Origin: Sinorhizobium terangae | GTDB lineage: Bacteria > Pseudomonadota > Alphaproteobacteria > Rhizobiales > Rhizobiaceae | Direction of reading: 5' to 3' | DNA length: 64,000 nucleotides | Assembly: GCF_009601505.1 (NCBI RefSeq) | Contig: NZ_WITC01000128.1 | Location: 1 to 64,000 of the forward strand | Shown: positions 1-64,000 of the stretch, piece after piece | How positions within the stretch are numbered: position 1 is the stretch's first letter | How the letters are laid out: each line of letters starts with the position of its first letter | Program-made: the position numbers and the translations under genes | The notes under the pieces: generated by a model | Told to the model about the DNA's origin: nothing | The model's input: only the letters and a program-made list of their open reading frames with translations | Databases searched by the model: none

Positions 1-130
1 GGACTAAGCCGCTCGCGCGGCAATGGCGCTTGTGGCTGGCGGTGCGTTTCCTGATCGACGTCGGTTCTTTGTGTCTCGGGTTCCTGGCCTGACGATTGAG
101 ACTTCTCAATCTGATGGACAGGAGGGTCCG

Positions 131-1018
131 ATGACAGAGGAGAAGACCACCGCGCTGCGTGAGCGGATGATCGAGGACATGCGCATCCGCGGGATGGGCG
201 ACAAGGCGCAGCAAGGCCACATCCGGGCGATCAAGGATTTCGCGGCCTTTCTGGGGCGCTCACCCGACACGGCGACGCCGGAGGAGTTGCGGGCCTACCA
301 GCTACACATGACCAATGCCGGGGTGACGCCCTCGACATTCAATGTCCGGATCATCGCGCTCAGGTTCTTTTTCGGGATCACCTGCGGGCGCGAGGAGATG
401 AAGCGGTACATGCAGTTCCAACGCAAACCGCAGAAGCTGCCGGTCGTCTTGAGCGTCGAGGAGGTCGCCGACCTGCTGGCCGCGGCTCCCGGGCCCGGGC
501 TGAAGTATCGGGCGGCGCTCAGCATCAGCTATGGCGCCGGGCTGCGGGCGTCGGAGGTGTGCCACCTCAAGGTCACTGACATCGACAGCGAGCGCATGCT
601 GATCCACGTCGAAGAAGGCAAGGGCGGCAAGGATCGCAAGGCCATGCTATCGCCGGGCTTGCTGGATCTGCTGCGCGATTACTGGCGGGAGGCGCGTCCG
701 CGGGGATGGTTGTTTCCCGGCAAGCCGAAGATCAATCCGATCTCGCCGCGCCAGCTCAACCGGGCCTTCACCGCGGCCAAGCACATGGCGGGCATCGCCA
801 AGCCCGCAACGCTGCATACCCTGCGCCACAGCTTCGCCACGCATCTGCTGGAGGCGAACACCGACGTGCGGGTGATCCAGGTTCTGCTCGGCCATGCCAA
901 GCTGAGCAGCACCGCCCGCTACACCCACGTCGCCACCAAGTTGATCCGCGACACCATCAGCCCGTTCGAGCGCCTGAAGCAGTTGGAGGATCTCACCCTG
1001 AGGCGTCGGCTGGAATGA
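131..1018 (+). CDS. tyrosine-type recombinase/integrase of an IS91-like element
   Basis: This is a 295-residue phage-integrase-fold recombinase that cuts and rejoins DNA through a covalent phosphotyrosine. The N-terminal half (about residues 5-90) is the SAM-like core-binding domain. The C-terminal half carries the full catalytic set: Arg139 in GAGLRASEV, His229-x-x-Arg232 in HTLRHSFATH, His255 in LLGHAKLSS and Tyr264 in TARYTHV. I chose the ATG at 131 because GGAGG lies 6 bases upstream; the open frame runs back to 23 but has no good ribosome site there. The transposase frame opens 13 bases after its stop. Its partner is broken but this gene looks intact. Confidence 0.9.
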   Translation: MTEEKTTALRERMIEDMRIRGMGDKAQQGHIRAIKDFAAFLGRSPDTATPEELRAYQLHMTNAGVTPSTFNVRIIALRFFFGITCGREEMKRYMQFQRKPQKLPVVLSVEEVADLLAAAPGPGLKYRAALSISYGAGLRASEVCHLKVTDIDSERMLIHVEEGKGGKDRKAMLSPGLLDLLRDYWREARPRGWLFPGKPKINPISPRQLNRAFTAAKHMAGIAKPATLHTLRHSFATHLLEANTDVRVIQVLLGHAKLSSTARYTHVATKLIRDTISPFERLKQLEDLTLRRRLE

Positions 1019-1031
1019 AGCGCGCGCCGGG

Positions 1032-2218
1032 GTGCCCCGGCAAAAGCTGGAGATCGCTGACATCTTCCGAGCCTATGGGCCTGCGTGGCGGCGAGCCAAT
1101 GCCGGGCATGTCAGCCTGACCCAGCTCAAGGTCATGGCGGCGATCGAAGCCTGCCGAACCGAGGCGCTCGGCGGGCATGTGGCGGCTTGCACCAAGTGCG
1201 GGCATAACCACATCGCCTATAATTCCTGCAAGAACCGGCACTGTCCGAAGTGCCAGGGCCCCGCGGCGCGCGACTGGATGGCCGCCCGCGCCGAAGACCT
1301 GCTGTCGGTCGAGTATTTCCACGTGGTCTTCACCCTGCCGGCCGAGATCGCGCAGATCGCTTACTGGAACAAGAAAGCTGTCTACGACCTGCTGTTTCGG
1401 GTATCGGCCGAGACGCTGAGCACTATCGCCGCCGATCCCCGGCAGCTTGGCGCGCACATCGGCATGACCAGCGTGCTACACACCTGGGGATCGGCGCTGA
1501 TCCATCACCCGCATGTGCACATCATCGTGCCCGGCGGCGGGCTGTCGCCGGATGGCACGCGGTGGATCTCATGCCGCCCCGGGTTCTTCCTGCCGGTGCG
1601 GGTTCTGTCGCGACTGTTCCGGCGGTTGTTTATCGCAGGGCTGCGGGCACTGCATTGCGCCGGCGATCTGAGGTTCTACGCTGATCTGACAGCTCTCGCA
1701 GAGGCTGACGCGTTCGCCGCCTGGCTGTGCGCAAATCAGAATGGGTCGTCTATGCCAAGCCGCCGTTCGGCGGTCCCGAAGCGGTGCTCGCCTATCTCAG
1801 CCGCTATACCCACCGGGTGGCGATCTCCAACAGCCGTCTGATCAGCGCCGATGCCGAGACCGTCACCTTCCGCTGGAAGGACTACCGGATCAAGACCGGC
1901 GACCGTCAGAAGGTGATGCGGCTGGCCACCGACGAGTTCATCCGCCGCTTCCTGCTCCATGTGCTGCCCGACGGTTTCCACCGCATCCGCCATTACGGCC
2001 TGCTCGCCAGTGCGGGCCGCAAGACCAAGGTCGCAAAGATCCGCGCTCTGCTCGGAGCGGAAACGGCCAAACACAATGATCCGCCAAGCGCTGAGACGAT
2101 CCCGCTCACTCTGAGACAGCCATGCCCCGAGTGCGGTGGCCCGATGCGCATCATCGAGATCTTCCGACGCGGTCAGAAACCCAGAGCCCGGGCGCCACCG
2201 AGAAAGCAGGCCGCATGA
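1032..2218 (+). pseudogene. IS91-family HUH transposase, frameshifted
   Basis: IS91 transposases move DNA by rolling-circle-like transfer. The first segment (1032 to about 1725) starts at a GTG with an IS91-like N-terminus (KLEIADIFR), has a zinc-binding cluster (CTKCGH...NRHCPKCQG) and the His-hydrophobe-His motif in HHPHVHIIVPGGG. The second segment, in another frame from about 1727, has the catalytic-tyrosine region (VLAYLSRYTHRVAISNSRL) and a C-terminal CPECGG zinc motif. In intact relatives the text reads AFAAWLAPLRK into WVVYAKPPF; here bases are missing at about 1718-1726 (a deletion of 1 modulo 3, about 7), which breaks the protein between the HUH and tyrosine motifs. Confidence 0.85.
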
Positions 2219-2634
2219 CAAGGTGCCCGTCACATTGGCCAAAGCCGACCCGAAAACACTCTGCATTCCGGGATCGGATCGCTTTGCGCCCAATAACACT
2301 GAGCATCGCAAAAGCGTCGAAATCGGCACCAACGAGACCGCCAGATCTGCTTCCGATCATCGCCTCCCACACCCTCGGGTCGGCGCCTTTGCGTCTGTCG
2401 GCAGCGCCGAAGTCCACAACAGACGCCCGCGGCCCCGCGCTTTCCCCATAGGTCCCACCCAGCCTCCGCGGCTTCCTCCTTCCAAGGTTTGTCAACGCGG
2501 GCCGCCCAACGCCAGCGGCAAACGTCGCGCTGCGGCCCGCATCGAAAAACCTTCAGGAAAGCAGTCGTTGCAAGTATGCTGTGATAAGCTGCTCAATGTG
2601 GAGAAAAGCCTGCCCTGGCGAGACCGCTATAACA

Positions 2635-2784
2635 CCGAATGCCGCAAAATCTCTCGTCCGTCTGTTTTACACCGACTTGTTTCAAAACCTGGCAGCAGCC
2701 GAGGAGTGCATCGGCCGCGACTATAACAACGAGCAAGCCGGACATAGGCCGGACGTGCTCCGCGCGCATCCCTCGTTTCACCGG
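2635..2784 (+). pseudogene. possible remnant of a SnoaL/NTF2-like protein
   Basis: One frame here reads LVRLFYTDLFQNLAAAEECI then RDYNNEQAGHRPDVL, which resembles the start of SnoaL-like (NTF2-fold) small proteins. It has no start with a ribosome site and runs straight into the antisense TetR gene. The rest of 2219-2634 shows no gene and is probably the downstream flank of the IS91-like element. Identification rests on about 45 residues read by eye and is tentative. Confidence 0.25.
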
Positions 2785-3374
2785 GGCGAGGGACCCAGGC
2801 TGATCAGCCGCTTCGCCGCGTCCGCCGCGGCGATGCAGTAGCCACGGTCCCCGTGGATCAGGATCATGACCATCGCCCCTTCGATCAGCAGGAACAGCTC
2901 GCGCGCCCGCTCCTTCGGCGACGGCACGTTCGCTTCGGCGAGAAGCGTTTCCAAATGCTGCTCCAACAGGGCCTTGTGCTCACGCGCTATCGAGCGCGCG
3001 GGGTGGCCGGACAGATCGGCGAGTTCGATGGCCAGCCGGGTGAAGCCGGAGCCCGCCCAGCGTGGCTTGGAAGACCACTTGACCAAGCCTTCGAACAGCT
3101 TGTCGATCAGCGCGTCCGCGCCGCCCGACAGGTCGATGCCGTAATTCTGGAAGTCGGCGAAGCTGCGCTCGTGCTGCGAGGCGAGCACCGCGGTCAGCAG
3201 CGCGTCCTTGCTGTCGAAGTGATAGTAGAGCGTGCGCTTGGTGACGCCCGCGGCATCCGCGATCTGATCCATGCCGACGCGGAAAAAACCGCGGCGGCGA
3301 AACAGCTTGTAAGCCGCCTGCAGGATTTCGGACCTGGTCTCCTCGGACGCTCTGGGCATGGGGCGCGCCGCCAT
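2778..3374 (-). CDS. TetR/AcrR family transcriptional regulator
   Basis: This 198-residue one-component repressor has an N-terminal TetR helix-turn-helix (about residues 12-58, GMDQIADAAGVTKRTLYYHF) and an all-helical ligand-binding C-terminal domain ending in a dimer-helix segment. It is divergent from the alpha-hydroxy-acid dehydrogenase gene at 3466, with 91 bases between the starts, so it most likely controls that gene and itself. A dyad sits at 3380-3405, directly against its start. The ATG at 3374 and an in-frame ATG at 3359 are both possible and neither has a clear Shine-Dalgarno sequence. The ligand cannot be told from sequence. Confidence 0.9.
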   Translation of the reverse strand: MAARPMPRASEETRSEILQAAYKLFRRRGFFRVGMDQIADAAGVTKRTLYYHFDSKDALLTAVLASQHERSFADFQNYGIDLSGGADALIDKLFEGLVKWSSKPRWAGSGFTRLAIELADLSGHPARSIAREHKALLEQHLETLLAEANVPSPKERARELFLLIEGAMVMILIHGDRGYCIAAADAAKRLISLGPSPR

Positions 3375-3379
3375 CGCCG

Positions 3380-3405
3380 GTAAGTATACTCGCTAGTGAA
3401 TTTAC
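3380..3405. promoter_or_regulatory. candidate TetR operator between divergent genes
   Basis: A gapped dyad GTAA-N4-ACT-N4-AGT-N4-TTAC lies between the TetR gene start (3374) and the dehydrogenase start (3466). TetR family dimers usually bind such symmetric sites in the divergent spacer. No binding data are available. Confidence 0.5.
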
Positions 3406-3465
3406 ATCAGCGGGCACGCGGCCTTCAATGATCACCGCAAGCGAATATTCGATGGGAGGACGACG

Positions 3466-4692
3466 ATGGAACGGGTAGTCCCCACAGCGCTCGATGTCCC
3501 GACAGGGATCGTAACACCGCCTGACACGGCCGACGCAGCGTCGGTGAAGCCAAAGCTCATGACAAATATGACCTGCATCGAGGACCTGCGCAGGGCGGCG
3601 CGTCGCCGGGTGCCGCGCGTCTTCTTCGACTATGCCGAGGCCGGCTCCTATGCGGAGCAGACGCTGCGCGCCAACCGCGCCGACCTCGAGCGCATCACGC
3701 TCAGGCAGCGGGTGCTGGTCGACGTCGAGCATCGCGACACGGCAACCACGATCCTCGGCGAGAAGGTGTCGCTGCCGGTGGCCCTTGCGCCGATCGGCCT
3801 CGGCGGCATGCAATGGGCCGATGGGGAGATCCTCGCCTGCCGCGCCGCGAAAGCCGCAGGCATTCCCTATACAATGAGCACGATGTCGATATGCTCCATC
3901 GAAGACGTTGCCCAAGCGGTCGGCAAGCCGTTCTGGTTCCAACTCTATGTGATGAAGGACCGCGGCTTCGTGCGCGCGCTGGCCGAGCGCGCGCAAGAAG
4001 CCCGCTGCAGCGCGCTGGTGCTCACTGTTGACCTGCAGGTGCTGGGGCAGCGCCATGACGATGTCAGAAACGGGCTTTCGGTGCCGCCGGCGCTGAAGCC
4101 GCGCACCATCCTGGACATTGCCAGCCGACCGGGTTGGGCTGCTCGCATGCTCACGGCAAAGCGCTGGACTTTCGGCAACCTCGTCGGCCACGTGAAGGGC
4201 GAGGACAGCGTCACGGCCGTCGCGGACTGGGTGGCTCATCAGTTCGATCCAGCGCTGAACTGGAGCGATGTCGACTGGATCCGGAGCATCTGGCCGGGCA
4301 AGCTGATCCTCAAGGGCATCCTCAACGTCGACGACGCGCGCAGCGCCAGCAAGGCCGGCGCCGACGCCATCGTGGTTTCCAACCATGGCGGCCGGCAACT
4401 CGATGGCGCGCCCTCGACCATCTCGATGCTGCCGAGGATCGCCGAAGCGGTAGGCTCGGAGGTGGAGGTGCTGTTCGACGGCGGTGTGCGCTCGGGCCAG
4501 GACGTGATGCGAGCGCTGGCCCTTGGCGCCCGGGCCTGCCTGGTCGGTCGCGCCTATGTCTACGGCCTCGGCGCTGGCGGCGAGGCGGGCGTGGCGACAG
4601 CCATCGAAATCCTGCGCAACGAGCTATCCGTCACCATGGCACTGACGGGCACGCGGAGCGTCGCGGAGGTTGATGGGAGGGTGCTGAATTAG
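3466..4692 (+). CDS. FMN-dependent alpha-hydroxy-acid dehydrogenase (L-lactate dehydrogenase-like)
   Basis: This 408-residue TIM-barrel flavoprotein belongs to the glycolate oxidase / L-lactate dehydrogenase / mandelate dehydrogenase family, which oxidises 2-hydroxy acids to 2-keto acids using FMN. The family signature SNHGGRQLDG (about residue 305) contains the catalytic His-Gly-Gly-Arg. The FMN-phosphate loop follows as LFDGGVRSGQD and ALGARACLVGRAYVYG. The substrate is not resolved; closest by eye is LldD. An N-terminal extension of about 30 residues precedes the usual start (MTCIEDLRRAA). The ATG at 3466 is preceded by GGGAGGACGACG. Divergence from a TetR regulator suggests substrate-responsive control. 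Confidence 0.9.
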   Translation: MERVVPTALDVPTGIVTPPDTADAASVKPKLMTNMTCIEDLRRAARRRVPRVFFDYAEAGSYAEQTLRANRADLERITLRQRVLVDVEHRDTATTILGEKVSLPVALAPIGLGGMQWADGEILACRAAKAAGIPYTMSTMSICSIEDVAQAVGKPFWFQLYVMKDRGFVRALAERAQEARCSALVLTVDLQVLGQRHDDVRNGLSVPPALKPRTILDIASRPGWAARMLTAKRWTFGNLVGHVKGEDSVTAVADWVAHQFDPALNWSDVDWIRSIWPGKLILKGILNVDDARSASKAGADAIVVSNHGGRQLDGAPSTISMLPRIAEAVGSEVEVLFDGGVRSGQDVMRALALGARACLVGRAYVYGLGAGGEAGVATAIEILRNELSVTMALTGTRSVAEVDGRVLN

Positions 4693-4739
4693 GGGCTCGA
4701 GCGCTGAGACGCCGGCGGGACAGCGCCCCCTCTGGTCTG

Positions 4740-4772
4740 CCGACCATCTCCCCCTCGAGTGGAGATGGTCGG
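4740..4772. repeat. extragenic palindrome (REP-like stem-loop)
   Basis: Perfect 12-base arms CCGACCATCTCC and GGAGATGGTCGG enclose a 9-base loop, about 50 bases after the dehydrogenase stop. The surrounding sequence resembles palindromes common between rhizobial genes. It could also help end transcription, but no T-run follows on either strand. The rest of 4693-4956 holds no gene. Confidence 0.7.
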
Positions 4773-4956
4773 CTTCGGCGACCACGCCTTCCATGCAGGC
4801 GGCGGGCCGCAGTCGGAGCAGCAATGACCGCTAAGGGTCGAAACGAGCCGTGCGTCCGCCGGCCTATTAATGACCGCTTACGGGGCGCTAAGCGGATGTA
4901 AATAGTGCCGGCTGCCTCCGGCACGCGAAGCGCCACCGCTGGCTTCCCCTGCCCGC

Positions 4957-5430
4957 TCAGTTATATGGCGAATTGCAGGCGCGGCGCGGTCCATCGTGGG
5001 GCTGGAAGGTATTGTCGGTCGACCGGTAGGAGATGTAGCGCTCGCGGCACCAGCGCATATGGGCATTGGCGTCGTAGCGGATCAGCTGCTGCTGCCGGCG
5101 CACGCGTCCCGGGTCGAGTGCTGGCGGCTTCGGCCCGCCGACGGTCGCGCCCGGGCCGATGCCTATGTCGTAAGGCTGGCCGCGATAGCGCGCGGCGGCG
5201 CCGGAGTTCGGATAACGGTTGACCTGGAAGTCCCGGTATTCCCGCTCGATGAAAAGCTCGTGGCGGGACATGCCCCGGTAGCCGCTGCCGTAGTTAGTGC
5301 CATAGTTTCCCCTGAGCGGCACGCCGATGCAGACGCCGATGCACGGCGTCTGGGCCTTGACCGGCGGCGCGGCCGAAACGGCGGTCAGGAGCGCAAGTGC
5401 GATGGTGGCTGCAATCTTCACGGGCTTCAC
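4957..5430 (-). CDS. BA14K family secreted protein
   Basis: This 157-residue protein is related to the Brucella 14-kDa immunoreactive BA14K proteins, which are small exported proteins of Rhizobiales. Residues 1-26 form a signal peptide (basic start, hydrophobic run, cleavage near VKAQ). The C-terminal third carries the family signature: WCRERYISYRSTDNTFQP followed by GPRRACNSPY. The middle is rich in Tyr, Arg and Pro and appears low in structure. A start at 5430 is supported by AAGGGAAAGGTGAAG just upstream. A paralogue lies at 5822-6346. In Brucella the family is linked to lectin-like binding; the role here is unknown. Confidence 0.88.
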   Translation of the reverse strand: MKPVKIAATIALALLTAVSAAPPVKAQTPCIGVCIGVPLRGNYGTNYGSGYRGMSRHELFIEREYRDFQVNRYPNSGAAARYRGQPYDIGIGPGATVGGPKPPALDPGRVRRQQQLIRYDANAHMRWCRERYISYRSTDNTFQPHDGPRRACNSPYN

Positions 5431-5535
5431 CTTTCCCTTCCTTCATGAAGGAACGTTTCTCACGGCAGAATTGATCCCCCGTCAATATACACCATCTGGC
5501 ATTGAAAGGCCGCGCGACCCCGCAAGCTCTCTCGC

Positions 5536-5641
5536 CTACAGCGCCGCGCGTTTTATCGGACGCGCAAAGGGCGCTGTAGCACTTTGAAGCGCTGCATGTT
5601 TGTTTCCTTAAATCGGGCACGATTTAGGGAAACATGCAGTA
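5536..5641. repeat. RIME1-like element, copy 1 (complete)
   Basis: Two palindromic modules lie side by side. The first (5536-5579) starts CTACAGCGCCGCGCG and ends GGGCGCTGTAG. The second (5592-5639) begins CTGCATGTTT, carries a TTAAATCGGGCACGATTTA core and ends AACATGCAG. The same pair recurs throughout the window and matches the known Rhizobium intergenic mosaic element RIME1 in organisation. Confidence 0.8.
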
Positions 5642-5821
5642 GGCTGGCTACTGAATGCTCCCCCTCAAGACCTGCAGGGCCGCGCGTCCACTCGCTGCTG
5701 CCTCGTCGGCCGCGGCATGGGGCGGCTCTCCTGCGCGCCGCCGAATTCAAGGAAATAGCATCCCCCGCGCGTGTGTTTTAACGCGCGGTACCCTCAGCAC
5801 ACGGGTCACCCGTATCCACCG

Positions 5822-6346
5822 TCAATAGTAAGGCGAGACACACACCTGGCGCGGACCGTAATAGGGCTGGAACGTGTTGTCGTAAGCCCGATAGGACCGG
5901 TAGCGCGCATAGCACCAGTTCGTGTGCGCATTGCCACCATAATAGGTCTGGCGGTAATAGCGCGGCGCGTAGTAGCGCGGACGGTAGGTCGGGGCGTAGT
6001 AGCCGCCATTGTAGTAGCCGCTATCGTAGTAGCCGCCATTGTAGTAGCCGGGGCCGTAATAACTCGGCTGCGCCAGCGCGCCGCCGAGGAGCGCTCCGAC
6101 AGCAAGCCCGCCGAGCGCCCAGGCCCAGTCATCGTCGCCGCCGCCATGGTGGTGATGATGGCCGCCGTGATGGCCGCCCCATCCGCCCCTGTGTCCGCCG
6201 CGATGACGCCAGTACTGGACCGGCTGCACATCCGGCACCCCGATCTTCGGGGCCGTCGGAGCGGAAATGGTGGGAAACGCCATGGCCGGCGGCACGCTCG
6301 TCAGCGCCGTCGCCAGCGACAAGGCAATGATAGATAGCCTCTTCAT
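5822..6346 (-). CDS. BA14K family secreted protein, Gly/His/Tyr-rich
   Basis: This 174-residue exported protein is the second BA14K member here. Residues 1-23 form a signal peptide ending near AMAFP. A His/Gly-rich stretch (about residues 48-70, including [17 protein letters not shown]) may bind metal ions. A short membrane-like segment ([16 protein letters not shown]) and tandem YYxxGYY units follow, and the protein ends with the BA14K signature ([18 protein letters not shown] and [11 protein letters not shown]). I chose the ATG at 6346 because GGAGGAAAAGGTGAAG lies just upstream; the frame opens 12 codons earlier without support. It is unlike 4957-5430 except in the signature. Confidence 0.85.
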
Positions 6347-6364
6347 TGGCTTCACCTTTTCCTC

Positions 6365-6472
6365 CACAGCGCCGCGCGTCAAACGTGGCGCGCAAACGGC
6401 GCTGCGGAACTCTAAGTCTGCTGCATATTTTTGTCCTTAATCGGTTTCGATTCAAGCAATTACGCAAGCAGC
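6365..6472. repeat. RIME1-like element, copy 2 (degenerate)
   Basis: The first module (CACAGCGCCGCGCGTC to GGCGCTGCGG) is clear. The second module keeps CTGCATATTT and TCCTTAATCGGTTTCGATTCAAG but its right arm has decayed. Confidence 0.65.
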
Positions 6473-6982
6473 AGGAAAGCATTTCGTTCAAATAATGGCC
6501 GAATCACGGTACCGCGCGACCCACCGCGAAAAAACTGCGATATCTTGCTCGCGAGACGCCCGCTCGACCGCGACGGCCACTACGGCGTTTTCTTCGCTGC
6601 CCGTCACATCGCAACAATCAACTTGACCAACGCAATCCGTCAGTGATGTATCCGAACAGGTGTCCGCCATGTCCCCGGGGCTAAACAACAAGCACGGGGA
6701 ATGAGGAAATTCGCGGCTACGGCCGAGCGAAAAATCATGCCAACTGAGGAACGCCCTGTCACGCCCGCGCCGACCATCGGGAACGCTCTTGCCGCTACGG
6801 CGTTATCGTCTCAACCGCAGCGTTCGTCCTGCATGTTCCCTTAAACCGGGATCGTTTTAGGGGTAAAATGCGGGAGGTGGCCTTTTTGCGTCGGAAGTGA
6901 CGTTCGGGCGCCGGAGAGAGGGCGCATGCTGCACGGCGTCCGTGCTGTGGCCGGATGCTGGAACGGACACAGGAGCAATGCC
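6473..6982. other. intergenic stretch with one decayed RIME module
   Basis: No convincing gene was found in these 510 bases. A decayed RIME second module lies at about 6828-6873 (CTGCATGTTCCCTTAAACCG, then ATCGTTTTAGGGGTAAAATG). The remainder shows no pattern I can support. Confidence 0.5.
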
Positions 6983-7282
6983 ATGAGAGTATCTCTGAAA
7001 ACACTCGTCCTCACATCCGCCCTTGTCGGCGCGGCCGCACCGGCCCTTGCCGACATGTACTATGTGGATCGCGCGCCGACAGGCAGTATCTACTACGCCG
7101 ATCCGACACCGGACGTCGTTTACGTCGATCCGATGCCCACCGGCAGCATCTATTATCAGCGCTCTTATCGGATTCCGCCGGCGAACCTGGGGGCGGCCCG
7201 CGATCGCTACACCAACGAATACCAGGGCAGCCACCAGAACGACTACTACCTGGGCATCACGCCCCCGCCAACAGCGCCGTGA
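6983..7282 (+). CDS. small secreted protein with duplicated PTGSIYY motif
   Basis: This 99-residue protein has no recognised domain. Residues 1-23 form a signal peptide (basic start, hydrophobic run, cleavage near ALAD). The mature part begins with two near-identical units, YYVDRAPTGSIYYADPTPD and VYVDPMPTGSIYYQRSY, rich in Tyr, Asp and Pro. It continues with a charged NEYQGSHQNDYY stretch and a Pro-rich tail. The ATG at 6983 has AGGAGCAATGCC upstream; an earlier in-frame ATG at 6926 would spoil the signal peptide. It stands alone between RIME elements. Function unknown; a periplasmic or surface role is inferred only from the signal peptide. Confidence 0.75.
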   Translation: MRVSLKTLVLTSALVGAAAPALADMYYVDRAPTGSIYYADPTPDVVYVDPMPTGSIYYQRSYRIPPANLGAARDRYTNEYQGSHQNDYYLGITPPPTAP

Positions 7283-7301
7283 GGCTGTGGGATGTCGTCA
7301 T

Positions 7302-7401
7302 TGCTGCATGATTCCTTAAATCGGAATCGATTTAAATCATGCAGCAATTCAAAGCGCTACAGCGACCTTTGCACGTCCGGTTAGACGCGCGGCGCTGTGG
7401 C
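7302..7401. repeat. RIME1-like element, copy 3 (complete, reverse order)
   Basis: The TTAAATCGGAATCGATTTAA-type module with CTGCATG/CATGCAG arms comes first, then GCAATTCAAAGCGCTACAGC and the GACGCGCGGCGCTGTGG module. It lies between two convergent genes. Confidence 0.8.
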
Positions 7402-7450
7402 AGGAGGCTGCTCCAGACACTGGAAACTGCCAGTGTCAAGGAAAATATTC

Positions 7451-8071
7451 CTATAATTGCTCAAACAGAGCACCGCCCTCTCCATATTCACGCAAGCCCT
7501 TGTCGAAGAGCAGCGCGTTGAGGCCGCGTTTCAACCATGCGAGTTGCGGCTCCGGCATCAGCCGCAGGCCCTCATAGTCCATGACGCAGACGTTGAAGAC
7601 AGTGGTTTTCACCTGCCGTCCTTCCGCGCATCCGGAAAGCACGCTGTCGAGCCGCATCATCCGATCGGCGGCCTTCAGCGCGATCCGCGCGCGCTCCTCG
7701 GTCGTCTCGCCCGGGTGTCCCGCGACGCGATCGAGCGCCTGGGCCCGCACGCTCGGGTAGGCAATGCCGTTCCGATGATAATAGCGCGCCATCGCCACGG
7801 CATAGTCATCGCCCGCCTCGCGCTGCTCGGCGGTGATTCGCCCGTCCAGGAACAGGCGGCCGAGCGTGTAGCCGGCAAAGGCGCTCGTTGTGTCCAGCCC
7901 GTGCATGCGCTTGCGCGCCGCCAGTGCCACCGCGATCATCTCCTTTTCGCTCTCCTGTCTTGACCATTCCGGCCGGATCTTGCCGCAGGCAAAGCGCGCG
8001 GCATTGACCTTGCGCGGGCGTCCAAGCTGGGCCTTGCGCTTTGCACGCAGTTTGTGGGCTTTGCTCGTCAT
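7451..8071 (-). CDS. conserved hypothetical protein, phage/island-type
   Basis: This 206-residue protein is not recognised. Its first 35 residues are strongly basic (SKAHKLRAKRKAQLGRPRK), suggesting nucleic-acid contact; the rest is mostly helical and ends in an acidic tail. No membrane segment or signal peptide is present. The ATG at 8071 has GAAAGGACCCC upstream, while the longer frame to 8200 begins inside repeat DNA. It lies next to a DnaA domain IV-like protein on the same strand and near a CI-type repressor, so a phage- or island-derived origin is inferred from context only. Confidence 0.65.
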   Translation of the reverse strand: MTSKAHKLRAKRKAQLGRPRKVNAARFACGKIRPEWSRQESEKEMIAVALAARKRMHGLDTTSAFAGYTLGRLFLDGRITAEQREAGDDYAVAMARYYHRNGIAYPSVRAQALDRVAGHPGETTEERARIALKAADRMMRLDSVLSGCAEGRQVKTTVFNVCVMDYEGLRLMPEPQLAWLKRGLNALLFDKGLREYGEGGALFEQL

Positions 8072-8090
8072 TTTCGGGGTCCTTTCAAAA

Positions 8091-8160
8091 GCGGGGTAGG
8101 AAAAGTGTGAAGCGGTTTTGCGTCTAGCCCGCGTCAACAAGAAGCGGGGTAGGAAAAGTG
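8091..8160. repeat. AAAAGTG-type palindromic repeat, one full and one partial copy
   Basis: The unit GCGGGGTAGGAAAAGTGTGA, then AGCGGTTTTGCGTCTAGCCCGC (8091-8132), has inverted ends GCGGGGTA/TAGCCCGC. A truncated copy restarts at 8144. The core GGAAAAGTG-N4-GCGGTTTTCCGTC recurs at 9183, 9246, 12593, 12650 and, more diverged, at 17904. Confidence 0.6.
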
Positions 8161-8318
8161 GTTCCCGGCATCCGTTCCTCGCCGCGCGATAGGAGAGCAC
8201 GGTGAGGAAAATGTCCGTCCGTCTCGTCCCAGTCGGGCGCGGAGCACGTGAATCGATTTCTCTGAAATCAAGCGCAACTCCTTGAAACGCTTACGCCGAT
8301 CGCCAAGCCACGACCGGC

Positions 8319-8834
8319 TCAGGCCTCCGCGGATCGCCGTTGGACGACGCCGAGTACGGTCACATGGTTGCGGCGGAAGATGCGGCCGATCAGCGGTAGC
8401 GAGAGGTCCTTGCGGGCGTCGTAGACGGCGCGCATGCAGGCGTGCCGGGGCTCGACCAGCCGGCGCTCGCGCCGCACGCTGATGATGTCCTCCCAGCTGA
8501 CCCCCGGGAACCGTTCGAGCACCGCCGCAACGATCTCCTCGACCGGCGGCCGGTCGCCGTCCTCGGCCTCCTCGCCCGCCCGCTGTCCAAGCAGCACCTG
8601 CGCCTGGGCGATCAGCCGCGCCCCGGCATCGGCAAGCTCCGTCTCGAGCGCCGCGATCCGCCGCGCCTTCGCCGCGTTGTCGCTCGCAAGCGCTTGGACC
8701 CGCCTTTCGAGCTCCGCCGCCGCGGCCGCCGAAACGACCGCGTTTGTCGGCCGGACCAGCCGTTCGCGCACGGCGCCGTAGTGCTTGCTGAGCCGTGCCA
8801 GTTGCGACTGTGTTTCTTCCGAAGGGTTCGTCAT
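8319..8834 (-). CDS. DnaA domain IV-like DNA-binding protein
   Basis: This 171-residue protein has two parts. Residues 30-90 are predicted coiled coil (ELERRVQALASDNAAKARRI then AALETELADAG). Residues 100-168 resemble the C-terminal DNA-binding domain of DnaA: VEEIVAAVLERFPGVSWEDI, an Arg-rich basic loop, a helix with YDARKDLSLPLIGRIF, then RRNHVTVLGVVQR in place of the DnaA signature GGRDHTTVLHA. The AAA+ ATPase region is absent, so it cannot be an initiator itself; it could bind DnaA-box-like sites or act as a phage regulator. The ATG at 8834 has AGAGAGGA upstream. Confidence 0.7.
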   Translation of the reverse strand: MTNPSEETQSQLARLSKHYGAVRERLVRPTNAVVSAAAAAELERRVQALASDNAAKARRIAALETELADAGARLIAQAQVLLGQRAGEEAEDGDRPPVEEIVAAVLERFPGVSWEDIISVRRERRLVEPRHACMRAVYDARKDLSLPLIGRIFRRNHVTVLGVVQRRSAEA

Positions 8835-9182
8835 TCCTCTCTGCTGTTTCCCCTGCCGGCGCGCTCTTTGCCGGCCCTTGTTCTGCGAGCCCAACAATGG
8901 CTCAATTCATTTGCCGGCTAAGTTTTTCTCAACCGACATGGTAACTGCACGAAGCGGTCGACGGACACAGCCACCTGCACCGTCTTCGCCATCATTTTTG
9001 TCGAGACCGGCGCCGCGATCCGCCATCCATCGATGTTCTCGAATTCCCGCACGGAGCCAGCCGGCGGGAACTCCCTCGGCCGCGGTCGGCGACGTCTGGT
9101 TCGGGTGCGAAGCCCTGTCGGTTGAGATCCAGCCGGCAGGGCTTCGCGCTGACCGCCGGGGAGGAGAGCGGCGATCAGTTCT

Positions 9183-9288
9183 GCGGGGTGCAGGAAAAGT
9201 GCGAAGCGGTTTTCCGTCTGCAGCCCGCCCCCCCAAGAAACCTCAGGAGTGCAGGAAAAGTGCGAAGCGGTTTCCGTCTGCACCCCAC
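9183..9288. repeat. AAAAGTG-type palindromic repeat, two tandem copies
   Basis: Copy one (9183-9229) has arms GCGGGGTGCAG and CTGCAGCCCGC around GGAAAAGTGCGAAGCGGTTT. Copy two (9246-9288) repeats the core with GAGTGCAG and CTGCACCCC ends. Confidence 0.6.
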
Positions 9289-9540
9289 ACTCCCAAGAAC
9301 CACGGGGCGCGGGCTTTTCCACACCTCAAAGCCGGGGAAGATCGTGCGTGGCGCCCTTCTGCCGACGCCGCTCGGTCCCCCTTCGCGCATCGCAGTAGAT
9401 GCTCCACAAGACTGATCTAGGGCACCGCCGAAGGCTTGAAAGGCGCGCACCGGACGAAGGTCGGTAAAATCTTACGCTGCCGCCTCTTCATCACCATCCT
9501 CCGTTGTTCGCGTTTCCATGTCGGCATGAATGACATTGTT

Positions 9541-9560
9541 CATGTTGTCATGTCAACATG
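9541..9560. promoter_or_regulatory. candidate repressor operator upstream of the CI/LexA-like gene
   Basis: A dyad with arms CATGTTG and CAACATG lies 59 bases before the repressor start. More CATGTC and ATGTTC half sites flank it (9517-9590). Its TGTTG arm is shared with the dyads at 10531-10601 on the other side of the gene, which fits autoregulation by the encoded repressor. Confidence 0.5.
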
Positions 9561-9618
9561 ATTTGTGTTATTCATGTCGATATGTTCCGAACCACGAGCA
9601 AGAAACATGTTCCGAGCC

Positions 9619-10302
9619 ATGAGCGACAAAGCTGAAAGATTGCGCGAGGCGCGCCGGAAGGCCGGCTATCGGTTTGCCTCCGATGCCGCGAACGCGCTTG
9701 GCGTCATCGCCTCGACCTATCGCGCCCACGAAAACGGTCAGAACGACTTCGAACTCGCCGAAGCCAAGATCTACGGCCGCCGTTTCAATGTCGATCCGTA
9801 CTGGCTGCTGGAGGGCGACCGCCGGACCGGCAACAGTGCTGCGCCCGTGGAGCCAGTGGGCGTCTACAAGCCGAACGGCACGAGTGTCACCCCGATCGTG
9901 GGCCAGGGCAAAAAGATCCCGGTCTTCGGCCAAGCCGTCGGCGGAGTGGATGGTGAATTCCTAATGAATGGCAATGTGTTGTACGAAGTCATGGCGCCGC
10001 CGATCCTCTCGGACATTTCCGGCGCTTATGCAGTCTCGGTTTCCGGCGATTCCATGTATCCGCGCTATGAGGACGGTGAGGTCTGCTTTGTCGACCCCAA
10101 ACGTCCGGTGAGGCGCGGCGACTACGTGATCGCCCAGATCCGGCTCGAAGAAAATGGCGCGCTGCTCGCCTACGTCAAGAAGTTCGTCCGCCACAACACC
10201 GCCGAATTGGTGCTCGAGCAGTTCAACCCGCCAAAGGAACTCCGCTTCGACGCCAACACCGTCCACTCGGTCCACTACATCGCACTCGCCGGGAACGCGT
10301 GA
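9619..10302 (+). CDS. CI/LexA-type repressor with S24 peptidase-like domain
   Basis: This 227-residue phage-repressor-like protein has an N-terminal XRE-type helix-turn-helix (about residues 5-68, ERLREARRKAGY and ALGVIASTYRAHENGQNDF) and a C-terminal S24/LexA domain. The nucleophile serine lies in VSGDSMYPRYEDGEV (about residue 144) and the general-base lysine in LLAYVKKFV. Such proteins repress until RecA-stimulated self-cleavage or another signal inactivates them; the expected Ala-Gly-type cleavage site before the S24 fold is not obvious here. Start chosen at ATG 9619; ATG 9607 and 9574 are in frame, and the ribosome site is weak. TGTTG dyads lie on both sides of the gene. Confidence 0.85.
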   Translation: MSDKAERLREARRKAGYRFASDAANALGVIASTYRAHENGQNDFELAEAKIYGRRFNVDPYWLLEGDRRTGNSAAPVEPVGVYKPNGTSVTPIVGQGKKIPVFGQAVGGVDGEFLMNGNVLYEVMAPPILSDISGAYAVSVSGDSMYPRYEDGEVCFVDPKRPVRRGDYVIAQIRLEENGALLAYVKKFVRHNTAELVLEQFNPPKELRFDANTVHSVHYIALAGNA

Positions 10303-10334
10303 GGCGCGGGTGGCGGCGCCTCACCCTACCGGCC

Positions 10335-10439
10335 GTCATCCTCGGGCTTGACCAGAGGATCCGAACACGGACAGCAGATGGCGCCCTGAACATAAGCGGT
10401 GACTCGGTTCTGGATCTTCGGGTCAAGCCCGAGGATGAC
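10335..10439. repeat. long inverted repeat (REP pair)
   Basis: Perfect 19-base arms lie at 10335-10353 (GTCATCCTCGGGCTTGACC) and 10421-10439, with imperfect pairing continuing inward. It lies just after the repressor stop and may end transcription. Part of the same sequence recurs at 50195-50222. Confidence 0.75.
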
Positions 10440-10530
10440 GGAACGGGGAATGCCCGTTGCCCCCATCAAGTCAGTTGAGCTGCGTGGATGCGCCCCGCGC
10501 CGCTCTTGATTCCCCATCGAACAAAATTCC

Positions 10531-10601
10531 ATGTCGACAACACCAAAACAACACGATCCGTGTTGACATAGACAAAGTCGCACGCGATGTTGCGGTCAAC
10601 A
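10531..10601. promoter_or_regulatory. cluster of TGTTG/CAACA dyads, candidate operators
   Basis: Three sites stand in front of the small operon at 10660: ATGTCGACAACACC (10531), the perfect dyad CAACACG-ATC-CGTGTTG (10549-10565) and TGTTG-CGGT-CAACA (10588-10601). A TTGACA hexamer at 10563 overlaps the second. They share TGTTG arms with the site at 9541, so the neighbouring repressor is the likely binder. Confidence 0.5.
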
Positions 10602-10659
10602 CAAACAACACGACCGATGCGGCAGCCAGACCCATCGGTGACCGGGAGAGCGCGCCGGC

Positions 10660-10974
10660 ATGTCCATCCTCATGATAAAATCCGGCCTGCACGGCCACAT
10701 CGACGAACTCTTTGCCGCCGATCTTCGCCGATCGAGCGATGCCGAGAACCAGCAGGCGCTGAAGACCTTTCTGGCGAGTGTTTATTCCAGCCTCGCCTCG
10801 CTTGCCTGGCATCTCGGCGCCGATGGCAATGTGTTCCAGCGCGAGGCCCTGCCCGCCTCCGAGCTCACTGACGACGCCTTCTTCGCGCTCAACCACGAGC
10901 GCGAATTTACCGTAGGTGGCACCGGCCGCGACCAGCGCCAGGTCGGCACCCACAATCATCGCCAGCAGTTTTAG
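10660..10974 (+). CDS. hypothetical protein, first gene of a repressor-linked operon
   Basis: This 104-residue protein is not recognised. It is acidic to neutral and mostly helical (FAADLRRSSDAENQQALKTF then VYSSLASLAWHLGADG), with no signal peptide or membrane segment. The tail after residue 88 (GRDQRQVGTHNHRQQF) is basic and looks disordered. The start ATG follows GGGAGAGCGCGCCGGC. It lies 350 bases after the CI-like repressor, behind a cluster of TGTTG dyads, and is followed at once by a second small gene, so the two probably form one repressed transcript. Confidence 0.55.
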   Translation: MSILMIKSGLHGHIDELFAADLRRSSDAENQQALKTFLASVYSSLASLAWHLGADGNVFQREALPASELTDDAFFALNHEREFTVGGTGRDQRQVGTHNHRQQF

Positions 10975-10983
10975 GTGGTCATG

Positions 10984-11316
10984 ATGCGCGCCGAAACCTA
11001 CGCCGTCGTCAATCTCGCCGCCTTGAACCTGATCGAGGCGATGAGCGCCGCCTATTATGCGACCGAAGCCGAGGCCGCCGCCCGGCATGCCTTTCGTGTG
11101 AGGGAAATGCTGAAGAAGATCGCTACCGCGCTCGAACGGGAGCCCGCCTATGGGACTGTCGAAGCCCTGCATGTTGTGCCAACGTTGGGTGATGCGACGG
11201 GGAACGCGCCGAAGCCCGCCGGCATCGCGCCCCCTCAAGCGACAAAGCCCGCCTCCCCTCGCTTGACGCTCGTATCGGGCCGCTCGGCCGCGCCAGCAAG
11301 CCCGGCTGAACGGTAG
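10984..11316 (+). CDS. hypothetical protein, second gene of a repressor-linked operon
   Basis: This 110-residue protein of unknown function begins 9 bases after the previous stop. Residues 1-60 are helical with repeated alanine (NLIEAMSAAYYATEAEAAAR then HAFRVREMLKKIATAL); residues 75-110 are Pro/Ala-rich and look disordered. ATGs at 10981 and 10984 and a GTG at 10975 compete as starts; I favour the ATG pair. Translational coupling to the upstream gene is likely because no separate ribosome site is visible. Confidence 0.5.
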   Translation: MRAETYAVVNLAALNLIEAMSAAYYATEAEAAARHAFRVREMLKKIATALEREPAYGTVEALHVVPTLGDATGNAPKPAGIAPPQATKPASPRLTLVSGRSAAPASPAER

Positions 11317-11476
11317 CCGGCATAAGAATAGGGCCAGCGAGGCCCTGCCCCGCACTTTCGCCTTCGCTGCGTCTCCTTGATCGGCATCAAGGTGCGCGCC
11401 CCGGCGAGCGACTAAAAGCTTCTTTCATGGATGGTATAGAGAGCGCTCCGGGAAGAGTGCGCGATCCGAAACCAAC

Positions 11477-11575
11477 TGTATGTTTCCTTAAGTCGCAGCC
11501 GATTTGAGGATAAGACATGCAACGCGAAGTGCTGCAGCATCCCCTGCGCGTCCGACAAGACGCGCGGCGCTGCCG
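11477..11575. repeat. RIME1-like element, copy 4 (diverged)
   Basis: TGTATGTTTCCTTAAGTCGC, then GCCGATTTGAGGATAAGACATGC, is followed by AAGTGCTGCAGCATCCCCTG and GCGCGTCCGACAAGACGCGC. The module order is as in copy 3. It ends 15 bases before the following gene start, so it forms part of that gene's leader. Confidence 0.7.
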
Positions 11576-11590
11576 TTAAGGAGGGGTGTC

Positions 11591-12049
11591 ATGTTCGTCA
11601 GGGAAATGACCGAGCAGGAATGTATCGCGCTCGTCGCCTCGGGCCGCCTCGGCCGGCTCGCCTGCTGCCGGGAGGGCAGGCCCTATATCGTTCCGATCCA
11701 CTATGCGCTCGCCAGCCGATGCCTCTACGGCTTCTCGATGCTCGGACAGAAGATCGAGTGGATGCGCGACAATCCTTGCGTTTGCGTCGAGGTCGACGAG
11801 CTTGTGAGCCACAACCAGTGGAAGAGCGTCGTCCTCTCAGGCCGCTACCTGGAACTGCCGGATACCGATCAATGGCGCCATGAGCGCCTGCATGCCTGGT
11901 CGCTCCTCGAAAAGCACGTCAACTGGTGGGAGCCGGGCGGCCTGAAGCCCGGCCCGCAGCCGATCGCAGACGCCTCCCCGCATGTTTTCTATTGCATAGA
12001 CATCGAGGAGATCACCGGCCGCGCGGCGATGGCGGGCGAACCGGTATAA
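11591..12049 (+). CDS. pyridoxamine 5'-phosphate oxidase-like flavin-binding protein
   Basis: This 152-residue split-barrel protein is of the PNPOx-like / NimA-type group. These small proteins bind FMN, F420 or haem and reduce or sequester small molecules. Visible features are the N-terminal MTEQECIALVASGRLGRLAC strand-helix, the PYIVPIHYAL strand pair and a VCVEVDEL strand followed by WKSVVLSGRY, all typical of the fold. AAGGAGGGGTGTC stands directly before the ATG at 11591; the longer frame begins in the RIME element. It is monocistronic by position. The substrate is unknown; a stress-related role is a guess from relatives. Confidence 0.8.
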   Translation: MFVREMTEQECIALVASGRLGRLACCREGRPYIVPIHYALASRCLYGFSMLGQKIEWMRDNPCVCVEVDELVSHNQWKSVVLSGRYLELPDTDQWRHERLHAWSLLEKHVNWWEPGGLKPGPQPIADASPHVFYCIDIEEITGRAAMAGEPV

Positions 12050-12088
12050 ATGCCGTTTAAGCCTCTCTTCCGGGGCCGTTCCTTCGCC

Positions 12089-12574
12089 TCATGCAGAGAT
12101 TGCGATGATCTCGAGCTCTTGATCGCCGACGCCGACGACATCGCCGACGGCTTTGCCCATGAGAATCCTTGCGACCGGCGAGACATAGGAAATCGATCCC
12201 GCCTTAGGATCGGCTTCGTCCTCTCCCACGATCCGATAGGTCTGCACACGCCCGTCGTCACGGCTGAAGGTGACCGTGCTGCCGAAGGCAACGGTGTCGT
12301 TTGATGTCGGGTCGGGCACAAGCTGGGCCGAGCGAACGCGTTCCGCAAAGTAGCGCAGATCGCGCAACGGGTTTGCCGCCTGCCGCCGCCGTTCGTTCAC
12401 GTCTTCGATCGCGTTCGTCGCATCATAGGCTTCGCGCGCCTGCCGGAGCTGCATTTCGAGCGCCTTCAATCCCGCTTCCGTGACCAGGTTCGGATGGGGT
12501 GAAATCGCACGGTCGGGCAGCAGGGTTTCCGCAGCCGTTTCGGCACTTTCTTCCTTGACGAAGGCAACGCTCAC
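12089..12574 (-). CDS. GreA/GreB family transcription elongation factor-like protein
   Basis: This 161-residue protein has the Gre layout: an N-terminal helical hairpin (about residues 30-88, including EAGLKALEMQLRQAREAYDA) and a C-terminal FKBP-like domain (about 90-160, VAFGSTVTFSRDDG, then SPVARILMGKAVGDVV). Gre factors rescue backtracked RNA polymerase by stimulating transcript cleavage. The usual acidic tip pair is not obvious, since the hairpin reads NAIEDVNERRR, so it may be a Gre-like accessory factor rather than the housekeeping GreA. The start is GTG at 12574, with ACGGAGTTCGATC upstream. Confidence 0.8.
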   Translation of the reverse strand: MSVAFVKEESAETAAETLLPDRAISPHPNLVTEAGLKALEMQLRQAREAYDATNAIEDVNERRRQAANPLRDLRYFAERVRSAQLVPDPTSNDTVAFGSTVTFSRDDGRVQTYRIVGEDEADPKAGSISYVSPVARILMGKAVGDVVGVGDQELEIIAISA

Positions 12575-12592
12575 GATCGAACTCCGTTTAAA

Positions 12593-12694
12593 GCAATTCC
12601 AGGAATAGTGTATAGCGGTTTTCCATCTGGAATTGCGCAGTCTAGAGGAGCAATTCCCGGAAAAGGGTGTAACGGTTTTCCGTCCGGGAATTGC
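12593..12694. repeat. two tandem AAAAGTG-type palindromes
   Basis: Unit 1 (12593-12636) has arms GCAATTCC/GGAATTGC around AGGAATAGTGTATAGCGGTT. Unit 2 (12650-12694) has arms GCAATTCCCGG/CCGGGAATTGC around AAAAGGGTGTAACGGTTTTC. They lie upstream of the Gre-like gene. Confidence 0.65.
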
Positions 12695-12711
12695 GTCTTT
12701 TCAAGGACGCG

Positions 12712-12951
12712 ATGTCTGACAGCGCCGGCGAAAACAACAGCGTTGTCAGAATCCGGATGCGGCGACCACGGACCCGACCAGTGGCCGATGCGGATGCCTA
12801 CTATACGATGTTTCCGATCGCCGGCGCGACTGGAATCCCGCCCGGTGCCCAGCGTCCGCTTCCGGCGCCCATGCCGATCTCCACCGTCAACCTCCGCGCG
12901 TCCACAATTTGCCAGACACTTCGACATTTCTGTCATGACTTTGCCCTCTAG
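12712..12951 (+). CDS. possible small hypothetical protein
   Basis: This is a 79-codon frame starting at an ATG with AAGGA seven bases upstream. It begins MSDSAGENNSVVRIRMRRPR, is basic at the N-terminus and has no recognised domain. It could be chance; I keep it because of the ribosome site and because it fills the space between two repeat units and the beta-lactamase gene. Confidence 0.25.
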   Translation: MSDSAGENNSVVRIRMRRPRTRPVADADAYYTMFPIAGATGIPPGAQRPLPAPMPISTVNLRASTICQTLRHFCHDFAL

Positions 12952-13002
12952 CAGAGGTTGAGATATCCACCACCCGATTCGTCGCCGACAGAAAGGTCAC
13001 AA

Positions 13003-14151
13003 ATGACAAGCCTAAAACTGGCAGCTTTCAGCCTGATCGTCTCAACGCTCCCCTTCTCGCCCGCTGCGGCAAACGAAGACGCCTTCCAGTCGAAAGCGAG
13101 CGCCGCCTTTGCGGGCGTCATCGAGGAATACAAGATTCCCGGGCTCGTCGTGGGCATGACCAAGAACGGCGAGCATGGCTTCTATGCGACGGGCCTCGCA
13201 TCAAGTGCCGACAACCGTCCGGTAAACCCCGACACGCTTTTCGAGCTGGGATCGATCAGCAAGGTCTTCAACGTGACGCTGGCGGCGCTCGCCGAACAGC
13301 GCGGCCAGCTATCCCTGGATGACAAGGTTTCCCGCCATCTGTGCGCCGACGCCTGCTCGATCGGCAACGACATGATACTCATGGATCTCGCGACCCATCA
13401 TTCCGGCGGGCTGCCGCTGCAGGTTCCCGATGACATCGCGGACACGAAAGAGCTCGTGAATTGGCTCCAGGACTGGCAGCCGCCACAGCCTGGAACGCGC
13501 AGCTATTCCAATATCAGCATCGGCCTTCTTGGCCACATCGCCGCAAGCGCGATGGAAATGGACTATACGCAGGCGGTCGAGACGGTGCTGATCCCCGCAT
13601 TCGGTCTTGAGAACACCTTTATCGACGTGCCCGCCAAGGCGATGGACAACTACGCCTTCGGCTACGAGCGCAAGACCGACAAGCCGATCCGCGTCACCCC
13701 GGGCGTCCTCGACGCGGAAGCCTACGGCATCAAATCGAGCGCGCGCGACATGCTGAAGCTCCTGGATGTGGAACTCGGAAACGCGACCGTTTCCCCGGAG
13801 TTGAAAGCGGCTGTTGAGCGCACTCGGGAAGGCCAGTTCAGAACCGCCAAATTCACGCAGGACATGATCTGGGAGCAGTACCCCTGGCCCGTCGATCTCG
13901 AGACGATGGTGGCGGGTAACGGCTATGATTTCATCCTTCATCCGCAGAAGGCAGAAAGGATCAAGCCGGCGCTTGCCCCGCAGAAGGATGTCATCATCAA
14001 CAAGACGGGATCGACGAACGGCTTCGGCGGCTATGTCGTGCTGCTTCCGCGCGAGAACCTCGGTATCGTCGTCCTCGCGAACAGGAACTATCCCAATGAA
14101 GCGCGAGTTCGGGCAACCTATGCCCTGATCGAAGCGCTGCTTTCGAACTAG
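13003..14151 (+). CDS. class C-type serine beta-lactamase / penicillin-binding hydrolase
   Basis: This 382-residue exported serine hydrolase has the AmpC fold. Residues 1-23 form a signal peptide ending at AAANE. The three active-site motifs are present: Ser84-x-x-Lys87 (SISK), Tyr168-Ser-Asn170 (YSN) and Lys334-Thr-Gly336 (KTG in INKTGSTNGFGGY). The spacing and the YSN motif fit class C beta-lactamases, which hydrolyse cephalosporins in the periplasm; an esterase or peptidase of the same fold is possible. The ATG at 13003 follows GAAAGGTCACAA. No AmpR-type LysR gene lies directly upstream, so induction by the usual route is not suggested. Confidence 0.85.
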   Translation: MTSLKLAAFSLIVSTLPFSPAAANEDAFQSKASAAFAGVIEEYKIPGLVVGMTKNGEHGFYATGLASSADNRPVNPDTLFELGSISKVFNVTLAALAEQRGQLSLDDKVSRHLCADACSIGNDMILMDLATHHSGGLPLQVPDDIADTKELVNWLQDWQPPQPGTRSYSNISIGLLGHIAASAMEMDYTQAVETVLIPAFGLENTFIDVPAKAMDNYAFGYERKTDKPIRVTPGVLDAEAYGIKSSARDMLKLLDVELGNATVSPELKAAVERTREGQFRTAKFTQDMIWEQYPWPVDLETMVAGNGYDFILHPQKAERIKPALAPQKDVIINKTGSTNGFGGYVVLLPRENLGIVVLANRNYPNEARVRATYALIEALLSN

Positions 14152-14215
14152 GGCATAGACTCATAAGGATCTGATATCGTGACCTGGATAGCCCACGATA
14201 TGTCTTCGACCATGT

Positions 14216-15425
14216 ATGAGCGCCACGACGGCGGCAATAGCTTTTAGCTATAGGATGCCAACGCATTACAGCAGCCTCCTAGTCGCCATTTCGACCTGTA
14301 TCGTTTTTCTGTACGGTTCCATCCGCTTGGGTGTCGGAAAGCGGTTTCGCGTGCCTCTACGGAGGATGTCTGCAGTCGTAGGGTTGCTCTTTGCCAGCTA
14401 CTTGTTGATCGATGCCTTTGAGGGCTTTTCGATCCTCGTCGGCGTTGGAGTGCTGCTCGCGACGTACGGTCTCTTTGATCCAGAGTTTGGGCGATGGCGA
14501 GCAAGCGAGTTAGGAAGCAACCAGGTGTATCATAATTGGCTTGATCGTTGGGACGAGCGGCGGGCGCGGCGCGGTGAGGAAGCGAAGAAAGTAACGGATT
14601 TCATTCTCGACGCCGGCAGGGCCATTCCGGGCGAGAAGAGGATAGAAACCATCGACGAGTTTTGTGTCCTTGCGGACCAGGCCCTGTCTGATTCAAGCTT
14701 TTACGATGAGCCGAGCGGGAGCACTCAGGGCTTTGAAAGGGACGATGGGTGGCTCAGATTTCCATCGGGCATTTCTACTGACGTCGAAGAGAACAACGTC
14801 GTTTGGGCAAAAATCACCGAGAGCGGCTCGCTCGATCAGGCATTGGTGATTTTTCATCACTGGAATGCCAGCGCCCGAAATCGTCAGATTGCCAAGTTTT
14901 CTCGCAGCGTGGGATCACGGTTGTCGAGATTGCTATGCCTTATCACTTCGAGCGCAGCCGTCCCGGCTCGCTGTACGCCGATTATATGCTTAGTTCGAAT
15001 CTCGGCCGAACGATCCAATCTGTAAGGCAGGCCGTATGGGACGGGCGAAAGCTCATCCGCTGGCTGAAGAGCGAAGACTATCGAGAGGTCTCGGTTCTCG
15101 GCATGAGCCTTGGCTCATGGGTTGCGGGATTGATCGCTGCGCATGATCCGGGTGTATCGAAGGCCTCATTATTTTTGACGGCGGGTAGTCTCGCAGACAT
15201 GGTTTGGACGGGGGGCGCGCGACCCGATCGATACGTGACAGCCTTGAGCCCGTAATTGAGCTCACCGATCTCCGAAAGGCATGGAGTCCGCTCAACTTGG
15301 AGAATTACGCGCATAATCTGGCACGGCCTGGTCTCGATCTTCACGTTGTGTTGGCTGAGAGAGACAAAGTGGTTTTGCCAGAGCTGTCGGAGAAATTCAT
15401 GCCGTTTACTGCGAAGGTGACATGA
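14216..15425 (+). pseudogene. alpha/beta hydrolase family protein with two frameshifts
   Basis: Three successive frames together encode one protein of about 400 residues resembling ABHD18-like alpha/beta hydrolases. Frame one has two N-terminal membrane segments (SSLLVAISTCIVFLYGS and VVGLLFASYLLI) and the VIFHHWNASARNRQ loop. Frame two (from about 14895) has EIAMPYHFERSRPGS and the nucleophile elbow VLGMSLGSWVAGL. Frame three (from about 15205) has LEPVIELTDLRKAW and LHVVLAERDKVV. The first break is in a T4 run and the second in a G6 run. The base composition is less GC-rich than neighbours, hinting at transfer. Either decay or sequencing error could explain it. Confidence 0.75.
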
Positions 15426-15660
15426 TCGTCGCTGGCAAAGAGAGTGACCCTGTTACCGAAAGCCGCAGAAGGCCTCAGGCTGCGGTGTTGGGACGTGACC
15501 AGTGCCCACCTTAGATCGCGTAGATCAACGGTCACGTCCTTCTCACTTCGCAATTCAAATCGATGTTTTGGTCCTGCCGGAAGATCGTTGATCACGGCGG
15601 CCTCGCATCATTCGTCGCCTTGATAGTGCTGTCAGCTCTCCGATTGAGGTTGGAGAGTGC

Positions 15661-16341
15661 CTATGCGCGACTGGAGTCGAGCTGCTCGTTCTTCTGTATG
15701 ACTTCTTGCGCCTTTGCATAGCTTTCGATCAGCAGCTTGTAGGGCGGGAAGATCAGGGTGTACAGCTCGGCCCACTGCTGGGCATCGTCGCGGTGCCAAG
15801 TGCTCTGCAGCTCAGACGCGACAGCGGCGGTGTCTGTCGGGACGACACCAGCCTGCACGATGCGAGCCAGCCTGATCTCCTGCGCCATCTTGGAGTAGGT
15901 GCCAGAGGCGTCGACAACCGCGAATACTTTATAGCCCTCCTGAACGGCACTGATTGCGGGGAACGCCATGCATACGCTCGTGACCGTGCCTGCGACGATC
16001 AGCGTCTTCTTTCCAGTCTTTCGCACAGCCTCAACGAAATCTGGGTTGTCCCAGGCGTTGATCTGACCCGTGCGCGCGACATATTGAGCGTGCGGTGCGG
16101 CCTCATGAATCTCGGGAATCAGGGGGCCATTGGGTCCCTGCGGAACAGACGCTGTTGTAATTACCGGTATCTTGCAGAGCGTGGCCATTTTGGCGAGCGC
16201 GATAGCGTGATTACGCAATACCGGCATCGGCATATCGGCCACGGTTTGGAAGAGACCACTTTGATGATCGATCAACAGCATCGCGGCGTCCTTGGGGTCG
16301 ATCACCGGACGAGCCCCATTGAAATTAGCGGGTGCGGTCAT
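15661..16341 (-). CDS. isochorismatase-family cysteine hydrolase (YcaC-like)
   Basis: This 226-residue protein is of the cysteine-hydrolase superfamily that includes isochorismatases, nicotinamidases and YcaC. The catalytic Asp lies in [13 protein letters not shown] (about residue 25) and the nucleophile Cys in [14 protein letters not shown] (about residue 118). The order of motifs and the DHQ start fit YcaC-type proteins, whose natural substrate is uncertain. The ATG at 16341 has GGAAGGATTACTCC upstream. A LysR-type gene on the same strand lies 300 bases upstream and would be its natural regulator, but that gene is frameshifted. Confidence 0.85.
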
Positions 16342-16641
16342 GGAGTAATCCTTCCTCTTGGGCTGTGGTGGCGCCTTGGTGTGTTTCTAGAACTGAAGGG
16401 GCGCGAGCTAAATTAACGCGAGTTGAAACCGCTTTGCTAGACTAAGACTAGCGCTTACAGAACCCTGTGTCAGGGCAGATCGAAACAATCGGGCCCCCAG
16501 CGACGCTATCACAGCAAGCGTCGGGTAGCTGTCGGTGATGTCGGAAGCCTTAAAGGGGCTGCCGGCGTGCAGCGCATCGTAAGGTAGCGCCTTCCCGCAG
16601 TACAAGCCAAGGGTATAGCCAGACGCGATACGGCAACCGTT
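16342..16641. other. intergenic stretch without recognisable content
   Basis: These 300 bases separate the LysR remnant and the hydrolase gene. I see no gene, repeat family or strong stem-loop. Promoter elements for the hydrolase are presumably here but none stands out. Confidence 0.4.
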
Positions 16642-17627
16642 CTAGATGGCGTCGTCGTCTGCCGACACTCGCGAAGCCAGCAATGGCGACTGCTCAGCAA
16701 CTTCCATCAGCCCCTCCCAAGGAAGCGGCGGGGTGAAGAATTTCACAAGGTAGTCGATAAACATCCGGATCTTTGTAGATACGTGATGTGTTGGCGGATA
16801 GATCGCGGCTATCGTATAAGGGGGTTGCACGGTGCCAGGGGGCAGCGCCGGGATAAGCGTTCCTTCGCGCAGCTCCTTGGCTACGAGGAACATCGGCATT
16901 GATACGATCCCCACCCCCGCACCGCCATATCTCTCATTGCTTCGCCATTGTTCGTGACGATTCGACTACGCATGGTGACCGATACGGGCTTCCCACCGGC
17001 CCTTTCGCTTTCGAAATCCCAGATGCGATTGGCGTGAACGTAGGCGTAATCGATGCAGGTGTGCTCGGTGAGTTCGGCGACACTCTTTGGAAGCCCGTGT
17101 GCCTTTGCATAGCTCGGACTACAGCAGACGAGCCGCGTACATTCGCAAAGCTTGCGCGCCTTCAGGCGAGAATCTTTCAGATGCCCTATGCGGATGCCAA
17201 GATCGTAACCGCCGTGAACGAGGTCAACGAGACGATCCTCATAATCGATGGCCATCTCCAATTCAGAATGGCGCCGCGCAAATTCTGCAATCAACGGACC
17301 GAGATACATGATACCAAACGACATTGGTGCCGTGATGCGGAGCTGCCCTTGCAGGGGCCTCTGCCCTTTTGCTGACAGGCTTTCTGCTGTTTCATTGATC
17401 TCGTGCAGCAGCGGGACAATGCGCTCGTGGAAAGCCTCGCCATTTTCTGTCGGTCGAACCTGACGGGTCGACCGCCGAAAAAGCTCGACGCCCAAAGCGT
17501 GCTCCAGATCACTGATACGCTTGCTGACGACAGACTTAGATAGATTCATGCGCTCGGCGGCGGCCGTGATGCTGCCAGCCTCCATCACGCGAACAAACGC
17601 CAGGATATCGTCGAAACGCCATCGCAT
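16642..17627 (-). pseudogene. LysR-family regulator with a single frameshift
   Basis: The first part (17627 down to about 16910) encodes a LysR winged helix (FVRVMEAGSITAAAERMNLS then KSVVSKRISDLEHALGVELF) and most of the effector domain (GQLRITAPMSFGIMYLGPLI; DLGIRIGHLKDSRL). The frame then slips in a G5 run: the expected AVRGxGVGIVSMPMF is split, and the last 80 residues (GIVSMPMFLVAKELREG to the end) lie in another frame ending at 16642. One base is missing. Start ATG 17627 gives the normal LysR N-terminus. Its likely target is the isochorismatase-like gene downstream. Confidence 0.8.
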
Positions 17628-17729
17628 CGTTCTACCGTATCGAACAATAACTTCGATGGGAAGCCCCGCGGCCTGCTTGCGCGGCCGCATTATTCATGCC
17701 AGGTGACACCACCCTCGAGGTGCGGACCA

Positions 17730-17873
17730 TCAATGGCATTCCCCTCTACAATGCGGACGCTCCACATCAAGAGACGCGAGCTGCCAGCCCTTCTCCGCGA
17801 CGTACATCTTGAGAGTCGCTGCGGTACCGGCGCCGAGCGAGGCGAACAAGAGGTTGAAGGGCGGCGGGCCTGC
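17730..17873 (-). pseudogene. OsmC-family remnant
   Basis: A short frame reads GPPPFNLLFASLGAGTAATL then KMYVAEKGWQLASLDVERPH. This closely resembles the central helix of OsmC/YhfA peroxidase-like proteins, where the text is GPTPYELLLASLGACTAMTL; the reactive Cys position is Gly here. The rest of the gene is absent. The surrounding bases up to 18120 hold one AAAAGTG-type unit and a RIME element, so this is a decayed gene fragment. Confidence 0.55.
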
Positions 17874-17903
17874 ACCTGTCCTCCCATGTTTTGGGCTAAT
17901 ACA

Positions 17904-17938
17904 TGTCGCCCAAAAGTGCGCAGCGGTTTTGAGCGACA
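17904..17938. repeat. AAAAGTG-type palindrome, single diverged copy
   Basis: TGTCGCCCAAAAGTGCGCAG then CGGTTTTGAGCGACA, with TGTCGC/GCGACA ends. It is related to the units at 8091, 9183 and 12593. Confidence 0.5.
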
Positions 17939-17994
17939 CGCATAAAAGCAGTGACCTAAAGCGTGTCGCATGCGTCCGATGAACGCGACGCGCT

Positions 17995-18102
17995 TTACAG
18001 TGCCCGCGCGTCCAATCGGACGCGCCAAGGCCGCTGTAGCACTTTGATTTGCTGCATGATTTATCCTTAAATCGATTCCGATTTAAGGATAAATCATGCA
18101 GC
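17995..18102. repeat. RIME1-like element, copy 5 (complete)
   Basis: Module one contains GCGCGTCCAATCGGACGCGC and ends CCGCTGTAGC. Module two has very regular arms: GCATGATTTATCCTTAAATC, then GATTCCGATTTAAGGATAAATCATGC. It lies just after the acyltransferase stop. Confidence 0.8.
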
Positions 18103-18120
18103 GTTTGCGATCGGTACGCT

Positions 18121-19236
18121 TCAGCCAACCAACAAGCGTGAATGCTTGCCGAGCAGTACGCGCAACAGGAAGATGATCACTAGGCAGCTGAGCAATCCGA
18201 GACAGAAGATGATGGCTCCTCCGCCGATCAAGTTCCAGGTCGAATCCGGTGATGCAACAACAGCGGACGCGATCCGAAGACAGATGCGAAAAACGAAGCC
18301 GTGCAGCAGATAAAGTCCGAAAGCACTCAATGCGACCAGATCCAAAGTGCGTGCAACCACCAGGGGAAGGTCCTTGCACCGTCGCCAAAGCCAGATCAGG
18401 ATGAGAGCGCCAAGAGCGAGCTTTTGGACAAAATGTACGCTCTCCCGCAGCGATGTCGGCCCCCATTTGTCTATGCCATGAGTGTATAGGAACCAGAGTA
18501 AAGCCGTCGTGATAGCCGCAACAACGCCGAGCAGCGGCAGATATCGGGCGATCGCGCCCAAACGTCCCTCCACGTCCTCACCCATGTACAGGCCGATGAC
18601 GTAGGTGCCGGTGAAGAAGATGCACGTGGCGATCGTGACGTCGGTTCCTGTCCGAGAGAAAAAGAGCGGCAAGGTAACGGCCGCAATTAGCATCGGGTAT
18701 CTCGCGGCAGTGGTAAGCAGCCGATGAAGGATCGGACTGAGCGCGTAGAGCAGTACAACCACCGGGATATACCAATAGGTGTTTTGAGCTTCGCCCCAAA
18801 GAACGTTGTAGGAAAGAAACTTTGTGAGCGCGATTAAATCGTGGATGCCCTCAACGCCGTTCCATCTGAAGAATAGTAGCGTCGAGAACAGCATAGACAT
18901 CACGATATATGGCACGACGACTCTTAGGAATCGCTGCTTGTAAAACAGAAAGGTGGGTCTCTTTGAAAGACGCGTTGAATAAATTATTCCGGATATTATC
19001 GCCAAATACATCGTCGTGTCATGAAACAGAATGTCGTTCACGATTAAGAAGCGATTCGACGGAGGAACTTGCTCGTCAAAGCCCCGCAGCATGAAGACAC
19101 GACATGCATGCAGAACGAGAATCTGAAGAATTGCCACTGCACGAAAATAGTGGATGTAGACGAGATGGCCACTCGTCAAGAGCGTAGCATGCAGTTCAAC
19201 CGCGGAATCACTGGGTTTTGTGATCAGGTCGACCAA
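18121..19236 (-). CDS. acyltransferase 3 family membrane protein (OafA/YrhL type)
   Basis: This 371-residue polytopic membrane protein has about ten hydrophobic segments and the family's N-terminal pattern YIHYFRAVAILQILVLHACR, in which the conserved His and Arg take part in acyl transfer. These enzymes transfer acetyl or succinyl groups to cell-surface sugars, lipids or antibiotics. No catalytic SGNH domain is attached. The only in-frame start that keeps the N-terminus is TTG at 19236, so the start is uncertain. Codon use is less GC-rich than neighbours, consistent with acquisition by transfer. It stands alone, with a RIME element behind and a long empty stretch in front. Confidence 0.8.
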   Translation of the reverse strand: MVDLITKPSDSAVELHATLLTSGHLVYIHYFRAVAILQILVLHACRVFMLRGFDEQVPPSNRFLIVNDILFHDTTMYLAIISGIIYSTRLSKRPTFLFYKQRFLRVVVPYIVMSMLFSTLLFFRWNGVEGIHDLIALTKFLSYNVLWGEAQNTYWYIPVVVLLYALSPILHRLLTTAARYPMLIAAVTLPLFFSRTGTDVTIATCIFFTGTYVIGLYMGEDVEGRLGAIARYLPLLGVVAAITTALLWFLYTHGIDKWGPTSLRESVHFVQKLALGALILIWLWRRCKDLPLVVARTLDLVALSAFGLYLLHGFVFRICLRIASAVVASPDSTWNLIGGGAIIFCLGLLSCLVIIFLLRVLLGKHSRLLVG

Positions 19237-19814
19237 CGCCTGGCATCCTGAGTGAGTTGCAGCCGAAACTTCACATTCCCACCAAGATTTGTAAATATAT
19301 CCAACGGTCTAGTAAGGGTGGCGTAAGTTATTAGCCTCGTACGCGGACAATCGTTCGAGGCTACATTCTTTACATGGCAAGGGCATTCTGGATGCTTTTT
19401 TGGGTATTGTAGTTTTTTCTACTGGATGCAGAAAAAAACGGCCCATGCCTTTGGCACAGACCGACAACAGAGGTCATCCTATTTACTATAATAGGAGTTT
19501 ACGGGAGCCGGCTGCTCCGCGCCACGGACTTTAGTCTTATAAGACGGACGCAAGGGTCTTAGAATCTGCCAGCCCCTAACTGAAATGTGGAAGGACTGTA
19601 AGCTGGTCCTATTTGGCCAGCGGTCTCGACAAACCTCCGTTACCTGCCTCAGCCTTTCTCAGATCTCGCCTCCACGAAAGCATGGCGAGAAACGGGTGAT
19701 GGAAGAACAGGTGACGCCTGTCAGAGGCTCATGAAAGCGCCGTAGCAATTCAAAGTGCTACAGCGACTTTGTGCGGCTGAAAAGACGCAGGTAGCCGACG
19801 TTGGGCCGAGTCTG
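19237..19814. other. AT-richer gap with several small hairpins
   Basis: No gene is supported in these 580 bases. Several dyads cluster here: GTTTTTTCT/AGAAAAAAAC (19412-19439), TCCTATT/AATAGGA (19477-19496), GGAGC/GCTCC near 19504-19517 and the perfect GTCTTATAAGAC (19534-19545). A half RIME module lies at 19743-19795. A small RNA or the acyltransferase promoter may be here, but nothing decides it. Confidence 0.4.
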
Positions 19815-20402
19815 TCACTCGGCGCGCTCGCGCTCTTTCTCGACGGCATGGACTAGGGAGTGAACCACCACGGCATAGAACAACAATCCCGAAGCCGATC
19901 CGAGCACGCGCCCCCGCATGAGCTGCAGAAGGCCGATCCCTCCCAGAGCCGAGGACAACATAGGGCTCCCCAGGAGGCGGTGCGCTGCGTAAGAATGCCA
20001 GAAGAATTCGCTTGCAGGGCCCAATGTTCGCCTTCGCAAGACCTGCAAAAGACCGAACCCGAGAAGCCCCGCGCCAGCCGCCTTGAGAAGACCGGTGTGA
20101 CCCACGGGTTTCAGCGCGCGCACGACGGCGCGGTTGCTGAGTGTGCCGGGTCGCTCGGCACGAAGCTCGAAGATACGGCGGGCCGCGGCGTCGTCGCGGA
20201 GCGCGTCGATATCACTCGAGTGCCATATGGTGATACTACCTGTCTGATGGTTCGTCTTCAGCTCGGCGATAACGCCGTTGTCGGCGAGATCCCGCGCGAC
20301 GCCCTGGAAGAATGATGCATCGCCACGCTTGGAAGGAACTTTCAGGCGCACGCGCCCGGGTGACTCATGTTCAAGGAAGGCGATCGGCAGCATGTCGTCC
20401 AT
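19815..20402 (-). CDS. HMA_2-like domain protein with C-terminal hydrophobic segments
   Basis: This 195-residue protein has an N-terminal domain resembling the heavy-metal-associated domain 2 group (about residues 5-75), with the motif ESPGRVRLKVPSKRGDASFF and no CxxC pair. Two glycine-rich hydrophobic stretches follow (AAGAGLLGFGLLQVL and LGGIGLLQLM), then a charged tail KERERAE. The same GRxRhxhP motif is present in the protein at 22235 and in the N-terminus of the P-type ATPase at 23030, so the three probably act together in metal transport or storage. Start ATG 20402 or 20393; the GGGGGAG upstream fits the latter better. Confidence 0.65.
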   Translation of the reverse strand: MDDMLPIAFLEHESPGRVRLKVPSKRGDASFFQGVARDLADNGVIAELKTNHQTGSITIWHSSDIDALRDDAAARRIFELRAERPGTLSNRAVVRALKPVGHTGLLKAAGAGLLGFGLLQVLRRRTLGPASEFFWHSYAAHRLLGSPMLSSALGGIGLLQLMRGRVLGSASGLLFYAVVVHSLVHAVEKERERAE

Positions 20403-20550
20403 CTCCCCCAAAGGGTGACCAACACGGATGTATCAGGGTATCGTTAGACACCCACGCCTGACCACGGGCAGCGATCCACGCCCGAACGAACATTATAGCA
20501 GCTGTTGCCATGCTTGTTGATTCTGTGGTTGTCGGGTGTTGAAAAGTTTT

Positions 20551-20595
20551 CTACGGCGCCGCTCGTCCAATCGGACGTGCAAAGGTCGCTGTAGG
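20551..20595. repeat. RIME1-like half element
   Basis: Only the first module is present: CTACGGCGCCGCTCGTCCAA, then TCGGACGTGCAAAGGTCGCTG ending in TAGG. It lies in the leader of the DUF445 gene. Confidence 0.65.
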
Positions 20596-20633
20596 CTGAG
20601 CCCCGGCAGCGCGTCGATCAGAGAGGTTATGCC

Positions 20634-21932
20634 ATGGCACCGGATCGCATTCGATCACTTGATACCCCAACCCCGGCTTCAGGCACCCTACCGCCGCCTC
20701 GTTCCGAAGATTTCCTGCGGCGGCGCCTCAAGCGCAATCGCACCCTGGCGACATCGCTTCTTGTCACCATGGGCGCCGTCTTTGTCGGAACACATTTCGT
20801 TGCCGACCCCGGCTTCGCCACAAGGCTGCTTCGCGCCACGGCCGAGGCGGGAATTGTCGGCGGGCTTGCCGATTGGTTCGCGGTGACGGCGCTTTTTCGG
20901 CACCCGTTGGGCATTCCCATTCCGCACACGGCCATTATCCCGAACAGCAAGGAGCGCATCGGGCAGACCCTTGGCCGTTTCATTGAACGTCACTTCCTGA
21001 CCCAGGAAGTGTTGCTGCGCAAGCTCAAGAGCGCCAACGCGGCGCAGCGTTTTGCGAGATGGCTGTCGACCCCGGAGACTGCACCGGTCATCGCAAACGC
21101 CGTCGTCGCAGCGATGCCCTACCTCGTTCGCTCTCTTGATAGTCACGACCTGCGCGAGTTCGTCCGGCGCACGCTCGGCAGGCAGCTCCGGCAAACAGAT
21201 ATCGCGCCCGTCATGGGCCGCGTGATTCACATGGTTACCGCAAGCGGCGAAGCGGATGTCCTGTTCGAACGCGTCCTGGGCGTCGCCGCCCAGTGGCTCG
21301 AAGACAACCGCGACCAGATCTACCTTCTGGTTCAGCAACGCAGTCGCTGGTGGATCCCGAAGACCATAAACCGGAAAATTGCCGACGCGATCATCACCGG
21401 CTGTGCCGATCTCCTCAACGACCTCAGGGAGCCGGAGAGCGAGGTGCGATTTAAGTTTCGCGAGGCGCTCGCCCATCTGATCAATGAGCTCATCAATTCC
21501 CCGGAGCAGCGCAAGCAGATCAACGCGTCCAAAAATCGTATCCTCGAGCATCCGGATGTTCAGGCCTGGGTCGCCGCCGTTTGGCAAGAGACCTCGCGAG
21601 TGATGCTCGAAGACCTGTCGCAGCCAACCTCGAAAGCACGCGCGGCCGTTGAGAAGATCTGCATGCTCATCGGCAAGACGCTTGCGACCGACCAGGCCAT
21701 GCTGAAACATATGGACGCGTTTCTGGAGGAACTCGCCGTATATCTGGTCTCCTGGCGTCACGAGATCGGCAAGTTTGTGACGGAAGTCGTCAGAAGCTGG
21801 GACAGTCCGACGCTCGTGGAGCGCCTGGAACTCGTCGTCGGCAGCGATCTCCAGTACATCCGCATGAACGGCACCATCGTCGGCGCCCTCGCCGGCAGCC
21901 TTATCTTTCTCACCTCTCAATTGATCGGGTAG
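20634..21932 (+). CDS. DUF445 family membrane protein (YjiN-like)
   Basis: This 432-residue protein matches the DUF445 pattern: an N-terminal hydrophobic segment (LLVTMGAVFVGTHF), the signature AEAGIVGGLADWFAVTALFR and HPLGIPIPHTAIIPN, a long helical middle (residues 110-400) with charged repeats, and a C-terminal membrane helix (GTIVGALAGSLIFLTSQLIG). Members are inner-membrane proteins of unknown function. The ATG at 20634 follows GAGAGGTTATGCC. It sits between two HMA_2-like genes in a region otherwise devoted to metal transport, which is the only hint to its role. Confidence 0.85.
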   Translation: MAPDRIRSLDTPTPASGTLPPPRSEDFLRRRLKRNRTLATSLLVTMGAVFVGTHFVADPGFATRLLRATAEAGIVGGLADWFAVTALFRHPLGIPIPHTAIIPNSKERIGQTLGRFIERHFLTQEVLLRKLKSANAAQRFARWLSTPETAPVIANAVVAAMPYLVRSLDSHDLREFVRRTLGRQLRQTDIAPVMGRVIHMVTASGEADVLFERVLGVAAQWLEDNRDQIYLLVQQRSRWWIPKTINRKIADAIITGCADLLNDLREPESEVRFKFREALAHLINELINSPEQRKQINASKNRILEHPDVQAWVAAVWQETSRVMLEDLSQPTSKARAAVEKICMLIGKTLATDQAMLKHMDAFLEELAVYLVSWRHEIGKFVTEVVRSWDSPTLVERLELVVGSDLQYIRMNGTIVGALAGSLIFLTSQLIG

Positions 21933-21952
21933 CCGCATTCTTCGTGCGGAGC

Positions 21953-22146
21953 GGCTACTGCATGGCTGCTCAAATCGGATGCGACAGCAACCTTTGCGCG
22001 TCCGATCACAATACGCGACGGCAGCTCAATTGGTATTTCGCCTGGAACGAGGGCAGGAGGAGATGCATTGCCGTACCCAACCAACGAGGCAGAAGCTGGC
22101 TGCTGTCGTGTACTGTGGCATCCGATTGAACGCGCGGCGCTAAAGG
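21953..22146. repeat. RIME1-like element interrupted by a small insertion
   Basis: The left part runs GGCTACTGCATGGCTGCTCA, AATCGGATGCGACAGCAACC and TTTGCGCGTCCGAT, as in other RIME copies. The text then breaks and resumes at 22118 with GCATCCGATTGAACGCGCGG and CGCTAAAGG, which is the missing end of the first module. The inserted 111 bases are annotated separately. Confidence 0.65.
22007..22117. mobile_element. 111-bp MITE-like insertion with inverted ends and 9-bp target duplication
   Basis: The ends are inverted repeats: left CACAATACGCGACGGCAGC, right (reverse complement) CACAGTACACGACAGCAGC, matching at 16 of 19 positions with only purine transitions. It is flanked by GCGTCCGAT (21998-22006) and GCATCCGAT (22118-22126), a 9-bp direct repeat with one mismatch. 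Removing the element and one repeat restores a normal RIME module. It has no coding capacity. The mobilising transposase is not identifiable here. Confidence 0.65.
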
Positions 22147-22234
22147 CCATTCCGACTGTAGTCATACTGTCATGCTCGCGGCCTATATGGACCGCAACGC
22201 GGACCCCATGTGGGGCTGGAAATTCCGGAACACG

Positions 22235-22756
22235 ATGAGCAGACGAGCAATGCCGAGCAGAAATTATGCCCAGATCATCCATCGCGCACGGGGGCGAGTG
22301 CGCATCAGGATCCCGGCACGACGACATCACGCAGCGTACTTCAACGAACTTCGGGCAAATCTCCTAGCCTGCGAAGGCGTTCTCGCCGTCCAGGTCAACC
22401 CACTCACCGCAACGGTTCTGATCGAGCATAACGAACCGTGTGACGTGACCGCCCTGAACCACGGGCTCGATCTCGCAAATGCCCGACCTGAACCCGTCTG
22501 CGAGCGCCAGACGCTGCCGCCTGTCGCGCGGATCGATGCACACATTCGCACGCTGTCAGGGGGCGAAATGGATCTCGGCGCGCTGATCGTAAAGGTCGCG
22601 CTGGCGTTGATCTCGCGCCAGCCGGGAGGTCTGATGGTCGAACTGGGTGTCAAGGCAGCAACCCGCTCTGCGCTCTGGCTCGCGGGCCCCGCAGCCACGC
22701 CTGTCGCACCGGCCGGCCTGGAAATTGCGGAGCAACGCCTTCCCGCCGCGGCGTAG
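22235..22756 (+). CDS. HMA_2-like domain protein
   Basis: This protein of about 173 residues has an N-terminal HMA_2-like domain: NYAQIIHRARGRVRIRIPAR, then a helix and VLAVQVNPLTATVLIEHNEP, the beta-alpha-beta pattern of metal-chaperone-like folds but without a CxxC pair. The C-terminal third (LGALIVKVALALISRQPGGL then MVELGVKAATRSALWLAGPA) is hydrophobic and may contact the membrane. Starts at 22172, 22190, 22235 and 22250 are all possible and none has a strong ribosome site. The position between DUF445 and the P-type ATPase suggests a role as partner of that ATPase. Confidence 0.65.
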   Translation: MSRRAMPSRNYAQIIHRARGRVRIRIPARRHHAAYFNELRANLLACEGVLAVQVNPLTATVLIEHNEPCDVTALNHGLDLANARPEPVCERQTLPPVARIDAHIRTLSGGEMDLGALIVKVALALISRQPGGLMVELGVKAATRSALWLAGPAATPVAPAGLEIAEQRLPAAA

Positions 22757-22817
22757 TTGTTTCGATCCACCCCATCAATAACGCCGTCTTGAAGGGAACC
22801 CGCGAAAATGCCGCGCG

Positions 22818-22918
22818 CCTACAGGGCCGCGCGTCCAATCGGACGCGCTAAGGTCGCTGTAACAATTTGAATGGCTGCATGATCCTTAAATCGATTCCGA
22901 TTTAAGGATCATGCAGTA
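22818..22918. repeat. RIME1-like element, copy 6 (complete)
   Basis: CTACAGGGCCGCGCGTCCAA and TCGGACGCGCTAAGGTCGCT are followed by a near-perfect second module, GCATGATCCTTAAATCGATT then CCGATTTAAGGATCATGC. It lies between convergent genes. Confidence 0.8.
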
Positions 22919-23029
22919 GCCGGTCGCGGTGCCGCAACCCCCTGCCCTCATTCGTGTTCTCGTCACAGGAAAGAGGGCGAAAAGCATCCCCAAACCAATT
23001 GAGCTGCTGTCATGTGATGTGGCGTCTGG

Positions 23030-26000
23030 TTACTTCGCACCATGCGGACGTAGCCATGACACGTTGGCCGGCGCCTCCAACAGCCTGGGGCGGGACTCAT
23101 TGGCAGGCGCCATTGGCGCTCGCGTGAAGGTGAGCGGCGCGCTCGCATGGCTCGTGCTGGCGCTGAGAGCCGACTTGCGCACCTCGGCGATTGCAAACGG
23201 AAGCGTTCCGCCGGCGAGCATGATGCCTGCATCAAGGATGCCGAGCGGTGCGAGGCCGAGCAGTCTGCGGATGCCGGGCACGAACAAGGCAGCCGACTGC
23301 GCCGCCACCGAACCGGCCAGAATGCCCGTGAGTGCCGGGTTGGCGGGGCTGGATCCGCGATCGAAAACACTACGCGTGGACGAGCGGCAGGTGATCGCAT
23401 GGAGCAGTTGGGCCGTCACCAGAGCGCCGAAGGTCATGGTCCGCACGATCGGCGAAGCAGTCCCATAGCGCATCGCGCCGTAGAGGCCTGCCGCCATGGC
23501 GCCTGAGCCGAGCAGCGCCGCCTCGCTGGTGAGCGAGGCGAGATTCTGGACTCCAGGCAGGGCTTTGTCCGCGACCATGGGCCCGTCCTGCATGCCGGCG
23601 GCTTCCGGCGGCTCCATCGCGAGACCGAGTCCCGGCAGCACGTCGGAGATGAGATTGATCCACAGGAGTTGCATCGGCGAGAGGACCTCGCCAAGGCCCA
23701 CGGCCATGCCACACAGCATGACGAGGACCTCGCTGAAATTCGTGCTGAAGAGATAGTGTATCGCCTTGCGGATATTCGTGAAGGTGGTGCGGCCTCTCTC
23801 GATTGCCGGAATGAGGCCGCCCAGATCATCCGTGGCGAGATAGACGTCCGCCGTCTCGCGTGCCGCTGCGTACGGGTCCCGACCCAAAGCGATACCGACA
23901 TCGGCTGCGCGCAGCGCCGGACTGTCGTTGATACCGTCGCCGATCATCGCCACCGTGGCTCCCGATTGCTGCAGGGCACGAATGATCTTGAGCTTCTGTG
24001 CGGGGCCGACGCGCGAGAAGGCCTGCGCCCGGCGCGCCGCAACCGCCAATTCGGCCTCCGTCATGCGGTCAACGTCGACGGCGTCGACAATGTCAATGTC
24101 TCCCGTCCCGTTCAGGCCGACCTTATGGGCGACGGCTCGGGCCGTCGCCCGCTGATCGCCGGTCAGAATGATCGTCTGGAGTCCGGCCCGATGAAGCTCC
24201 GCCATCAGCGATTTCAAACCCGGGCGGACGGGATCGGCCAGGCCGGCGAGGCCAACCCATGTCAGTTCCGCAACCGCCGGTTCGTCTTGCGTTTCGTCGC
24301 CAACATCGCGATAGGCAAAACCGAGAACCCGCAGCGCGCGATCCGCCAGTTCGGCGTTGATTCCCTCGATCCGGTCGCGGCGCTCCGGCGTCAGAGGCCT
24401 GCGCCCACCGCCGGCCAGTCCCTCCCACCGGCAGCGATCGAGAACTTCGAGAGGGCTTCCTTTCACGGCGAGAAGCAGGCGACCGTTGTTGGCATGCGCG
24501 CTCGCCATAAAACGGTAGGTTTCGGTGCGTTGCTGCAGAGACACCTTCGGGAACCCTCGACGCAATGCGGCAACGTCAATTTCACTGTCGATCGCTGCCT
24601 GGACGAGCGCCTTCTCGGTAGCCGAACCGTTGAGGATACTGTCGCCTTCGTCTGCCTCGACCTCCGCCTCGCTGCAGAGACAGCCGATCGTGAGCAGCCT
24701 TCTCAAGCAGTCGTTTCCGTTTGGGTGCGCCACGGCATCATCATGGCCGTCGAGCCGACTGCCCTCTCCAGCCTGGTAAATCTGGTCTCCGCAGACGGCG
24801 ACTTCCACGGACATGCGGCCGAAGGTCAGGGTGCCGGTCTTGTCGAAGCAGGCGACCTGCACGGCTGCCATCGGCTCCACAGCTTCGAGCCGGCGCACGA
24901 GAATATTGCGTCGTCGCAGGTCCTCGACACCGAGCGCGAGTGTCGTAACAGCGAGCACGGGCAGACCCTCTGGAACCGCGGCCACGACAAGGGACAAGGC
25001 CGATCGGGCGGCTTGGTAGAGCGCGATCCCGCGCAACCAGCCGATGCCGACAATGAGTCCGCCCGCATAGAGCGTCAGCCATCCGAGTTGTCGCCCCAGT
25101 TCGCCCATTTGCCGCTGCATGGGTGTTTGCGGCGCCAAGGTTGCGCCGACGAGCTGTTGAACTCTTCCGATCTCGGTCCGCGCGCCCGTCGCCACAACAA
25201 TGGCTGTGCCGCTCCCGCCCGTCACCACCGTGCCGCGGTAGACCATACTGGTCCGCTCCGCGAGCGGAAGCGTCACGGCTACGGGCGCATCGGATTTGCG
25301 GACCGGCATGCTCTCGCCGGTCAATCCCGCCTCGCTGACGGTCAGTCCGCGCACGGCGGACAGGCGCGCGTCGGCCGGCACCACCATGCCGCGCTCCAGC
25401 ATCAGAACATCGCCCGGGACAAGCGTCTCCGCCGCCACCTCGTGCGGATCGCCATCGCGAATTACTCTCGCGGCCTGCGGCGCCGGCAGGTTCAGGCTCT
25501 GGATGATCCGCTCGGTTCCGGTCTCGGTCCTGTAGCCAATGGCGGCGTTCACCCCCATCACCGCCAAAATCGCCCCGACCTCGAGCAAGGCTCCGGTGAC
25601 GAGGGAGACGACCGCCGCACCGGCCAGCAGCGCGACGGGTACGCTATCGAACTGGGCGAGAAAGATGCCGAGGTTGGAGCGCGTTGGAAGCGCTGGTAGA
25701 GCGTTGCTTCCCGCAGCCACCAGGCGCTCCCGCGCCTCGTCTTCGGATAATCCACGTGTGCGGGACGTCGCTAGGTCGGTCGCTACCGCTTCCGTGTCCA
25801 GATGGTGCCAGCCCTTTTTGTCACGGGAATCGTCGTCGGACGGCCCGATGCCGCTTTGCAGGAGCTCGATGATCCGCCCGATGATCGCCTCGAGTGGCGT
25901 GGCTGGATCGTAATGAACGAGCAGATTGCCGGTGAGCGGACTCGCCGCGGCACCGGAAACGCCGCCAATCGCAGGGAGAGTACGCTCGAGAAATCTCTGA

Positions 26001-26218
26001 ACCTGGTTGCTTTCCACGAGCGCATCGATATGAAGACGCGCTCTCCCGGGTGCCGCGGCGTGCACCAGCCGGATGGAGACAGGCGTTGGCGCAACGGCAT
26101 CGGCAACGGCCACACCTTGCGGCTGATCCTGAAGGTCGCCTTGGCGACCGTGTGCGCCGCCGCTGCTCGACCCGGGCCTTTCGCGCCTGCGTGGCCCACC
26201 TGTTGCCATTTGGGGCAT
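23030..26218 (-). CDS. P2-type cation-transporting ATPase with N-terminal HMA_2-like domain
   Basis: This 1062-residue ion pump has, in order, a disordered Arg/Gly-rich start (1-45), an HMA_2-like domain (about 48-120, AAPGRARLHIDALVE), a cation-ATPase N-terminal domain (LSEDEARERLVAAGSNALP), the actuator loop with TGES (about 300), a membrane helix with PEGLP (about 416), the phosphorylation site DKTGT (about 459), the nucleotide site KGSP (about 586), GDGIND (about 760) and six C-terminal membrane helices. PEGLP in place of CPC marks it as P2-like (Ca/Mg/Mn type) rather than a P1B heavy-metal pump. ATG 26218 follows GAGGGACGG; GTG 26251 is an alternative. A DUF5132 gene lies upstream on the same strand. 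Confidence 0.9.
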   Translation of the reverse strand: MPQMATGGPRRRERPGSSSGGAHGRQGDLQDQPQGVAVADAVAPTPVSIRLVHAAAPGRARLHIDALVESNQVQRFLERTLPAIGGVSGAAASPLTGNLLVHYDPATPLEAIIGRIIELLQSGIGPSDDDSRDKKGWHHLDTEAVATDLATSRTRGLSEDEARERLVAAGSNALPALPTRSNLGIFLAQFDSVPVALLAGAAVVSLVTGALLEVGAILAVMGVNAAIGYRTETGTERIIQSLNLPAPQAARVIRDGDPHEVAAETLVPGDVLMLERGMVVPADARLSAVRGLTVSEAGLTGESMPVRKSDAPVAVTLPLAERTSMVYRGTVVTGGSGTAIVVATGARTEIGRVQQLVGATLAPQTPMQRQMGELGRQLGWLTLYAGGLIVGIGWLRGIALYQAARSALSLVVAAVPEGLPVLAVTTLALGVEDLRRRNILVRRLEAVEPMAAVQVACFDKTGTLTFGRMSVEVAVCGDQIYQAGEGSRLDGHDDAVAHPNGNDCLRRLLTIGCLCSEAEVEADEGDSILNGSATEKALVQAAIDSEIDVAALRRGFPKVSLQQRTETYRFMASAHANNGRLLLAVKGSPLEVLDRCRWEGLAGGGRRPLTPERRDRIEGINAELADRALRVLGFAYRDVGDETQDEPAVAELTWVGLAGLADPVRPGLKSLMAELHRAGLQTIILTGDQRATARAVAHKVGLNGTGDIDIVDAVDVDRMTEAELAVAARRAQAFSRVGPAQKLKIIRALQQSGATVAMIGDGINDSPALRAADVGIALGRDPYAAARETADVYLATDDLGGLIPAIERGRTTFTNIRKAIHYLFSTNFSEVLVMLCGMAVGLGEVLSPMQLLWINLISDVLPGLGLAMEPPEAAGMQDGPMVADKALPGVQNLASLTSEAALLGSGAMAAGLYGAMRYGTASPIVRTMTFGALVTAQLLHAITCRSSTRSVFDRGSSPANPALTGILAGSVAAQSAALFVPGIRRLLGLAPLGILDAGIMLAGGTLPFAIAEVRKSALSASTSHASAPLTFTRAPMAPANESRPRLLEAPANVSWLRPHGAK

Positions 26219-26245
26219 ACGACCGTCCCTCGCCGGCAGCTTCTC

Positions 26246-26335
26246 TAGCACCGCGCGTCTTATCGGATGGGCGCTGTAGCAAGTTGAATTGCTGCATGTC
26301 GGTGAACCGGCTACGATTCAAGAAACATGCGGCAG
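26246..26335. repeat. RIME1-like element, copy 7, inside a probable operon
   Basis: CACCGCGCGTCTTATCGGAT, GGGCGCTGTAGCAAGTTG, then ATTGCTGCATGTCGGTG and GCTACGATTCAAGAAACATG. It separates the DUF5132 gene from the ATPase gene on the same strand and could stabilise or attenuate a shared transcript. Confidence 0.7.
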
Positions 26336-26381
26336 GCTGCCGGCGATGTGGTGATTACGTGTCTGTCTCTGCTTTTCGCCG

Positions 26382-26660
26382 TTACGATGTTGATTTCGCC
26401 GCCGGACGTTTAGCGGGCTCCGTCCCACCGTTGGGACTCCCCATTTCGGCACGCGCTTCAGCCACGAGATCTTCGTAGCCTTCGCCGAGTTCAGCCGCAG
26501 CAATCCGGCCCTGATCATAGGCAACCAGGCCGGCCTTGATGACGGCCTTGATCATCGGTCTTGCTATGGGAACAACGATCGGCGCGAGCATCAGTGCGCC
26601 AACGCCGACGGCAACGCTGGTGAGGACGTTACCTTTCAATGCGTCTTCGAGTAAAGCCAT
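26382..26660 (-). CDS. DUF5132 family small membrane protein
   Basis: This 92-residue protein matches DUF5132 proteins (start MALLEDALKGNVLTSVAVGV). It has one or two N-terminal hydrophobic segments (SVAVGVGALMLAPIVVPIA and MIKAVIKAGLVAYD), an amphipathic helix (LGEGYEDLVAEARAEM) and a basic disordered tail rich in Lys and Pro. Such genes are often seen near HMA_2 proteins and P-type ATPases, as here; their task is unknown. The ATG at 26660 has a ribosome site (AAAGGGAGACCTGAC) upstream. It is probably the first gene of a DUF5132-ATPase transcript. Confidence 0.75.
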   Translation of the reverse strand: MALLEDALKGNVLTSVAVGVGALMLAPIVVPIARPMIKAVIKAGLVAYDQGRIAAAELGEGYEDLVAEARAEMGSPNGGTEPAKRPAAKSTS

Positions 26661-27205
26661 GTCAGGTCTCCCTTTCCGCCCCCTCTAACGCTTCGATGGT
26701 AATCGCTGACGAGACAAGCCTCCCTATCGGCAAATCTGCCGAGCCAGCATCAGCCCAAATGATCTTCCCCCCTTCGGAGCAGGACATTCTCCGCGGCAGC
26801 CCCCCAAACGCATGCGCCGGCTGCCTGTCATCAAAGTATCACAATTGTTATTGTCATAATAAAGGAAAACCCACCGTACCGCTGTCAATTTCCTGGCTTT
26901 TTCCCAGAGCGGGCCCCCTTCGGCTCGCATGCGGGCGAGTCCTCCGAGACCCTCCCTCCGACTGCCGAGTAACTTTCGGAAGGTGAGCGCGACGATGCTC
27001 GCCTTCTGGATTGGGGCCTCGCTGCTCCGCCTTCTGCCGGCTGGGCTGGCGTGCTCTGGACCGCGGCCACAGTTGCGAAGGCTACGGTTGCGCCTGCCTT
27101 CGAGTAGGAGGCTGCGCTAGTGACTTTATCGTCAGGACACTCCGGTTCGCAGGAACCATTGCCTGCGTGTACGGTTAGGCCCGCATTGACCGCAGAGTTG
27201 AGGCA
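26661..27205. other. intergenic region between divergent genes
   Basis: These 545 bases separate DUF5132 (minus) and DUF982 (plus). I see no gene. An AT-rich patch (26836-26870: ATCACAATTGTTATTGTC then ATAATAAAGG) with an ACAATTGT palindrome may hold a promoter. Confidence 0.4.
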
Positions 27206-27445
27206 ATGAACGAAAACTGGGGAGAAGCCGTCATCGTCCAATTGGGCGAGCGAGTCGAGATCGTCTGGACGCCAGCTCATGCGGTTCGCCTGCTCAATGA
27301 GCATTGGACCATCGAACAGGGAGCCGCTTACCTGACCGCGCTCAATCAGTGCACCGATGCAATGTTCGGCATCTATCCGTGGGAGCAGGCCCGCGCATCC
27401 TTCATTGCCGCTGTCGAGGAGGCCAAAATCAAGAAGCTGCGCTGA
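27206..27445 (+). CDS. DUF982 family small protein
   Basis: This 79-residue protein is of the rhizobial DUF982 family. Recognisable features are the early strand pair (AVIVQLGERVEIVWTPAHAV), the conserved LLNEHWTIEQGAAYLTALNQ helix and the C-terminal ARASFIAAVEEAKIK helix. The family is largely restricted to Rhizobiales, often in many copies, and has no assigned function. The ATG follows GTTGAGGCA. It is separate from the L,D-transpeptidase gene that follows after 114 bases, though co-transcription is possible. Confidence 0.85.
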   Translation: MNENWGEAVIVQLGERVEIVWTPAHAVRLLNEHWTIEQGAAYLTALNQCTDAMFGIYPWEQARASFIAAVEEAKIKKLR

Positions 27446-27559
27446 CATCATTCGTTCGCCTCGCTTACCCCCCCAAAGCCCCGCAATTTTATGTTGTGGC
27501 AAATGAAAAATCTGATTTACTGCCACTTCGCTGCTTGGCTTTTGAGGGGGATATGGCCG

Positions 27560-28234
27560 ATGGAGTGGACGCGCAGGGATATTGTGCTTGGTGGGTTGGC
27601 GTCACTTGGGACCGTAACGATCCAGAAACCCACACTCGCAGCGGCGTCTTCCTATTTTTCCGGCACCGCCGTCGACAATGGTGTGACGTACCGAAGCACC
27701 AACTTTGCCAAGATCGACAAGAAGTGGCGCCGCCAGGTTGTCAAATATTTCAGCAGTGAGCCGATCGGCACAGTCGTTGTCGATACCAGGCACCATTTTC
27801 TCTACCTGATCATGGAGAACAAGACCGCCATCCGCTACGGCGTCGGTGTCGGCCGCGAGGGCTTCAAATGGTATGGCCGCGCCACGATCGATCGGAAGTC
27901 GCTCTGGCCACGCTGGACGCCGCCGCCAGAGATGCGTGAGCGCCACCCCGAACTGCCTGAATCGGTCGAGGGAGGCTCGCCGAAGAATCCGCTTGGCCCG
28001 CGCGCCATGTACCTGCTTCGCGATGGTGTAGATACCGGCTATCGCTTGCATGGGACGCTGGAGCCGGGCAGCATCGGCAGGGATGCCTCCAGCGGTTGCA
28101 TCCGCATGTTCAACGAAGATGCAATCGATCTTTATCAGCGCTGCCCCATCGGCACCGCGGTGCAAGTGCTGCCGCACATTGCCGACCAGGCCGAAAGTGC
28201 CGCTGAGGTCAGCCAGGCAACTGCGGTCGAATGA
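27560..28234 (+). CDS. L,D-transpeptidase (YkuD/ErfK family)
   Basis: This 224-residue periplasmic enzyme forms 3-3 cross-links in peptidoglycan or attaches proteins to it. The start (MEWTRRDIVLGGLASLG) has the paired arginines and hydrophobic run of a Tat signal. The YkuD domain occupies about residues 65-205; its catalytic signature reads YRLHGT then SIGRDASSGCIRMFNED, with the nucleophile Cys in SSGCIRM. I chose the ATG at 27560 because it gives a clean Tat signal with GAGGGGGATATGGCC upstream; the frame opens 23 codons earlier. The stop overlaps the next start by four bases (ATGA). A second L,D-transpeptidase lies at 54098. Confidence 0.9.
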   Translation: MEWTRRDIVLGGLASLGTVTIQKPTLAAASSYFSGTAVDNGVTYRSTNFAKIDKKWRRQVVKYFSSEPIGTVVVDTRHHFLYLIMENKTAIRYGVGVGREGFKWYGRATIDRKSLWPRWTPPPEMRERHPELPESVEGGSPKNPLGPRAMYLLRDGVDTGYRLHGTLEPGSIGRDASSGCIRMFNEDAIDLYQRCPIGTAVQVLPHIADQAESAAEVSQATAVE

Positions 28235-28803
28235 GGCCCGGTCGAATGAGGAATATCACGCTGATGTCTGCTTTGACCGGATGCACGAGGCTGCTCGCCG
28301 CCGCGGCCATGCTTCTGACGCTCGCCGCCTGCAACACCACCACTGAAATCGCCGCGTTGGAAGAGCCGACCGCGGCGCCGATCACCGGACAGACCAACGA
28401 TCCGGCGCCCGGTTTCGAAAATGTCGTGGCCGGCAGCGAAGAGGACTTCATCCTGAATGTCGGCCGGCGGACCTACTTCACGAAGGACTCGTCCGCGCTC
28501 GATTCCGTCGCCATGGCGACGTTGGACAAGCAAGCCATCTGGCTCAACAGCAACCCGCGTTGGCTGGTCAAGCTGCAGGGATTTGCCGACGATTCCGGGT
28601 CCGCGTCAAACATGGAAACGCTGTCGCAGAAACGCGCCGACGCGGTGATGGCCTATCTCGTCTCGAAGGGCGTAGATGCCAACCGCCTGTGGGCCAAGGG
28701 TTACGGCAACGACCGCGAGGTTCGTGACTGCACGGACCGCTCCTGCCAGGTTCAGAATCGGCGCGTCGTCTCCAACCTGCGCACCGAGCGCGACGCGCTC
28801 TGA
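28231..28803 (+). CDS. OmpA/Pal-type peptidoglycan-binding lipoprotein
   Basis: This 190-residue protein has a lipoprotein signal: a hydrophobic run ending in the lipobox LTLAAC, with acylated Cys near residue 34. A linker of about 40 residues leads to an OmpA-C domain (about 75-190) with YFTKDSSALDSVAM, the peptidoglycan-contact region GFADDSGSASNMETLSQKRA and the conserved VQNRRVV motif. It would anchor the outer membrane to peptidoglycan. The start overlaps the transpeptidase stop (ATGA at 28231); an ATG at 28246 is also possible. Coupling with an L,D-transpeptidase points to an envelope-tethering operon. It differs from a housekeeping Pal because no tol genes are present. Confidence 0.85.
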   Translation: MRPGRMRNITLMSALTGCTRLLAAAAMLLTLAACNTTTEIAALEEPTAAPITGQTNDPAPGFENVVAGSEEDFILNVGRRTYFTKDSSALDSVAMATLDKQAIWLNSNPRWLVKLQGFADDSGSASNMETLSQKRADAVMAYLVSKGVDANRLWAKGYGNDREVRDCTDRSCQVQNRRVVSNLRTERDAL

Positions 28804-28940
28804 TCGCGGGATGCTTTGCGGCTATCTTGCTTGACAGCGCCGGCTGAAGAGCGGAAAACACCCCGCATGGGGTTGCGATCACCCCACGAGGCGACAGCCG
28901 AAGCATCGCGTCCGATCAACCGCTAGACGGAGGACGCGCC

Positions 28941-29756
28941 ATGCCGTCACTTCTCGAAATTTCATCCGAAAAGCTTGCCCGCCTTATCGGCACCCCGAAA
29001 TGCCCGGCTCTTATCGATGTGCGCACCGACGAGGATTTCGCAGCCGATCCGCGGCTGGTCCCCGGCTCGGTCCGGCGCGATTACCGCGAATTGCAGCTCT
29101 GGATCGATGACCTCTACGGTCAGTCGGTGATTGTCATCTGCCATCGCGGCAAGAAGCTCAGTCACGGCATTGCCGCCTGGCTCCGCCACGCCGGCATTAA
29201 AGCCGATGTGCTCGAGGGCGGCTTCGAAGCCTGGGCCGGGTCCGGATACCCGGCGGTTCCCGCCTCCGTCTTGCCCAAGCGCGATGAACAGGGGCGCACC
29301 GTCTGGGTGACACGATCGCGGCCGAAGATCGACCGGATTGCCTGCCCTTGGCTCATCCGACGCTTCATCGATCCCAACGCGGTGTTCCTGTTCGTTGCCC
29401 CATCGGAAGTCGAGGCGGTCGCGGATCGCTTCCAGGCGACGCCGTTCGACATCGACGCCCCGATCCGCTTGAGCCATCGCGGCGAACTCTGTACGTTCGA
29501 TGTGATGGTTGAGGAGTTCGGGCTTGCGACGGATCCCCTGCTCCACCTTGCAACGATTGTGCGCGGCGCCGACACGGCGCGCCTGGACCTCTCACCGCAA
29601 GCTCCCGGCCTTCTTGCCGCATCGCTCGGCCTGTCGCGTATGTACGCGGACGACAATGAACAACTTGAGGCAGGCCTGCTTCTTTACGACGCGTTTTACC
29701 GCTGGTGCCGCGACGCCACCGACGAAACGCACAACTGGCCGAAAAAGGGAGCGTGA
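28941..29756 (+). CDS. rhodanese domain fused to ChrB C-terminal domain (chromate resistance)
   Basis: This 271-residue fusion has an N-terminal rhodanese domain (about residues 8-112) with ALIDVRTDEDF and the active-site Cys in VIVICHRGKKLSHG. The C-terminal part (about 125-265) is the chromate-resistance ChrB domain: WVTRSRPKIDRIACPWLIRR, FIDPNAVFLFV, then GELCTFDVMVEEFGL. In known chr operons ChrB-type proteins accompany the ChrA transporter and support regulation or handling of chromate. The ATG at 28941 follows GGAGGACGCGCC. Its stop overlaps the chrA start (TGATG), so the two are translationally coupled. Confidence 0.88.
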   Translation: MPSLLEISSEKLARLIGTPKCPALIDVRTDEDFAADPRLVPGSVRRDYRELQLWIDDLYGQSVIVICHRGKKLSHGIAAWLRHAGIKADVLEGGFEAWAGSGYPAVPASVLPKRDEQGRTVWVTRSRPKIDRIACPWLIRRFIDPNAVFLFVAPSEVEAVADRFQATPFDIDAPIRLSHRGELCTFDVMVEEFGLATDPLLHLATIVRGADTARLDLSPQAPGLLAASLGLSRMYADDNEQLEAGLLLYDAFYRWCRDATDETHNWPKKGA

Positions 29757-31168
29757 TGTTGACCGGGATTCTGCGAAACACCAGCCCCGCATCTGAGCAC
29801 CAGTTGAGCCACGGTATTTCCTTCTCCGAGGCGCTCCGCGTCTGGGCGCGCGTGGCTGCCTTGAGCTTCGGCGGCCCCGCCGGGCAGATTGCGATAATGC
29901 ATCGCATCATCGTCGAGGAGAAGTGCTGGATCGGCGAAACGCGGTTCCTGCACGCGCTCAATTACTGCACGCTGCTGCCGGGGCCGGAGGCGCAGCAGCT
30001 TGCGATCTATATCGGCTGGCTCCTGCACAAGACCAAGGGCGGGCTGGTCGCCGGGACCCTTTTCGTGCTTCCCGGCGCCGTCGCCATCATGGCGTTAAGC
30101 TGGATCTACGCCATCTTCGGAAATGTCGGAGCCGTCCAGGCGCTGTTCTTCGGATTGAAGGCCGCGGTTCTGGCAATCGTGCTCGAGGCGGTCATTCGCA
30201 TCGGCCGGCGGGCGCTCAAGAACAACGTCATGCTGGCGCTCGCCGCCGGGGCATTCATCGCGCTTTTCCTGTTCCGTGCCCCCTTCCCCATGGTCGTGCT
30301 GGCCGCGGGCGTCATCGGCTATTTTGGCGGCCGGGCCGGCTGGGCGGCGTTTCTTGCGAGCAATGGCCACGGCAAGGTCGGCGGCAGACAGGTCGCCGAC
30401 GTCGACAGCGCACTTGGCGAAGAGATTCCGCCCCACGCCCGCCCACCGATGAGCTGGCCGCTCAAGGTCGCCGCGGTCGGACTGCTGCTCTGGGGCGGGC
30501 CCGTTTTCGCCCTGTTGGTATTTCTGGGACAGGGCAACGTCTTCACGGACATCTCGATCTTCTTTTCCAAGATGGCCATGGTCACCTTCGGCGGCGCCTA
30601 CGCCGTTCTCTCCTACGTCGCCCAGCAGGCGGTCGAGCACTATCATTGGCTGAAGCCCGGCGAGATGCTTGACGGTCTCGGCATGGCGGAGACAACGCCC
30701 GGCCCGCTGATCATGGTGACGCAGTTCGTTGGGTTCATGGGCGCTTACCGGGAGCCGGGTTCCCTCAATCCTTTGCTTGCCGGCACGTTGGGTGGACTGC
30801 TGACGACCTGGGTGACCTTCGTGCCCTGCTTTCTCTGGATTTTCCTTGGCGCACCCTTCATGGAGACGATGCGCAGCAACAAGGCTCTGTCGGCCGCACT
30901 GGCCGCGATCACGGCCGCGGTCGTCGGCGTCATCCTCAACCTGGCGGTCTGGTTCGCCTTGCACGTGCTGTTTCGCGAACTCTATGAAGCGCATTGGCTC
31001 GGCATGACGATCGACGTTCCGGTCCTGAGTTCCGTCAACGTGGCATCGCTGATCCTGACGCTCGCGGCGATGGTCGCAGTGTTCCGCTTCAACATAGGCA
31101 TGCTGACGGTCTTGGCCGGCTCTTCCCTCACCGGCCTCTTCTGTGGATTGCTGATGGGGTGGGTTTAG
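29756..31168 (+). CDS. chrA: chromate transporter ChrA (CHR family)
   Basis: This 470-residue inner-membrane protein exports chromate and so lowers intracellular Cr(VI). It has two homologous CHR halves: the first with VAALSFGGPAGQIAIMHRII and YCTLLPGPEAQQLAIYIGW, the second with MAMVTFGGAYAVLSYVAQQA and LGMAETTPGPLIMVTQFVGF. The FGG and PGP motifs in both halves are family hallmarks, with about 10-12 membrane segments. ATG 29756 has AAAAAGGGAGCGTG upstream and overlaps the stop of the rhodanese-ChrB gene. The next gene, an MFS transporter, follows after 15 bases and is probably in the same operon. Confidence 0.92.
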   Translation: MLTGILRNTSPASEHQLSHGISFSEALRVWARVAALSFGGPAGQIAIMHRIIVEEKCWIGETRFLHALNYCTLLPGPEAQQLAIYIGWLLHKTKGGLVAGTLFVLPGAVAIMALSWIYAIFGNVGAVQALFFGLKAAVLAIVLEAVIRIGRRALKNNVMLALAAGAFIALFLFRAPFPMVVLAAGVIGYFGGRAGWAAFLASNGHGKVGGRQVADVDSALGEEIPPHARPPMSWPLKVAAVGLLLWGGPVFALLVFLGQGNVFTDISIFFSKMAMVTFGGAYAVLSYVAQQAVEHYHWLKPGEMLDGLGMAETTPGPLIMVTQFVGFMGAYREPGSLNPLLAGTLGGLLTTWVTFVPCFLWIFLGAPFMETMRSNKALSAALAAITAAVVGVILNLAVWFALHVLFRELYEAHWLGMTIDVPVLSSVNVASLILTLAAMVAVFRFNIGMLTVLAGSSLTGLFCGLLMGWV

Positions 31169-31183
31169 AGCGGAGCTACTCCG

Positions 31184-32380
31184 GTGCAAGGCATTCATCC
31201 GGCCACATATCTTTTCGCAGCGCGGGCTCTGCGCGACTTTGGCGACGGTTTCGTCGCCATCCTGTTGCCAGTCTACCTGCTCGCCCTCGGCTTTTCGTCG
31301 CTGCAAGTCGGCGTCATCGCGACAGCATCGCTCTTTGGCTCTGCCCTCCTGACGATCGCCATCGGGTTTCTCGGCGCCCGCCATGATCTGCGCGGTCTGC
31401 TTTTGGCAGCCGCCAGCCTGATGGTCGCCAGCGGTGTGGCCATGTCCATGATCAACGATTATGCGCTGCTGCTCGTGGTCGCATTTGCCGGCACGATCAA
31501 TCCCTCCGCCGGCAGTGTGAGCGTCTTCGTGCCGCTGGAGCATGCGGTGCTCACCCGCGAAGTAGCGAGTGTCGAGCGCACGAGGATGTTCGCTCGCTAC
31601 AGCCTCGTCGGCGCGCTCGCAAGCGCAGTCGGCGCACTCGCCGCGGCACTGCCCGACCTGATGACGCGCCTGGCGCTGGGGCATCTGGCAGCCATCAAGC
31701 TGATGTTCGTTCTCTACGCGGTCGTGGGCATCCTTGGCGGCCTTCTTTATGCACGGATACCGTCTCGCCCCGCGAGCCGCGAATCCGACAAAACCACGGC
31801 ACTCGGCCCCTCGCGTGCCATCGTCCTGAAGCTTGCAGCCCTGTTCAGCCTCGATGCATTCGCCGGCGGATTCGTGGTCCAGTCGCTGCTCGCCCTCTGG
31901 CTGTTCGAGCGGTTCAACCTCTCGCTCTTTGAAGCCGGTGTGTTTTTCTTCTGGACGGGCGTGCTGTCGGCGTTCTCGTTTCCCGTCGCCGCGTGGTTAT
32001 CGAAGCGGGTCGGGCTCATCAACACCATGGTGTTTACGCACATTCCCTCCAGCATCGCCCTGGCGCTTGCGGCATTCGCGCCGAGCCTCCCATTGGTGCT
32101 TGTCCTGCTGCTCATCCGAGCGGCACTGTCGCAGATGGACGTGCCGACACGCTCGTCCTATGTGATGGCAGTCGTAACAGAGGCGGAACGCGCTGCTGCC
32201 GCAAGCTTCACCTCGGTGCCGCGCAGTCTTGCCGCAGCCGCCAGCCCAGCGCTTGCGGGCGCTCTCTTTGCTGCGTCCTATCGCGCCTCGCCGCTCCTCA
32301 TCTGCGCCGGACTGAAGATCACCTACGACCTCCTGTTGCTGCTGCAATTCCGGCACCTCAAGCCGCCCGAGGAATGCTGA
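31184..32380 (+). CDS. MFS transporter, third gene of the chromate operon
   Basis: This 398-residue protein has about 12 membrane segments arranged as two six-helix halves with a loop (PSRPASRESDKTTALG) between, the layout of the major facilitator superfamily. Seen are RALRDFGDGFVAILLPVYLL at the start and FFFWTGVLSAFSFPVAAWLS in the second half. The start is GTG 31184, with CGGAGCTACTCC just before it. It follows chrA by 15 bases and precedes arsR by 71, so it may export a chromate- or arsenic-linked compound. The substrate cannot be read from sequence. Confidence 0.85.
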   Translation: MQGIHPATYLFAARALRDFGDGFVAILLPVYLLALGFSSLQVGVIATASLFGSALLTIAIGFLGARHDLRGLLLAAASLMVASGVAMSMINDYALLLVVAFAGTINPSAGSVSVFVPLEHAVLTREVASVERTRMFARYSLVGALASAVGALAAALPDLMTRLALGHLAAIKLMFVLYAVVGILGGLLYARIPSRPASRESDKTTALGPSRAIVLKLAALFSLDAFAGGFVVQSLLALWLFERFNLSLFEAGVFFFWTGVLSAFSFPVAAWLSKRVGLINTMVFTHIPSSIALALAAFAPSLPLVLVLLLIRAALSQMDVPTRSSYVMAVVTEAERAAAASFTSVPRSLAAAASPALAGALFAASYRASPLLICAGLKITYDLLLLLQFRHLKPPEEC

Positions 32381-32426
32381 ACGCGGACCTCACTTTAGTT
32401 TAAGGGTGGCAGCGTCATTGACTTGC

Positions 32427-32454
32427 CATATGCATCCATTATTCTGGATATATG
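32427..32454. promoter_or_regulatory. candidate ArsR operator
   Basis: An imperfect dyad CATATGCATCCATTATTCTG then GATATATGG covers the bases just before and across the arsR start (32452). Arms ATATGCATCCA and TGGATATAT pair. ArsR/SmtB proteins usually bind such sites over their own promoter. Confidence 0.5.
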
Positions 32455-32811
32455 GATGAAAACCAAGCGATCACTGCCCTAGCCGCCCTTGCGCAGCCGA
32501 CGCGCCTGAGGACGTTTCGCCTGCTGGTCGAACGCGAACCCGAAGGGGTGCCGGCGGGTGAGCTGGCCAGACTGGCCGACGTGCCGCAAAACACCATGTC
32601 GGCGCATCTCGCGACGCTTTCGCAGGCGGGGTTGGTTCGCGGTGAGCGGCAAAGCCGCTCGATCATCTACCGCGTCGATCTCGATCGGTTCCGGTCCGTG
32701 ATGCTCTACCTCCTGCAGGATTGCTGCGGCGGCAACGCCAATCTCTGCGCGCCGTTGATTACCGATCTGACCCCATGCTGCACTCCCAAGGAGGAGGCGC
32801 AAACACGATGA
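32452..32811 (+). CDS. arsR: ArsR-family arsenic-responsive repressor
   Basis: This 119-residue winged-helix repressor has a start helix with QPTRLRTFRLLVEREPEG, a recognition region PQNTMSAHLATLSQAGLVRG and a wing RQSRSIIYRVDL. Cysteine-rich segments follow (LLQDCCGGNANLCAPLI and LTPCCTPKE), of the type that binds As(III) in this ArsR group. Binding of arsenite would release the operator at 32427-32454. It starts the arsR-arsC-aqpS-arsC-arsH operon. The start at 32452 lies very near the promoter, with little room for a ribosome site. Confidence 0.92.
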   Translation: MDENQAITALAALAQPTRLRTFRLLVEREPEGVPAGELARLADVPQNTMSAHLATLSQAGLVRGERQSRSIIYRVDLDRFRSVMLYLLQDCCGGNANLCAPLITDLTPCCTPKEEAQTR

Positions 32812-32830
32812 GACAAGTTGGGAGAATGAC

Positions 32831-33340
32831 ATGAGCGATAGGGTCTACAACGTCCTCTTTCTGTGCACGGGCAACTCGGCCCGCTCCATCATCGCCGAAG
32901 CCATTCTGAACAGGCTCGGCATGGGCAGGTTCAAGGCTTACTCGGCGGGGTCGCATCCGAAGGGCGAGGTGCATCCGTTTGCCATGCAGCTCCTCAAGGG
33001 ACTGAACTACGACACATCCTTTGCCCGATCGAAGGCCTGGGATGAGTTTGCCGTTCCCGGTGCGCCGCAACTGGATTTCGTGTTCACCGTTTGCGACAGG
33101 GCCGCCGCCGAGGCCTGTCCGGTCTGGCCCGGTCAGCCGATGACCGCGCACTGGGGCGTGCCTGATCCGGCCGCGGCCGAGGGCAGCGAGACCGAGCGGC
33201 ACTTTTCCTTCGCCGAGACCTACCGGATGCTGAACAACCGCATCTCGATCTTTGTCAGCCTGCCGATGACGAGCCTCGACAAGCTCGCCCTGCAAAGAAG
33301 GCTGGACGAGATCGGTCGCGATATTCCGAAGGCTGGCTGA
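32831..33340 (+). CDS. arsC: arsenate reductase, LMW-phosphatase type
   Basis: This 169-residue cytosolic protein is of the low-molecular-weight tyrosine phosphatase fold. The phosphate-loop signature CTGNSARS (Cys12) lies near the start, and the general-acid region reads HWGVPDPAAAEG. Proteins of this type in ars operons reduce arsenate to arsenite, usually coupled to thioredoxin. The ATG at 32831 has GGGAGAATGAC upstream and lies 19 bases after the arsR stop. The aquaporin gene follows after 3 bases. A second, unrelated arsenate reductase of glutaredoxin type is encoded two genes further on. Confidence 0.9.
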   Translation: MSDRVYNVLFLCTGNSARSIIAEAILNRLGMGRFKAYSAGSHPKGEVHPFAMQLLKGLNYDTSFARSKAWDEFAVPGAPQLDFVFTVCDRAAAEACPVWPGQPMTAHWGVPDPAAAEGSETERHFSFAETYRMLNNRISIFVSLPMTSLDKLALQRRLDEIGRDIPKAG

Positions 33341-33343
33341 AGC

Positions 33344-34042
33344 ATGGCATTCGATCTCAAACGCCGCCTTGCCGCGGAAGCCCTTGGCACCGCAATTCTT
33401 GTCGCGACCGTCGTCGGCTCCGGGATCATGGCCGACCGTCTCTCCGACGACGTGGCGGTCTCGCTGCTCGGCAACACGATGCCGACGGGCGCGATCCTCG
33501 TCGTCCTCATCAGCATTCTCGGCCCCATCTCCGGCGCGCACTTCAATCCGGCCGTGACGATGGTGTTTGCGGCAAGGCGCGAGATCGAGGCGACGGCGGC
33601 CGTGCTCTACATCCTCGCCCAGGCCGTGGGCGGCATCGCCGGCACGTTGATCGCCCATGCCATGTTCGACCTTCCCCTGTTCCAGGTGTCGGAAACGGTC
33701 CGCACGGGAACAGGCCAGTGGATCGCCGAGGCGGTTGCCACCTTCGGACTCGTCCTCACGATCCTCGCGGGCCTGCGCTTCCGCGCCGACGCCATTCCGT
33801 GGCTGGTCGGCCTCTATATCACGGCGGCCTACTGGTTCACGGCGTCGACCTCGTTCGCGAACCCCGCCGTCGCCGTCGCCCGCGCATTCTCGAACACATT
33901 TTCGGGCATCCGCCCAACGGACGTGCCGGGCTTCATAGTCGCCGAAGTCGTCGGCGCACTCGTCGCCACAGCCGTCGTCGGATGGATGTTCGCCGAACGA
34001 AACACGGCAGTGTCTCCCATAACCGTCAAGGAAGCCGAATGA
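33344..34042 (+). CDS. aqpS: aquaglyceroporin AqpS (arsenite channel)
   Basis: This 232-residue MIP-family channel has six membrane helices and two NPA half-helices: AHFNPAVTMVF (NPA at 68-70) and FANPAVAVAR (NPA at 173-175). In Sinorhizobium meliloti an aquaglyceroporin replaces ArsB in the ars operon: arsenite formed by ArsC leaves the cell down its gradient through it. The present gene sits at the same kind of place, between two arsC genes. Its stop overlaps the next start by four bases (ATGA), and it begins 3 bases after the first arsC, so expression is coupled. Confidence 0.92.
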   Translation: MAFDLKRRLAAEALGTAILVATVVGSGIMADRLSDDVAVSLLGNTMPTGAILVVLISILGPISGAHFNPAVTMVFAARREIEATAAVLYILAQAVGGIAGTLIAHAMFDLPLFQVSETVRTGTGQWIAEAVATFGLVLTILAGLRFRADAIPWLVGLYITAAYWFTASTSFANPAVAVARAFSNTFSGIRPTDVPGFIVAEVVGALVATAVVGWMFAERNTAVSPITVKEAE

Positions 34043-34470
34043 CCATGGACGTCACCATTTATCACAACCCCGCATGCGGGACTTCGCGTAACACACTGGC
34101 CCTGATCCGCCACGCCGGCATCGAGCCAAAGGTCATCGACTACTTGAAAACGCCGCCGACCCGCGAGGAACTCGCGAAGATGATCCGCGACGCCGGCTTC
34201 TCCGTCCGTGAGGCCATCCGGGAGAAGGGAACGCCCTATGCGGAGCTCGGTCTGGACGATCCGGCACTCTCCGATGAGCAGCTCCTGTCGGCAATGCTGG
34301 AGCATCCGATCCTCATCAACCGCCCCTTCGTCGTCACTCCGATGGGCACCCGGCTGGCACGGCCGTCCGAGGCCGTTCTCGACATCCTGCCCGCCGAGGC
34401 GTTCAAGGGACCGTTCGTCAAGGAAGATGGAGAGAAGGTTCTTGATGAAGAAGGCCGCCGCATTGTCTGA
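34039..34470 (+). CDS. arsC: arsenate reductase, glutaredoxin-dependent type
   Basis: This 143-residue protein of the ArsC/Spx family has a thioredoxin-like fold. The catalytic Cys lies in [16 protein letters not shown] (about residue 12), followed by the conserved [12 protein letters not shown] and the Arg-containing [15 protein letters not shown] segment. It reduces arsenate with glutathione and glutaredoxin. The start ATG overlaps the aqpS stop; a second ATG lies at 34045. The arsH frame begins before this stop, so translation is coupled on both sides. Two different arsenate reductases in one operon suggest use of both thioredoxin and glutaredoxin electrons. Confidence 0.92.
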
Positions 34471-35170
34471 TCTTCCTGCCGCCGATCTGCGCCATCTCCT
34501 CAAGCCGGACGTCGACGCGCTCCGGCCGCCATTCTCGACCCATCCGCCGCGCATCCTGATCCTCTATGGATCGCTTCGTCAGGTGTCCTATTCGCGGCTC
34601 CTTGCCCAGGAGGCCGGACGGTTGCTGGAGCATTTCGGAGCCGAAGTGCGCTTCTTCGACCCTTCCGGCCTGCCGCTTCCGGACGACGCGCCCGCCAGCC
34701 ATCCGAAGGTCCAGGAACTGCGCGACCTGTCCGAATGGTCGGAGGGCCAGGTCTGGGTGAGCCCGGAACGCCACGGGGCGATCACCGGAATCATGAAGGC
34801 GCAGATCGACTGGATACCGCTTTCGATCGGCTCGATACGGCCGACCCAAGGCAAGACCCTCGCCGTTATGCAGGTGTCTGGCGGCTCGCAGTCGTTCAAC
34901 GCCGTCAACACGCTTCGCCTGCTCGGCCGCTGGATGCGGATGATCACGATTCCGAACCAGTCGTCCGTCGCCAAGGCGTACGAGGAGTTCGACTCAGACG
35001 GACGCATGAAGCCGTCGTCCCACTACGACCGCGTCGTTGACGTCTGCGAGGAGTTGGTCAAGTTCACGCTGCTGACCCGCGATGCCTCCGACTATCTTGT
35101 CGACCGCTACAGCGAACGCAAGGAAGATGCCGCCAAGTTGGAAAAGCGCGTCTCGCTCAAGTCCATCTGA
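34445..35170 (+). CDS. arsH: ArsH, NADPH-dependent FMN reductase
   Basis: This 241-residue flavoprotein is of the flavodoxin-like NADPH:FMN reductase fold. The FMN-phosphate loop reads [18 protein letters not shown] and the isoalloxazine contact lies in [18 protein letters not shown]. ArsH proteins oxidise trivalent organoarsenicals or act as general quinone and metal reductases. The ATG at 34445 has GGAGAGAAGG upstream and lies 26 bases inside the arsC frame, so the two are coupled. It is the last gene of the ars operon; a stem-loop at 35204-35230 follows. Confidence 0.93.
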
Positions 35171-35203
35171 CGGCGATCCTCATGGGGTCGCAGCTGCCGT
35201 AGG

Positions 35204-35230
35204 CGGCTGGTCGCCTCACCCGACCAGCCG
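35204..35230. terminator. stem-loop between convergent arsH and DUF899 genes
   Basis: Arms CGGCTGGTCG (35204-35213) and CGACCAGCCG (35221-35230) are perfect around a 7-base loop. It lies between two convergent stops and could serve both, though no T-run follows on either side, so factor-independent termination is uncertain. Confidence 0.5.
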
Positions 35231-35244
35231 TCGTCGCTACCCGC

Positions 35245-36036
35245 TCACCTCTTGTCCGTGTCATGCTTCCGCATCGCCGCCTCGCCGGCGTCCGACACCT
35301 CGACCCATTTCTTGTCGGGCGCGGCATCCGCGATGTAGCTGTCGTGCCAGTTCCACCACTTGTAGGTCGGGGTCTGGGGGTAGCCCTCAGGCGAGTCCTC
35401 CCAGACCTCCTGCCGTCCGAGCGGCGTGATGTCGAGGTAGTTCCAGGTTCCCCCCATCTGCTCGTCGCCGCGATTGTTGATGAAATAGGTGCGGAAGATG
35501 CGGTCCCCGTCGCGGTAGAACACGTTGGTGCCGTGCCACTCGTCCACGCCGAAATCGGCGTCGAAGCTGTCGGTGATGGTGAACCACGGCATGTCCCAGC
35601 CCATTCGCGCCTTCAGCCGCTTGATCTCCTCCTGCGGTGCGCGCGAAACGAAGACGAGCGTCGTGTCGCGGGCATTGAGGTGCGCGAGATGAGCCACCTG
35701 GTCGGCCACCATGGAGCAGCCGCGGCAGGCGTGCTCGGGCCAGCCGAACACGCCCGGCTCGTAGAAGGCGCGGTAAACGATCAGCTGGTGCCGGCCGTCG
35801 AAGAGGTCAGCGAGACTGACCTTGCCGTCAGGCCCCTCGAACGCATAGTCTTTCGTGACGGCCATCCACGGCATTCGCCGGCGTTCGGCGGCGAGCGCGT
35901 CACGGGCGCGGGTCTGAGCTTTCTCCTTGACCAACAGCTTCTGCCGGGCCGCCTCCCACGCCCCGGGCGACACGACCGGCGGGGTGCGCATGGCAGGGTT
36001 TCCGGCTTTGCGTGTATTCTCGGCTGGCGTAATCAT
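35245..36036 (-). CDS. DUF899 family thioredoxin-like protein
   Basis: This 263-residue protein matches the DUF899 group, which has a thioredoxin-like fold. Seen are the start region VVSPGAWEAARQKLLVKEKA, DYAFEGPDGKVSLADLFDGR, the family Cys pair in HACRGCSMVADQVAHLAHLN, the strand TTLVFVSRAP and a C-terminal WKWWNWHDSY-like aromatic patch. Function is unknown, although the CRGC site suggests redox chemistry. The ATG at 36036 has GGAGGTTCAGAAACA upstream. It is convergent with the ars operon and appears monocistronic. Confidence 0.85.
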   Translation of the reverse strand: MITPAENTRKAGNPAMRTPPVVSPGAWEAARQKLLVKEKAQTRARDALAAERRRMPWMAVTKDYAFEGPDGKVSLADLFDGRHQLIVYRAFYEPGVFGWPEHACRGCSMVADQVAHLAHLNARDTTLVFVSRAPQEEIKRLKARMGWDMPWFTITDSFDADFGVDEWHGTNVFYRDGDRIFRTYFINNRGDEQMGGTWNYLDITPLGRQEVWEDSPEGYPQTPTYKWWNWHDSYIADAAPDKKWVEVSDAGEAAMRKHDTDKR

Positions 36037-36513
36037 TGTTTCTGAACCTCCTGATCCGGAGCGATGCGCCGCGCGTCACGGCGGCTCCTCGCCCGTTGTT
36101 GTTCGTAGGTTCAGTCTGACCCGGGATCTCGAGGAGTGCGAGTAACAAGTGTGTCGTCATTCCGATGACGCGGAATTGCAACCGCAACGGGCCGCCGGTC
36201 GACGAGAGCGCGATTCTTCACTCCGGAATCGATTTAAGGCAGGCGATCACGATAATTTTAGGTTGAATCGACCCAAAAATCATGAACGTGGTCGATCGTA
36301 ATGAGGTAGAGTGTAACGGGGGCGAACACCGTGCACACTTCTCCTCATTCCGCTTTAGCGCATCCGACGGGCAGAACGGCGCGTACTGACGCCCTGATTA
36401 ATATATTTAATAGCCAGCGCCTCGCACCAGAACGCATCATCTGGCCATCTGCGGGAATATTCAGCGCCCTGCTAGCGTCATAGCGCTGTCGTGCCAACGG
36501 AGGAAGATGAGCT
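36037..36513. other. intergenic region
   Basis: These 475 bases hold no gene I can support. A decayed RIME-like core (GGAATCGATTTAAGGC, near 36222) is the only family element seen. The part around 36260-36420 is less GC-rich. Confidence 0.4.
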
Positions 36514-36732
36514 ATGCCGATCAGACCGCACATTCCCCTTCCCGATGTCGACATGCTCAGCGCAGTGTTCGAGGAGTTGCTCGAGGATCATCAGATGCTC
36601 CGCGCCAGCACCGTGGCAGAGGGTACACTCACGCGCCTGATCTTCAATTATCACCTCGGCATTCGCGATCCGGCGCTCTTGAAAATGCTTACCGTGCCTT
36701 TCCTGCGGCAGCGTCTGTCAGGAACTCAGTGA
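36514..36732 (+). CDS. small hypothetical protein
   Basis: This 72-residue protein of unknown function starts MPIRPHIPLPDVDMLSAVFE and is predicted helical between residues 12 and 65 (LLEDHQMLRASTVAEGTLTR). No signal peptide, membrane helix or known motif is present. GGAGGAAGATGAGCT immediately before the ATG is a strong ribosome site and the main reason to call it. It is followed by a RIME element and stands alone. Confidence 0.6.
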   Translation: MPIRPHIPLPDVDMLSAVFEELLEDHQMLRASTVAEGTLTRLIFNYHLGIRDPALLKMLTVPFLRQRLSGTQ

Positions 36733-36780
36733 CGGGCGGGGAGATCGCCTTTACCCGACCCCGTCCCAATGCAGGATCGA

Positions 36781-36885
36781 CTACAGCGCCGCGCGTCTTA
36801 TCAGACGCGCAAAGGACGCTGCAGCACCTTGAATTGCTGCATGCTTTTTTCTTAAATCGGCTACGATTTAAGGAAAAATGCAGTA
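36781..36885. repeat. RIME1-like element, copy 8 (complete)
   Basis: CTACAGCGCCGCGCGTCTTA and TCAGACGCGCAAAGGACGCT form module one; TGCATGCTTTTTTCTTAAATC and GGCTACGATTTAAGGAAAAA then TGCAGTAG form module two. It lies between convergent small genes. Confidence 0.85.
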
Positions 36886-36925
36886 GCGCCCGCCCCATGC
36901 TCTGAATGACCGATGCGCCAAAGGT

Positions 36926-37150
36926 CTACGGTGTTTTTCCCGCGAGCGCCTTCATTTCCCTGATGAGTCGGTCGCGCTCGACGATGTAGAAAGCCAAGTT
37001 CATTTCAAACGTGAACAGCAGCTGGCGAGCGATGCTGGTGTCGCTGCCAAGATGCTTTAATTTGACAATGATTTCCCGCTGGATCAGCACATGACGGGCG
37101 CCCTCGGCGATGCGCCTTTCCGCTGCATCCAGGCGTCGATTGACGTACAT
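36926..37150 (-). CDS. small helical hypothetical protein
   Basis: This 74-residue protein is charged and helical throughout (RRLDAAERRIAEGARHVLIQ, then REIIVKLKHLG and MNLAFYIVERDRLIREMKAL). No known domain is recognised; the composition suggests a dimerising helix pair. The ATG at 37150 has GTGAGGTCAG upstream. It is convergent with the RIME element and has no close neighbour on its strand. Confidence 0.65.
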   Translation of the reverse strand: MYVNRRLDAAERRIAEGARHVLIQREIIVKLKHLGSDTSIARQLLFTFEMNLAFYIVERDRLIREMKALAGKTP

Positions 37151-37684
37151 CTGACCTCACCACGGGATCAGGGACATCTCATCGCTCATTGTCGCACAAG
37201 TCGCGAGAAACGTCGCGCTGTTCATTGGGACGAACGAGAAAAGCTACCAAGGAGAAGCGGCGCACCTTTCAAACCGACGGCCCTATTGAGGGCCCGCCGC
37301 GCGCCCACAAGCGGGGCCCTACGCTTTCCTTGCCGAAGGCCCCCGCTCTAAATCAATACTGAAATCACTATAGGTTTGTGTCGGTGCATGCCGCCGGCAC
37401 CCTCCCAAAGAGCGGAAGTATCGTCCTCTTTCGCCCCGCGATCCATGGACTTTGGTCCAGCAGGACAAGGGACAAAGGTCCCATATTCGATTTTTGCATG
37501 AACTTGTGGGGAGAACCCGCCGGGAGGGCGGCGGGCTCCTGTTGGTGAAAGATGTTGCCCGATGATCGCGCCACAACTTTCGGTATGTTCATGAAAACGG
37601 ATGGCTACTGCATAGGCAGTAACTCAAAGTACCACAGCGTCCTTCGCGCATCTGGCAAGAGGCGGGACGCTGTAGGTCAGGCCG
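37151..37684. other. intergenic region ending in a RIME element
   Basis: No gene is supported here. A GC-rich inverted segment (near 37505-37540, CCCGCC and GGCGGCGGG) and a RIME-like element at 37606-37675 (AACTCAAAGTACCACAGCGT, then GGCGGGACGCTGTAGG) are the only structures seen. Confidence 0.45.
37606..37675. repeat. RIME1-like element, copy 9 (partial)
   Basis: The GCGCATCTGGCAAGAGGCGG-type first module with CACAGCGTCC/GGACGCTGTAGG arms is present. The second module is reduced to CTACTGCATAGGCAGTA. It lies directly after the DUF1236 stop. Confidence 0.65.
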
Positions 37685-38092
37685 TCATCTGACGATCTGG
37701 ACCACGGTACGCGACCTCGGTTCGACGATCACCCGCTGGTCGTTGACCACGGCCACCGAGTATTCCGGAGCGTCCGGAATAGGAGTCAGCGCGACCGTCT
37801 CGGGAAGAGGCTGGCCAACGGCGATCCGTTTGCGAATGACGACCGATGGCGGTGCGGGCATCTGTTGGACCTGGGTAATCACTCTTGGCGGCGGCGGTGC
37901 CAGAGCGCCGCCAAGTGCGCCTCCGACAACGGCGCCAACGCCAGCACCGACCGGGCCACCGATAATGGCGCCCGTCGCCGCACCGCCGGCGATACCTGCA
38001 GCGGTGCCGCGGTTGCCATTGTTGCTATTCTGAGCGATCGCGGGGCCACCCAGGAGGGCAGCTGCCGCAGCGATGAGTATAAGTTTTCTCAT
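37685..38092 (-). CDS. DUF1236 family secreted protein
   Basis: This 135-residue exported protein has a signal peptide at residues 1-20 (MRKLILIAAAAALLGGPAIA, cleavage before QNS). A Gly/Ala-rich hydrophobic stretch (AAGIAGGAATGAIIGG then PVGAGVGAVVGGALGGALA) resembles glycine-zipper motifs that associate with membranes. The C-terminus carries the DUF1236 strand pair: YSVAVVNDQRVIVEPRSRTV. Function is unknown; members are widespread small envelope proteins of Rhizobiales. The ATG at 38092 has AGAGGAGGTAACA upstream, a very strong site. Confidence 0.85.
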   Translation of the reverse strand: MRKLILIAAAAALLGGPAIAQNSNNGNRGTAAGIAGGAATGAIIGGPVGAGVGAVVGGALGGALAPPPPRVITQVQQMPAPPSVVIRKRIAVGQPLPETVALTPIPDAPEYSVAVVNDQRVIVEPRSRTVVQIVR

Positions 38093-38280
38093 TGTTACCT
38101 CCTCTGTTGGATGAAAGGTCAACGAGCGTAACGAGAGAACTGTTCCAGCCGCAGGACTTAAGTCCGAGCGGCAAAGCCAAAGGTCCTAGGACGGTTGCGA
38201 GCCCTCCGTCTGAAACATATTGTGACGATAGAGCGCCAACGATACCAATAGTCCCCGACACCGCAGTTGGCGCGAAAAGT

Positions 38281-38327
38281 GGTCCCAGAGCCTACCGCGA
38301 TTGTCCCTTCTAAACCGCTCTGGGACC
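38281..38327. repeat. palindrome with 11-base arms
   Basis: GGTCCCAGAGC (38281-38291) pairs with GCTCTGGGACC (38317-38327). The preceding GCGCGAAAAGTG links it loosely to the AAAAGTG-type repeats. A decayed RIME module follows at about 38343-38400. No gene is seen in 38093-38477. Confidence 0.5.
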
Positions 38328-38477
38328 TCCTCTTTCTTAGGCAACAGCGCCGTGCGTCCTATCAGGCGCCCAGCAAACCATCGAAAAGCTGCAGCGCTTG
38401 TCACAACCGGCCTGAAATTGGTACTTTCGCTGCGTCCACCCTAAAAGAGCGCCCTCTACCCCACAGGAGCGAGAGAG

Positions 38478-38729
38478 ATGCGCGTCTGCGCGAAGCTCGA
38501 AGATGCGGCATTGGGTCCTTTCTGGACGCCACCGTTACCGGTCGACCGGGACAAGCTCAGCCCATCGATCCTGCGTGAACTCGATCAGCGCGGCGACCGT
38601 CGAAGCTTCAAGGGTTACGTGCTGCAAATCTATGACGTGCCGGACGGCAAACCGTCCGGTGTATTCGAAATCGCTTTCTGTTCGAAAACCGGGGCGGCAT
38701 GCGCGATTTACGAGTCCGAAGCAGGATGA
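38478..38729 (+). CDS. small hypothetical protein
   Basis: This 83-residue protein has no recognised domain. It reads as a short N-terminal arm (LGPFWTPPLPVDRDKLSPSI), a helix (LRELDQRGDRRSF) and a beta-rich end (GYVLQIYDVPDGKPSGVFEI then AFCSKTGAACAIYE) with two cysteines. ACAGGAGCGAGAGAG precedes the ATG, giving good support for translation. It is not obviously coupled to a neighbour. Confidence 0.5.
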   Translation: MRVCAKLEDAALGPFWTPPLPVDRDKLSPSILRELDQRGDRRSFKGYVLQIYDVPDGKPSGVFEIAFCSKTGAACAIYESEAG

Positions 38730-38867
38730 GCGCGACGCGAAGGGACGCGTCGTCGTGATGACCGAGCCTCATTGGTTTGCCGCCACCAACCCCCGAGACG
38801 CGGCTGGCATGTTCTTCCAGTTGCTTGTGGACTCGACCCCCGCAAGCCTGAGCACGGCGCTCGCAAC

Positions 38868-38970
38868 CACAGCGCCGCGTGTCGTATGAGACGCGCAAAG
38901 GACGCTGCAGCACTTTGAATTACTGGGTGTCTGTCCGTAAATCCGCTGCGATTCAAGGAAACAGATACTA
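38868..38970. repeat. RIME1-like element, copy 10
   Basis: CACAGCGCCGCGTGTCGTAT and GAGACGCGCAAAGGACGCTG form module one. Module two is diverged: CTGGGTGTCTGTCCGTAAAT, CCGCTGCGATTCAAGGAAAC. Confidence 0.7.
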
Positions 38971-38983
38971 CGTGCGCCGGCAT

Positions 38984-39220
38984 TCATTCGCGCCGCTTGC
39001 GAACAGCCAATCCTATCTCCGCGAGCGTTCCGAGCGCGACAGCGAACATGATCCAGTACAGCCCTTCATCGATCGCTTCGCCCAACGATGAAACCGTCGT
39101 GAACCGCGACACGAGATCCGGATCCAGATAACCTGTCGATATGACCAGCCCGAGCACGATCTGCCAGAGCCCGGCCACAAGCGCCACGATTGCTACAAGG
39201 CGAGCAGCGTATGAAAACAC
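38984..39220 (-). CDS. small membrane protein, two predicted helices
   Basis: This 78-residue protein has two hydrophobic helices (LVAIVALVAGLWQIVLGLVI and GLYWIMFAVALGTLAEIGLA) joined by a polar loop containing VSRFTTVSSLGEAIDE, and a basic tail VRKRRE. No family is recognised. I chose GTG at 39220 because GGAGGAGGTGGAAC lies directly upstream; the frame opens 20 codons earlier at a TTG. It is likely an inner-membrane protein. It lies 135 bases downstream of the MscS gene on the same strand and may be co-transcribed with it. Confidence 0.65.
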   Translation of the reverse strand: MFSYAARLVAIVALVAGLWQIVLGLVISTGYLDPDLVSRFTTVSSLGEAIDEGLYWIMFAVALGTLAEIGLAVRKRRE

Positions 39221-39355
39221 CGTTCCACCTCCTCCCTGTTGTCGCAGAACACCACGACGCTCAGGATACCATACGGTCAATGGCGTCGTGGCGGTGTGTG
39301 GCCGCTTTGGACGAAAGTGCTGTCGCTTCCAAGCCGTTCGCCGGCGTCGGGAAGT

Positions 39356-40435
39356 TCACCTCAAATTGCTCTTCGGAAATAGCACGCGATCAGGCTTTGC
39401 ATTCATTCGCGCCAACATTTCCTTGATCAAGCGTGTTTTGGTACGCCCCGCTTCCTTCGGCGGCACGAGGTAACGCACGATGGCCTCGAGCCAGGTGTTT
39501 TCACTGACGCGAAAATGAACCACGGGATGCTCCCTCACTTCGAGTTCGTCCACCGGCGTTTTCGATAGCATGTGCTTATAGACCTTCACCTTCTGGCTCA
39601 TGATATCCCCGATCTGCTCTTCCACTACCTCTCTCATGACTAGCGCCACGAATTCCAAATCGCTTTCATAGGCGAGCTGGAACTTGATTTCGTTCCAGAC
39701 ATAGGGAAACAGCGGCCAGGAGTAGTTGAAGACCGGCGTGTCAAACACGGTGGAGTTCGGAAACTTGATGATGCGTCCACTCGGATGGTCGGTCCAAAGA
39801 TATTCGCCGCCGAATTCCCATAACGTCGTGTCGAGATAGCTGACATCAACGACATCGCCATGGGCATCGCCGATGCGAATGCGGTCACCAACGCGATAAG
39901 GCGCCCTGGCCAGAATATAAATCCACGCGATGAAGCTGGCGATCGGCATTTGCAGCGCAAAGCCGAGAATCAATGAAATCAGGCCGAGCGAAACCACCGC
40001 CCCGTACCAGTTCACAAATAAAACTGAAATGGCCACGAAGACGATGGCGATGACGACGACCAATCGAAAAATACGTTTCAGGTTGAAACGCGAAACACGA
40101 TTGGGAATTCGGCCTATCAGAAAGACCTCGATAACGTTCGCCACGGTCAGCAAAACGAAAATGACAAGGGCGCCCCTGACGTAGTTCCGCACGCGCACCT
40201 GCAAAGGTGCGTCAAGCCATTCTATGCGCCAACTGAGCAGCACCTGGATGCCAAAAAGCAGCAAGGCGGCGGCAGCGAAGCCAACCATCCACCAGACGTC
40301 TGCCTTACGAAAGCTGAAGCGAGATTTTTCCTCGGGCTTGTTCGCCTTCTGCTGCATGGTCTGTGGATCAGCAGTCTGTTGCGCGGCCCGTTCAAGCCGA
40401 GAAAGGTTCTCCTGTTCCTTGTCGCGTCGTTCCAT
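39356..40435 (-). CDS. MscS-family mechanosensitive ion channel
   Basis: This 359-residue protein has a charged N-terminal extension (1-45), four hydrophobic segments (VWWMVGFAAAALLLFGIQVL; YVRGALVIFVLLTVANVIEV; LVVVIAIVFVAISVLFVNW; SLGLISLILGFALQMPIAS) and a soluble MscS beta domain (YRVGDRIRIGDAHGDVVDVS, then IIKFPNSTVFDTPVFNYS). The pore helix region and the FPNS motif are family signatures. Such channels open on hypo-osmotic shock and release ions. The start ATG 40435 is preceded by GGGGTGAAGAACCC; the frame opens earlier but lacks a start site. Confidence 0.88.
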   Translation of the reverse strand: MERRDKEQENLSRLERAAQQTADPQTMQQKANKPEEKSRFSFRKADVWWMVGFAAAALLLFGIQVLLSWRIEWLDAPLQVRVRNYVRGALVIFVLLTVANVIEVFLIGRIPNRVSRFNLKRIFRLVVVIAIVFVAISVLFVNWYGAVVSLGLISLILGFALQMPIASFIAWIYILARAPYRVGDRIRIGDAHGDVVDVSYLDTTLWEFGGEYLWTDHPSGRIIKFPNSTVFDTPVFNYSWPLFPYVWNEIKFQLAYESDLEFVALVMREVVEEQIGDIMSQKVKVYKHMLSKTPVDELEVREHPVVHFRVSENTWLEAIVRYLVPPKEAGRTKTRLIKEMLARMNAKPDRVLFPKSNLR

Positions 40436-40688
40436 GGGTTCTTCACCCCGATATGGCAACCACCCGGGACAGGGCTCCTCGTTGCTCGACGGCGGCATTC
40501 CGGTGATACCTCGCCCTATGGCAAAGCTTGATGGACAGTCCGAGGCAACGCCGTCGTTGTTTCGCAGCCCTATGCCGGATCAACATTCGTCCACACGGCC
40601 TAAAACAGCGAGTAACCTATTATATTCTACCATGGTCACTTGCCTCCAGGCATTCCTGCCGACGCGCTTGCGGCGGGCCTTGCGAGAA

Positions 40689-41348
40689 CTAATCTCGATC
40701 GGGTGCTCCCAACGGAAAAAAGCTCCGATAAGGGCGTGCCTCGTCGACGACCCGTGCCACCGAGGGGCGGGCGAGAAGCCGTGCCCTGTAGGCGGCGAGC
40801 GCTGCATGGTGTTCGGGAATCGGATGAACCCAGTCGGCATAGAAAAGCGCCGGTGCGGCGGCACAATCGGCAATCGTGAACCGACCGCAAGCGGCCCATT
40901 CCTTCGCTTGCAGGCGTGGCTCCAGCCAGGCGTAGCACCGGTCGAGCAGGGCACGCGCGTCGATTACGCCGCGCGGGTCGCGCTCACCTTCGCTGCGCAG
41001 GGCATTTCCGACAATCCGCTGCATCGGCGCATGGATATAGTCGTCGAACACGTCCGTCATCATGCGCGCCTCGAGCGCTTCGCGCGGATCCTCCGGCACC
41101 ATCGGCGTCCCACTTCCATGGAACAGGTCGAGATATTCGATCACCGCGTTGCTTTGCGTGACTTCCCTGTCCCTATCGACCAACGCGGGAAATTGTCCCG
41201 TCGGCGAGAGTTCGCCCATCCGCGCCTGATTCTCCGGATTGGCGGGATCGACCATCCGGAATTCGAAAGTCACGTTCCGCTCGTAGAGCGCGATCAGCGG
41301 TTTCCATACGAACGAGGCAAACGGGTGCCCGTAAAGTGCAATCGTCAT
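40689..41348 (-). CDS. glutathione S-transferase
   Basis: This 219-residue cytosolic enzyme conjugates or reduces compounds with glutathione. The N-terminal thioredoxin-like domain (1-80) starts MTIALYGHPFASFVWKPLIA and carries the cis-Pro region GQFPALVDRDREVTQSNAVI that binds glutathione. The helical C-terminal domain (90-210) holds the FTIADCAAAPAL N-capping motif common to GSTs. The start overlaps the stop of the SRPBCC gene by four bases (ATGA). It is the third gene of an ArsR-SRPBCC-GST operon. Substrate unknown. Confidence 0.9.
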   Translation of the reverse strand: MTIALYGHPFASFVWKPLIALYERNVTFEFRMVDPANPENQARMGELSPTGQFPALVDRDREVTQSNAVIEYLDLFHGSGTPMVPEDPREALEARMMTDVFDDYIHAPMQRIVGNALRSEGERDPRGVIDARALLDRCYAWLEPRLQAKEWAACGRFTIADCAAAPALFYADWVHPIPEHHAALAAYRARLLARPSVARVVDEARPYRSFFPLGAPDRD

Positions 41349-41824
41349 TGCGCGTCTCCGCCTAGTTGAAGGGTGGTTTCGATCATGTCGAACTGGATTC
41401 CGGTCCCGTGGCATCGATCGGCAGTGCCGTCCTTGCCGTCCAGAAACACGATCTGCTCGGTGTAGGAGACGCGGGTTCCCTCCCCTTGCGCTTCGAGTTC
41501 CAGACTCGACAAGGTGACGGAATGGAAGCGTCCGGAGTGATGCAGGTCATAGGCATAGACGAGGCGCCGGGCGGGCTCGATCACATGGAAGCGGGCCTCG
41601 AAACGCGTTACCAGGCCGCTTTCGTTGAAGCGGCCTTCGAGTACCTCCAGCCCGCCCACGCGAAAATCCATCGACCGGCGCAGCAATGTCCAACGTTCCG
41701 CCGGGCCGGTGAACCACTGTGCCTTGAGGTGCGGATCGGACCATGCGCCGAATACCCGGCTGGGCGGGGCCGCCCACACGCGTTTCAGTGTGAACGTACC
41801 GTGAAAGAAAGGCACTTCCGTCAT
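41345..41824 (-). CDS. SRPBCC/AHSA1-domain protein
   Basis: This 159-residue protein is of the AHSA1-like START/SRPBCC family. The opening TLKRVWAAPPSRVFGAWSDP and the strand-rich remainder (FHVIEPARRLVYAYDLHHSG) are typical of the group often paired with ArsR regulators. The fold has a deep hydrophobic cavity, so a small ligand or lipid is likely bound. ATG 41824 overlaps the ArsR stop (TGATG) and has GGGAGGAGACC upstream. Its own stop overlaps the GST start, so the three genes are tightly coupled. Confidence 0.88.
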   Translation of the reverse strand: MTEVPFFHGTFTLKRVWAAPPSRVFGAWSDPHLKAQWFTGPAERWTLLRRSMDFRVGGLEVLEGRFNESGLVTRFEARFHVIEPARRLVYAYDLHHSGRFHSVTLSSLELEAQGEGTRVSYTEQIVFLDGKDGTADRCHGTGIQFDMIETTLQLGGDAQ

Positions 41825-42198
41825 CAATGGTCTCCTCCCGCCGCCGGATCCGAAGGTCCGGCTTCACCCTTGAATTCACTGCTTTCGATGAGTTCGCCGA
41901 GCCGATCGAACCGGCTCTCCCAGACCTGGCGGCGCTCGTTCAACCAGCTTTCGACACGCCGGACCGCCTCGCTGGAGATCCGGCATTCGCGCGTGCGACC
42001 GCGCTTTTCCGTCACCACGAGCCCGCTCGCCTCGAGCACCTGGACGTGCTGATGGATCGCGGCAAGCGAGGTGTTGTAAGGCTTGGCCAACTCGCTCACC
42101 GAGGCCGGCCCCCGTGAGAGGCGATCGAGAATCCCCCGGCGCGTCGCATCTGCGAGCGCGTGAAAGGCCCTGTCGAGTTGCTCAGAACGTTCAACCAT
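41824..42198 (-). CDS. ArsR-family regulator of the SRPBCC-GST operon
   Basis: This 124-residue winged-helix regulator starts with RAFHALADATRRGILDRLSR, has the recognition helix region NTSLAAIHQHVQVLEASGLV and wing KRGRTRECRISSEA. It lacks the cysteine clusters of arsenic sensors and belongs to the ArsR group that goes with SRPBCC partners, where the signal is generally unknown. The ATG at 42198 gives the standard length; the frame opens 9 codons earlier. Two copies of ACTTAAGT lie upstream (42201 and 42240), the first touching the start codon. Confidence 0.9.
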   Translation of the reverse strand: MVERSEQLDRAFHALADATRRGILDRLSRGPASVSELAKPYNTSLAAIHQHVQVLEASGLVVTEKRGRTRECRISSEAVRRVESWLNERRQVWESRFDRLGELIESSEFKGEAGPSDPAAGGDH

Positions 42199-42200
42199 AC

Positions 42201-42247
42201 ACTTAAGTAACGGTGCGCCTGGCAAAAAGTCAAGCTCTCACTTAAGT
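42201..42247. promoter_or_regulatory. paired ACTTAAGT palindromes, candidate ArsR operators
   Basis: The perfect 8-base palindrome ACTTAAGT occurs at 42201-42208 and 42240-42247, 39 bases apart centre to centre. Both lie between the ArsR start (42198) and the end of the cupin gene. They are natural sites for the ArsR dimer. Confidence 0.55.
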
Positions 42248-42262
42248 GTCTGCGGGCGAGGA

Positions 42263-42943
42263 CTATTCTGGCATCTGGAGCACATCCGGGTGCATCAGAG
42301 GCGCGTCCTTCAGCCAGATCCGTGCGCCTTCCGGGCCGATGGTCGCCGTCAGGTCGGCGCCGGCCGGCAAACGGCCCCAACTCTGTGGCTTCAGTGTTTC
42401 GCCACCGATGGTCAGCCTGCCCGAGAGGACGAGGAACTCCAACCCGCGCGTGTTTGCGACCGTGACGGTTTCGTCGGCCCGCCAGTCTTCGAGCCGGACT
42501 TCCTCCCGGCTATCATCGAACAGGATGGTCGCGGCGCTGGCGCCCGGGCGGGGCGTTGTATGTTGGCCCTCGCCGGGCTGGCGAACGATCTGGGTATGAT
42601 CCCCGTCACGGTACTGCCAGAGCCGCACGAAGATGGTGCAGCCTTCCTTCGCGGCGGGGATATGCGAGGTGCCGGGCGGATTGCGGAAGTAGCAGCCCGC
42701 CGGGTAGTCGCCATGCTCATCCTGGAAGACTCCTTCCAGCACGAGGATCTCTTCGCCGCCGCTGTGTATGTGGCGAGGGAAAGCGCTGCCTTGAGCATAG
42801 CGCACGATCGAGGTGGCGCGGGCGACCTCGCCGCCGACGCGGAAGAGCATGCGCCGGTCCACACCGGCCGCGGGACTTGGCACCCAGTCCAGCTTCGCGC
42901 CATGGACGATGACTGGTTTCGACAGGTCGTCGTTTATGCGCAT
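42263..42943 (-). CDS. two-cupin (ChrR-like) metal-binding protein
   Basis: This 226-residue protein consists of two cupin barrels. The first (about residues 25-110) has the metal-ligand pattern FPRHIHSGGEEILVLEG, with HxHx4E like that of ChrR anti-sigma cupins. The second (about 125-215) is shorter and reads LEFLVLSGRLTIGGETLKPQ. No separate zinc-binding anti-sigma domain is present, so it is not a complete ChrR. It may be a small dioxygenase or isomerase. The ATG at 42943 has GAAGGAGATCAGTC upstream. No ECF sigma gene is nearby. Confidence 0.8.
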   Translation of the reverse strand: MRINDDLSKPVIVHGAKLDWVPSPAAGVDRRMLFRVGGEVARATSIVRYAQGSAFPRHIHSGGEEILVLEGVFQDEHGDYPAGCYFRNPPGTSHIPAAKEGCTIFVRLWQYRDGDHTQIVRQPGEGQHTTPRPGASAATILFDDSREEVRLEDWRADETVTVANTRGLEFLVLSGRLTIGGETLKPQSWGRLPAGADLTATIGPEGARIWLKDAPLMHPDVLQMPE

Positions 42944-42955
42944 GACTGATCTCCT

Positions 42956-43291
42956 TCATAGACATGACTTCCGGAACCTGGCGTCACCGGACTTCATCTT
43001 CTGGCAGGGCTGGCTTCTTGAGCGGCATCGTCTCGATTGGGTGCGCCCGCCGGTCAGGACACTGAAGTCGAGGGCCCTCTCGTTCTCGCAAGGCGTGCCG
43101 GTGATCGATCCGAGTACGCTGCGCTCGGCCACGACGAGATGACCGGCCGACACAGGCAACGGGTCCTTGTCCGCATCAAGCAGCACCAGCCTGCCGCACG
43201 GCGCAAGTCCCGCCATCAGTGACGATACCGCTTCCGCATTGCCGATGGTAGCGACGATGGCCTTTGCTGGCCACAACAGAACTGCTTCCAT
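42956..43291 (-). pseudogene. remnant of a zinc-type alcohol dehydrogenase
   Basis: About 75 residues of a medium-chain dehydrogenase C-terminal half are readable: IVATIGNAEAVSSLMAGLAP, CGRLVLLDADKDPLPVS, then ERSVLGSITGTPCENERALD. This is the end of the Rossmann domain and the region after it. The N-terminal zinc domain and the cofactor motif are absent, and the last part slips frame (PIETMPLKKP lies in another frame). It is a decayed gene fragment between a cupin gene and an AraC regulator. Confidence 0.6.
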
Positions 43292-43312
43292 TTGATCCTG
43301 AAGGGCCCTGGA

Positions 43313-44218
43313 TCATTTCAACACCGAGCGTCGCCAGCGACCCGGCGTCTCTCCGACATGCTGCGAAAAGACGCGGCTGAAATGGCCCTGGTCGGAGAAC
43401 CCGCATTGCTCGGCGATGTCATGGAGGGACAAGGACGAATATCGAAGATGCCCTTGAGCGAGCGCGATGCGCTGTTGCGCGAGCCACTGAAGCGGCGTTG
43501 ATCCCGTCGTCACCTTGAAAGCACGCGCGAAATGGCTCCTGGAAAGTCCGCATCCTTTCGCCAGTTCCTCAAGGCTGATGCTGCCGCTCACGTTCGCCAT
43601 CAGCAAGTCCTTGGCACGGCGCTCCTGCCAGGGCGCGAGACCTCCTCGAGGCAGCCGTCCCTGCCCGTCGTGCACGCCATAGCTCAATGACAGATGTGAC
43701 ATCAACGCCATGCCGATGTGGTCGATAAACACTCGGCTGGCCGCCGCGGGCTCCTTGAATACCGGCAACAGGCACTCGCCGAGGCTGTGGACGACCGTAT
43801 CGTCGAGGGCGGTGCCCCCGGCGGTCCTGAGCTCGCCGGTCGGCCTGAGCCCGTGCTCCTCCTGAAATTTTTGCAGCGCGTGCCGGGAAATGTAGAAGGA
43901 AAGACAGTCGGTACATCCAAACGCCAGCGAAGAGTGCTCCTGGTTGAGATCGCGCAAAAGGGATTGCCCAGTCACACGGGCAGACATCTGAGCGGGTCGC
44001 CCATCGATCCAATAGTGCCAGGACGGCAATTGATTTCGTTCGGTGCACACGAGGTAGGCATCGCTGGTTTCGAGCCTTACCGGCGTCCCTCCTTCGGCAA
44101 ATTCTCCAATCAGCCGCGCGGCGGAAAATTCCGGCGCCTGAAAGGTCCCGAACGTCAAGGTTGCCGGCTGCTCCAGGCCTGTGAACTTGCCCAGGCGAGG
44201 TGCATAGTCTTTCGCCAT
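43313..44218 (-). CDS. AraC-family transcriptional regulator
   Basis: This 301-residue regulator has a variable N-terminal part and a C-terminal double helix-turn-helix (about residues 200-300): SISLEELAKGCGLSRSHFAR and SLHDIAEQCGFSDQGHFSRV, then FSQHVGETPGRWRRS. The pattern is diagnostic for AraC/XylS activators. I chose ATG 44218 (MAKDYAPRLGKF) because the frame upstream encodes an unlikely Cys-rich stretch. Its target may be the alcohol-dehydrogenase remnant next to it, which would leave the regulator without a job. Confidence 0.85.
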   Translation of the reverse strand: MAKDYAPRLGKFTGLEQPATLTFGTFQAPEFSAARLIGEFAEGGTPVRLETSDAYLVCTERNQLPSWHYWIDGRPAQMSARVTGQSLLRDLNQEHSSLAFGCTDCLSFYISRHALQKFQEEHGLRPTGELRTAGGTALDDTVVHSLGECLLPVFKEPAAASRVFIDHIGMALMSHLSLSYGVHDGQGRLPRGGLAPWQERRAKDLLMANVSGSISLEELAKGCGLSRSHFARAFKVTTGSTPLQWLAQQRIALAQGHLRYSSLSLHDIAEQCGFSDQGHFSRVFSQHVGETPGRWRRSVLK

Positions 44219-44405
44219 CCGTCCGTCCGCTGCTCTGCATGTTGCGACGAAACCCGGCCATCTGAAAATGATGATGGTCGCCCTGCCCTCGGATCGGCTG
44301 GTCCCGGAGGCGCTTGTTTTTAAAGCAAAAATTAAAGCCGTGGCAAGACCGCAGGCGTTCCCGATTTCGTTACTGCGGACGCGGCAGCAGCAGCACTGCG
44401 CCAAT

Positions 44406-45128
44406 CTACCAAGTGCAAAGTGATCGCGGCGTCGGCGTCAAGCGTGCCACCTCGATCCTTCGCCAACACTGGCCGTCCATTCGTGGATAGACCTCTTCCG
44501 TCCATTTGGCGTTCTGTCCTAAGCGCTCTCGGTAGCGGGCCAGGCCAGCCTCGTCCTTATGGCATTCGAACCAAACAAGCACCGTCTCGCCCTCGCGGAC
44601 GGGGAGTCGCGGAAAGCCATTCGTGCTCCGCTCAGTGACAAGAACAGCATCAACGCGAGCGCCGGCATCCTGCAAAACCGGAAGCGCCTCCTGGATGAAG
44701 AGCGCGGCGAATTCGTCCTCCGTTCCGGGGGCCAGAGAGCAGATAGTCGCGATGACGAGGCCTTCAGCTTCTTGCTGCTCCACCTCCTCTTTTCTCGCCC
44801 GGTTGTGGGAGAACGGCATCACGCCGCCAACAGGCTTTAGCAGCAACACGTTATCTGAGTTGAGCATCGTCTCGTTGGCAGCCGGCCCATGTTTCTTCCA
44901 GATCGCGCTCGAATAAAAGGATTTGAGCGCCTCCGTTCGGGCCTCCATGTCTGCGAAAGAGCGAACCCACACGAAGGCATCCGGATCGTCAAGATCGCGG
45001 AACTCGCCTTCGACGCGCATGCCGAGCGCTTCCTGCGGTTCGATAAATTCGTTGTCAAACAGCCCGATCAAGGCTTCCCTCCCGCCTGGACGGAGTCGGT
45101 AGCGGCGGAGTTCGAAGACGGTATGCAT
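44406..45128 (-). CDS. NIPSNAP-family protein
   Basis: This 240-residue protein contains two NIPSNAP-like alpha-beta-barrel repeats. The first starts with FELRRYRLRPGGREALIGLF and FVWVRSFADMEAR; the second with GLVIATICSLAPGTEDEFAA and VLVWFECHKDEAGLARYRER. Bacterial members resemble dimeric ferredoxin-like monooxygenases and stress proteins, but their chemistry is usually unknown. The ATG at 45128 is divergent from a TetR gene, with about 100 bases between. The shared palindrome at 45141-45189 implies TetR control. Confidence 0.85.
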   Translation of the reverse strand: MHTVFELRRYRLRPGGREALIGLFDNEFIEPQEALGMRVEGEFRDLDDPDAFVWVRSFADMEARTEALKSFYSSAIWKKHGPAANETMLNSDNVLLLKPVGGVMPFSHNRARKEEVEQQEAEGLVIATICSLAPGTEDEFAALFIQEALPVLQDAGARVDAVLVTERSTNGFPRLPVREGETVLVWFECHKDEAGLARYRERLGQNAKWTEEVYPRMDGQCWRRIEVARLTPTPRSLCTW

Positions 45129-45140
45129 GGTAGCCCCACA

Positions 45141-45189
45141 AAAACAGGTCGATTGTCCTGTCTCAATAAGAGGACGATTGACCTGTTTT
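45141..45189. promoter_or_regulatory. large palindrome, candidate TetR operator
   Basis: Arms AAAACAGGTCGATTGTCCT (45141-45159) and AGGACGATTGACCTGTTTT (45171-45189) match at 17 of 19 positions around an 11-base spacer. Each arm contains shorter symmetric ACAGG/CCTGT pieces, so two TetR dimers could bind. It lies 12 bases from the NIPSNAP start and 31 from the TetR start. Confidence 0.65.
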
Positions 45190-45220
45190 GTCAACCTGCT
45201 ACTCTTGATGGAGTTTGCAA

Positions 45221-45850
45221 GTGGCTACCATGGCAGGAAACAAGAGAACCAATGACCCCCGCGCGGTGCGTCGCAGGATTGTCGACGCGGCCTATGATGC
45301 CTTCGTTGCTCAGGGCTACCTCGCTACGGGCATGCTGGAACTGCGGGAAAAGGCTTCAGTATCTGGTGGGGCCATGGCGCATCATTTTCCGGCAAAGCGC
45401 GAACTCGGATTGGCAGTTATCCGCGATCGGGTGGCCGAAGCCGTCCGGCAGACATGGATCGAGCCGCTTCAAACCTGTGCGGACGCGCCAGCGGCCATCG
45501 ATCTCATCTTCGAAAACATCATCGGCGAACTGACGCTAAAGGGCTCGGTTTCCGGCTGCCCCCTCAATAATATGGCGATGGAGATTTCCCCGCACGATGA
45601 AGAGATGCGCGAGGCGCTGAGCGGTGTTTTCGCCGGCTGGCAGGAGGCGCTGTCGGCAAAGTTTCAGGAGGATGTCGAGTCAAAACGGGTTACCGGCATA
45701 GATCCTCGCAGCCTGGCGACACTGGTGATCGCCACCTACTCCGGTGCCATGGCGATTGCAAAAGCCAGCCAAGAGGTACGACCGTTGGTCGACTGCCGGC
45801 AGGAGCTCGCGGAACTCTTCGCATCGAAGTATCTCTCGGTTGGGTATTGA
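45221..45850 (+). CDS. TetR-family regulator
   Basis: This regulator of about 209 residues has an N-terminal TetR helix-turn-helix (RRRIVDAAYDAFVAQGYLAT, then GGAMAHHFPAKRELGLAVIR) and a helical effector domain with SGCPLNNMAMEISPHDEEMR, typical of the TetR_C group with a Cys-Pro-Leu-Asn motif. The start is GTG 45221 (GGAG 7 bases upstream) or ATG 45230. It is divergent from the NIPSNAP gene and most likely represses both through the palindrome between them. The ligand is unknown, though an electrophile is plausible for this subgroup. Confidence 0.87.
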   Translation: MATMAGNKRTNDPRAVRRRIVDAAYDAFVAQGYLATGMLELREKASVSGGAMAHHFPAKRELGLAVIRDRVAEAVRQTWIEPLQTCADAPAAIDLIFENIIGELTLKGSVSGCPLNNMAMEISPHDEEMREALSGVFAGWQEALSAKFQEDVESKRVTGIDPRSLATLVIATYSGAMAIAKASQEVRPLVDCRQELAELFASKYLSVGY

Positions 45851-46263
45851 GCGGCAGCGCGCGCTCGCTACTGCGCCGCATCCACCCAGATCGTCGCCAT
45901 GGGGATTTTGCACATGATCAACTGTGCTCTGGTCTGCTGGTCGGCGTCGGTTCCAAGATCGTCTTGCGGACCCGCCCGATGGTCGCCCGCATAGTGTGCC
46001 AGTTTCCGGAGCGGCGATGATTACCATTGCCCTGCTTTTGCTGATCGAGCAGGTTCAAAAAAATCTGAAGTCCAATCCCCTACCCCCGCCCGATATCGTC
46101 TCGGATCGTTTCGATCGCCAGCCATGACGGCACGGTCCGATTGCCCGACGGTGTCGCCGAGTGGCCGCTTGGACCAGGCAGTCGTCAAGGCAAACACGGC
46201 GTGGTAGATCAACGCTATACAACCAAGCTTTGTATTCATGCAACTTCATTAAGAGGAGCAGCC
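45851..46263. other. intergenic stretch with possible gene debris
   Basis: No intact gene is seen. On the minus strand about 40 codons read like protein debris (IMCKIPMATIWVDAAQ before a stop near 45871), but the family is not recognised. The bases 46087-46114 match 49493-49520 inside the C45 hydrolase gene at 26 of 28 positions. Confidence 0.35.
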
Positions 46264-46806
46264 ATGATCATTGTCTTGAACGGCTACCCTGGCGTGGGGA
46301 AGCTGACGATCGGTCAGGAACTCATATCAAAGATCTCGGGCCGGCTGCTGGACATCCATAGTGTTTACAATGTCGCTTTCGCGCTGACGGAATTCAAATC
46401 GCCGGATTTCATCGAAACCGTCGAAAAGATCGAAGCGGTCGCGCATAACCTGATTCTGAAACTTCCGGCCGAAATCCCCGTCGTACTAACGACGGTTCTT
46501 GCCGGAAGCAGCGATTGGGGCGACGCAGAGTGGCAGCGGATTGTGCGCCTTGGCCGCGAGCGGGCACCGTTCTTCGTCGTGCATCTGCACTGCGATCTTG
46601 AAGAGAACATTCGCCGTATCGAGGCAGGCGCGCGGGCCGCGATGCGGAAACCGCGCGATGCTGAAATGGCGAGGAGAAACCACATACAGGGCAAAATCCT
46701 CGCAGGTATAGATGAGACGAACTTGCTAAAGCTCGATGTGACGCGTTTGACCCCGTCAGATGCGGCGGCAAAAATTGCAGAGTGGATCCAGAGAGCCGAG
46801 GTTTGA
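46264..46806 (+). CDS. small P-loop ATPase/kinase-like protein
   Basis: This 180-residue protein begins MIIVLNGYPGVGKLTIGQEL, a Walker A loop (GYPGVGKLT) at the very N-terminus as in nucleotide and small-molecule kinases. Later segments, IPVVLTTVLAGSSDW and FFVVHLHCDLEENIRRIEAG, correspond to the Walker B-like strand and lid region of such kinases. It may phosphorylate a small molecule or antibiotic; chloramphenicol or gluconate kinase-like folds are similar in size. The substrate is not known. AAGAGGAGCAGCC precedes the ATG at 46264. It stands alone. Confidence 0.75.
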   Translation: MIIVLNGYPGVGKLTIGQELISKISGRLLDIHSVYNVAFALTEFKSPDFIETVEKIEAVAHNLILKLPAEIPVVLTTVLAGSSDWGDAEWQRIVRLGRERAPFFVVHLHCDLEENIRRIEAGARAAMRKPRDAEMARRNHIQGKILAGIDETNLLKLDVTRLTPSDAAAKIAEWIQRAEV

Positions 46807-46824
46807 GGCTCAACTTGGAAAGCT

Positions 46825-46929
46825 TACTGCATGTCTCCTTAAATCCTAGCCGATTTAAGGACAAAAACATCAGCAATTCAAAGTGCTACAGCGACCTTTG
46901 CGCGTCTGATAAGACGCGCGGCGCTGTAG
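46825..46929. repeat. RIME1-like element, copy 11 (complete, reverse order)
   Basis: ACTGCATGTCTCCTTAAATC, CTAGCCGATTTAAGGACAAA, then CAGCAATTCAAAGTGCTACA and GCGCGTCTGATAAGACGCGC ending in GGCGCTGTAG. It lies between convergent genes. Confidence 0.85.
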
Positions 46930-46952
46930 TCCGCTCTGAGCTCGATCGAGCT

Positions 46953-48146
46953 TCACGACGTTGCGGTGGCCGTGCGCTTGGCGGACGACGCCACCGCGAC
47001 GAAGGCGGCCATGCCGACTGCACCAAGGCAGGCGTTGGCCATCAAGGCGACGTCGCTTCCGAAACGCTCCATCAACACGGAGAAAACGAACGGTGCCATT
47101 GCGCCCGCAGCCAGCCGTGCGGCGGCCATGCGGTCCGTTATCGCTCCGTAGCAGAGTGGCAGGGAGCCCTGCGCTACGCTGTTGATACCGGACCCAAGGC
47201 CAAGGAAGATCGCGAAAGCCACCGCCCCGGGCAGCCAGGTTCCGGACAGGCCGAGGATAAGAACGCCGGCAACGATGAGCGCGGCGGACAGCGTCGCGAG
47301 TACAGGCGGCGCCAGGTTTTTGCCGAATGCCATGTTGATCAGCCTGCTCAGGACCTGCGAGGGCCCGAACAGCGAGCCGATCACGACCGCTGCCGTCCCG
47401 AAACCGATCGCTCCCAGCATCGGAACCATGTGGGTCAGCATCGCCGAAAGCGTGAACCCCTGCAGGGCAAAAGCCAGTGACACAAGGAGCATGCCGCGCC
47501 GCCTGACCTCGACCGGAAGCGCACCGACAACCGCGTGGCCGTCCTTGCCGGTGAATTTGGCCGCTTCGGACCTCCTGCTCCGCATGATCCAATGATGAAG
47601 CGGAAGGCAGACGATCAGATTCAACACCGCGTAGGCGATGTAGATTTCCCGCCAGGAGAAATGCTCGTGAAGGCTCGCGGAGATCGGCCAGAAGATTGTC
47701 GAGGCGAAGCCCCCGATCGATGTGAGATAGGTGATACTGCGTGACGCCGCCATTGGGCGGCTTTCGACGAGCGCGGCGAAAGCCGCCTGGTATTGCACCA
47801 TGCCGGATGCAACTTCCAGGAGGACGATGGAGAGTGCAAACACCGCTATCGAGGGGGACCAGGCGCACAGCAGGAGGGCGAGCGCCGAGACGGCCGAGCC
47901 AATGGTCATGATCATCGCCGCGCCCAACCGATCCATCAATCCCCCGACGAATGGAGCCGAAAGCCCGCCCGCAAACAGCGAGGCGGAAAAGATGCCGAAC
48001 ACCTGCTCGACGCTCAGGCCGAGGTCGCGTGCCATCCCCGGCGCCAGGATGCTGAAGCTGTAATAGAGCGTGCCGTAGCCGATGATCTGCGTGAGGCCGA
48101 GCGCGGCGACGATGGCCGCGGGGATGCCGGGCTTCATGTCAGACAT
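46953..48146 (-). CDS. MFS transporter coupled to an ArsR regulator (ArsK-like candidate)
   Basis: This 397-residue membrane protein has about 12 helices in two halves. The start reads GIPAAIVAALGLTQIIGYGT, LYYSFSILAPGMARDLGLS, then the MFS loop GGLMDRLGAA. It overlaps the end of an ArsR gene by 8 bases and so is its direct partner. In Agrobacterium an ArsR-linked MFS protein, ArsK, exports arsenite; this is a reasonable parallel but not shown by sequence alone. Start ATG 48146 gives a normal N-terminus; the frame opens earlier inside arsR. Confidence 0.8.
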   Translation of the reverse strand: MSDMKPGIPAAIVAALGLTQIIGYGTLYYSFSILAPGMARDLGLSVEQVFGIFSASLFAGGLSAPFVGGLMDRLGAAMIMTIGSAVSALALLLCAWSPSIAVFALSIVLLEVASGMVQYQAAFAALVESRPMAASRSITYLTSIGGFASTIFWPISASLHEHFSWREIYIAYAVLNLIVCLPLHHWIMRSRRSEAAKFTGKDGHAVVGALPVEVRRRGMLLVSLAFALQGFTLSAMLTHMVPMLGAIGFGTAAVVIGSLFGPSQVLSRLINMAFGKNLAPPVLATLSAALIVAGVLILGLSGTWLPGAVAFAIFLGLGSGINSVAQGSLPLCYGAITDRMAAARLAAGAMAPFVFSVLMERFGSDVALMANACLGAVGMAAFVAVASSAKRTATATS

Positions 48147-48507
48147 TCTCGCCTTCGGCCGACGCGGAAGACACCGCGCAGCAACCATCGTCGGCGCCGG
48201 TCAATGGCGCACGCACGCTGGGGTGCCCGACGCAGCAATCCTCCATCAGGAACTTCAGCAGTTCGGCAAGCGCGTCGTAGCTGGCGCTGTAGACGATCGA
48301 GCGGGATTCGCGCCTCTGGGCAATCAGTCCGGCCCGCTCCAGCTCCTTCAGGTGGAAGGAGACGTTCGACGGCGAGACGCCCATCGTCTCCGCGATCGCG
48401 CCGGCGGCCATGCCGCCTGGACCCGCCACCACGAGTGTCCTGACGATCCCCAACCGGGTCTCCTGAGACAGTGCCGCGAATGACATCAGGGCTTGACGTT
48501 CTTCCAT
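48139..48507 (-). CDS. ArsR-family regulator, Cys-containing
   Basis: This 122-residue winged-helix repressor starts MEERQALMSFAALSQETRLG, has the recognition region VSPSNVSFHLKELERAGLIA and wing RRESRSIVYSASY. Cys pairs follow at LMEDCCVGHP and DDGCCAVSS; the first matches the position of the CC motif in the other ArsR (32452), so metalloid sensing is likely. The start lies within a few bases of a TTTCAA/TTGAAA dyad (48509-48534), and the divergent DUF6428 gene starts at 48550. It overlaps the MFS gene it precedes. Confidence 0.88.
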   Translation of the reverse strand: MEERQALMSFAALSQETRLGIVRTLVVAGPGGMAAGAIAETMGVSPSNVSFHLKELERAGLIAQRRESRSIVYSASYDALAELLKFLMEDCCVGHPSVRAPLTGADDGCCAVSSASAEGENV

Positions 48508-48508
48508 A

Positions 48509-48534
48509 TTTCAAGAATCCTAAAACTATTGAAA
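48509..48534. promoter_or_regulatory. candidate ArsR operator in a divergent spacer
   Basis: The dyad TTTCAA-N14-TTGAAA lies between the ArsR start (48507) and the DUF6428 start (48550). Because the spacer is only 42 bases, ArsR bound here would cover both promoters. Confidence 0.5.
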
Positions 48535-48549
48535 CGAGGAATAACCGAA

Positions 48550-49074
48550 ATGACACTGATCGACAATAGCCAGCATGCGCAAAGCGACATCACACTCGGA
48601 TCGCTGCTCGAGCGGCTGAAGGAAACTGCGGCCAAGCCGCTCGTCTTCGAATATGACGGAAAGATCGTCCGCCCCGGATACCACGTCACGGAAGTGAAGG
48701 CTGGCCAGTTCTCCGCCCTCGATTGCGGCGCGAACCCCGAGGCATGGACGGAAATCTTCGTCCAGTTATGGGACGTCGACGGCGGCGAACGCACGCACAT
48801 GCCAGCCGGGAAGTTCTCGGCCATCATCAGGAAAGTCTCCGAACACGTCGCCCTCGACGGATCGGCCAAATTGACGTTCGAGGTCAGTGATGGCGTGAGG
48901 CCGATGCAGCTTTACTGCGCCGACGAGCCCGTCGAGCGGGACGAAGCCCTTTTGGTTCGCCTTTCGCCCCGACCCGCGAGCTGCAAACCTCGCGACCGAT
49001 GGCTCGCCGAGCAGGCCACAGCCTCACAATCGAGCTGCTGCGGCCCCTCGAACACGTCGAGGTGTTGCGCATAG
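48550..49074 (+). CDS. DUF6428 family protein with Cys-rich tail
   Basis: This 174-residue protein matches the DUF6428 group found beside ArsR genes in rhizobia. The main domain (about residues 12-120) includes FEYDGKIVRPGYHVTEVKAG, a mid strand FVQLWDVDGG and THMPAGKFSAIIRKVSEHVA. The C-terminal tail has clustered cysteines (SSCCGPSNTSRCCA) suited to bind arsenite or another thiophilic ion. Function is unknown. The ATG at 48550 has GAGGAATAACC upstream. It is divergent from ArsR, with which it shares an operator, so it is probably induced by the same metalloid. Confidence 0.8.
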   Translation: MTLIDNSQHAQSDITLGSLLERLKETAAKPLVFEYDGKIVRPGYHVTEVKAGQFSALDCGANPEAWTEIFVQLWDVDGGERTHMPAGKFSAIIRKVSEHVALDGSAKLTFEVSDGVRPMQLYCADEPVERDEALLVRLSPRPASCKPRDRWLAEQATASQSSCCGPSNTSRCCA

Positions 49075-49155
49075 CGGCCGAGGCTGAGGGGTGGCGCGGC
49101 AACCGCGCCTCCACGTCCACGTTGCATCCGCGGAATTCCCTCCCTATACTCCGCC

Positions 49156-50121
49156 ATGGAGAAGACCTTCGTATCAGCGCGGGAGGATCGGCCCGGGAAA
49201 GACTGGCTTTCCCGCTTCACAGCCGGTCGGGCCGGTGTGGAGAGCTGGTATTTCGGCCGGGCCGTCACGTCACGCCCCGCCGCGCCTACTGTCAGCGAAT
49301 GTCGCGCAGCGCTTGCGCAGCACATGCCCGAGCTCCTCCCGCACTACGAGCATGTCTGCGCTCTCGTTGGCGACGACGAGCTCGCGCACCGGATGCTCAG
49401 CCACTATCGCCCCGCGCCGGAAGGCTACGGCTGCAGCCAGGCGGTCTGGCTCGGAAAAGAAGGCCCGGCGCTCATCCGCAACTTCGACTATCCGCCCGAT
49501 ATCGTTTCGGATCGCTTCGAGCTCACCGCGTGGTCGGGTCTCAAGGTGATCGCGAAGGCGCAGCGCCCCTGGGGAGGCTGCGTCGACGGAATGAACGAGG
49601 AAGGGCTGGTCGCGAGCGTAACGCTTGGTGGCGGCCGCCTCCAGGGCCGCGGCTTTTCGATCATTCTCATGGTCCGCTACGTGCTCGAAACCTGCCGTCG
49701 CGTCAGTGAGGCCGTAGAGACTCTTTGCCGTATCCCGGTGGCGCTTGCGCAGAACGTGACACTGCTCGATCGATCGGGCACATACGCGACCCTCTTCCTC
49801 GGCCCCGGCCAGCGGCCGGTCATCACCCGCCTCAAGGCATGCGCCAACCATCAGCGCTCCGAACGGGCCCCGCCAAATTCGCTGGCGCGGCAGCGCGCGC
49901 TCCTGCAGGCGCTGGACGAACCTTCGATGTCGCTCGAAGGCCTGACCGACCGCTTCCTACAGCCGCCGGTCCATGCGCGAAACCCGCGCTTCCCGACCCT
50001 CTACACCGCCGTCTACCGGCCCGAGGACGGCCGGGTGGATTATGTCTGGCCCGGAAAGCGCTGGCCCCTGCGGTTCGCGGATTTTGAAGCAGGCGAGTAC
50101 ACCCATCACTATGGAGACTGA
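49156..50121 (+). CDS. C45-family Ntn hydrolase (acyltransferase-like)
   Basis: This 321-residue protein is of the peptidase C45 / acyl-CoA:6-aminopenicillanate acyltransferase family, which autocleave to expose an N-terminal nucleophile Cys. The probable nucleophile is Cys93 in EGYGCSQAVWLG, with the following LIRNFDYPPDIVSDRFE strand and GGCVDGMNEEGLVASVTLGG typical of the fold; the expected cleavage is just before Cys93. It would act on an amide substrate. The gene has a weak ribosome site at ATG 49156. It lies 80 bases after the DUF6428 gene on the same strand. Confidence 0.8.
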   Translation: MEKTFVSAREDRPGKDWLSRFTAGRAGVESWYFGRAVTSRPAAPTVSECRAALAQHMPELLPHYEHVCALVGDDELAHRMLSHYRPAPEGYGCSQAVWLGKEGPALIRNFDYPPDIVSDRFELTAWSGLKVIAKAQRPWGGCVDGMNEEGLVASVTLGGGRLQGRGFSIILMVRYVLETCRRVSEAVETLCRIPVALAQNVTLLDRSGTYATLFLGPGQRPVITRLKACANHQRSERAPPNSLARQRALLQALDEPSMSLEGLTDRFLQPPVHARNPRFPTLYTAVYRPEDGRVDYVWPGKRWPLRFADFEAGEYTHHYGD

Positions 50122-50194
50122 AAGGTGAGACATGCACGGCGCCGACGCACCCTGGCTTTGCGCCAACGCCGGACTCACCGTCACTCCCATACCC

Positions 50195-50222
50195 ATCCTC
50201 GGGCTTGACCCTCGAGGATGAC
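50195..50222. repeat. REP-type inverted repeat, short version
   Basis: ATCCTCGGGCTTGACCCTCG then AGGATGAC repeats the arm found at 10335-10353 and folds on itself through CATCCTCG/CGAGGATG. It lies after the C45 gene stop. Confidence 0.6.
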
Positions 50223-50291
50223 GGACGACGTCGGCGGCGGAACGCTGAACCATGCCGCCCCACTGCGCCAAGTTTCACCCGCAGCAGATGA

Positions 50292-50322
50292 CACATGGCC
50301 CGGTCGGTTGCCGGGCCATGTG
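50292..50322. terminator. stem-loop after the cadherin-like protein gene
   Basis: Perfect 12-base arms CACATGGCCCGG and CCGGGCCATGTG enclose a 7-base loop. It lies just past the stop of the minus-strand gene at 50341 and could end that transcript. There is no T-run, so the assignment is tentative. Confidence 0.5.
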
Positions 50323-50340
50323 GTTTGCAGTTGCCGGGCT

Positions 50341-51537
50341 TCAGGCCCAGTAGTTATATTCGAGCTGGACGGCGACAGTGGAGCCGTTCGCGACCTGCTG
50401 GCTGAACGTACCATTGAACGCGATCGTTCCGTCGGTGAAATCGGCGTCGCTGAGGACCACCGTCTTGGAATACGGGTTCAGCGTTTCTGTTGTGCTGCTG
50501 TTCGACTCGGTGCCGACAATGCTGAACGAGCCACTGTCGACCGTGCCCCCGAGGCTCTCTCTTACGCTGTTCAGATCGGCATCCCCGCTCACGGTGACGA
50601 TGCCATCGAAACCGTCCACATCCACCGTGAAAGAGCCCGAAAACGACCGTTCGGTGATATCGCCGCCGATTTTCTGGAAGGTGAAGGACTCGGTACCGGT
50701 GTAGATGTCCGCAGAACCGGCTATTTCGATGGTCAATGCATTGGTGGTCGTGCCGCCCTGGCCATCCTCGATGGTGTAATTGACGACCACCGTGAGCGTC
50801 TCGCCGAGCTTCAGATCGATTGCCCCTCCGGGCTGGAGATCCGGGTGCGACGTATCGACCGTTACGATGTTGTCGACGACAGTGATGTAGGCGGGAGGTG
50901 TCGTGGACCCCGCATCGCCGTCAACCGAAAAACTCAGGCTGCCGGCGACGACGGAAAGCGTATCGCCATCCGGATCGGAAGCGGTTGCAAGGAGGTCGAT
51001 CGGAGACGCAGCAACGTCTTCGGTCAGTTCCTTCAGGATCGGTTCGGCACTCGGAGGCTGGTTGTCGCTGGACCAGCCGGCATCGTAGTCGGCCGGCTCC
51101 TGCGTATCCGTGTAGAACTCCCGGGTATGATAGATCGTGTCGAGCTTCTTGCCGCTCGCCTGCACCGTCGACCAGGTTTCGGTGTCGATACCGGTGAGGA
51201 TCGCGGTCAGGTCGATCTCAACGCCGTTGACCAGCATCGTCGGTGCCGGATCCGTGATGCTGGCGCCGTCGACAGGGCCGAGCTTGCTCTGGGCGGCTGC
51301 GAAAAGGTCCGAAAGCGTGAAATCCCCGGCGATGACCGCAGCCTTTACGGCAAGCGCGTCATCAACCGAAAGGCCGCCCTGATTGGCCAGGAAGCCGATG
51401 TAGTCGGCGACGGTTACATCTTGCAGCGCTTCCGTGAGCGCGTCGGTGTAGCTCGACGAGAGCTGCCCCTGCGCGGACTGGCTGAGACTGGAGTCATACG
51501 ACCCGTCCGTCATGAAGCTTGTCGTGAAGAAACTCAT
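50341..51537 (-). CDS. cadherin-like/VCBS-type protein, probably secreted
   Basis: This 398-residue acidic protein has no N-terminal signal peptide, few Lys/Arg and no cysteine. A helical head (residues 1-100; SYDSSLSQSAQGQLSSSYTD) is followed by cadherin-like or VCBS-type beta domains: LLATASDPDGDTLSVVAGSL and LGETLTVVVNYTIEDGQGGT, where Asp-rich loops would bind calcium. The C-terminus (VAVQLEYNYWA) ends in hydrophobic residues, as in type I secretion signals. No RTX nonapeptides are present. These features fit a type I-secreted surface or matrix protein, but no secretion genes are nearby. A strong palindrome lies upstream at 51696-51725. Confidence 0.7.
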   Translation of the reverse strand: MSFFTTSFMTDGSYDSSLSQSAQGQLSSSYTDALTEALQDVTVADYIGFLANQGGLSVDDALAVKAAVIAGDFTLSDLFAAAQSKLGPVDGASITDPAPTMLVNGVEIDLTAILTGIDTETWSTVQASGKKLDTIYHTREFYTDTQEPADYDAGWSSDNQPPSAEPILKELTEDVAASPIDLLATASDPDGDTLSVVAGSLSFSVDGDAGSTTPPAYITVVDNIVTVDTSHPDLQPGGAIDLKLGETLTVVVNYTIEDGQGGTTTNALTIEIAGSADIYTGTESFTFQKIGGDITERSFSGSFTVDVDGFDGIVTVSGDADLNSVRESLGGTVDSGSFSIVGTESNSSTTETLNPYSKTVVLSDADFTDGTIAFNGTFSQQVANGSTVAVQLEYNYWA

Positions 51538-52265
51538 TCTACTTGCCCCCTAACCCCCGTTGCTGGTGCATCGATCGATGCAACCTGTTTGAATGCGTTG
51601 AAAAAATTCAGTTACCTTTCCCATCCCCTTGAGCGCCCCGCGTTCTTTAAGATTTGGGAAATTCGTCGCGACGAAATCGCGTTCTCGAAGAGGGTGGGAA
51701 ACCGGCCGATGTCGGCCGGTTTCCCCTCGCTGAAGCCGGAGCCCCTCATCGGGCGAAAACTACTCATACGCCTCGCCCTCCCCGACCAGCGCTTCTCAAA
51801 TGGCTGGCCCGGCAAACATCTTGAAAACTTATTTTGATTCCCCCGAGCCGCGCTCACGCCGAGCATCAGCTACTGCAGTAGAATCCCCTATCCCCTTCTA
51901 CCTCTTACCATATTCCATAGTTCAGGAAACGAATATTTCTGAGTAGTACTGTAACCCGAAAGAAGTATATTAAGCCGTCTCGCATTTCAGCCATTTGAAG
52001 GTCAGACAATCTATATCGAAGTGCTTTCCGCTTGTCGTTAGCCCTGCGTCCGGGAAATTATCACCGCGTACATTCTCGTTCTGTGGCGGCAGGAAATGAC
52101 GCGCGCTAGTCGGCCGCGCAGCACCAGCAACAGGTTACGTTACATTTACCGGCAGATTTTTGCTCTGCTGTAGCCCAGAACTCCCTCATTCCTGTGCTCC
52201 TCACAGCTGCCAGCCACGGCGCGCCCGCGTCGTGAATGGCGAGGTTTCAGCGCTTCGGCCAGGCG
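51538..52265. other. long intergenic region with two perfect palindromes
   Basis: These 730 bases hold no gene I can support. TTCGTCGCGACGAA (51662-51675) and a 30-base stem-loop (51696-51725) lie upstream of the cadherin-like gene. The part 51880-52030 is AT-richer and may contain promoters. Confidence 0.45.
51696..51725. repeat. perfect 14-base inverted repeat with 2-base loop
   Basis: GGGAAACCGGCCGA (51696-51709) and TCGGCCGGTTTCCC (51712-51725) flank TG. On the minus strand it lies about 160 bases upstream of the cadherin-like gene start. It could be a terminator, attenuator or operator; no T-run follows. Confidence 0.6.
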
Positions 52266-52481
52266 CTACCAATTGCCGGGATCTGCGGTGTGATCGACGC
52301 TGGCGAACTCGTCCGCCTTTTCCCGCTCCAGCGTCAGACTGGTGGTGATCCTTGTCTCATCCGTGACCGAATAATTGAGCGGCGCCGGCTCTTTGGTCAG
52401 CTGTTGATACATGAGCAAGGCGGCCTCCTCGGCCGTGTCTGCCTCGAACTTTTCTGTGACGGTGACTGTGAACTGGTGCAT
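52266..52481 (-). CDS. small hypothetical protein
   Basis: This 71-residue acidic protein has an alpha-beta pattern (MHQFTVTVTEKFEADTAEEA, then ALLMYQQLTKE and YSVTDETRITTSLTLEREKA). The strand-helix-strand order with VTVTEKFEADTAEEAA resembles small domains of the ferredoxin-like fold, but no family is recognised. GAGGTCAGGGCT before the ATG at 52481 gives clear support for translation. It is divergent from the flavodoxin-fold gene at 52743. Confidence 0.6.
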   Translation of the reverse strand: MHQFTVTVTEKFEADTAEEAALLMYQQLTKEPAPLNYSVTDETRITTSLTLEREKADEFASVDHTADPGNW

Positions 52482-52742
52482 AGCCCTGACCTCGTCTGTG
52501 CTGATTTCGACGCCTCGCGCTTAGATATAGAGCCAGAAATGGACGCCCTCCGGTCAAGGCGACACTCTAGCATCAGACGGCGAGAACGTCTCGAAGCGGC
52601 CCAACTCGCCCACATCAGCATGACGCCCCTTGGGTACCCCGCCGATCATCGCTCTCACAGACAGCGCCCGAAGTGGGCGGTTGGAACAATCGGCATAGTG
52701 CTCGATTACAGCTCACAAGTCTTCCAACGACGCAGGTGTGCG

Positions 52743-53849
52743 ATGTCCAAAAACCCCACAAAGCCGTCGCCGGCAGCCATCGAGCCGCGCAAGGGAACTC
52801 CAAGTCCGAGACTCGCGGAGACCGAATTTCGCCGCCGCTTCCTCAGCCGGTTTCAGGATCCGGCATTCGATAGCCTTCGATCCGAACTGGACAAGATCGC
52901 TTCGGCGGCATGGGACGCCTATGAGCATCAGCGAAAATCGCCGCGCACCCGCAAGGCTGGTGCTGCGTTCAGCGATGCGGAATACGAGCTGTCCGTGGAT
53001 TGGCTTGCGGCGCGCGATGCGGTTCATGCCGCGCAAGAGCGTTATATGGACGCCGATGGTCCGGCGCGCATCCTGTTGATTTCCGGGTCGTCCCGTAGCG
53101 AACACACCTGTCCCGGCGAAATGTCGAAATCCTACCGACTGATGAAGATCGCGCAGGAGACGATGGACCAGGCGGCTGGGGTGAAGACGACCGTGCTGGA
53201 GTTGCATCGTCTCGCTTCGGAATACGGACGAACGATCCACCCCTGCAAGGCATGCTTCTCCACTTCTCCCGCGCTCTGTCACTGGCCGTGCTCCTGCTAT
53301 CCGAACTATTCGCTCGGGCAGGTCGACGACTGGATGAACGAGATCTATCCGATGTGGGTCGAGGCACACGGCATCCTGATCGTGACGCCGGTGAACTGGT
53401 ATCACGTCTCCTCGCCGGTAAAACTGATGATGGACCGGTTGGTTTGCGCCGACGGCGGCAACCCCGATCCGACCCTGACGAAGGGCAAGGATGCGAAGCT
53501 CGCCAAGGCGATCGAGCTCGAAGGCTGGAACTATCCTCGACATCTGGCCGGGCGACTTTTTTCCGTAATCGTGCATGGCGACGTGGAGGGTGTCGAGAAC
53601 GTTCGGCGCAGCCTGTCGGATTGGCTTTGCTACATGCACCTCGAACCGGCCGGCCCTTTGGCGGAACTGGATCGCTACATCGGCTACTGGAAACCCTACG
53701 CATCGAGCCACGAGGAGCTCGATGCCGACGAGGCTGTGCAGGAAGAGGTCCGCAACGCCGCCCGGACATTGGTCGAAGCGGTCGCGGCCAAGCGGTCGGG
53801 AAAGCTGGCTTCGGCCGGAGGAGAGCTTTCGCAACCTCGACAGAAATAA
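52743..53849 (+). CDS. flavodoxin-fold NADPH-dependent FMN reductase-like protein
   Basis: This 368-residue protein has a helical N-terminal extension (about 1-100, TEFRRRFLSRFQDPAFDSLR) and then a flavodoxin-like domain. The FMN-phosphate loop reads ILLISGSSRSEHTCPGEMSK, and a later strand and loop read ILIVTPVNWYHVSSPVKLMM. A cysteine cluster lies in between (HPCKACFSTSPALCHWPCSC), unusual for simple reductases and possibly metal-binding or redox-active. It probably reduces quinones or other electron acceptors with NAD(P)H. ATG 52743 has only a weak AGGTG site; the frame opens far upstream but the earlier part is antisense to a small gene. Confidence 0.8.
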   Translation: MSKNPTKPSPAAIEPRKGTPSPRLAETEFRRRFLSRFQDPAFDSLRSELDKIASAAWDAYEHQRKSPRTRKAGAAFSDAEYELSVDWLAARDAVHAAQERYMDADGPARILLISGSSRSEHTCPGEMSKSYRLMKIAQETMDQAAGVKTTVLELHRLASEYGRTIHPCKACFSTSPALCHWPCSCYPNYSLGQVDDWMNEIYPMWVEAHGILIVTPVNWYHVSSPVKLMMDRLVCADGGNPDPTLTKGKDAKLAKAIELEGWNYPRHLAGRLFSVIVHGDVEGVENVRRSLSDWLCYMHLEPAGPLAELDRYIGYWKPYASSHEELDADEAVQEEVRNAARTLVEAVAAKRSGKLASAGGELSQPRQK

Positions 53850-53919
53850 GCGGAGCGGGTTCGCGTCCATTTGGTCGGAGCCTCGGTGCAGGCGACATCA
53901 CGCTCCAGCCACGACGCCC

Positions 53920-54025
53920 TACTGCATGTCGCCTTTGATCGTAACCGATTAAAGGACAAGAACATGCAGCAATTCAAAGTGCTACAGCGCCCTTTGCGCG
54001 TCTAAAAAGACGCGCGGCGCTGTAG
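53920..54025. repeat. RIME1-like element, copy 12 (complete, reverse order)
   Basis: TACTGCATGTCGCCTTTGAT, CGTAACCGATTAAAGGACAA then GCAGCAATTCAAAGTGCTAC and GCGCGTCTAAAAAGACGCGC ending in GGCGCTGTAG. It lies between convergent genes. Confidence 0.85.
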
Positions 54026-54097
54026 CGCTGTGAACTCGCTTTTCAGGAGAACGCGAAGCCTTGTCATCAAGCGGGCAGGAGGCCCCTTGCCGTGCCG

Positions 54098-55081
54098 TCA
54101 GTCCGTGAACTCGACGACGACCCCCGGCTTGACCATCCCCGCCAGTTCCTCGGCGTCCCAGTTTGCCAGCCGCACGCATCCGTGTGAGCCCACCTTGTCG
54201 ACGAGCGAGGGTTCCGGCGTGCCGTGAATCCCATAGGTTGGCTTGGTCAGATCGATCCAGACGCTGCCCACCGGGCCGTTGGGACCGCCGGGCAGTGTCA
54301 GGCGCTTGGTGTTATCGCCCTGCTTGAAGTTGATTTTCGGGTTGTAGACGTAGACGGGCTGTCGAGCGACCCCTTTCACCTTGTGCGTTCCGGAAGGCGA
54401 AGGTGTCTCTTCGCTGCCGATCGTGGCAGGATAGGCGGCAATCAGCGAGCCGTCGTCCGCGAACGCCGCGACCTGGCCCGCTCGCCTGCGCGCCTCGATC
54501 CGCTTGACCTTGCCCTTGCCCGACTTCGAGGCGCCGGGCATTGCAACCGACACCCTGTCCCCGACGGCGAACGCCGAGCCCGGATTGAGCGCCTTCAAGA
54601 GGTCGATGTCCATGTGGAATCGCTCCGACAGCCTCTCCGCCACGCTCGTATATCCGAGGTGCTTCATCTCGGCCTGCTTGGCGTAGTCTGCGGGAATGCG
54701 CTCGACGAGTTCCTCGGCATCCTCCTTGGTAACGACGTAGGGCTCGATGACCGGCTTTTCGTCGGGAAGCCGGCCAATAACTTCGGGGTCCGGCTTTCCA
54801 TCCACGGGAAGGCGTTGCATGGCTTCGAACCCGGCGATCGCCTTAGTGACATTCTCGCCATAGTAGCCGTCGATCACTCCGGGAGACGAACCCGCGCGGT
54901 CCAAAAGAACCTGGAGATGGACGATGGCCGGATCCGGTCGCGGCGAGGCCTTGGACGGTCGTTCGGGCGGGATCGAGGCGAGCGCAGCCTTGTTGATGGC
55001 TTCCGGCTTAAGCTCCCCGGCATCGACGGAGCCGCAGAGGCCCAATGTCAGCGATGCTGCTAGAAAAGCTATGTTCTTCAT
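54098..55081 (-). CDS. L,D-transpeptidase with peptidoglycan-binding domain
   Basis: This 327-residue exported enzyme has a signal peptide (MKNIAFLAASLTLGLCGSVD, cleavage near AGELK). A peptidoglycan-binding domain follows (about 52-105, VHLQVLLDRAGSSPGVIDGY and YGENVTKAIAGFEAMQRLPV), then a LysM-like linker (MDIDLLKALNPGSAFAVGDR) and a YkuD domain ending in YGIHGTPEPSLVDKVGSHGC and VRLANWDAEEL, with the nucleophile Cys in SHGCVRL. It builds 3-3 cross-links. ATG 55081 is chosen over GTG 55090 because it gives the cleaner signal peptide. Together with 27560 it gives the region two such enzymes. Confidence 0.92.
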   Translation of the reverse strand: MKNIAFLAASLTLGLCGSVDAGELKPEAINKAALASIPPERPSKASPRPDPAIVHLQVLLDRAGSSPGVIDGYYGENVTKAIAGFEAMQRLPVDGKPDPEVIGRLPDEKPVIEPYVVTKEDAEELVERIPADYAKQAEMKHLGYTSVAERLSERFHMDIDLLKALNPGSAFAVGDRVSVAMPGASKSGKGKVKRIEARRRAGQVAAFADDGSLIAAYPATIGSEETPSPSGTHKVKGVARQPVYVYNPKINFKQGDNTKRLTLPGGPNGPVGSVWIDLTKPTYGIHGTPEPSLVDKVGSHGCVRLANWDAEELAGMVKPGVVVEFTD

Positions 55082-55220
55082 GAAGACCACAAATCCGCAG
55101 CGGCCGAACTTGTTCCGCCAGATGGTTGCAGTCCTGGAAGCGGGAACGTCGGGCGGCCCTACCGCATACTCGGCCGCCGGGAGTTCGCGCGTCGTAGCAG
55201 CTCCTCACCGTCCCGGCTGC

Positions 55221-55252
55221 ACTCCCCTCTGCCCGGCCGGGCAGAGGGGAGT
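55221..55252. repeat. perfect 32-base palindrome
   Basis: Arms ACTCCCCTCTGCCCGG and CCGGGCAGAGGGGAGT meet without a loop. It lies in the divergent space between the transpeptidase and cyclase genes. Palindromes of this kind are common rhizobial intergenic repeats. The rest of 55082-55387 shows no gene. Confidence 0.7.
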
Positions 55253-55387
55253 ATCGACACTCGCGTCCCCGATTTCGCCATTGCAAGCTGATCGGATCAC
55301 GCTCTAAACAGACGTGAGCTCCGCCGGGCAGCTTTCCCGATCAGAGGCGATCGGTCGACGCTGTAGACGGACCCGAAGCAAGGACGA

Positions 55388-56398
55388 ATGGACATGTCCG
55401 AAACCCGCCGCAAGCTGACGACGATCTTCTCGGCCGACGTCCAGGATTATTCGCGCCTGATGGGGGCGGACGAGGAAGGCACGCTCGCGACCCTGAAGCG
55501 CTACCGCGATGCCATGGCGCGGCTGATCGAGGTGCATGGCGGCCGGGTCGTCAACACCTGGGGCGACGGGCTAATCGCCGAATTCCCGAGCGTGGTCGAG
55601 GCGGTGCGCGCCGCGGTCGATGTGCAGAACGAGCTCGCCGGTCTTAACGCCGATCGGCCGAGCGAGACGCAGATGCGCTTTCGCATCGGCATCAATCTCG
55701 GCGACGTGATCGCCGAGGGCGACGACCTCTACGGCGACGGCGTCAATATCGCCGCCCGCCTGCAGGCCACGGCATCCGCCGGCGGCATCGTCATCTCCAA
55801 CACCGTCTACGACCAGGTGCGCAACAAGGTCGCTGTCAGCTTCGACTTCCTCGGCCAGCTCGAGGTGAAGAACATCGAGGGCGGCGTCGCGAGCTACGCG
55901 GTCAGGATCGGCAACCGGGAGGATGGTGGACGGGACGGGCAACCCACTTCCGACGCAGCACGGTCACGGGCGCCCACCGGGACAAGCACAGCGTCTCAAG
56001 GCTCGGGACCAGCGGCACCCGCCGGCACCTGGGGCCGACGATCCGGTGCCGGAGCCGCCCGGCCGCAAGCGCCTTCCGAGACCTCTCCCGCAGCGCCCCG
56101 CGCCCGCAAGTTCGCGGTCTTCGCCATTCTCGCCGCCGCGGTCGTCGCGATAAACCTCCTCACCTGGGACGGCGTGCTCTGGGCCGTCTGGCCGTTGCTC
56201 GGCTTTGCGATCGTCTACGCCCTGCTCTGGCTGCGCCGGAGAACGGATATCGACCGCGTCTTCGGCCTGCTTGCTCTCGCCGCCCTCATCGTCATCGCCG
56301 TCAACCTCCTCACCTTCGACGGAACTTTCTGGGCCGTCTGGCCGCTCCTCGGCCTATCGATCGCCGCCGCGCTCCGCTGGGTCCTGCGCCGGGGCTGA
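55388..56398 (+). CDS. class III adenylate/guanylate cyclase with duplicated membrane module
   Basis: This 336-residue protein begins with a class III cyclase domain (about 8-170): the first metal Asp lies in IFSADVQDYSRLM, the second in VNTWGDGLIAEF, and the substrate-turn residues in GDGVNIAARLQ. A Pro/Ala/Gly-rich linker (180-235) follows, then two tandem membrane modules with nearly the same text: INLLTWDGVLWAVWPLLGFA and VNLLTFDGTFWAVWPLLGLS. Each holds two helices. The cyclase would make cAMP (or cGMP) at the inner membrane. The ATG at 55388 (a second at 55394) has AAGGACGA upstream. Sinorhizobium genomes hold many such cyclases. Confidence 0.9.
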   Translation: MDMSETRRKLTTIFSADVQDYSRLMGADEEGTLATLKRYRDAMARLIEVHGGRVVNTWGDGLIAEFPSVVEAVRAAVDVQNELAGLNADRPSETQMRFRIGINLGDVIAEGDDLYGDGVNIAARLQATASAGGIVISNTVYDQVRNKVAVSFDFLGQLEVKNIEGGVASYAVRIGNREDGGRDGQPTSDAARSRAPTGTSTASQGSGPAAPAGTWGRRSGAGAARPQAPSETSPAAPRARKFAVFAILAAAVVAINLLTWDGVLWAVWPLLGFAIVYALLWLRRRTDIDRVFGLLALAALIVIAVNLLTFDGTFWAVWPLLGLSIAAALRWVLRRG

Positions 56399-56841
56399 GC
56401 TGCGGTCCAATCGGAGACCGGGCAGCCGAGACGATTTTGGTTCTCGTGTCGAGACCGGGCGAACTGTTGAGAGGGCGGACGGGCGCAGTAGTCCTTGGAG
56501 TTTTTTCGAAGGTACCAAGAAAAAGCCCCGGTAGGGGAACCCGGGGCTCCGAGGTCTTTCGCCCATTGGGAGGGGCCAGGCGTGGGCGAAATGCGGGAGG
56601 AAAATTTCCCGTCTGATTTGAGTTTGCCACCGGAGCACCGCATCTCAAAGTAGCGAAAATTAGCCACGCCTTGCGGAGGCATTCTTCGACGCGCCCGGGA
56701 GATCCCAACCGCCTGGGCTATAGCTACTCCTATGCCTGTCAAAAGGTGTCCAGTAGCGCCGCGGCCGCGGCGCGGAGGACCTTCACGTTCGATCGCCCTC
56801 GCCTGTCACAAGCACGGGAATGACGATCACCGCAAGGGAAC
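56399..56841. other. intergenic region between convergent genes
   Basis: No gene is supported. It holds the minus-strand terminator of the NmrA-like gene at 56518-56548; no RIME copy is present. Confidence 0.45.
56518..56548 (-). terminator. rho-independent terminator
   Basis: On the minus strand the stem CCGGGGC... pairs around a short loop (GCCCCGG at 56525-56531 and CCGGGGC at 56541-56547, plus-strand view) and is followed by TTTTTCTTGG. This is the classical stem and T-run layout, about 300 bases past the NmrA-like gene stop. Confidence 0.7.
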
Positions 56842-57729
56842 TCAGCTGGCAGCGGAGGTCCGCTCAAGAGCGCTCCAATCGAACGCGCGCGCCCAGTCGG
56901 CAAAGCTGTGCCAGTGAACCTCCGGAAACTCCCGGCGCAATGCCGCGACATCGGCGTCGTAGCCGACGCGGTCGAACCATTCGAACATACGCGCCGCATC
57001 CTCGTTTTGCTGGCGAGCCACATCGATCGGGATTTCTTGGTAGTTGATGGTGCGACCAATCGCTTGCGAGAGGATTTTCGCCTGTTCCTCGCCGGACAGT
57101 TCGTCCCCGGCAACATCAAAGCGCGTGCCGAACACATGCTCGCGCCGCTCGACAAGGGCGGCAACGAAGGCGCCGATATCCGCAAGGGCCACAAGCTGCA
57201 GGAAGCGACGGGCGGGCATTGCGAAGGCGTAGGTGCCCTGGCGCAGTGCATCGATCGACCACGGAGCGACGATATTCTCCATGAAGGCGACCGGCGCGCT
57301 GATCGTGTAAGGGATGCCGAGCCCGGCGACATGCTTCTCGACGAGATACTTGCTTTCGAAGTGGGGAATGCCCGTCTTCTTGTCGGCATCGGCCACGGAA
57401 GAATAGATCAGGTGCCCGACGCCGGCGGCCTTCGCCGCATCGGCGGCAATGATCCCCTGGCGGGTCTCGTCCTCCGTGCCCGCCTCATAGCTGTTGCCCA
57501 TCAGGTACATGGCGTCGACGTGGCTTGCGGCCTTTTGAATGGAGGCCGCGTCACCGAGATCGCCGGCCACGACATCCGCACCCGCCGACGCCAGTTGCCG
57601 CGCGGCATCGCTGTCCGGCTTGCGGGTCAACGCCTTGACGCGGTGTCCTCTGGTGAGCAGTGCATGCGCGACGGCGCCTCCCTGCTGGCCGGTGGCGCCG
57701 GTGACGAGAACGTTTCGCTTGGTGGTCAT
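56842..57729 (-). CDS. NmrA-like NAD(P)-binding protein
   Basis: This 295-residue atypical short-chain dehydrogenase/reductase starts NVLVTGATGQQGGAVAHALL, with the dinucleotide-binding GATGQQG loop. DADKKTGIPHFESKYLVEKH holds the SDR-like Lys, though the catalytic Tyr-x3-Lys triad is not standard, so many members sense redox state or reduce quinones (QOR2-like) rather than act as ordinary dehydrogenases. AAAGGAGCGGACAC precedes the ATG at 57729. It is divergent from a LysR gene that probably controls it, and it ends at a clear terminator near 56530. Confidence 0.88.
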   Translation of the reverse strand: MTTKRNVLVTGATGQQGGAVAHALLTRGHRVKALTRKPDSDAARQLASAGADVVAGDLGDAASIQKAASHVDAMYLMGNSYEAGTEDETRQGIIAADAAKAAGVGHLIYSSVADADKKTGIPHFESKYLVEKHVAGLGIPYTISAPVAFMENIVAPWSIDALRQGTYAFAMPARRFLQLVALADIGAFVAALVERREHVFGTRFDVAGDELSGEEQAKILSQAIGRTINYQEIPIDVARQQNEDAARMFEWFDRVGYDADVAALRREFPEVHWHSFADWARAFDWSALERTSAAS

Positions 57730-57828
57730 GTGTCCGCTCCTTTGTTTTCAATAAGAGCAAAGCTAGGGCCTGCCGCATTGGTCCATAATGGCCTATAATT
57801 GGAAAACTTTGTCCCACAGCAGGATACA

Positions 57829-58755
57829 ATGCTCGATCTCAACGATATCGTGGTGTTCGCTCGCGTCGTCGAAGCCGGCAGTTTTACCGCTGCGGCACGC
57901 CAGCTCCGCATGCCCAAGACGACCGTCAGCCGCCGCATTGCCGCGCTCGAGCGTGAGGTCGGTGTCCGCTTGCTCCAGCGTACGACGCGCAGCCTCAACA
58001 TGACCGACGCCGGGCGTCTCTATTATGAGCAGAGCAGCCAGGCGCTCAGGACGATCGAGGAAGCGAATCTACGCCTCGCGGAAGCGAGGGCGGAGCCGTC
58101 AGGCACAATTCGCATTTCCGCTCCTGTCGGCTTCGGCGGCCATTTCCTTACCCGCGCAGTGGTCGACTTTCTTGCAATGTATCCGAAAACCAAGGTCGAA
58201 CTGCGCCTGACCGACGAAAGTCTCAACCTGGTCGAAAACGGAATCGATCTCGCTTTCCGCACCGGCATCCTTGCAGACTCTACCCTGATCGCCCGCAAGC
58301 TGGGATCCACGCACAGGCTCCTGTGCGCCAGCCCGGACTATGTCGCGCACTCAGGGGTTCCCGACGGACCGGCGGACCTCACCCGCCACGAGTGCGTCAT
58401 CGCAGGCCCCTCCGCTGCCAGCGCGCACTGGATGCTGGACGGGCCGCACGGCCAGGAAGCGGTCACCGTGGCAGGACGCTTCGCCGCCAATGAAATGCAG
58501 GCGGTCGTTGCCGCCGCGATCGCCGGCTACGGCATCGCCCAGGTGCCCCAAAGGATGGCCGAGGGGCTTATCAACGACGGGCGGTTGCGTCGCGTTCTTC
58601 ACGATTACACGACGCCGGCCGGTGGCCTCTATGTCCTGTACCCGAGCAGCCGGCACCTTTCGCCGCTGGTCAAGGCGTTCATTGAGCTTGCAGCGGAGCG
58701 ATGGTCCGCCGCCGGAACCGGCGAGACCGACAAGGGCGTGGCCGTGTTGGCCTGA
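57829..58755 (+). CDS. LysR-family transcriptional regulator
   Basis: This 308-residue regulator has the N-terminal winged helix (LNDIVVFARVVEAGSFTAAA, then KTTVSRRIAALEREVGVRLL) and a C-terminal substrate-binding-like domain (SGTIRISAPVGFGGHFLTRA to LSPLVKAFIELAAERW). The start at 57829 gives the usual LysR N-terminus. It is divergent from the NmrA-like gene with 99 bases between, the classical position for LysR control of a neighbour. Intergenic TTGGTCCATAATGGCCTATA has an A/T-rich dyad that could be its site. The effector is unknown; this group (LysR with AAR region) often senses quinones or oxidants. Confidence 0.9.
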   Translation: MLDLNDIVVFARVVEAGSFTAAARQLRMPKTTVSRRIAALEREVGVRLLQRTTRSLNMTDAGRLYYEQSSQALRTIEEANLRLAEARAEPSGTIRISAPVGFGGHFLTRAVVDFLAMYPKTKVELRLTDESLNLVENGIDLAFRTGILADSTLIARKLGSTHRLLCASPDYVAHSGVPDGPADLTRHECVIAGPSAASAHWMLDGPHGQEAVTVAGRFAANEMQAVVAAAIAGYGIAQVPQRMAEGLINDGRLRRVLHDYTTPAGGLYVLYPSSRHLSPLVKAFIELAAERWSAAGTGETDKGVAVLA

Positions 58756-58907
58756 GGCGCCCGAAAGGATGCAATCGTGCTGTCGCGGGCGCGAGCGCCG
58801 GCCGGACCGAGAGGTCGCCGGCACAAGGTATGCGTGTCCGCTTTTGCTCGACCGGAGCGCGCAGACGTTGTATATTCATGCCGGCTCCACGCGACGGGGA
58901 TGTCATC

Positions 58908-59105
58908 ATGGCCTTGGAGGATGAGAAGTCCAGCCTGTTGATCGGCAAGGTCGGCGGATTGATCTTTGTCGTGATCGGTTTCCTGCTGGCTGCGTCAGGC
59001 TACCGCTATGGGGCGGCAGGATACATGGCCGCGGGCGTCGTTTTCATCGCGATAGGCATCATGCTGCTGATGGGCAAGGTCCTCGGTCGCAATCAACACA
59101 AATAG
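58908..59105 (+). CDS. small membrane protein
   Basis: This 65-residue protein has two predicted hydrophobic helices (LIFVVIGFLLAASGYRYG and MAAGVVFIAIGIMLLMG) with a charged start (MALEDEKSSLLIGKVG) and basic end (GRNQHK). No family is recognised. GGGGATGTCATC precedes the ATG at 58908, a usable ribosome site. It follows the LysR gene by about 150 bases on the same strand and is followed by a RIME element. Confidence 0.6.
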   Translation: MALEDEKSSLLIGKVGGLIFVVIGFLLAASGYRYGAAGYMAAGVVFIAIGIMLLMGKVLGRNQHK

Positions 59106-59106
59106 A

Positions 59107-59200
59107 CCTACGGCGCCGCGCGTCTTTTCAGGCGCGCAAAGGTCGCCGTAGCACTTTGAATGACTACATGTTTTTAGATCGGATCCGATTTGAGGATTAG
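59107..59200. repeat. RIME1-like element, copy 13
   Basis: CTACGGCGCCGCGCGTCTTT and CAGGCGCGCAAAGGTCGCCG form module one. Module two reads ACTACATGTTTTTAGATCGG and ATCCGATTTGAGGATTAG with its right arm lost. Confidence 0.7.
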
Positions 59201-59320
59201 GCTGCCAGCCGGCAGTCTGGGCAATGTTCCGGCAGGTGAGTGAAGCTTGGCGGCGGCGTAACTACGGGCGTCGCATGCCGTCCGATCTTCGTTTGGTAAT
59301 CATCGCGAGGGGGGAATGTC

Positions 59321-60778
59321 ATGTTCGACTGCTCGGCGGCAACGACGGCTCCACCCGACCACATTGGATGCCTCTGCCACAGGCCCGAAATCCGATACAT
59401 TGCCGAGCGCGTCAAGCTTGGCTTTTCCCGGCGCACTTTCATGACCGGAGTGGCAGCAATGGTGACCGGTGTCGGCCTGGGAACAACCGCGTCGGCGCAG
59501 TTGCAGTCGCCTCCCCCTGCGCCGGCTCGACCGATCCTCTTCACCAACATCCGCCTCTTCGATGGTACCTCCCCGACCCTTCGCGAGGGTGTAAAGGTGC
59601 TCGTCGAAGGCAACAGGATCAAATCGGTGGAGGATGGCGGCGCGCCCGCGGAAGCGCTGACGATAGACGGCGCCGGCGGCGTGTTGATGCCGGGGCTGAT
59701 CGACGCCCACACGCATCTCGCCTTCTCGACGATTCCCCTGGCGGTGGCGCTGACCGCCGATCCCAGTTATCTGGCGTTGCGCTCCGCGCGCGCTGCCGGC
59801 GACTTCCTGATGCAGGGCTTCACCACCGCACGGGATGTCGGTGGGCCCGTGTTCGCGCTGAAGCGGGCGATCGACGATGGCGCGATCGTCGGTCCCCGCA
59901 TCTGGCCGGCCGGTGCGATGATCTCGCAAACGTCCGGCCACGGAGACTTTCGCACCGTTCACGATCTGCCCCGCGAAGATGGCGACCGGCTGCATTTTTC
60001 CGAGCGCAGCGGCGCGGCTGCCATCGCCGATGGGGTCGACGAGGTGCTGCGGCGAACGCGCGAGCAACTTTTCCAGGGTGCGAGCCAAATAAAGGTGATG
60101 GCGGGCGGCGGCGTCACCTCCGACCATGATCCGCTCGACTCCACGCAATATACCGAAGCAGAGCTCCGCGCCGCGGTCGAGGCGGCGGCGGGGTGGAACA
60201 CGTACGTGACGGTGCACGCCTACACGCCAAAAGCCATCCGCCTGGCGATCGCGGCGGGTGTCAAATGCATCGAGCACGGGCATCTTGCCGACGAGGACTC
60301 CGCCAGGCTGATGGCGGAGAAGAGCATCTGGTGGAGCCTTCAGCCGTTTCTGGATGACGAGGACGCGGCACCATTTCCGGAGGGGTCGCCGCAACGCTTT
60401 TCCCAGATGCAGGTCATCAGCGGCACGGACACAGCTTTCGAGCTTGCGAAGAAGCACGGGGTCAAGACGGCTTTCGGCACCGACACGTTATTTTCGGAAA
60501 GGATCGCGGCCCGCCAGGGAGCGCAGCTCGCCAAGCTCATCCGGTGGCATGCGCCGGCTGAAGTACTCAAGATGGCGACTGCGGACAATGCGGAACTGCT
60601 TGCCCTCTCGGGGCCGCGGAGCCCCTATACCGGCAAGCTCGGCGTCATCGAAGCGGACGCGCTCGCCGATCTGCTGCTGGTCGGTGGCGACCCGCTGGCC
60701 GACATCTCACTGATCGCCGACCGAAACAATCTGAAGGTCATCATGAAGGACGGTCGGATCTACAAGAATACCCTTTGA
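59321..60778 (+). CDS. Tat-exported amidohydrolase-family protein
   Basis: This 485-residue metal-dependent hydrolase has an N-terminal Tat signal after a 35-residue lead (FSRRTFMTGVAAMVTGVGLG). The amidohydrolase barrel holds the metal ligands in LMPGLIDAHTHLAF, HAYTPKAIRLAIAAG and KCIEHGHLADEDSA, and the late Asp in KTAFGTDTLFSERIAARQG. Relatives act on imidazolone, prolidase-like peptides or organophosphates; the substrate is unknown. AGGGGGGAATGTC precedes the ATG at 59321. A shorter start at the RR-containing region is possible. It stands before the copper-linked genes but has no clear link with them. Confidence 0.87.
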   Translation: MFDCSAATTAPPDHIGCLCHRPEIRYIAERVKLGFSRRTFMTGVAAMVTGVGLGTTASAQLQSPPPAPARPILFTNIRLFDGTSPTLREGVKVLVEGNRIKSVEDGGAPAEALTIDGAGGVLMPGLIDAHTHLAFSTIPLAVALTADPSYLALRSARAAGDFLMQGFTTARDVGGPVFALKRAIDDGAIVGPRIWPAGAMISQTSGHGDFRTVHDLPREDGDRLHFSERSGAAAIADGVDEVLRRTREQLFQGASQIKVMAGGGVTSDHDPLDSTQYTEAELRAAVEAAAGWNTYVTVHAYTPKAIRLAIAAGVKCIEHGHLADEDSARLMAEKSIWWSLQPFLDDEDAAPFPEGSPQRFSQMQVISGTDTAFELAKKHGVKTAFGTDTLFSERIAARQGAQLAKLIRWHAPAEVLKMATADNAELLALSGPRSPYTGKLGVIEADALADLLLVGGDPLADISLIADRNNLKVIMKDGRIYKNTL

Positions 60779-60962
60779 TCGATGCGCCATTGGCTCATGG
60801 CATCGATAAGCGCATGTGCCTCTTCGAGATCAGCCAAGGGACTTATGCTGCGGATCTCCAGCGATTTCTCCTCCCGGGCAGGCATTTCCCTCGAACTTCT
60901 TTGACCGAGAGCATATTCAAATGGAGTCTCCGCTGATAGATGGGTGATCGATCGGAGCAATC

Positions 60963-61346
60963 ATGCTGAAGCACCTGCGTAGTAGAAAGAGCATTTGGGT
61001 GGCGCTTGTCGCCGCATGCATGCTCGTTCTGCAGGCTGCAAGCGGGCTTGCGGCCGGCACCAAGCCGCTCGGGCTGGATACGTTCGGAAACCCGCTCTGC
61101 ATTTCAGATGCGAACCACGGGACGCATGACCCGGCGCCATCGACCGATCACTCGAAAAAGCCGGACTGTTGCACGCTCGCTTGCGGGATGTTCGCGCATC
61201 CTGCGATCCCGGGGAGACAGCTCTACGTTCTCGATGCGCCGTCTGCGCCGCCCGTCAATCTCCCTGTAGCAAGGGATGGTCCCGAACTTCGCCAATGGCT
61301 GAAAGAGTTTCAAGGAAGCCCAAGGGCGCCTCCGCGCAAGGCGTGA
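60963..61346 (+). CDS. DUF2946-like periplasmic protein
   Basis: This 127-residue protein has an N-terminal signal or anchor helix (SIWVALVAACMLVLQAASGL) and a small domain with several His and Cys residues: ISDANHGTHDPAPSTDHSKK, then PDCCTLACGMFAHPA. The HxxH and CCxxxC pattern is typical of DUF2946, whose members are found beside copper genes and are thought to handle metal in the periplasm. GATCGGAGCAATC precedes the ATG at 60963. The YcnI and CopCD genes that follow on the same strand support a copper role. Confidence 0.7.
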   Translation: MLKHLRSRKSIWVALVAACMLVLQAASGLAAGTKPLGLDTFGNPLCISDANHGTHDPAPSTDHSKKPDCCTLACGMFAHPAIPGRQLYVLDAPSAPPVNLPVARDGPELRQWLKEFQGSPRAPPRKA

Positions 61347-61523
61347 AAATATCTACGCCACGCTGATTTCGCGAACGTTTAGTCGCGCCAGCGCATCCAA
61401 TCCAATATGAAGCCGAGAAACCGCGCCTGGCATTCGCAGGCGGAAGACACCCGGCATTCTGTCAGGCCCTCGTGCCATTTTGATCACCGCCGGGCCGAAC
61501 CGCCGGCGACATGGAGACGAAAT

Positions 61524-62054
61524 ATGTTGAAGACGTTCATTGCGACCGCAGCCATTCTGGCGCTTGGAACCGGCGCCGCGCTGGCGCATGTCAGCCTGCA
61601 GGTCAAGGAGGCGCCCGTCGGCTCGACCTACAAGGCGATCCTGCAGGTGCCGCACGGCTGCGAGGGCAAGCCGACGACGACCGTCCGGGTGCAGATCCCC
61701 GAAGGCGTCATTGCGGTCAAGCCGCAGCCGAAGGCCGGCTGGACCATCGAGAAGGTCAAGGGCACTTACGCGAAGTCCTATGACTACTACGGCACGCCGA
61801 CCAGCGAAGGCGTGAAGGAGTTGATCTGGAGCGGCGGAAGCCTCGCCGACGACGAGTACGACGAATTCGCGCTGCGCGTCTTCCTGACGCCCGACCTCAA
61901 GGCCGGCGAGACGCTGTATTTCCCGGTCGTGCAGGAGTGCGCCGGCGGCCTCGCCGAGCGCTGGATCGAGATTCCGGCTGCCGGCCAGTCGTCCGACGAC
62001 CTCGAATTGCCGGCGCCGGGCCTGAAACTGCTCGAAAAAGTCTCTGGACATTGA
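61524..62054 (+). CDS. YcnI/DUF1775 family copper-handling protein
   Basis: This 176-residue protein has a signal peptide (MLKTFIATAAILALGTGAAL then AHVSL) that exposes an N-terminal His after cleavage. The YcnI domain (about 22-165) is an immunoglobulin-like fold where His and Glu/Trp residues bind copper; visible are HVSLQVKEAPVGSTYKAILQ, VPHGCEGKPTTT and WSGGSLADDEYDEFALRVFL. It would act in the periplasm or outer face of the membrane as copper chaperone. ATGGAGACGAAAT precedes the start. The CopC-CopD gene follows after 83 bases. Confidence 0.88.
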   Translation: MLKTFIATAAILALGTGAALAHVSLQVKEAPVGSTYKAILQVPHGCEGKPTTTVRVQIPEGVIAVKPQPKAGWTIEKVKGTYAKSYDYYGTPTSEGVKELIWSGGSLADDEYDEFALRVFLTPDLKAGETLYFPVVQECAGGLAERWIEIPAAGQSSDDLELPAPGLKLLEKVSGH

Positions 62055-62137
62055 GCGCTGAATATTGAGCCAATAAGCTGGCGCTTCGGCGCCGGCTCCT
62101 TCGACGTCTGGGTTACCCGGTGTACACGCTCGCGGCC

Positions 62138-63730
62138 ATGAAATTCCCGCCCGGTCTTGGCCGGGCAACGATCGCTGTTCTCGCCTGGCTGTTTCTGGCG
62201 ACGGCGGCGCTCGCCCATGCGTCGTTGACAGCGACCGAGCCGCGGGATGGCGCAGTCGTTCCGGCTGCGCCCGCAAGGCTTGCGCTGTCGTTCAGCGAGC
62301 CGGTGTCGCCTCTGGCATTGAAACTGGTCAAGCCGGATGGCTCCGCAGTCGCACTCGAGCGGTTTACCCTCCGGGACCGCACGGTGGAAATCGAGGTACC
62401 GCCTGACCTCTCCGCAGGCACGCACGTTTTGTCTTGGCGCGTCGTCTCCGAAGACGGGCATCCGGTCGGCGGCTCGATCGTCTTTTCGATAAGGTCGCCA
62501 AGCAGGTCCACTTACGCCGGCGAAGTGATCGACTGGCCGGTGCGCGCCGCACTTTGGCTGGGCCGGGTGGCGCTCTATGCGGGTCTGTTCTTCGGCATCG
62601 GCGGCGTCTTCGCCTTGAGCTGGTTGCTGCAAGGCGCGCGAGCCGGGCTGCGCTTCATAACGGCCATGCTTGGCATCGGGCTGGGAGGGACAGGTTTATC
62701 CGCCGGGCTTCAGGGGCTGGATGCGCTCGGCATGCCGCTTTCCGCGCTGGCCGAACCATCGGTTTGGTCGACCGGACTCGGAACAAGCTTCGGCAGGACT
62801 GTTGTCGTGATGATCGCCGCGCTCGCCCTTGCAGGCGTCGCGCTGCTCTCGCGCCGGCGGCAGGTCGCGCGCTGGACCTCGCTCCTGGCGCTGTTGACGG
62901 GTTCGGCTGCCCTCTCCCTCAGCGGCCATGCCAGCGCCGCCGAACCGCAATGGCTGATGCGCCCGAGCGTCTTCCTGCATGCGATCGCGATCACGCTCTG
63001 GGTCGGTGCCCTGGTGCCTATCGCAAGGCTGTTCCAGACCGGCCGTGCGCATGCCCTCAAGGCCCTGCATCGCTTCTCCGTTTTCATTCCCTTCTCCATC
63101 GCCCTTCTCGTGGCGGCGGGCATCGTGCTCCTGGTCGTGCAGGTGGGCCAGCCGTCGGCCCTTCTCGACACGGCCTATGGCAATGTATTCCTGGTCAAGC
63201 TCGCTCTCCTCCTCATTCTTTTTGCTCTGGCGGCAATCAATCGATGGGTGCTGACCGGCCGCGTGGAAGCCGGCGATCAAGGCGCCACACGGTATCTCGT
63301 ACGCTCGATCGCAGCGGAGGCGCTTGTGGTGCTGATGATTTTCGGCGTGGCGGCTTCCTGGCGTTTCACGCCGCCACCGCGCGCGCTGGTGTCGGTCGCA
63401 GCGGAGCCCGCCTCGGTCCACATTCACGGTGAGAAGGCGATGGCGGAAATAACGATCACACCCGGAAGACCGGGACCGGTCGAAGCCTCCGCCCTCGTCA
63501 TGGCCGGCGATTTCTCCGCGCTGGACCCGAAGGAAGTCACTTTCGTCTTCTCCAACCCGTCCGCCGGTGTCGCCGAGATCAAACGCAAGGCGAGCAAGGC
63601 GACGGACGGAACCTGGCGCACGTCCGACCTCCTGCTGCCCCTCCCCGGCCTTTGGAAAATCAGGCTCGATATACTGATCAGCGACTTTGAGATCACCCGG
63701 ATCGAGGGAGAGATCCAGATCGGGCCGTAG
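62138..63730 (+). CDS. CopC-CopD fusion copper resistance protein
   Basis: This 530-residue fusion has a signal peptide (AVLAWLFLATAALAHASL), then a CopC domain (about 27-120) with the N-terminal AHASLTATEPRDGA copper site and VLSWRVVSEDGHPVGGS. A CopD part (about 125-420) of eight membrane helices follows (AALWLGRVALYAGLFFGIGG; LSLSGHASAAEPQWLMR; FLHAIAITLWVGALVPIARL), with the conserved His and Trp of CopD. A periplasmic C-terminal domain closes the protein. It moves copper across the inner membrane. ATG 62138 or GTG 62120 can serve; no strong ribosome site is visible. It is the last gene of the copper cluster. Confidence 0.9.
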   Translation: MKFPPGLGRATIAVLAWLFLATAALAHASLTATEPRDGAVVPAAPARLALSFSEPVSPLALKLVKPDGSAVALERFTLRDRTVEIEVPPDLSAGTHVLSWRVVSEDGHPVGGSIVFSIRSPSRSTYAGEVIDWPVRAALWLGRVALYAGLFFGIGGVFALSWLLQGARAGLRFITAMLGIGLGGTGLSAGLQGLDALGMPLSALAEPSVWSTGLGTSFGRTVVVMIAALALAGVALLSRRRQVARWTSLLALLTGSAALSLSGHASAAEPQWLMRPSVFLHAIAITLWVGALVPIARLFQTGRAHALKALHRFSVFIPFSIALLVAAGIVLLVVQVGQPSALLDTAYGNVFLVKLALLLILFALAAINRWVLTGRVEAGDQGATRYLVRSIAAEALVVLMIFGVAASWRFTPPPRALVSVAAEPASVHIHGEKAMAEITITPGRPGPVEASALVMAGDFSALDPKEVTFVFSNPSAGVAEIKRKASKATDGTWRTSDLLLPLPGLWKIRLDILISDFEITRIEGEIQIGP

Positions 63731-64000
63731 CGCATGCGGCCGATATTGGACCCACTTCCGCACCTTGCCGGTATCGGCACAAAGGGCGCGTCTCGACCGC
63801 ATCGGTCATCGGAGGCAGTCGTGGTGATTGCCCGGATTGCGCGCCATTGCAGCCGCTCCGTTGTTTGTTAAAGCGAGCGTACCTCCTCATTATCGCGCGC
63901 CTTCAGGTATCCGAATCGGGGAAGCCCACGCTCAAGACTATGTGGCGGCATCGTCGATCCGATCACAAAGGCGGAAGCCGCCAAGCCCCAAGAGCCTTTG
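63731..64000. other. window end; possible partial gene on the minus strand
   Basis: After the CopCD stop I see no full gene. On the minus strand a frame of 44 codons runs from the window edge to a stop at 63868-63870 (LERGLPRFGYLKARDNEEVR then SL). It may be the end of a gene starting beyond the window, but the length is too short to be sure. Confidence 0.25.

Follow-up and report, generated by a model that had tools for sequence, protein, structure and literature searches.

The window, that is, the whole 64,000-nucleotide stretch of Sinorhizobium terangae DNA analysed here, carries a DUF445 gene (20634-21932) and a gene for a protein with a heavy-metal-associated domain (22172-22756), both assigned with Pfam. 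Between them lies a RIME1 repeat (Osteras 1995), interrupted by a 111-bp MITE. The parts of this locus and of a neighbouring one are as follows.

21955-22006, plus strand: left RIME1 half, with the target 9-mer as its last bases (compared by eye with the intact RIME1 of the orthologous locus L155)
21998-22006, plus strand: left copy of the target-site duplication, GCGTCCGAT
22007-22117, plus strand: MITE copy of 111 bp, most likely an internally deleted member of a family of about 230 bp
22007-22025, plus strand: left terminal inverted repeat, CACAATACGCGACGGCAGC
22026-22041, plus strand: left-arm remnant (13 arm columns gapped in alignment A1)
22042-22052, plus strand: CTGGAACGAGG, most likely what is left of the right edge of the palindromic core (116 bp) found in longer copies (alignment A1)
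22053-22098, plus strand: right arm
22099-22117, minus strand: right terminal inverted repeat, CACAGTACACGACAGCAGC
22118-22126, plus strand: right copy of the target-site duplication, GCATCCGAT
22118-22141, plus strand: right half of the split first module of RIME1
22828-22919, no strand assigned: another RIME1 beside the truncated copy (sequence read by eye)
22922-23021, minus strand: second, truncated copy of the MITE family, which retains one end, at 23021 (CACATCACATGACAGCAGC), the left arm and a remnant of the core but has lost its right end

A sequence-only reading of this DNA had described a 111-bp MITE-like element with a 9-bp target duplication inside a RIME repeat. The coordinates and letters of the element, its ends and the flanking 9-mers are exact, the 9-mers agree at eight of nine positions, and the host repeat is RIME1. 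Read as an inverted pair, the two 19-bp ends agree at 16 of 19 positions, as had also been stated; compared with the family end CACAGTACACGACAGTAGC, the left end agrees at 15 of 19 positions and the right at 18 of 19. A scan of the window for ends matching at 16/19 or better, a flanking duplication of at least 8/9 and an element length of 60-500 bp returned 22007-22117 as the single passing pair, and the same thresholds returned none in five first-order-Markov randomised windows. The element is non-coding; an overlapping open reading frame listed at 21917-22330 (minus strand) is a mechanical call and lies mostly outside it. As single-stranded DNA the window copy folds with a z-score of -2.1. 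An Rfam search of four loci (L033, L034, L035 and L039, by E-value) gave six matches, each under its own gathering score, to plant microRNA models on the palindrome and to a Brucella sRNA model.

The truncated copy at 22922-23021, which was absent from the earlier reading, lies 0.9 kb from the 111-bp element and immediately precedes the end of a minus-strand P-type ATPase gene (23030-26251). Elsewhere in the same genome, contig C49 has a diverged, longer copy of the family, and contig C32 a second copy that is 100% identical to the one in the window. The latter appears to be an assembly duplicate, since contigs C32 and C33 share a length of 69,527 bp and the two pairs of stretches of about 3 kb that were compared are exact reverse complements; the region holding the window thus looks redundantly assembled.

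Excision of the element together with one 9-mer restores a first module of RIME1 that differs by a single mismatch from the intact orthologue of genome G010, which bears out the claim that removal rejoins a normal first module; the second module is shorter than in that orthologue. Three relatives align well on both sides of the orthologous locus and G017 does so more weakly (72% on the right). Inspection by eye showed an intact RIME1 with a single GCGTCCGAT in G010, an uninterrupted RIME1 in G026 with a decayed, separate element 5' to it, and no RIME1 in G028 or G017. Empty sites had been proposed as a check, and two relatives, G010 and G026, provide them. The 111-bp insertion between GCGTCCGAT and GCATCCGAT is present in the window and, also by eye, in G032, the other genome of the species, which has one copy in the same place and two differences over 3,146 bp. 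This shared copy has degenerated, and the earlier description of the insertion as recent is not supported, because its ends and duplication are decayed, it is common to both genomes of the species, and its likeliest reading is an element of about 230 bp that has lost internal sequence.

A Sinorhizobium MITE family and its nine-base target

The family has the ends CACAGTACACGACAGYAG and measures about 230 bp at full length. Allowing one mismatch at most, the end pattern was found at 103 places, spread over 23 of the 33 genus genomes (two of these places being one place of the source genome in duplicate), compared with none for the reversed-pattern control. Similarly, the right two thirds of the window element recur in 18 of the 33 genomes (E <= 0.001), and positions 22044-22117 reach up to 91% identity with copies from other genus members. 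The many dispersed copies and empty sites, together with the non-coding 111-bp form and its terminal inverted repeats, are those of a MITE. In the open papers searched, no description of the family was found; a name for it may exist in the older RIME literature.

Full-length copies consist of two arms flanking a palindromic core of about 116 bp, and one of them, as single-stranded DNA, folds with a z-score of -14.3. The core palindrome may correspond to RIME2, a name that is not asserted here. Alignment A1 shows the window copy to have kept only CTGGAACGAGG of the core and to miss 13 left-arm columns, and three other short forms of 131-144 bp (L052, L062 and L070) retain differing amounts of core. 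Of 27 core loci considered in four genomes, 14 match the core at 111 or more of its 116 positions, and by eye every one of these 14 carries one arm or both; part-length core palindromes were also found without arms. Because short forms keep differing core remnants and every near-complete core inspected has an arm, the 111-bp form most likely arose by deletion from the element of about 230 bp.

Pairing of ends gave 44 candidate elements, of which six from other genera were dropped and one overlap merged, leaving 37 in the genus (L080 counted twice). Mean identity of their flanks was 0.577 at a register of 9 bp, in contrast to 0.142 at 8 bp and 0.211 at 10 bp, and the highest mean in 200 pair shuffles at 9 bp was 0.419. 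At this register, 16 of the 37 candidates have a duplication of at least 7/9 and three have 9/9, while none reaches 77% flank identity at 8 or 10 bp. The duplication is therefore of fixed length, in the 9-bp register only; the 6-bp register of the ISRm22 type gave a mean of 0.243 for the 37 candidates compared with a shuffled mean of 0.222. The remaining 21 candidates fall below 7/9, for which decay, rearrangement or false pairing could each be the cause. More copies with 9-bp duplications, which the sequence-only reading had named as confirmation, were thus found.

The sequence-only reading had not mentioned a preferred target. Among 116 distinct ends (at most two mismatches; loci of other genera and of insertion sequences left out), 69 lie directly against GCGTCYGAT, the RIME1 nonamer, or its complement, matched with at most two mismatches, compared with 0-2 at 11 other offsets. 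By orientation, 25 ends abut GCGTCYRAT, 44 its complement and 47 neither, so the block is not confined to RIME1. Related genomes share some insertions, and these end counts thus overstate independence. The target is one arm plus the loop of the first palindrome of RIME1, which the MITE has entered in both orientations (L034 and L062 as opposed to L035 and L039). RIME1 first modules number 312 in G010 and 195 in G032 (at most three mismatches; control 0), so targets far outnumber insertions. Outside RIME1, a second recurrent flank, a palindrome resembling GTTTCAATGAAAC, was seen at L057, L096, L131 and L144.

Copies are gathered regionally along some chromosomes. All 15 ends listed for the 4,218,344-bp chromosome of G010 (C1) lie at 2.54-3.38 Mb, all eight of G005 (C1) at 2.11-2.51 Mb of 4.34 Mb, and all four of G016 (C1) at 2.43-2.65 Mb of 4.32 Mb. 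The terminus-centred half of the G010 chromosome holds 15 of 15 ends but only 19 or 20 of its 35 perfect RIME1 targets (Fisher p 0.0009-0.002, with a centre partly chosen after the data were seen). GC skew in G010, taken at 20 samples, switches sign once within 3.52-3.74 Mb and once within 1.10-1.32 Mb. A replication-terminus (dif) pattern matched in none of eight genomes. Against a general rule of clustering, ends in G007, G009, G021 and G024 occur on other replicons as well.

A candidate mobiliser of the IS4 family

An autonomous element was sought in the genus by the end pattern. No transposase was found among 106 distinct end contexts, read about 90 bp inwards; 98 of these scored as a MITE arm and eight did not, and by eye six of the eight are decayed arms and two (L048 and L060) enter the 3' end of an ordinary gene. 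At L048, L060 and L184, a lone end and a RIME1 remnant lie behind a gene that appears SRPBCC-like by eye. A 3.17-kb pair of facing ends in G029 was considered as an autonomous element and rejected, as it has a MITE left arm at both ends (open reading frames considered for the first 1.5 kb). At L056 and L069, right MITE arms directly adjoin what by eye appear to be ends of IS110-family transposases, an arrangement suggesting that other insertion sequences insert into the MITE. A scan of genome contigs with the exact 19-mer gave 11 stretches, nine from Ensifer/Sinorhizobium and two from MAG contigs; the latter two share one unrelated sequence and were taken as chance matches.

Beyond the genus, the exact 15-base end occurs at 20 places in 11 of 394 Rhizobiaceae genomes, compared with five places for the reversed pattern, and the 18-base pattern is not above control there (four places compared with three). 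The case outside the genus rests on partner ends and duplications, and two matches (G085 and G158) have no partner end. In G303, the end bounds a 1,191-bp insertion sequence (IS) whose IS4-like transposase is broken by one stop. The N-terminal piece of this transposase, used as a query, found 11 places in 10 of the 394 genomes; six of the 11 loci (5/10 without G303) have at least one end within two mismatches of CACAGTACACGACAG, and the other five have none. The same query gave no match in the source genome, though a more distant intact transposase could escape such a query.

One such related element is L321 in G100, a 1190-bp element with a 366-aa open reading frame and a 9/9 duplication, GTTCAATAT. 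Its protein is assigned to NCBIfam IS4 model NF033591 (229.8 bits; cut-off 152) and to Pfam DDE_Tnp_1 (PF01609), that is, to DDE transposases of the IS4 type, a gene that the window element itself lacks. Among plasmid records, an IS from Cereibacter (L334) has a 9/9 duplication and one from Roseomonas (L333) 8/9; a second Roseomonas record (L332) has one good end and no convincing partner. The 1,182-bp element L322 in G138 encodes 364 aa and has flanks matching at 3/9, hence no duplication, and the 1,204-bp element L326 in G096 has poorer ends (4 + 4 mismatches in 15) and likewise 3/9. At L320, a MITE-like end is present and the duplication is unreadable at the contig end. Thus, three of the four readable related ISs of 1182-1191 bp with nearly the MITE ends have duplications of 8-9/9. 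The ends in common are those of L320, L321, L322, L333, L334 and a relic, L331, all outside the source genome, and the likeness between MITE and IS extends over only about the outer 13-16 bp.

Within the genus, only fragments or broken frames of the lineage were found, in three of 33 genomes and on an S. fredii SMH12 plasmid. The plasmid relic, L331, is a decayed Sinorhizobium IS lying in RIME1, and L317 in G006 is the orthologous place, so the pair represents a single insertion event. In each, the ends are CACACTACACRACAGTC and the flanks ATCAGACGC/ATCGAACGC agree at 7/9, at the same RIME1 nonamer that the MITE uses, which ties the IS lineage to the RIME1 target. On sequence likeness, the IS4-family lineage is the likely mobiliser of the MITE, and the earlier view of a non-autonomous element moved in trans is accordingly plausible, given a putative transposase with nearly the same ends in related bacteria. 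The hope that a search would lead to the parent transposase was realized in part: a candidate IS4 lineage was found in related bacteria, but no intact member in the source genome or among the 33 genomes of the genus.

The same ends also bound other elements in further genera of Rhizobiaceae. In G095, a 14-base end occurs 17 times compared with once for the control, and 10 end pairs comprise three with a 9/9 duplication, one with 8/9 and six with 6/9 or less. Single pairs in G223 and G315 have 9/9 and 8/9, respectively, and two pairs of about 304 bp in G144 have 8/9 and 6/9. By locus, duplications are 9/9 at L233, L236, L239 and L248, 8/9 at L237, L247 and L307, 7/9 at L177 and 2/9 at L180. The interiors of these elements are unlike the Sinorhizobium core, and by eye several hold other palindromic repeats. 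It is conceivable, and put forward here only tentatively, that an IS4-family lineage and its MITEs are specialised on palindromic repeats as rhizobial landing pads, using the RIME1 nonamer in Sinorhizobium and perhaps another palindrome (seen by eye) in G095. On this reading, the same ends are paired with different palindromic repeats in several genera, and transposition of such pairs would help to explain the spread of rhizobial palindromic repeats; in at least one genome, copies pile up on the terminus side even though RIME1 targets span the whole chromosome.

Origin of the element and relation to known systems

The feature at 22007-22117 is best explained, with a probability of roughly 0.85, as a degenerate, internally deleted Sinorhizobium MITE moved in trans by an IS4-family DDE transposase into the RIME1 nonamer, with duplication of 9 bp. 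A transposase of the lineage with nearly the same ends would act on the MITE and insert it at GCGTCYGAT, across stem and loop of a pre-existing RIME1. IS4-family elements usually transpose by cut-and-paste, and the same mechanism may apply here; the palindromic core would have been lost by deletion. No cellular role is proposed, and the element is most likely a selfish passenger between genes.

Another transposase, such as an ISRm22-like one or a non-IS4 element with similar ends, could have moved the family; this is unlikely, though ISRm22 (IS4 family) and ISRm19 are described as inserting in S. meliloti REP sequences (PMC1525189), and no intact transposase of the proposed lineage was found in the 33 genomes of the genus. 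The 6-bp repeats at the palindrome axis given for ISRm22 in that source differ from the 9 bp over stem plus loop seen here, and half of the 10 transposase loci other than that of G303 have an end close to CACAGTACACGACAG. It is improbable, too, that the 111-bp form is ancestral and that copies of about 230 bp gained the core later, a course favoured by the presence of a portion of the core palindrome in other surroundings (L257, L263, L266 and L267); it sits poorly with CTGGAACGAGG from the core's right edge in a window copy without 13 left-arm columns, with the different core remnants of L052, L062 and L070, and with the arms found by eye at 14/14 near-complete cores.

Two further readings would deny mobility altogether. 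RIME elements are by name mosaics, and with 69/116 ends at the RIME1 nonamer the block might be taken for a fixed variant module of that mosaic, immobile and spreading only with RIME1. The 47/116 ends away from the nonamer, the insertions outside RIME1, the two orientations within it, the 9-bp duplication and the precise empty RIME1 at the orthologous locus make this very improbable, and it was judged refuted. The sequence-only reading had itself named a chance arrangement of inverted and direct repeats as the counter-case, and one mismatch in the duplication and three in the ends speak for it. With no pair in five randomised windows, 103 matches across the genus against none for the control, and empty sites, such an arrangement has a negligible probability and was likewise judged refuted. 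The family is real and ordinary in kind; its preference for one target is striking, and the lineage of a candidate transposase can be traced.

A Sinorhizobium MITE family is thereby provided with a candidate transposase lineage, a precise RIME1 target, and filled and empty sites placed by synteny, so that the growth of nested rhizobial intergenic repeats becomes testable. Questions that can be put in this way include which transposase is the mover, whether RIME1 serves as a safe landing site that spares genes, and why copies gather regionally in some genomes.

Bacterial MITEs are short and non-coding, with inverted ends, a target duplication of fixed length, many copies and ends common to a transposase-coding element. 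The present family resembles the MITEs of bacterial ISs in all of these respects; unlike MITEs generally, it strongly prefers one 9-bp site inside another repeat family, and no intact partner was found in the 33 genomes of its host genus. With the IS4 lineage of NF033591 it shares the outer 13-16 bp or so of the ends, the 9-bp duplication (three of four readable ISs) and, through the relic, the same RIME1 site, but it has no transposase gene and a different interior. One relative in that lineage is annotated as ISLpn9 family in record AP031464, and ISAba1 transposases appear at about 40-42% identity among the plasmid matches listed; a 9-bp duplication is given as characteristic of ISAba1 (PMC7885321).

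RIME1 is here the landing site, its halves flanking the element, and what has been inserted is a mobile element distinct from it. PMC2573895 mentions the RIMEs and Sm repeats of S. meliloti, and alpha-proteobacterial CGTC-tagged palindromes are treated in PMC3733652 as having no dedicated transposase. A further parallel is the insertion of ISRm22 (IS4) into S. meliloti REP sequences, described with 6-bp direct repeats at the palindrome axis, and the similar behaviour of ISRm19 (Tobes and Pareja 2006, PMC1525189). Like these elements as described there, the present family is mobile and inserts into Sinorhizobium palindromic repeats at a fixed position; unlike ISRm22, a full IS with 6-bp repeats, it is non-autonomous and generates repeats of 9 bp.
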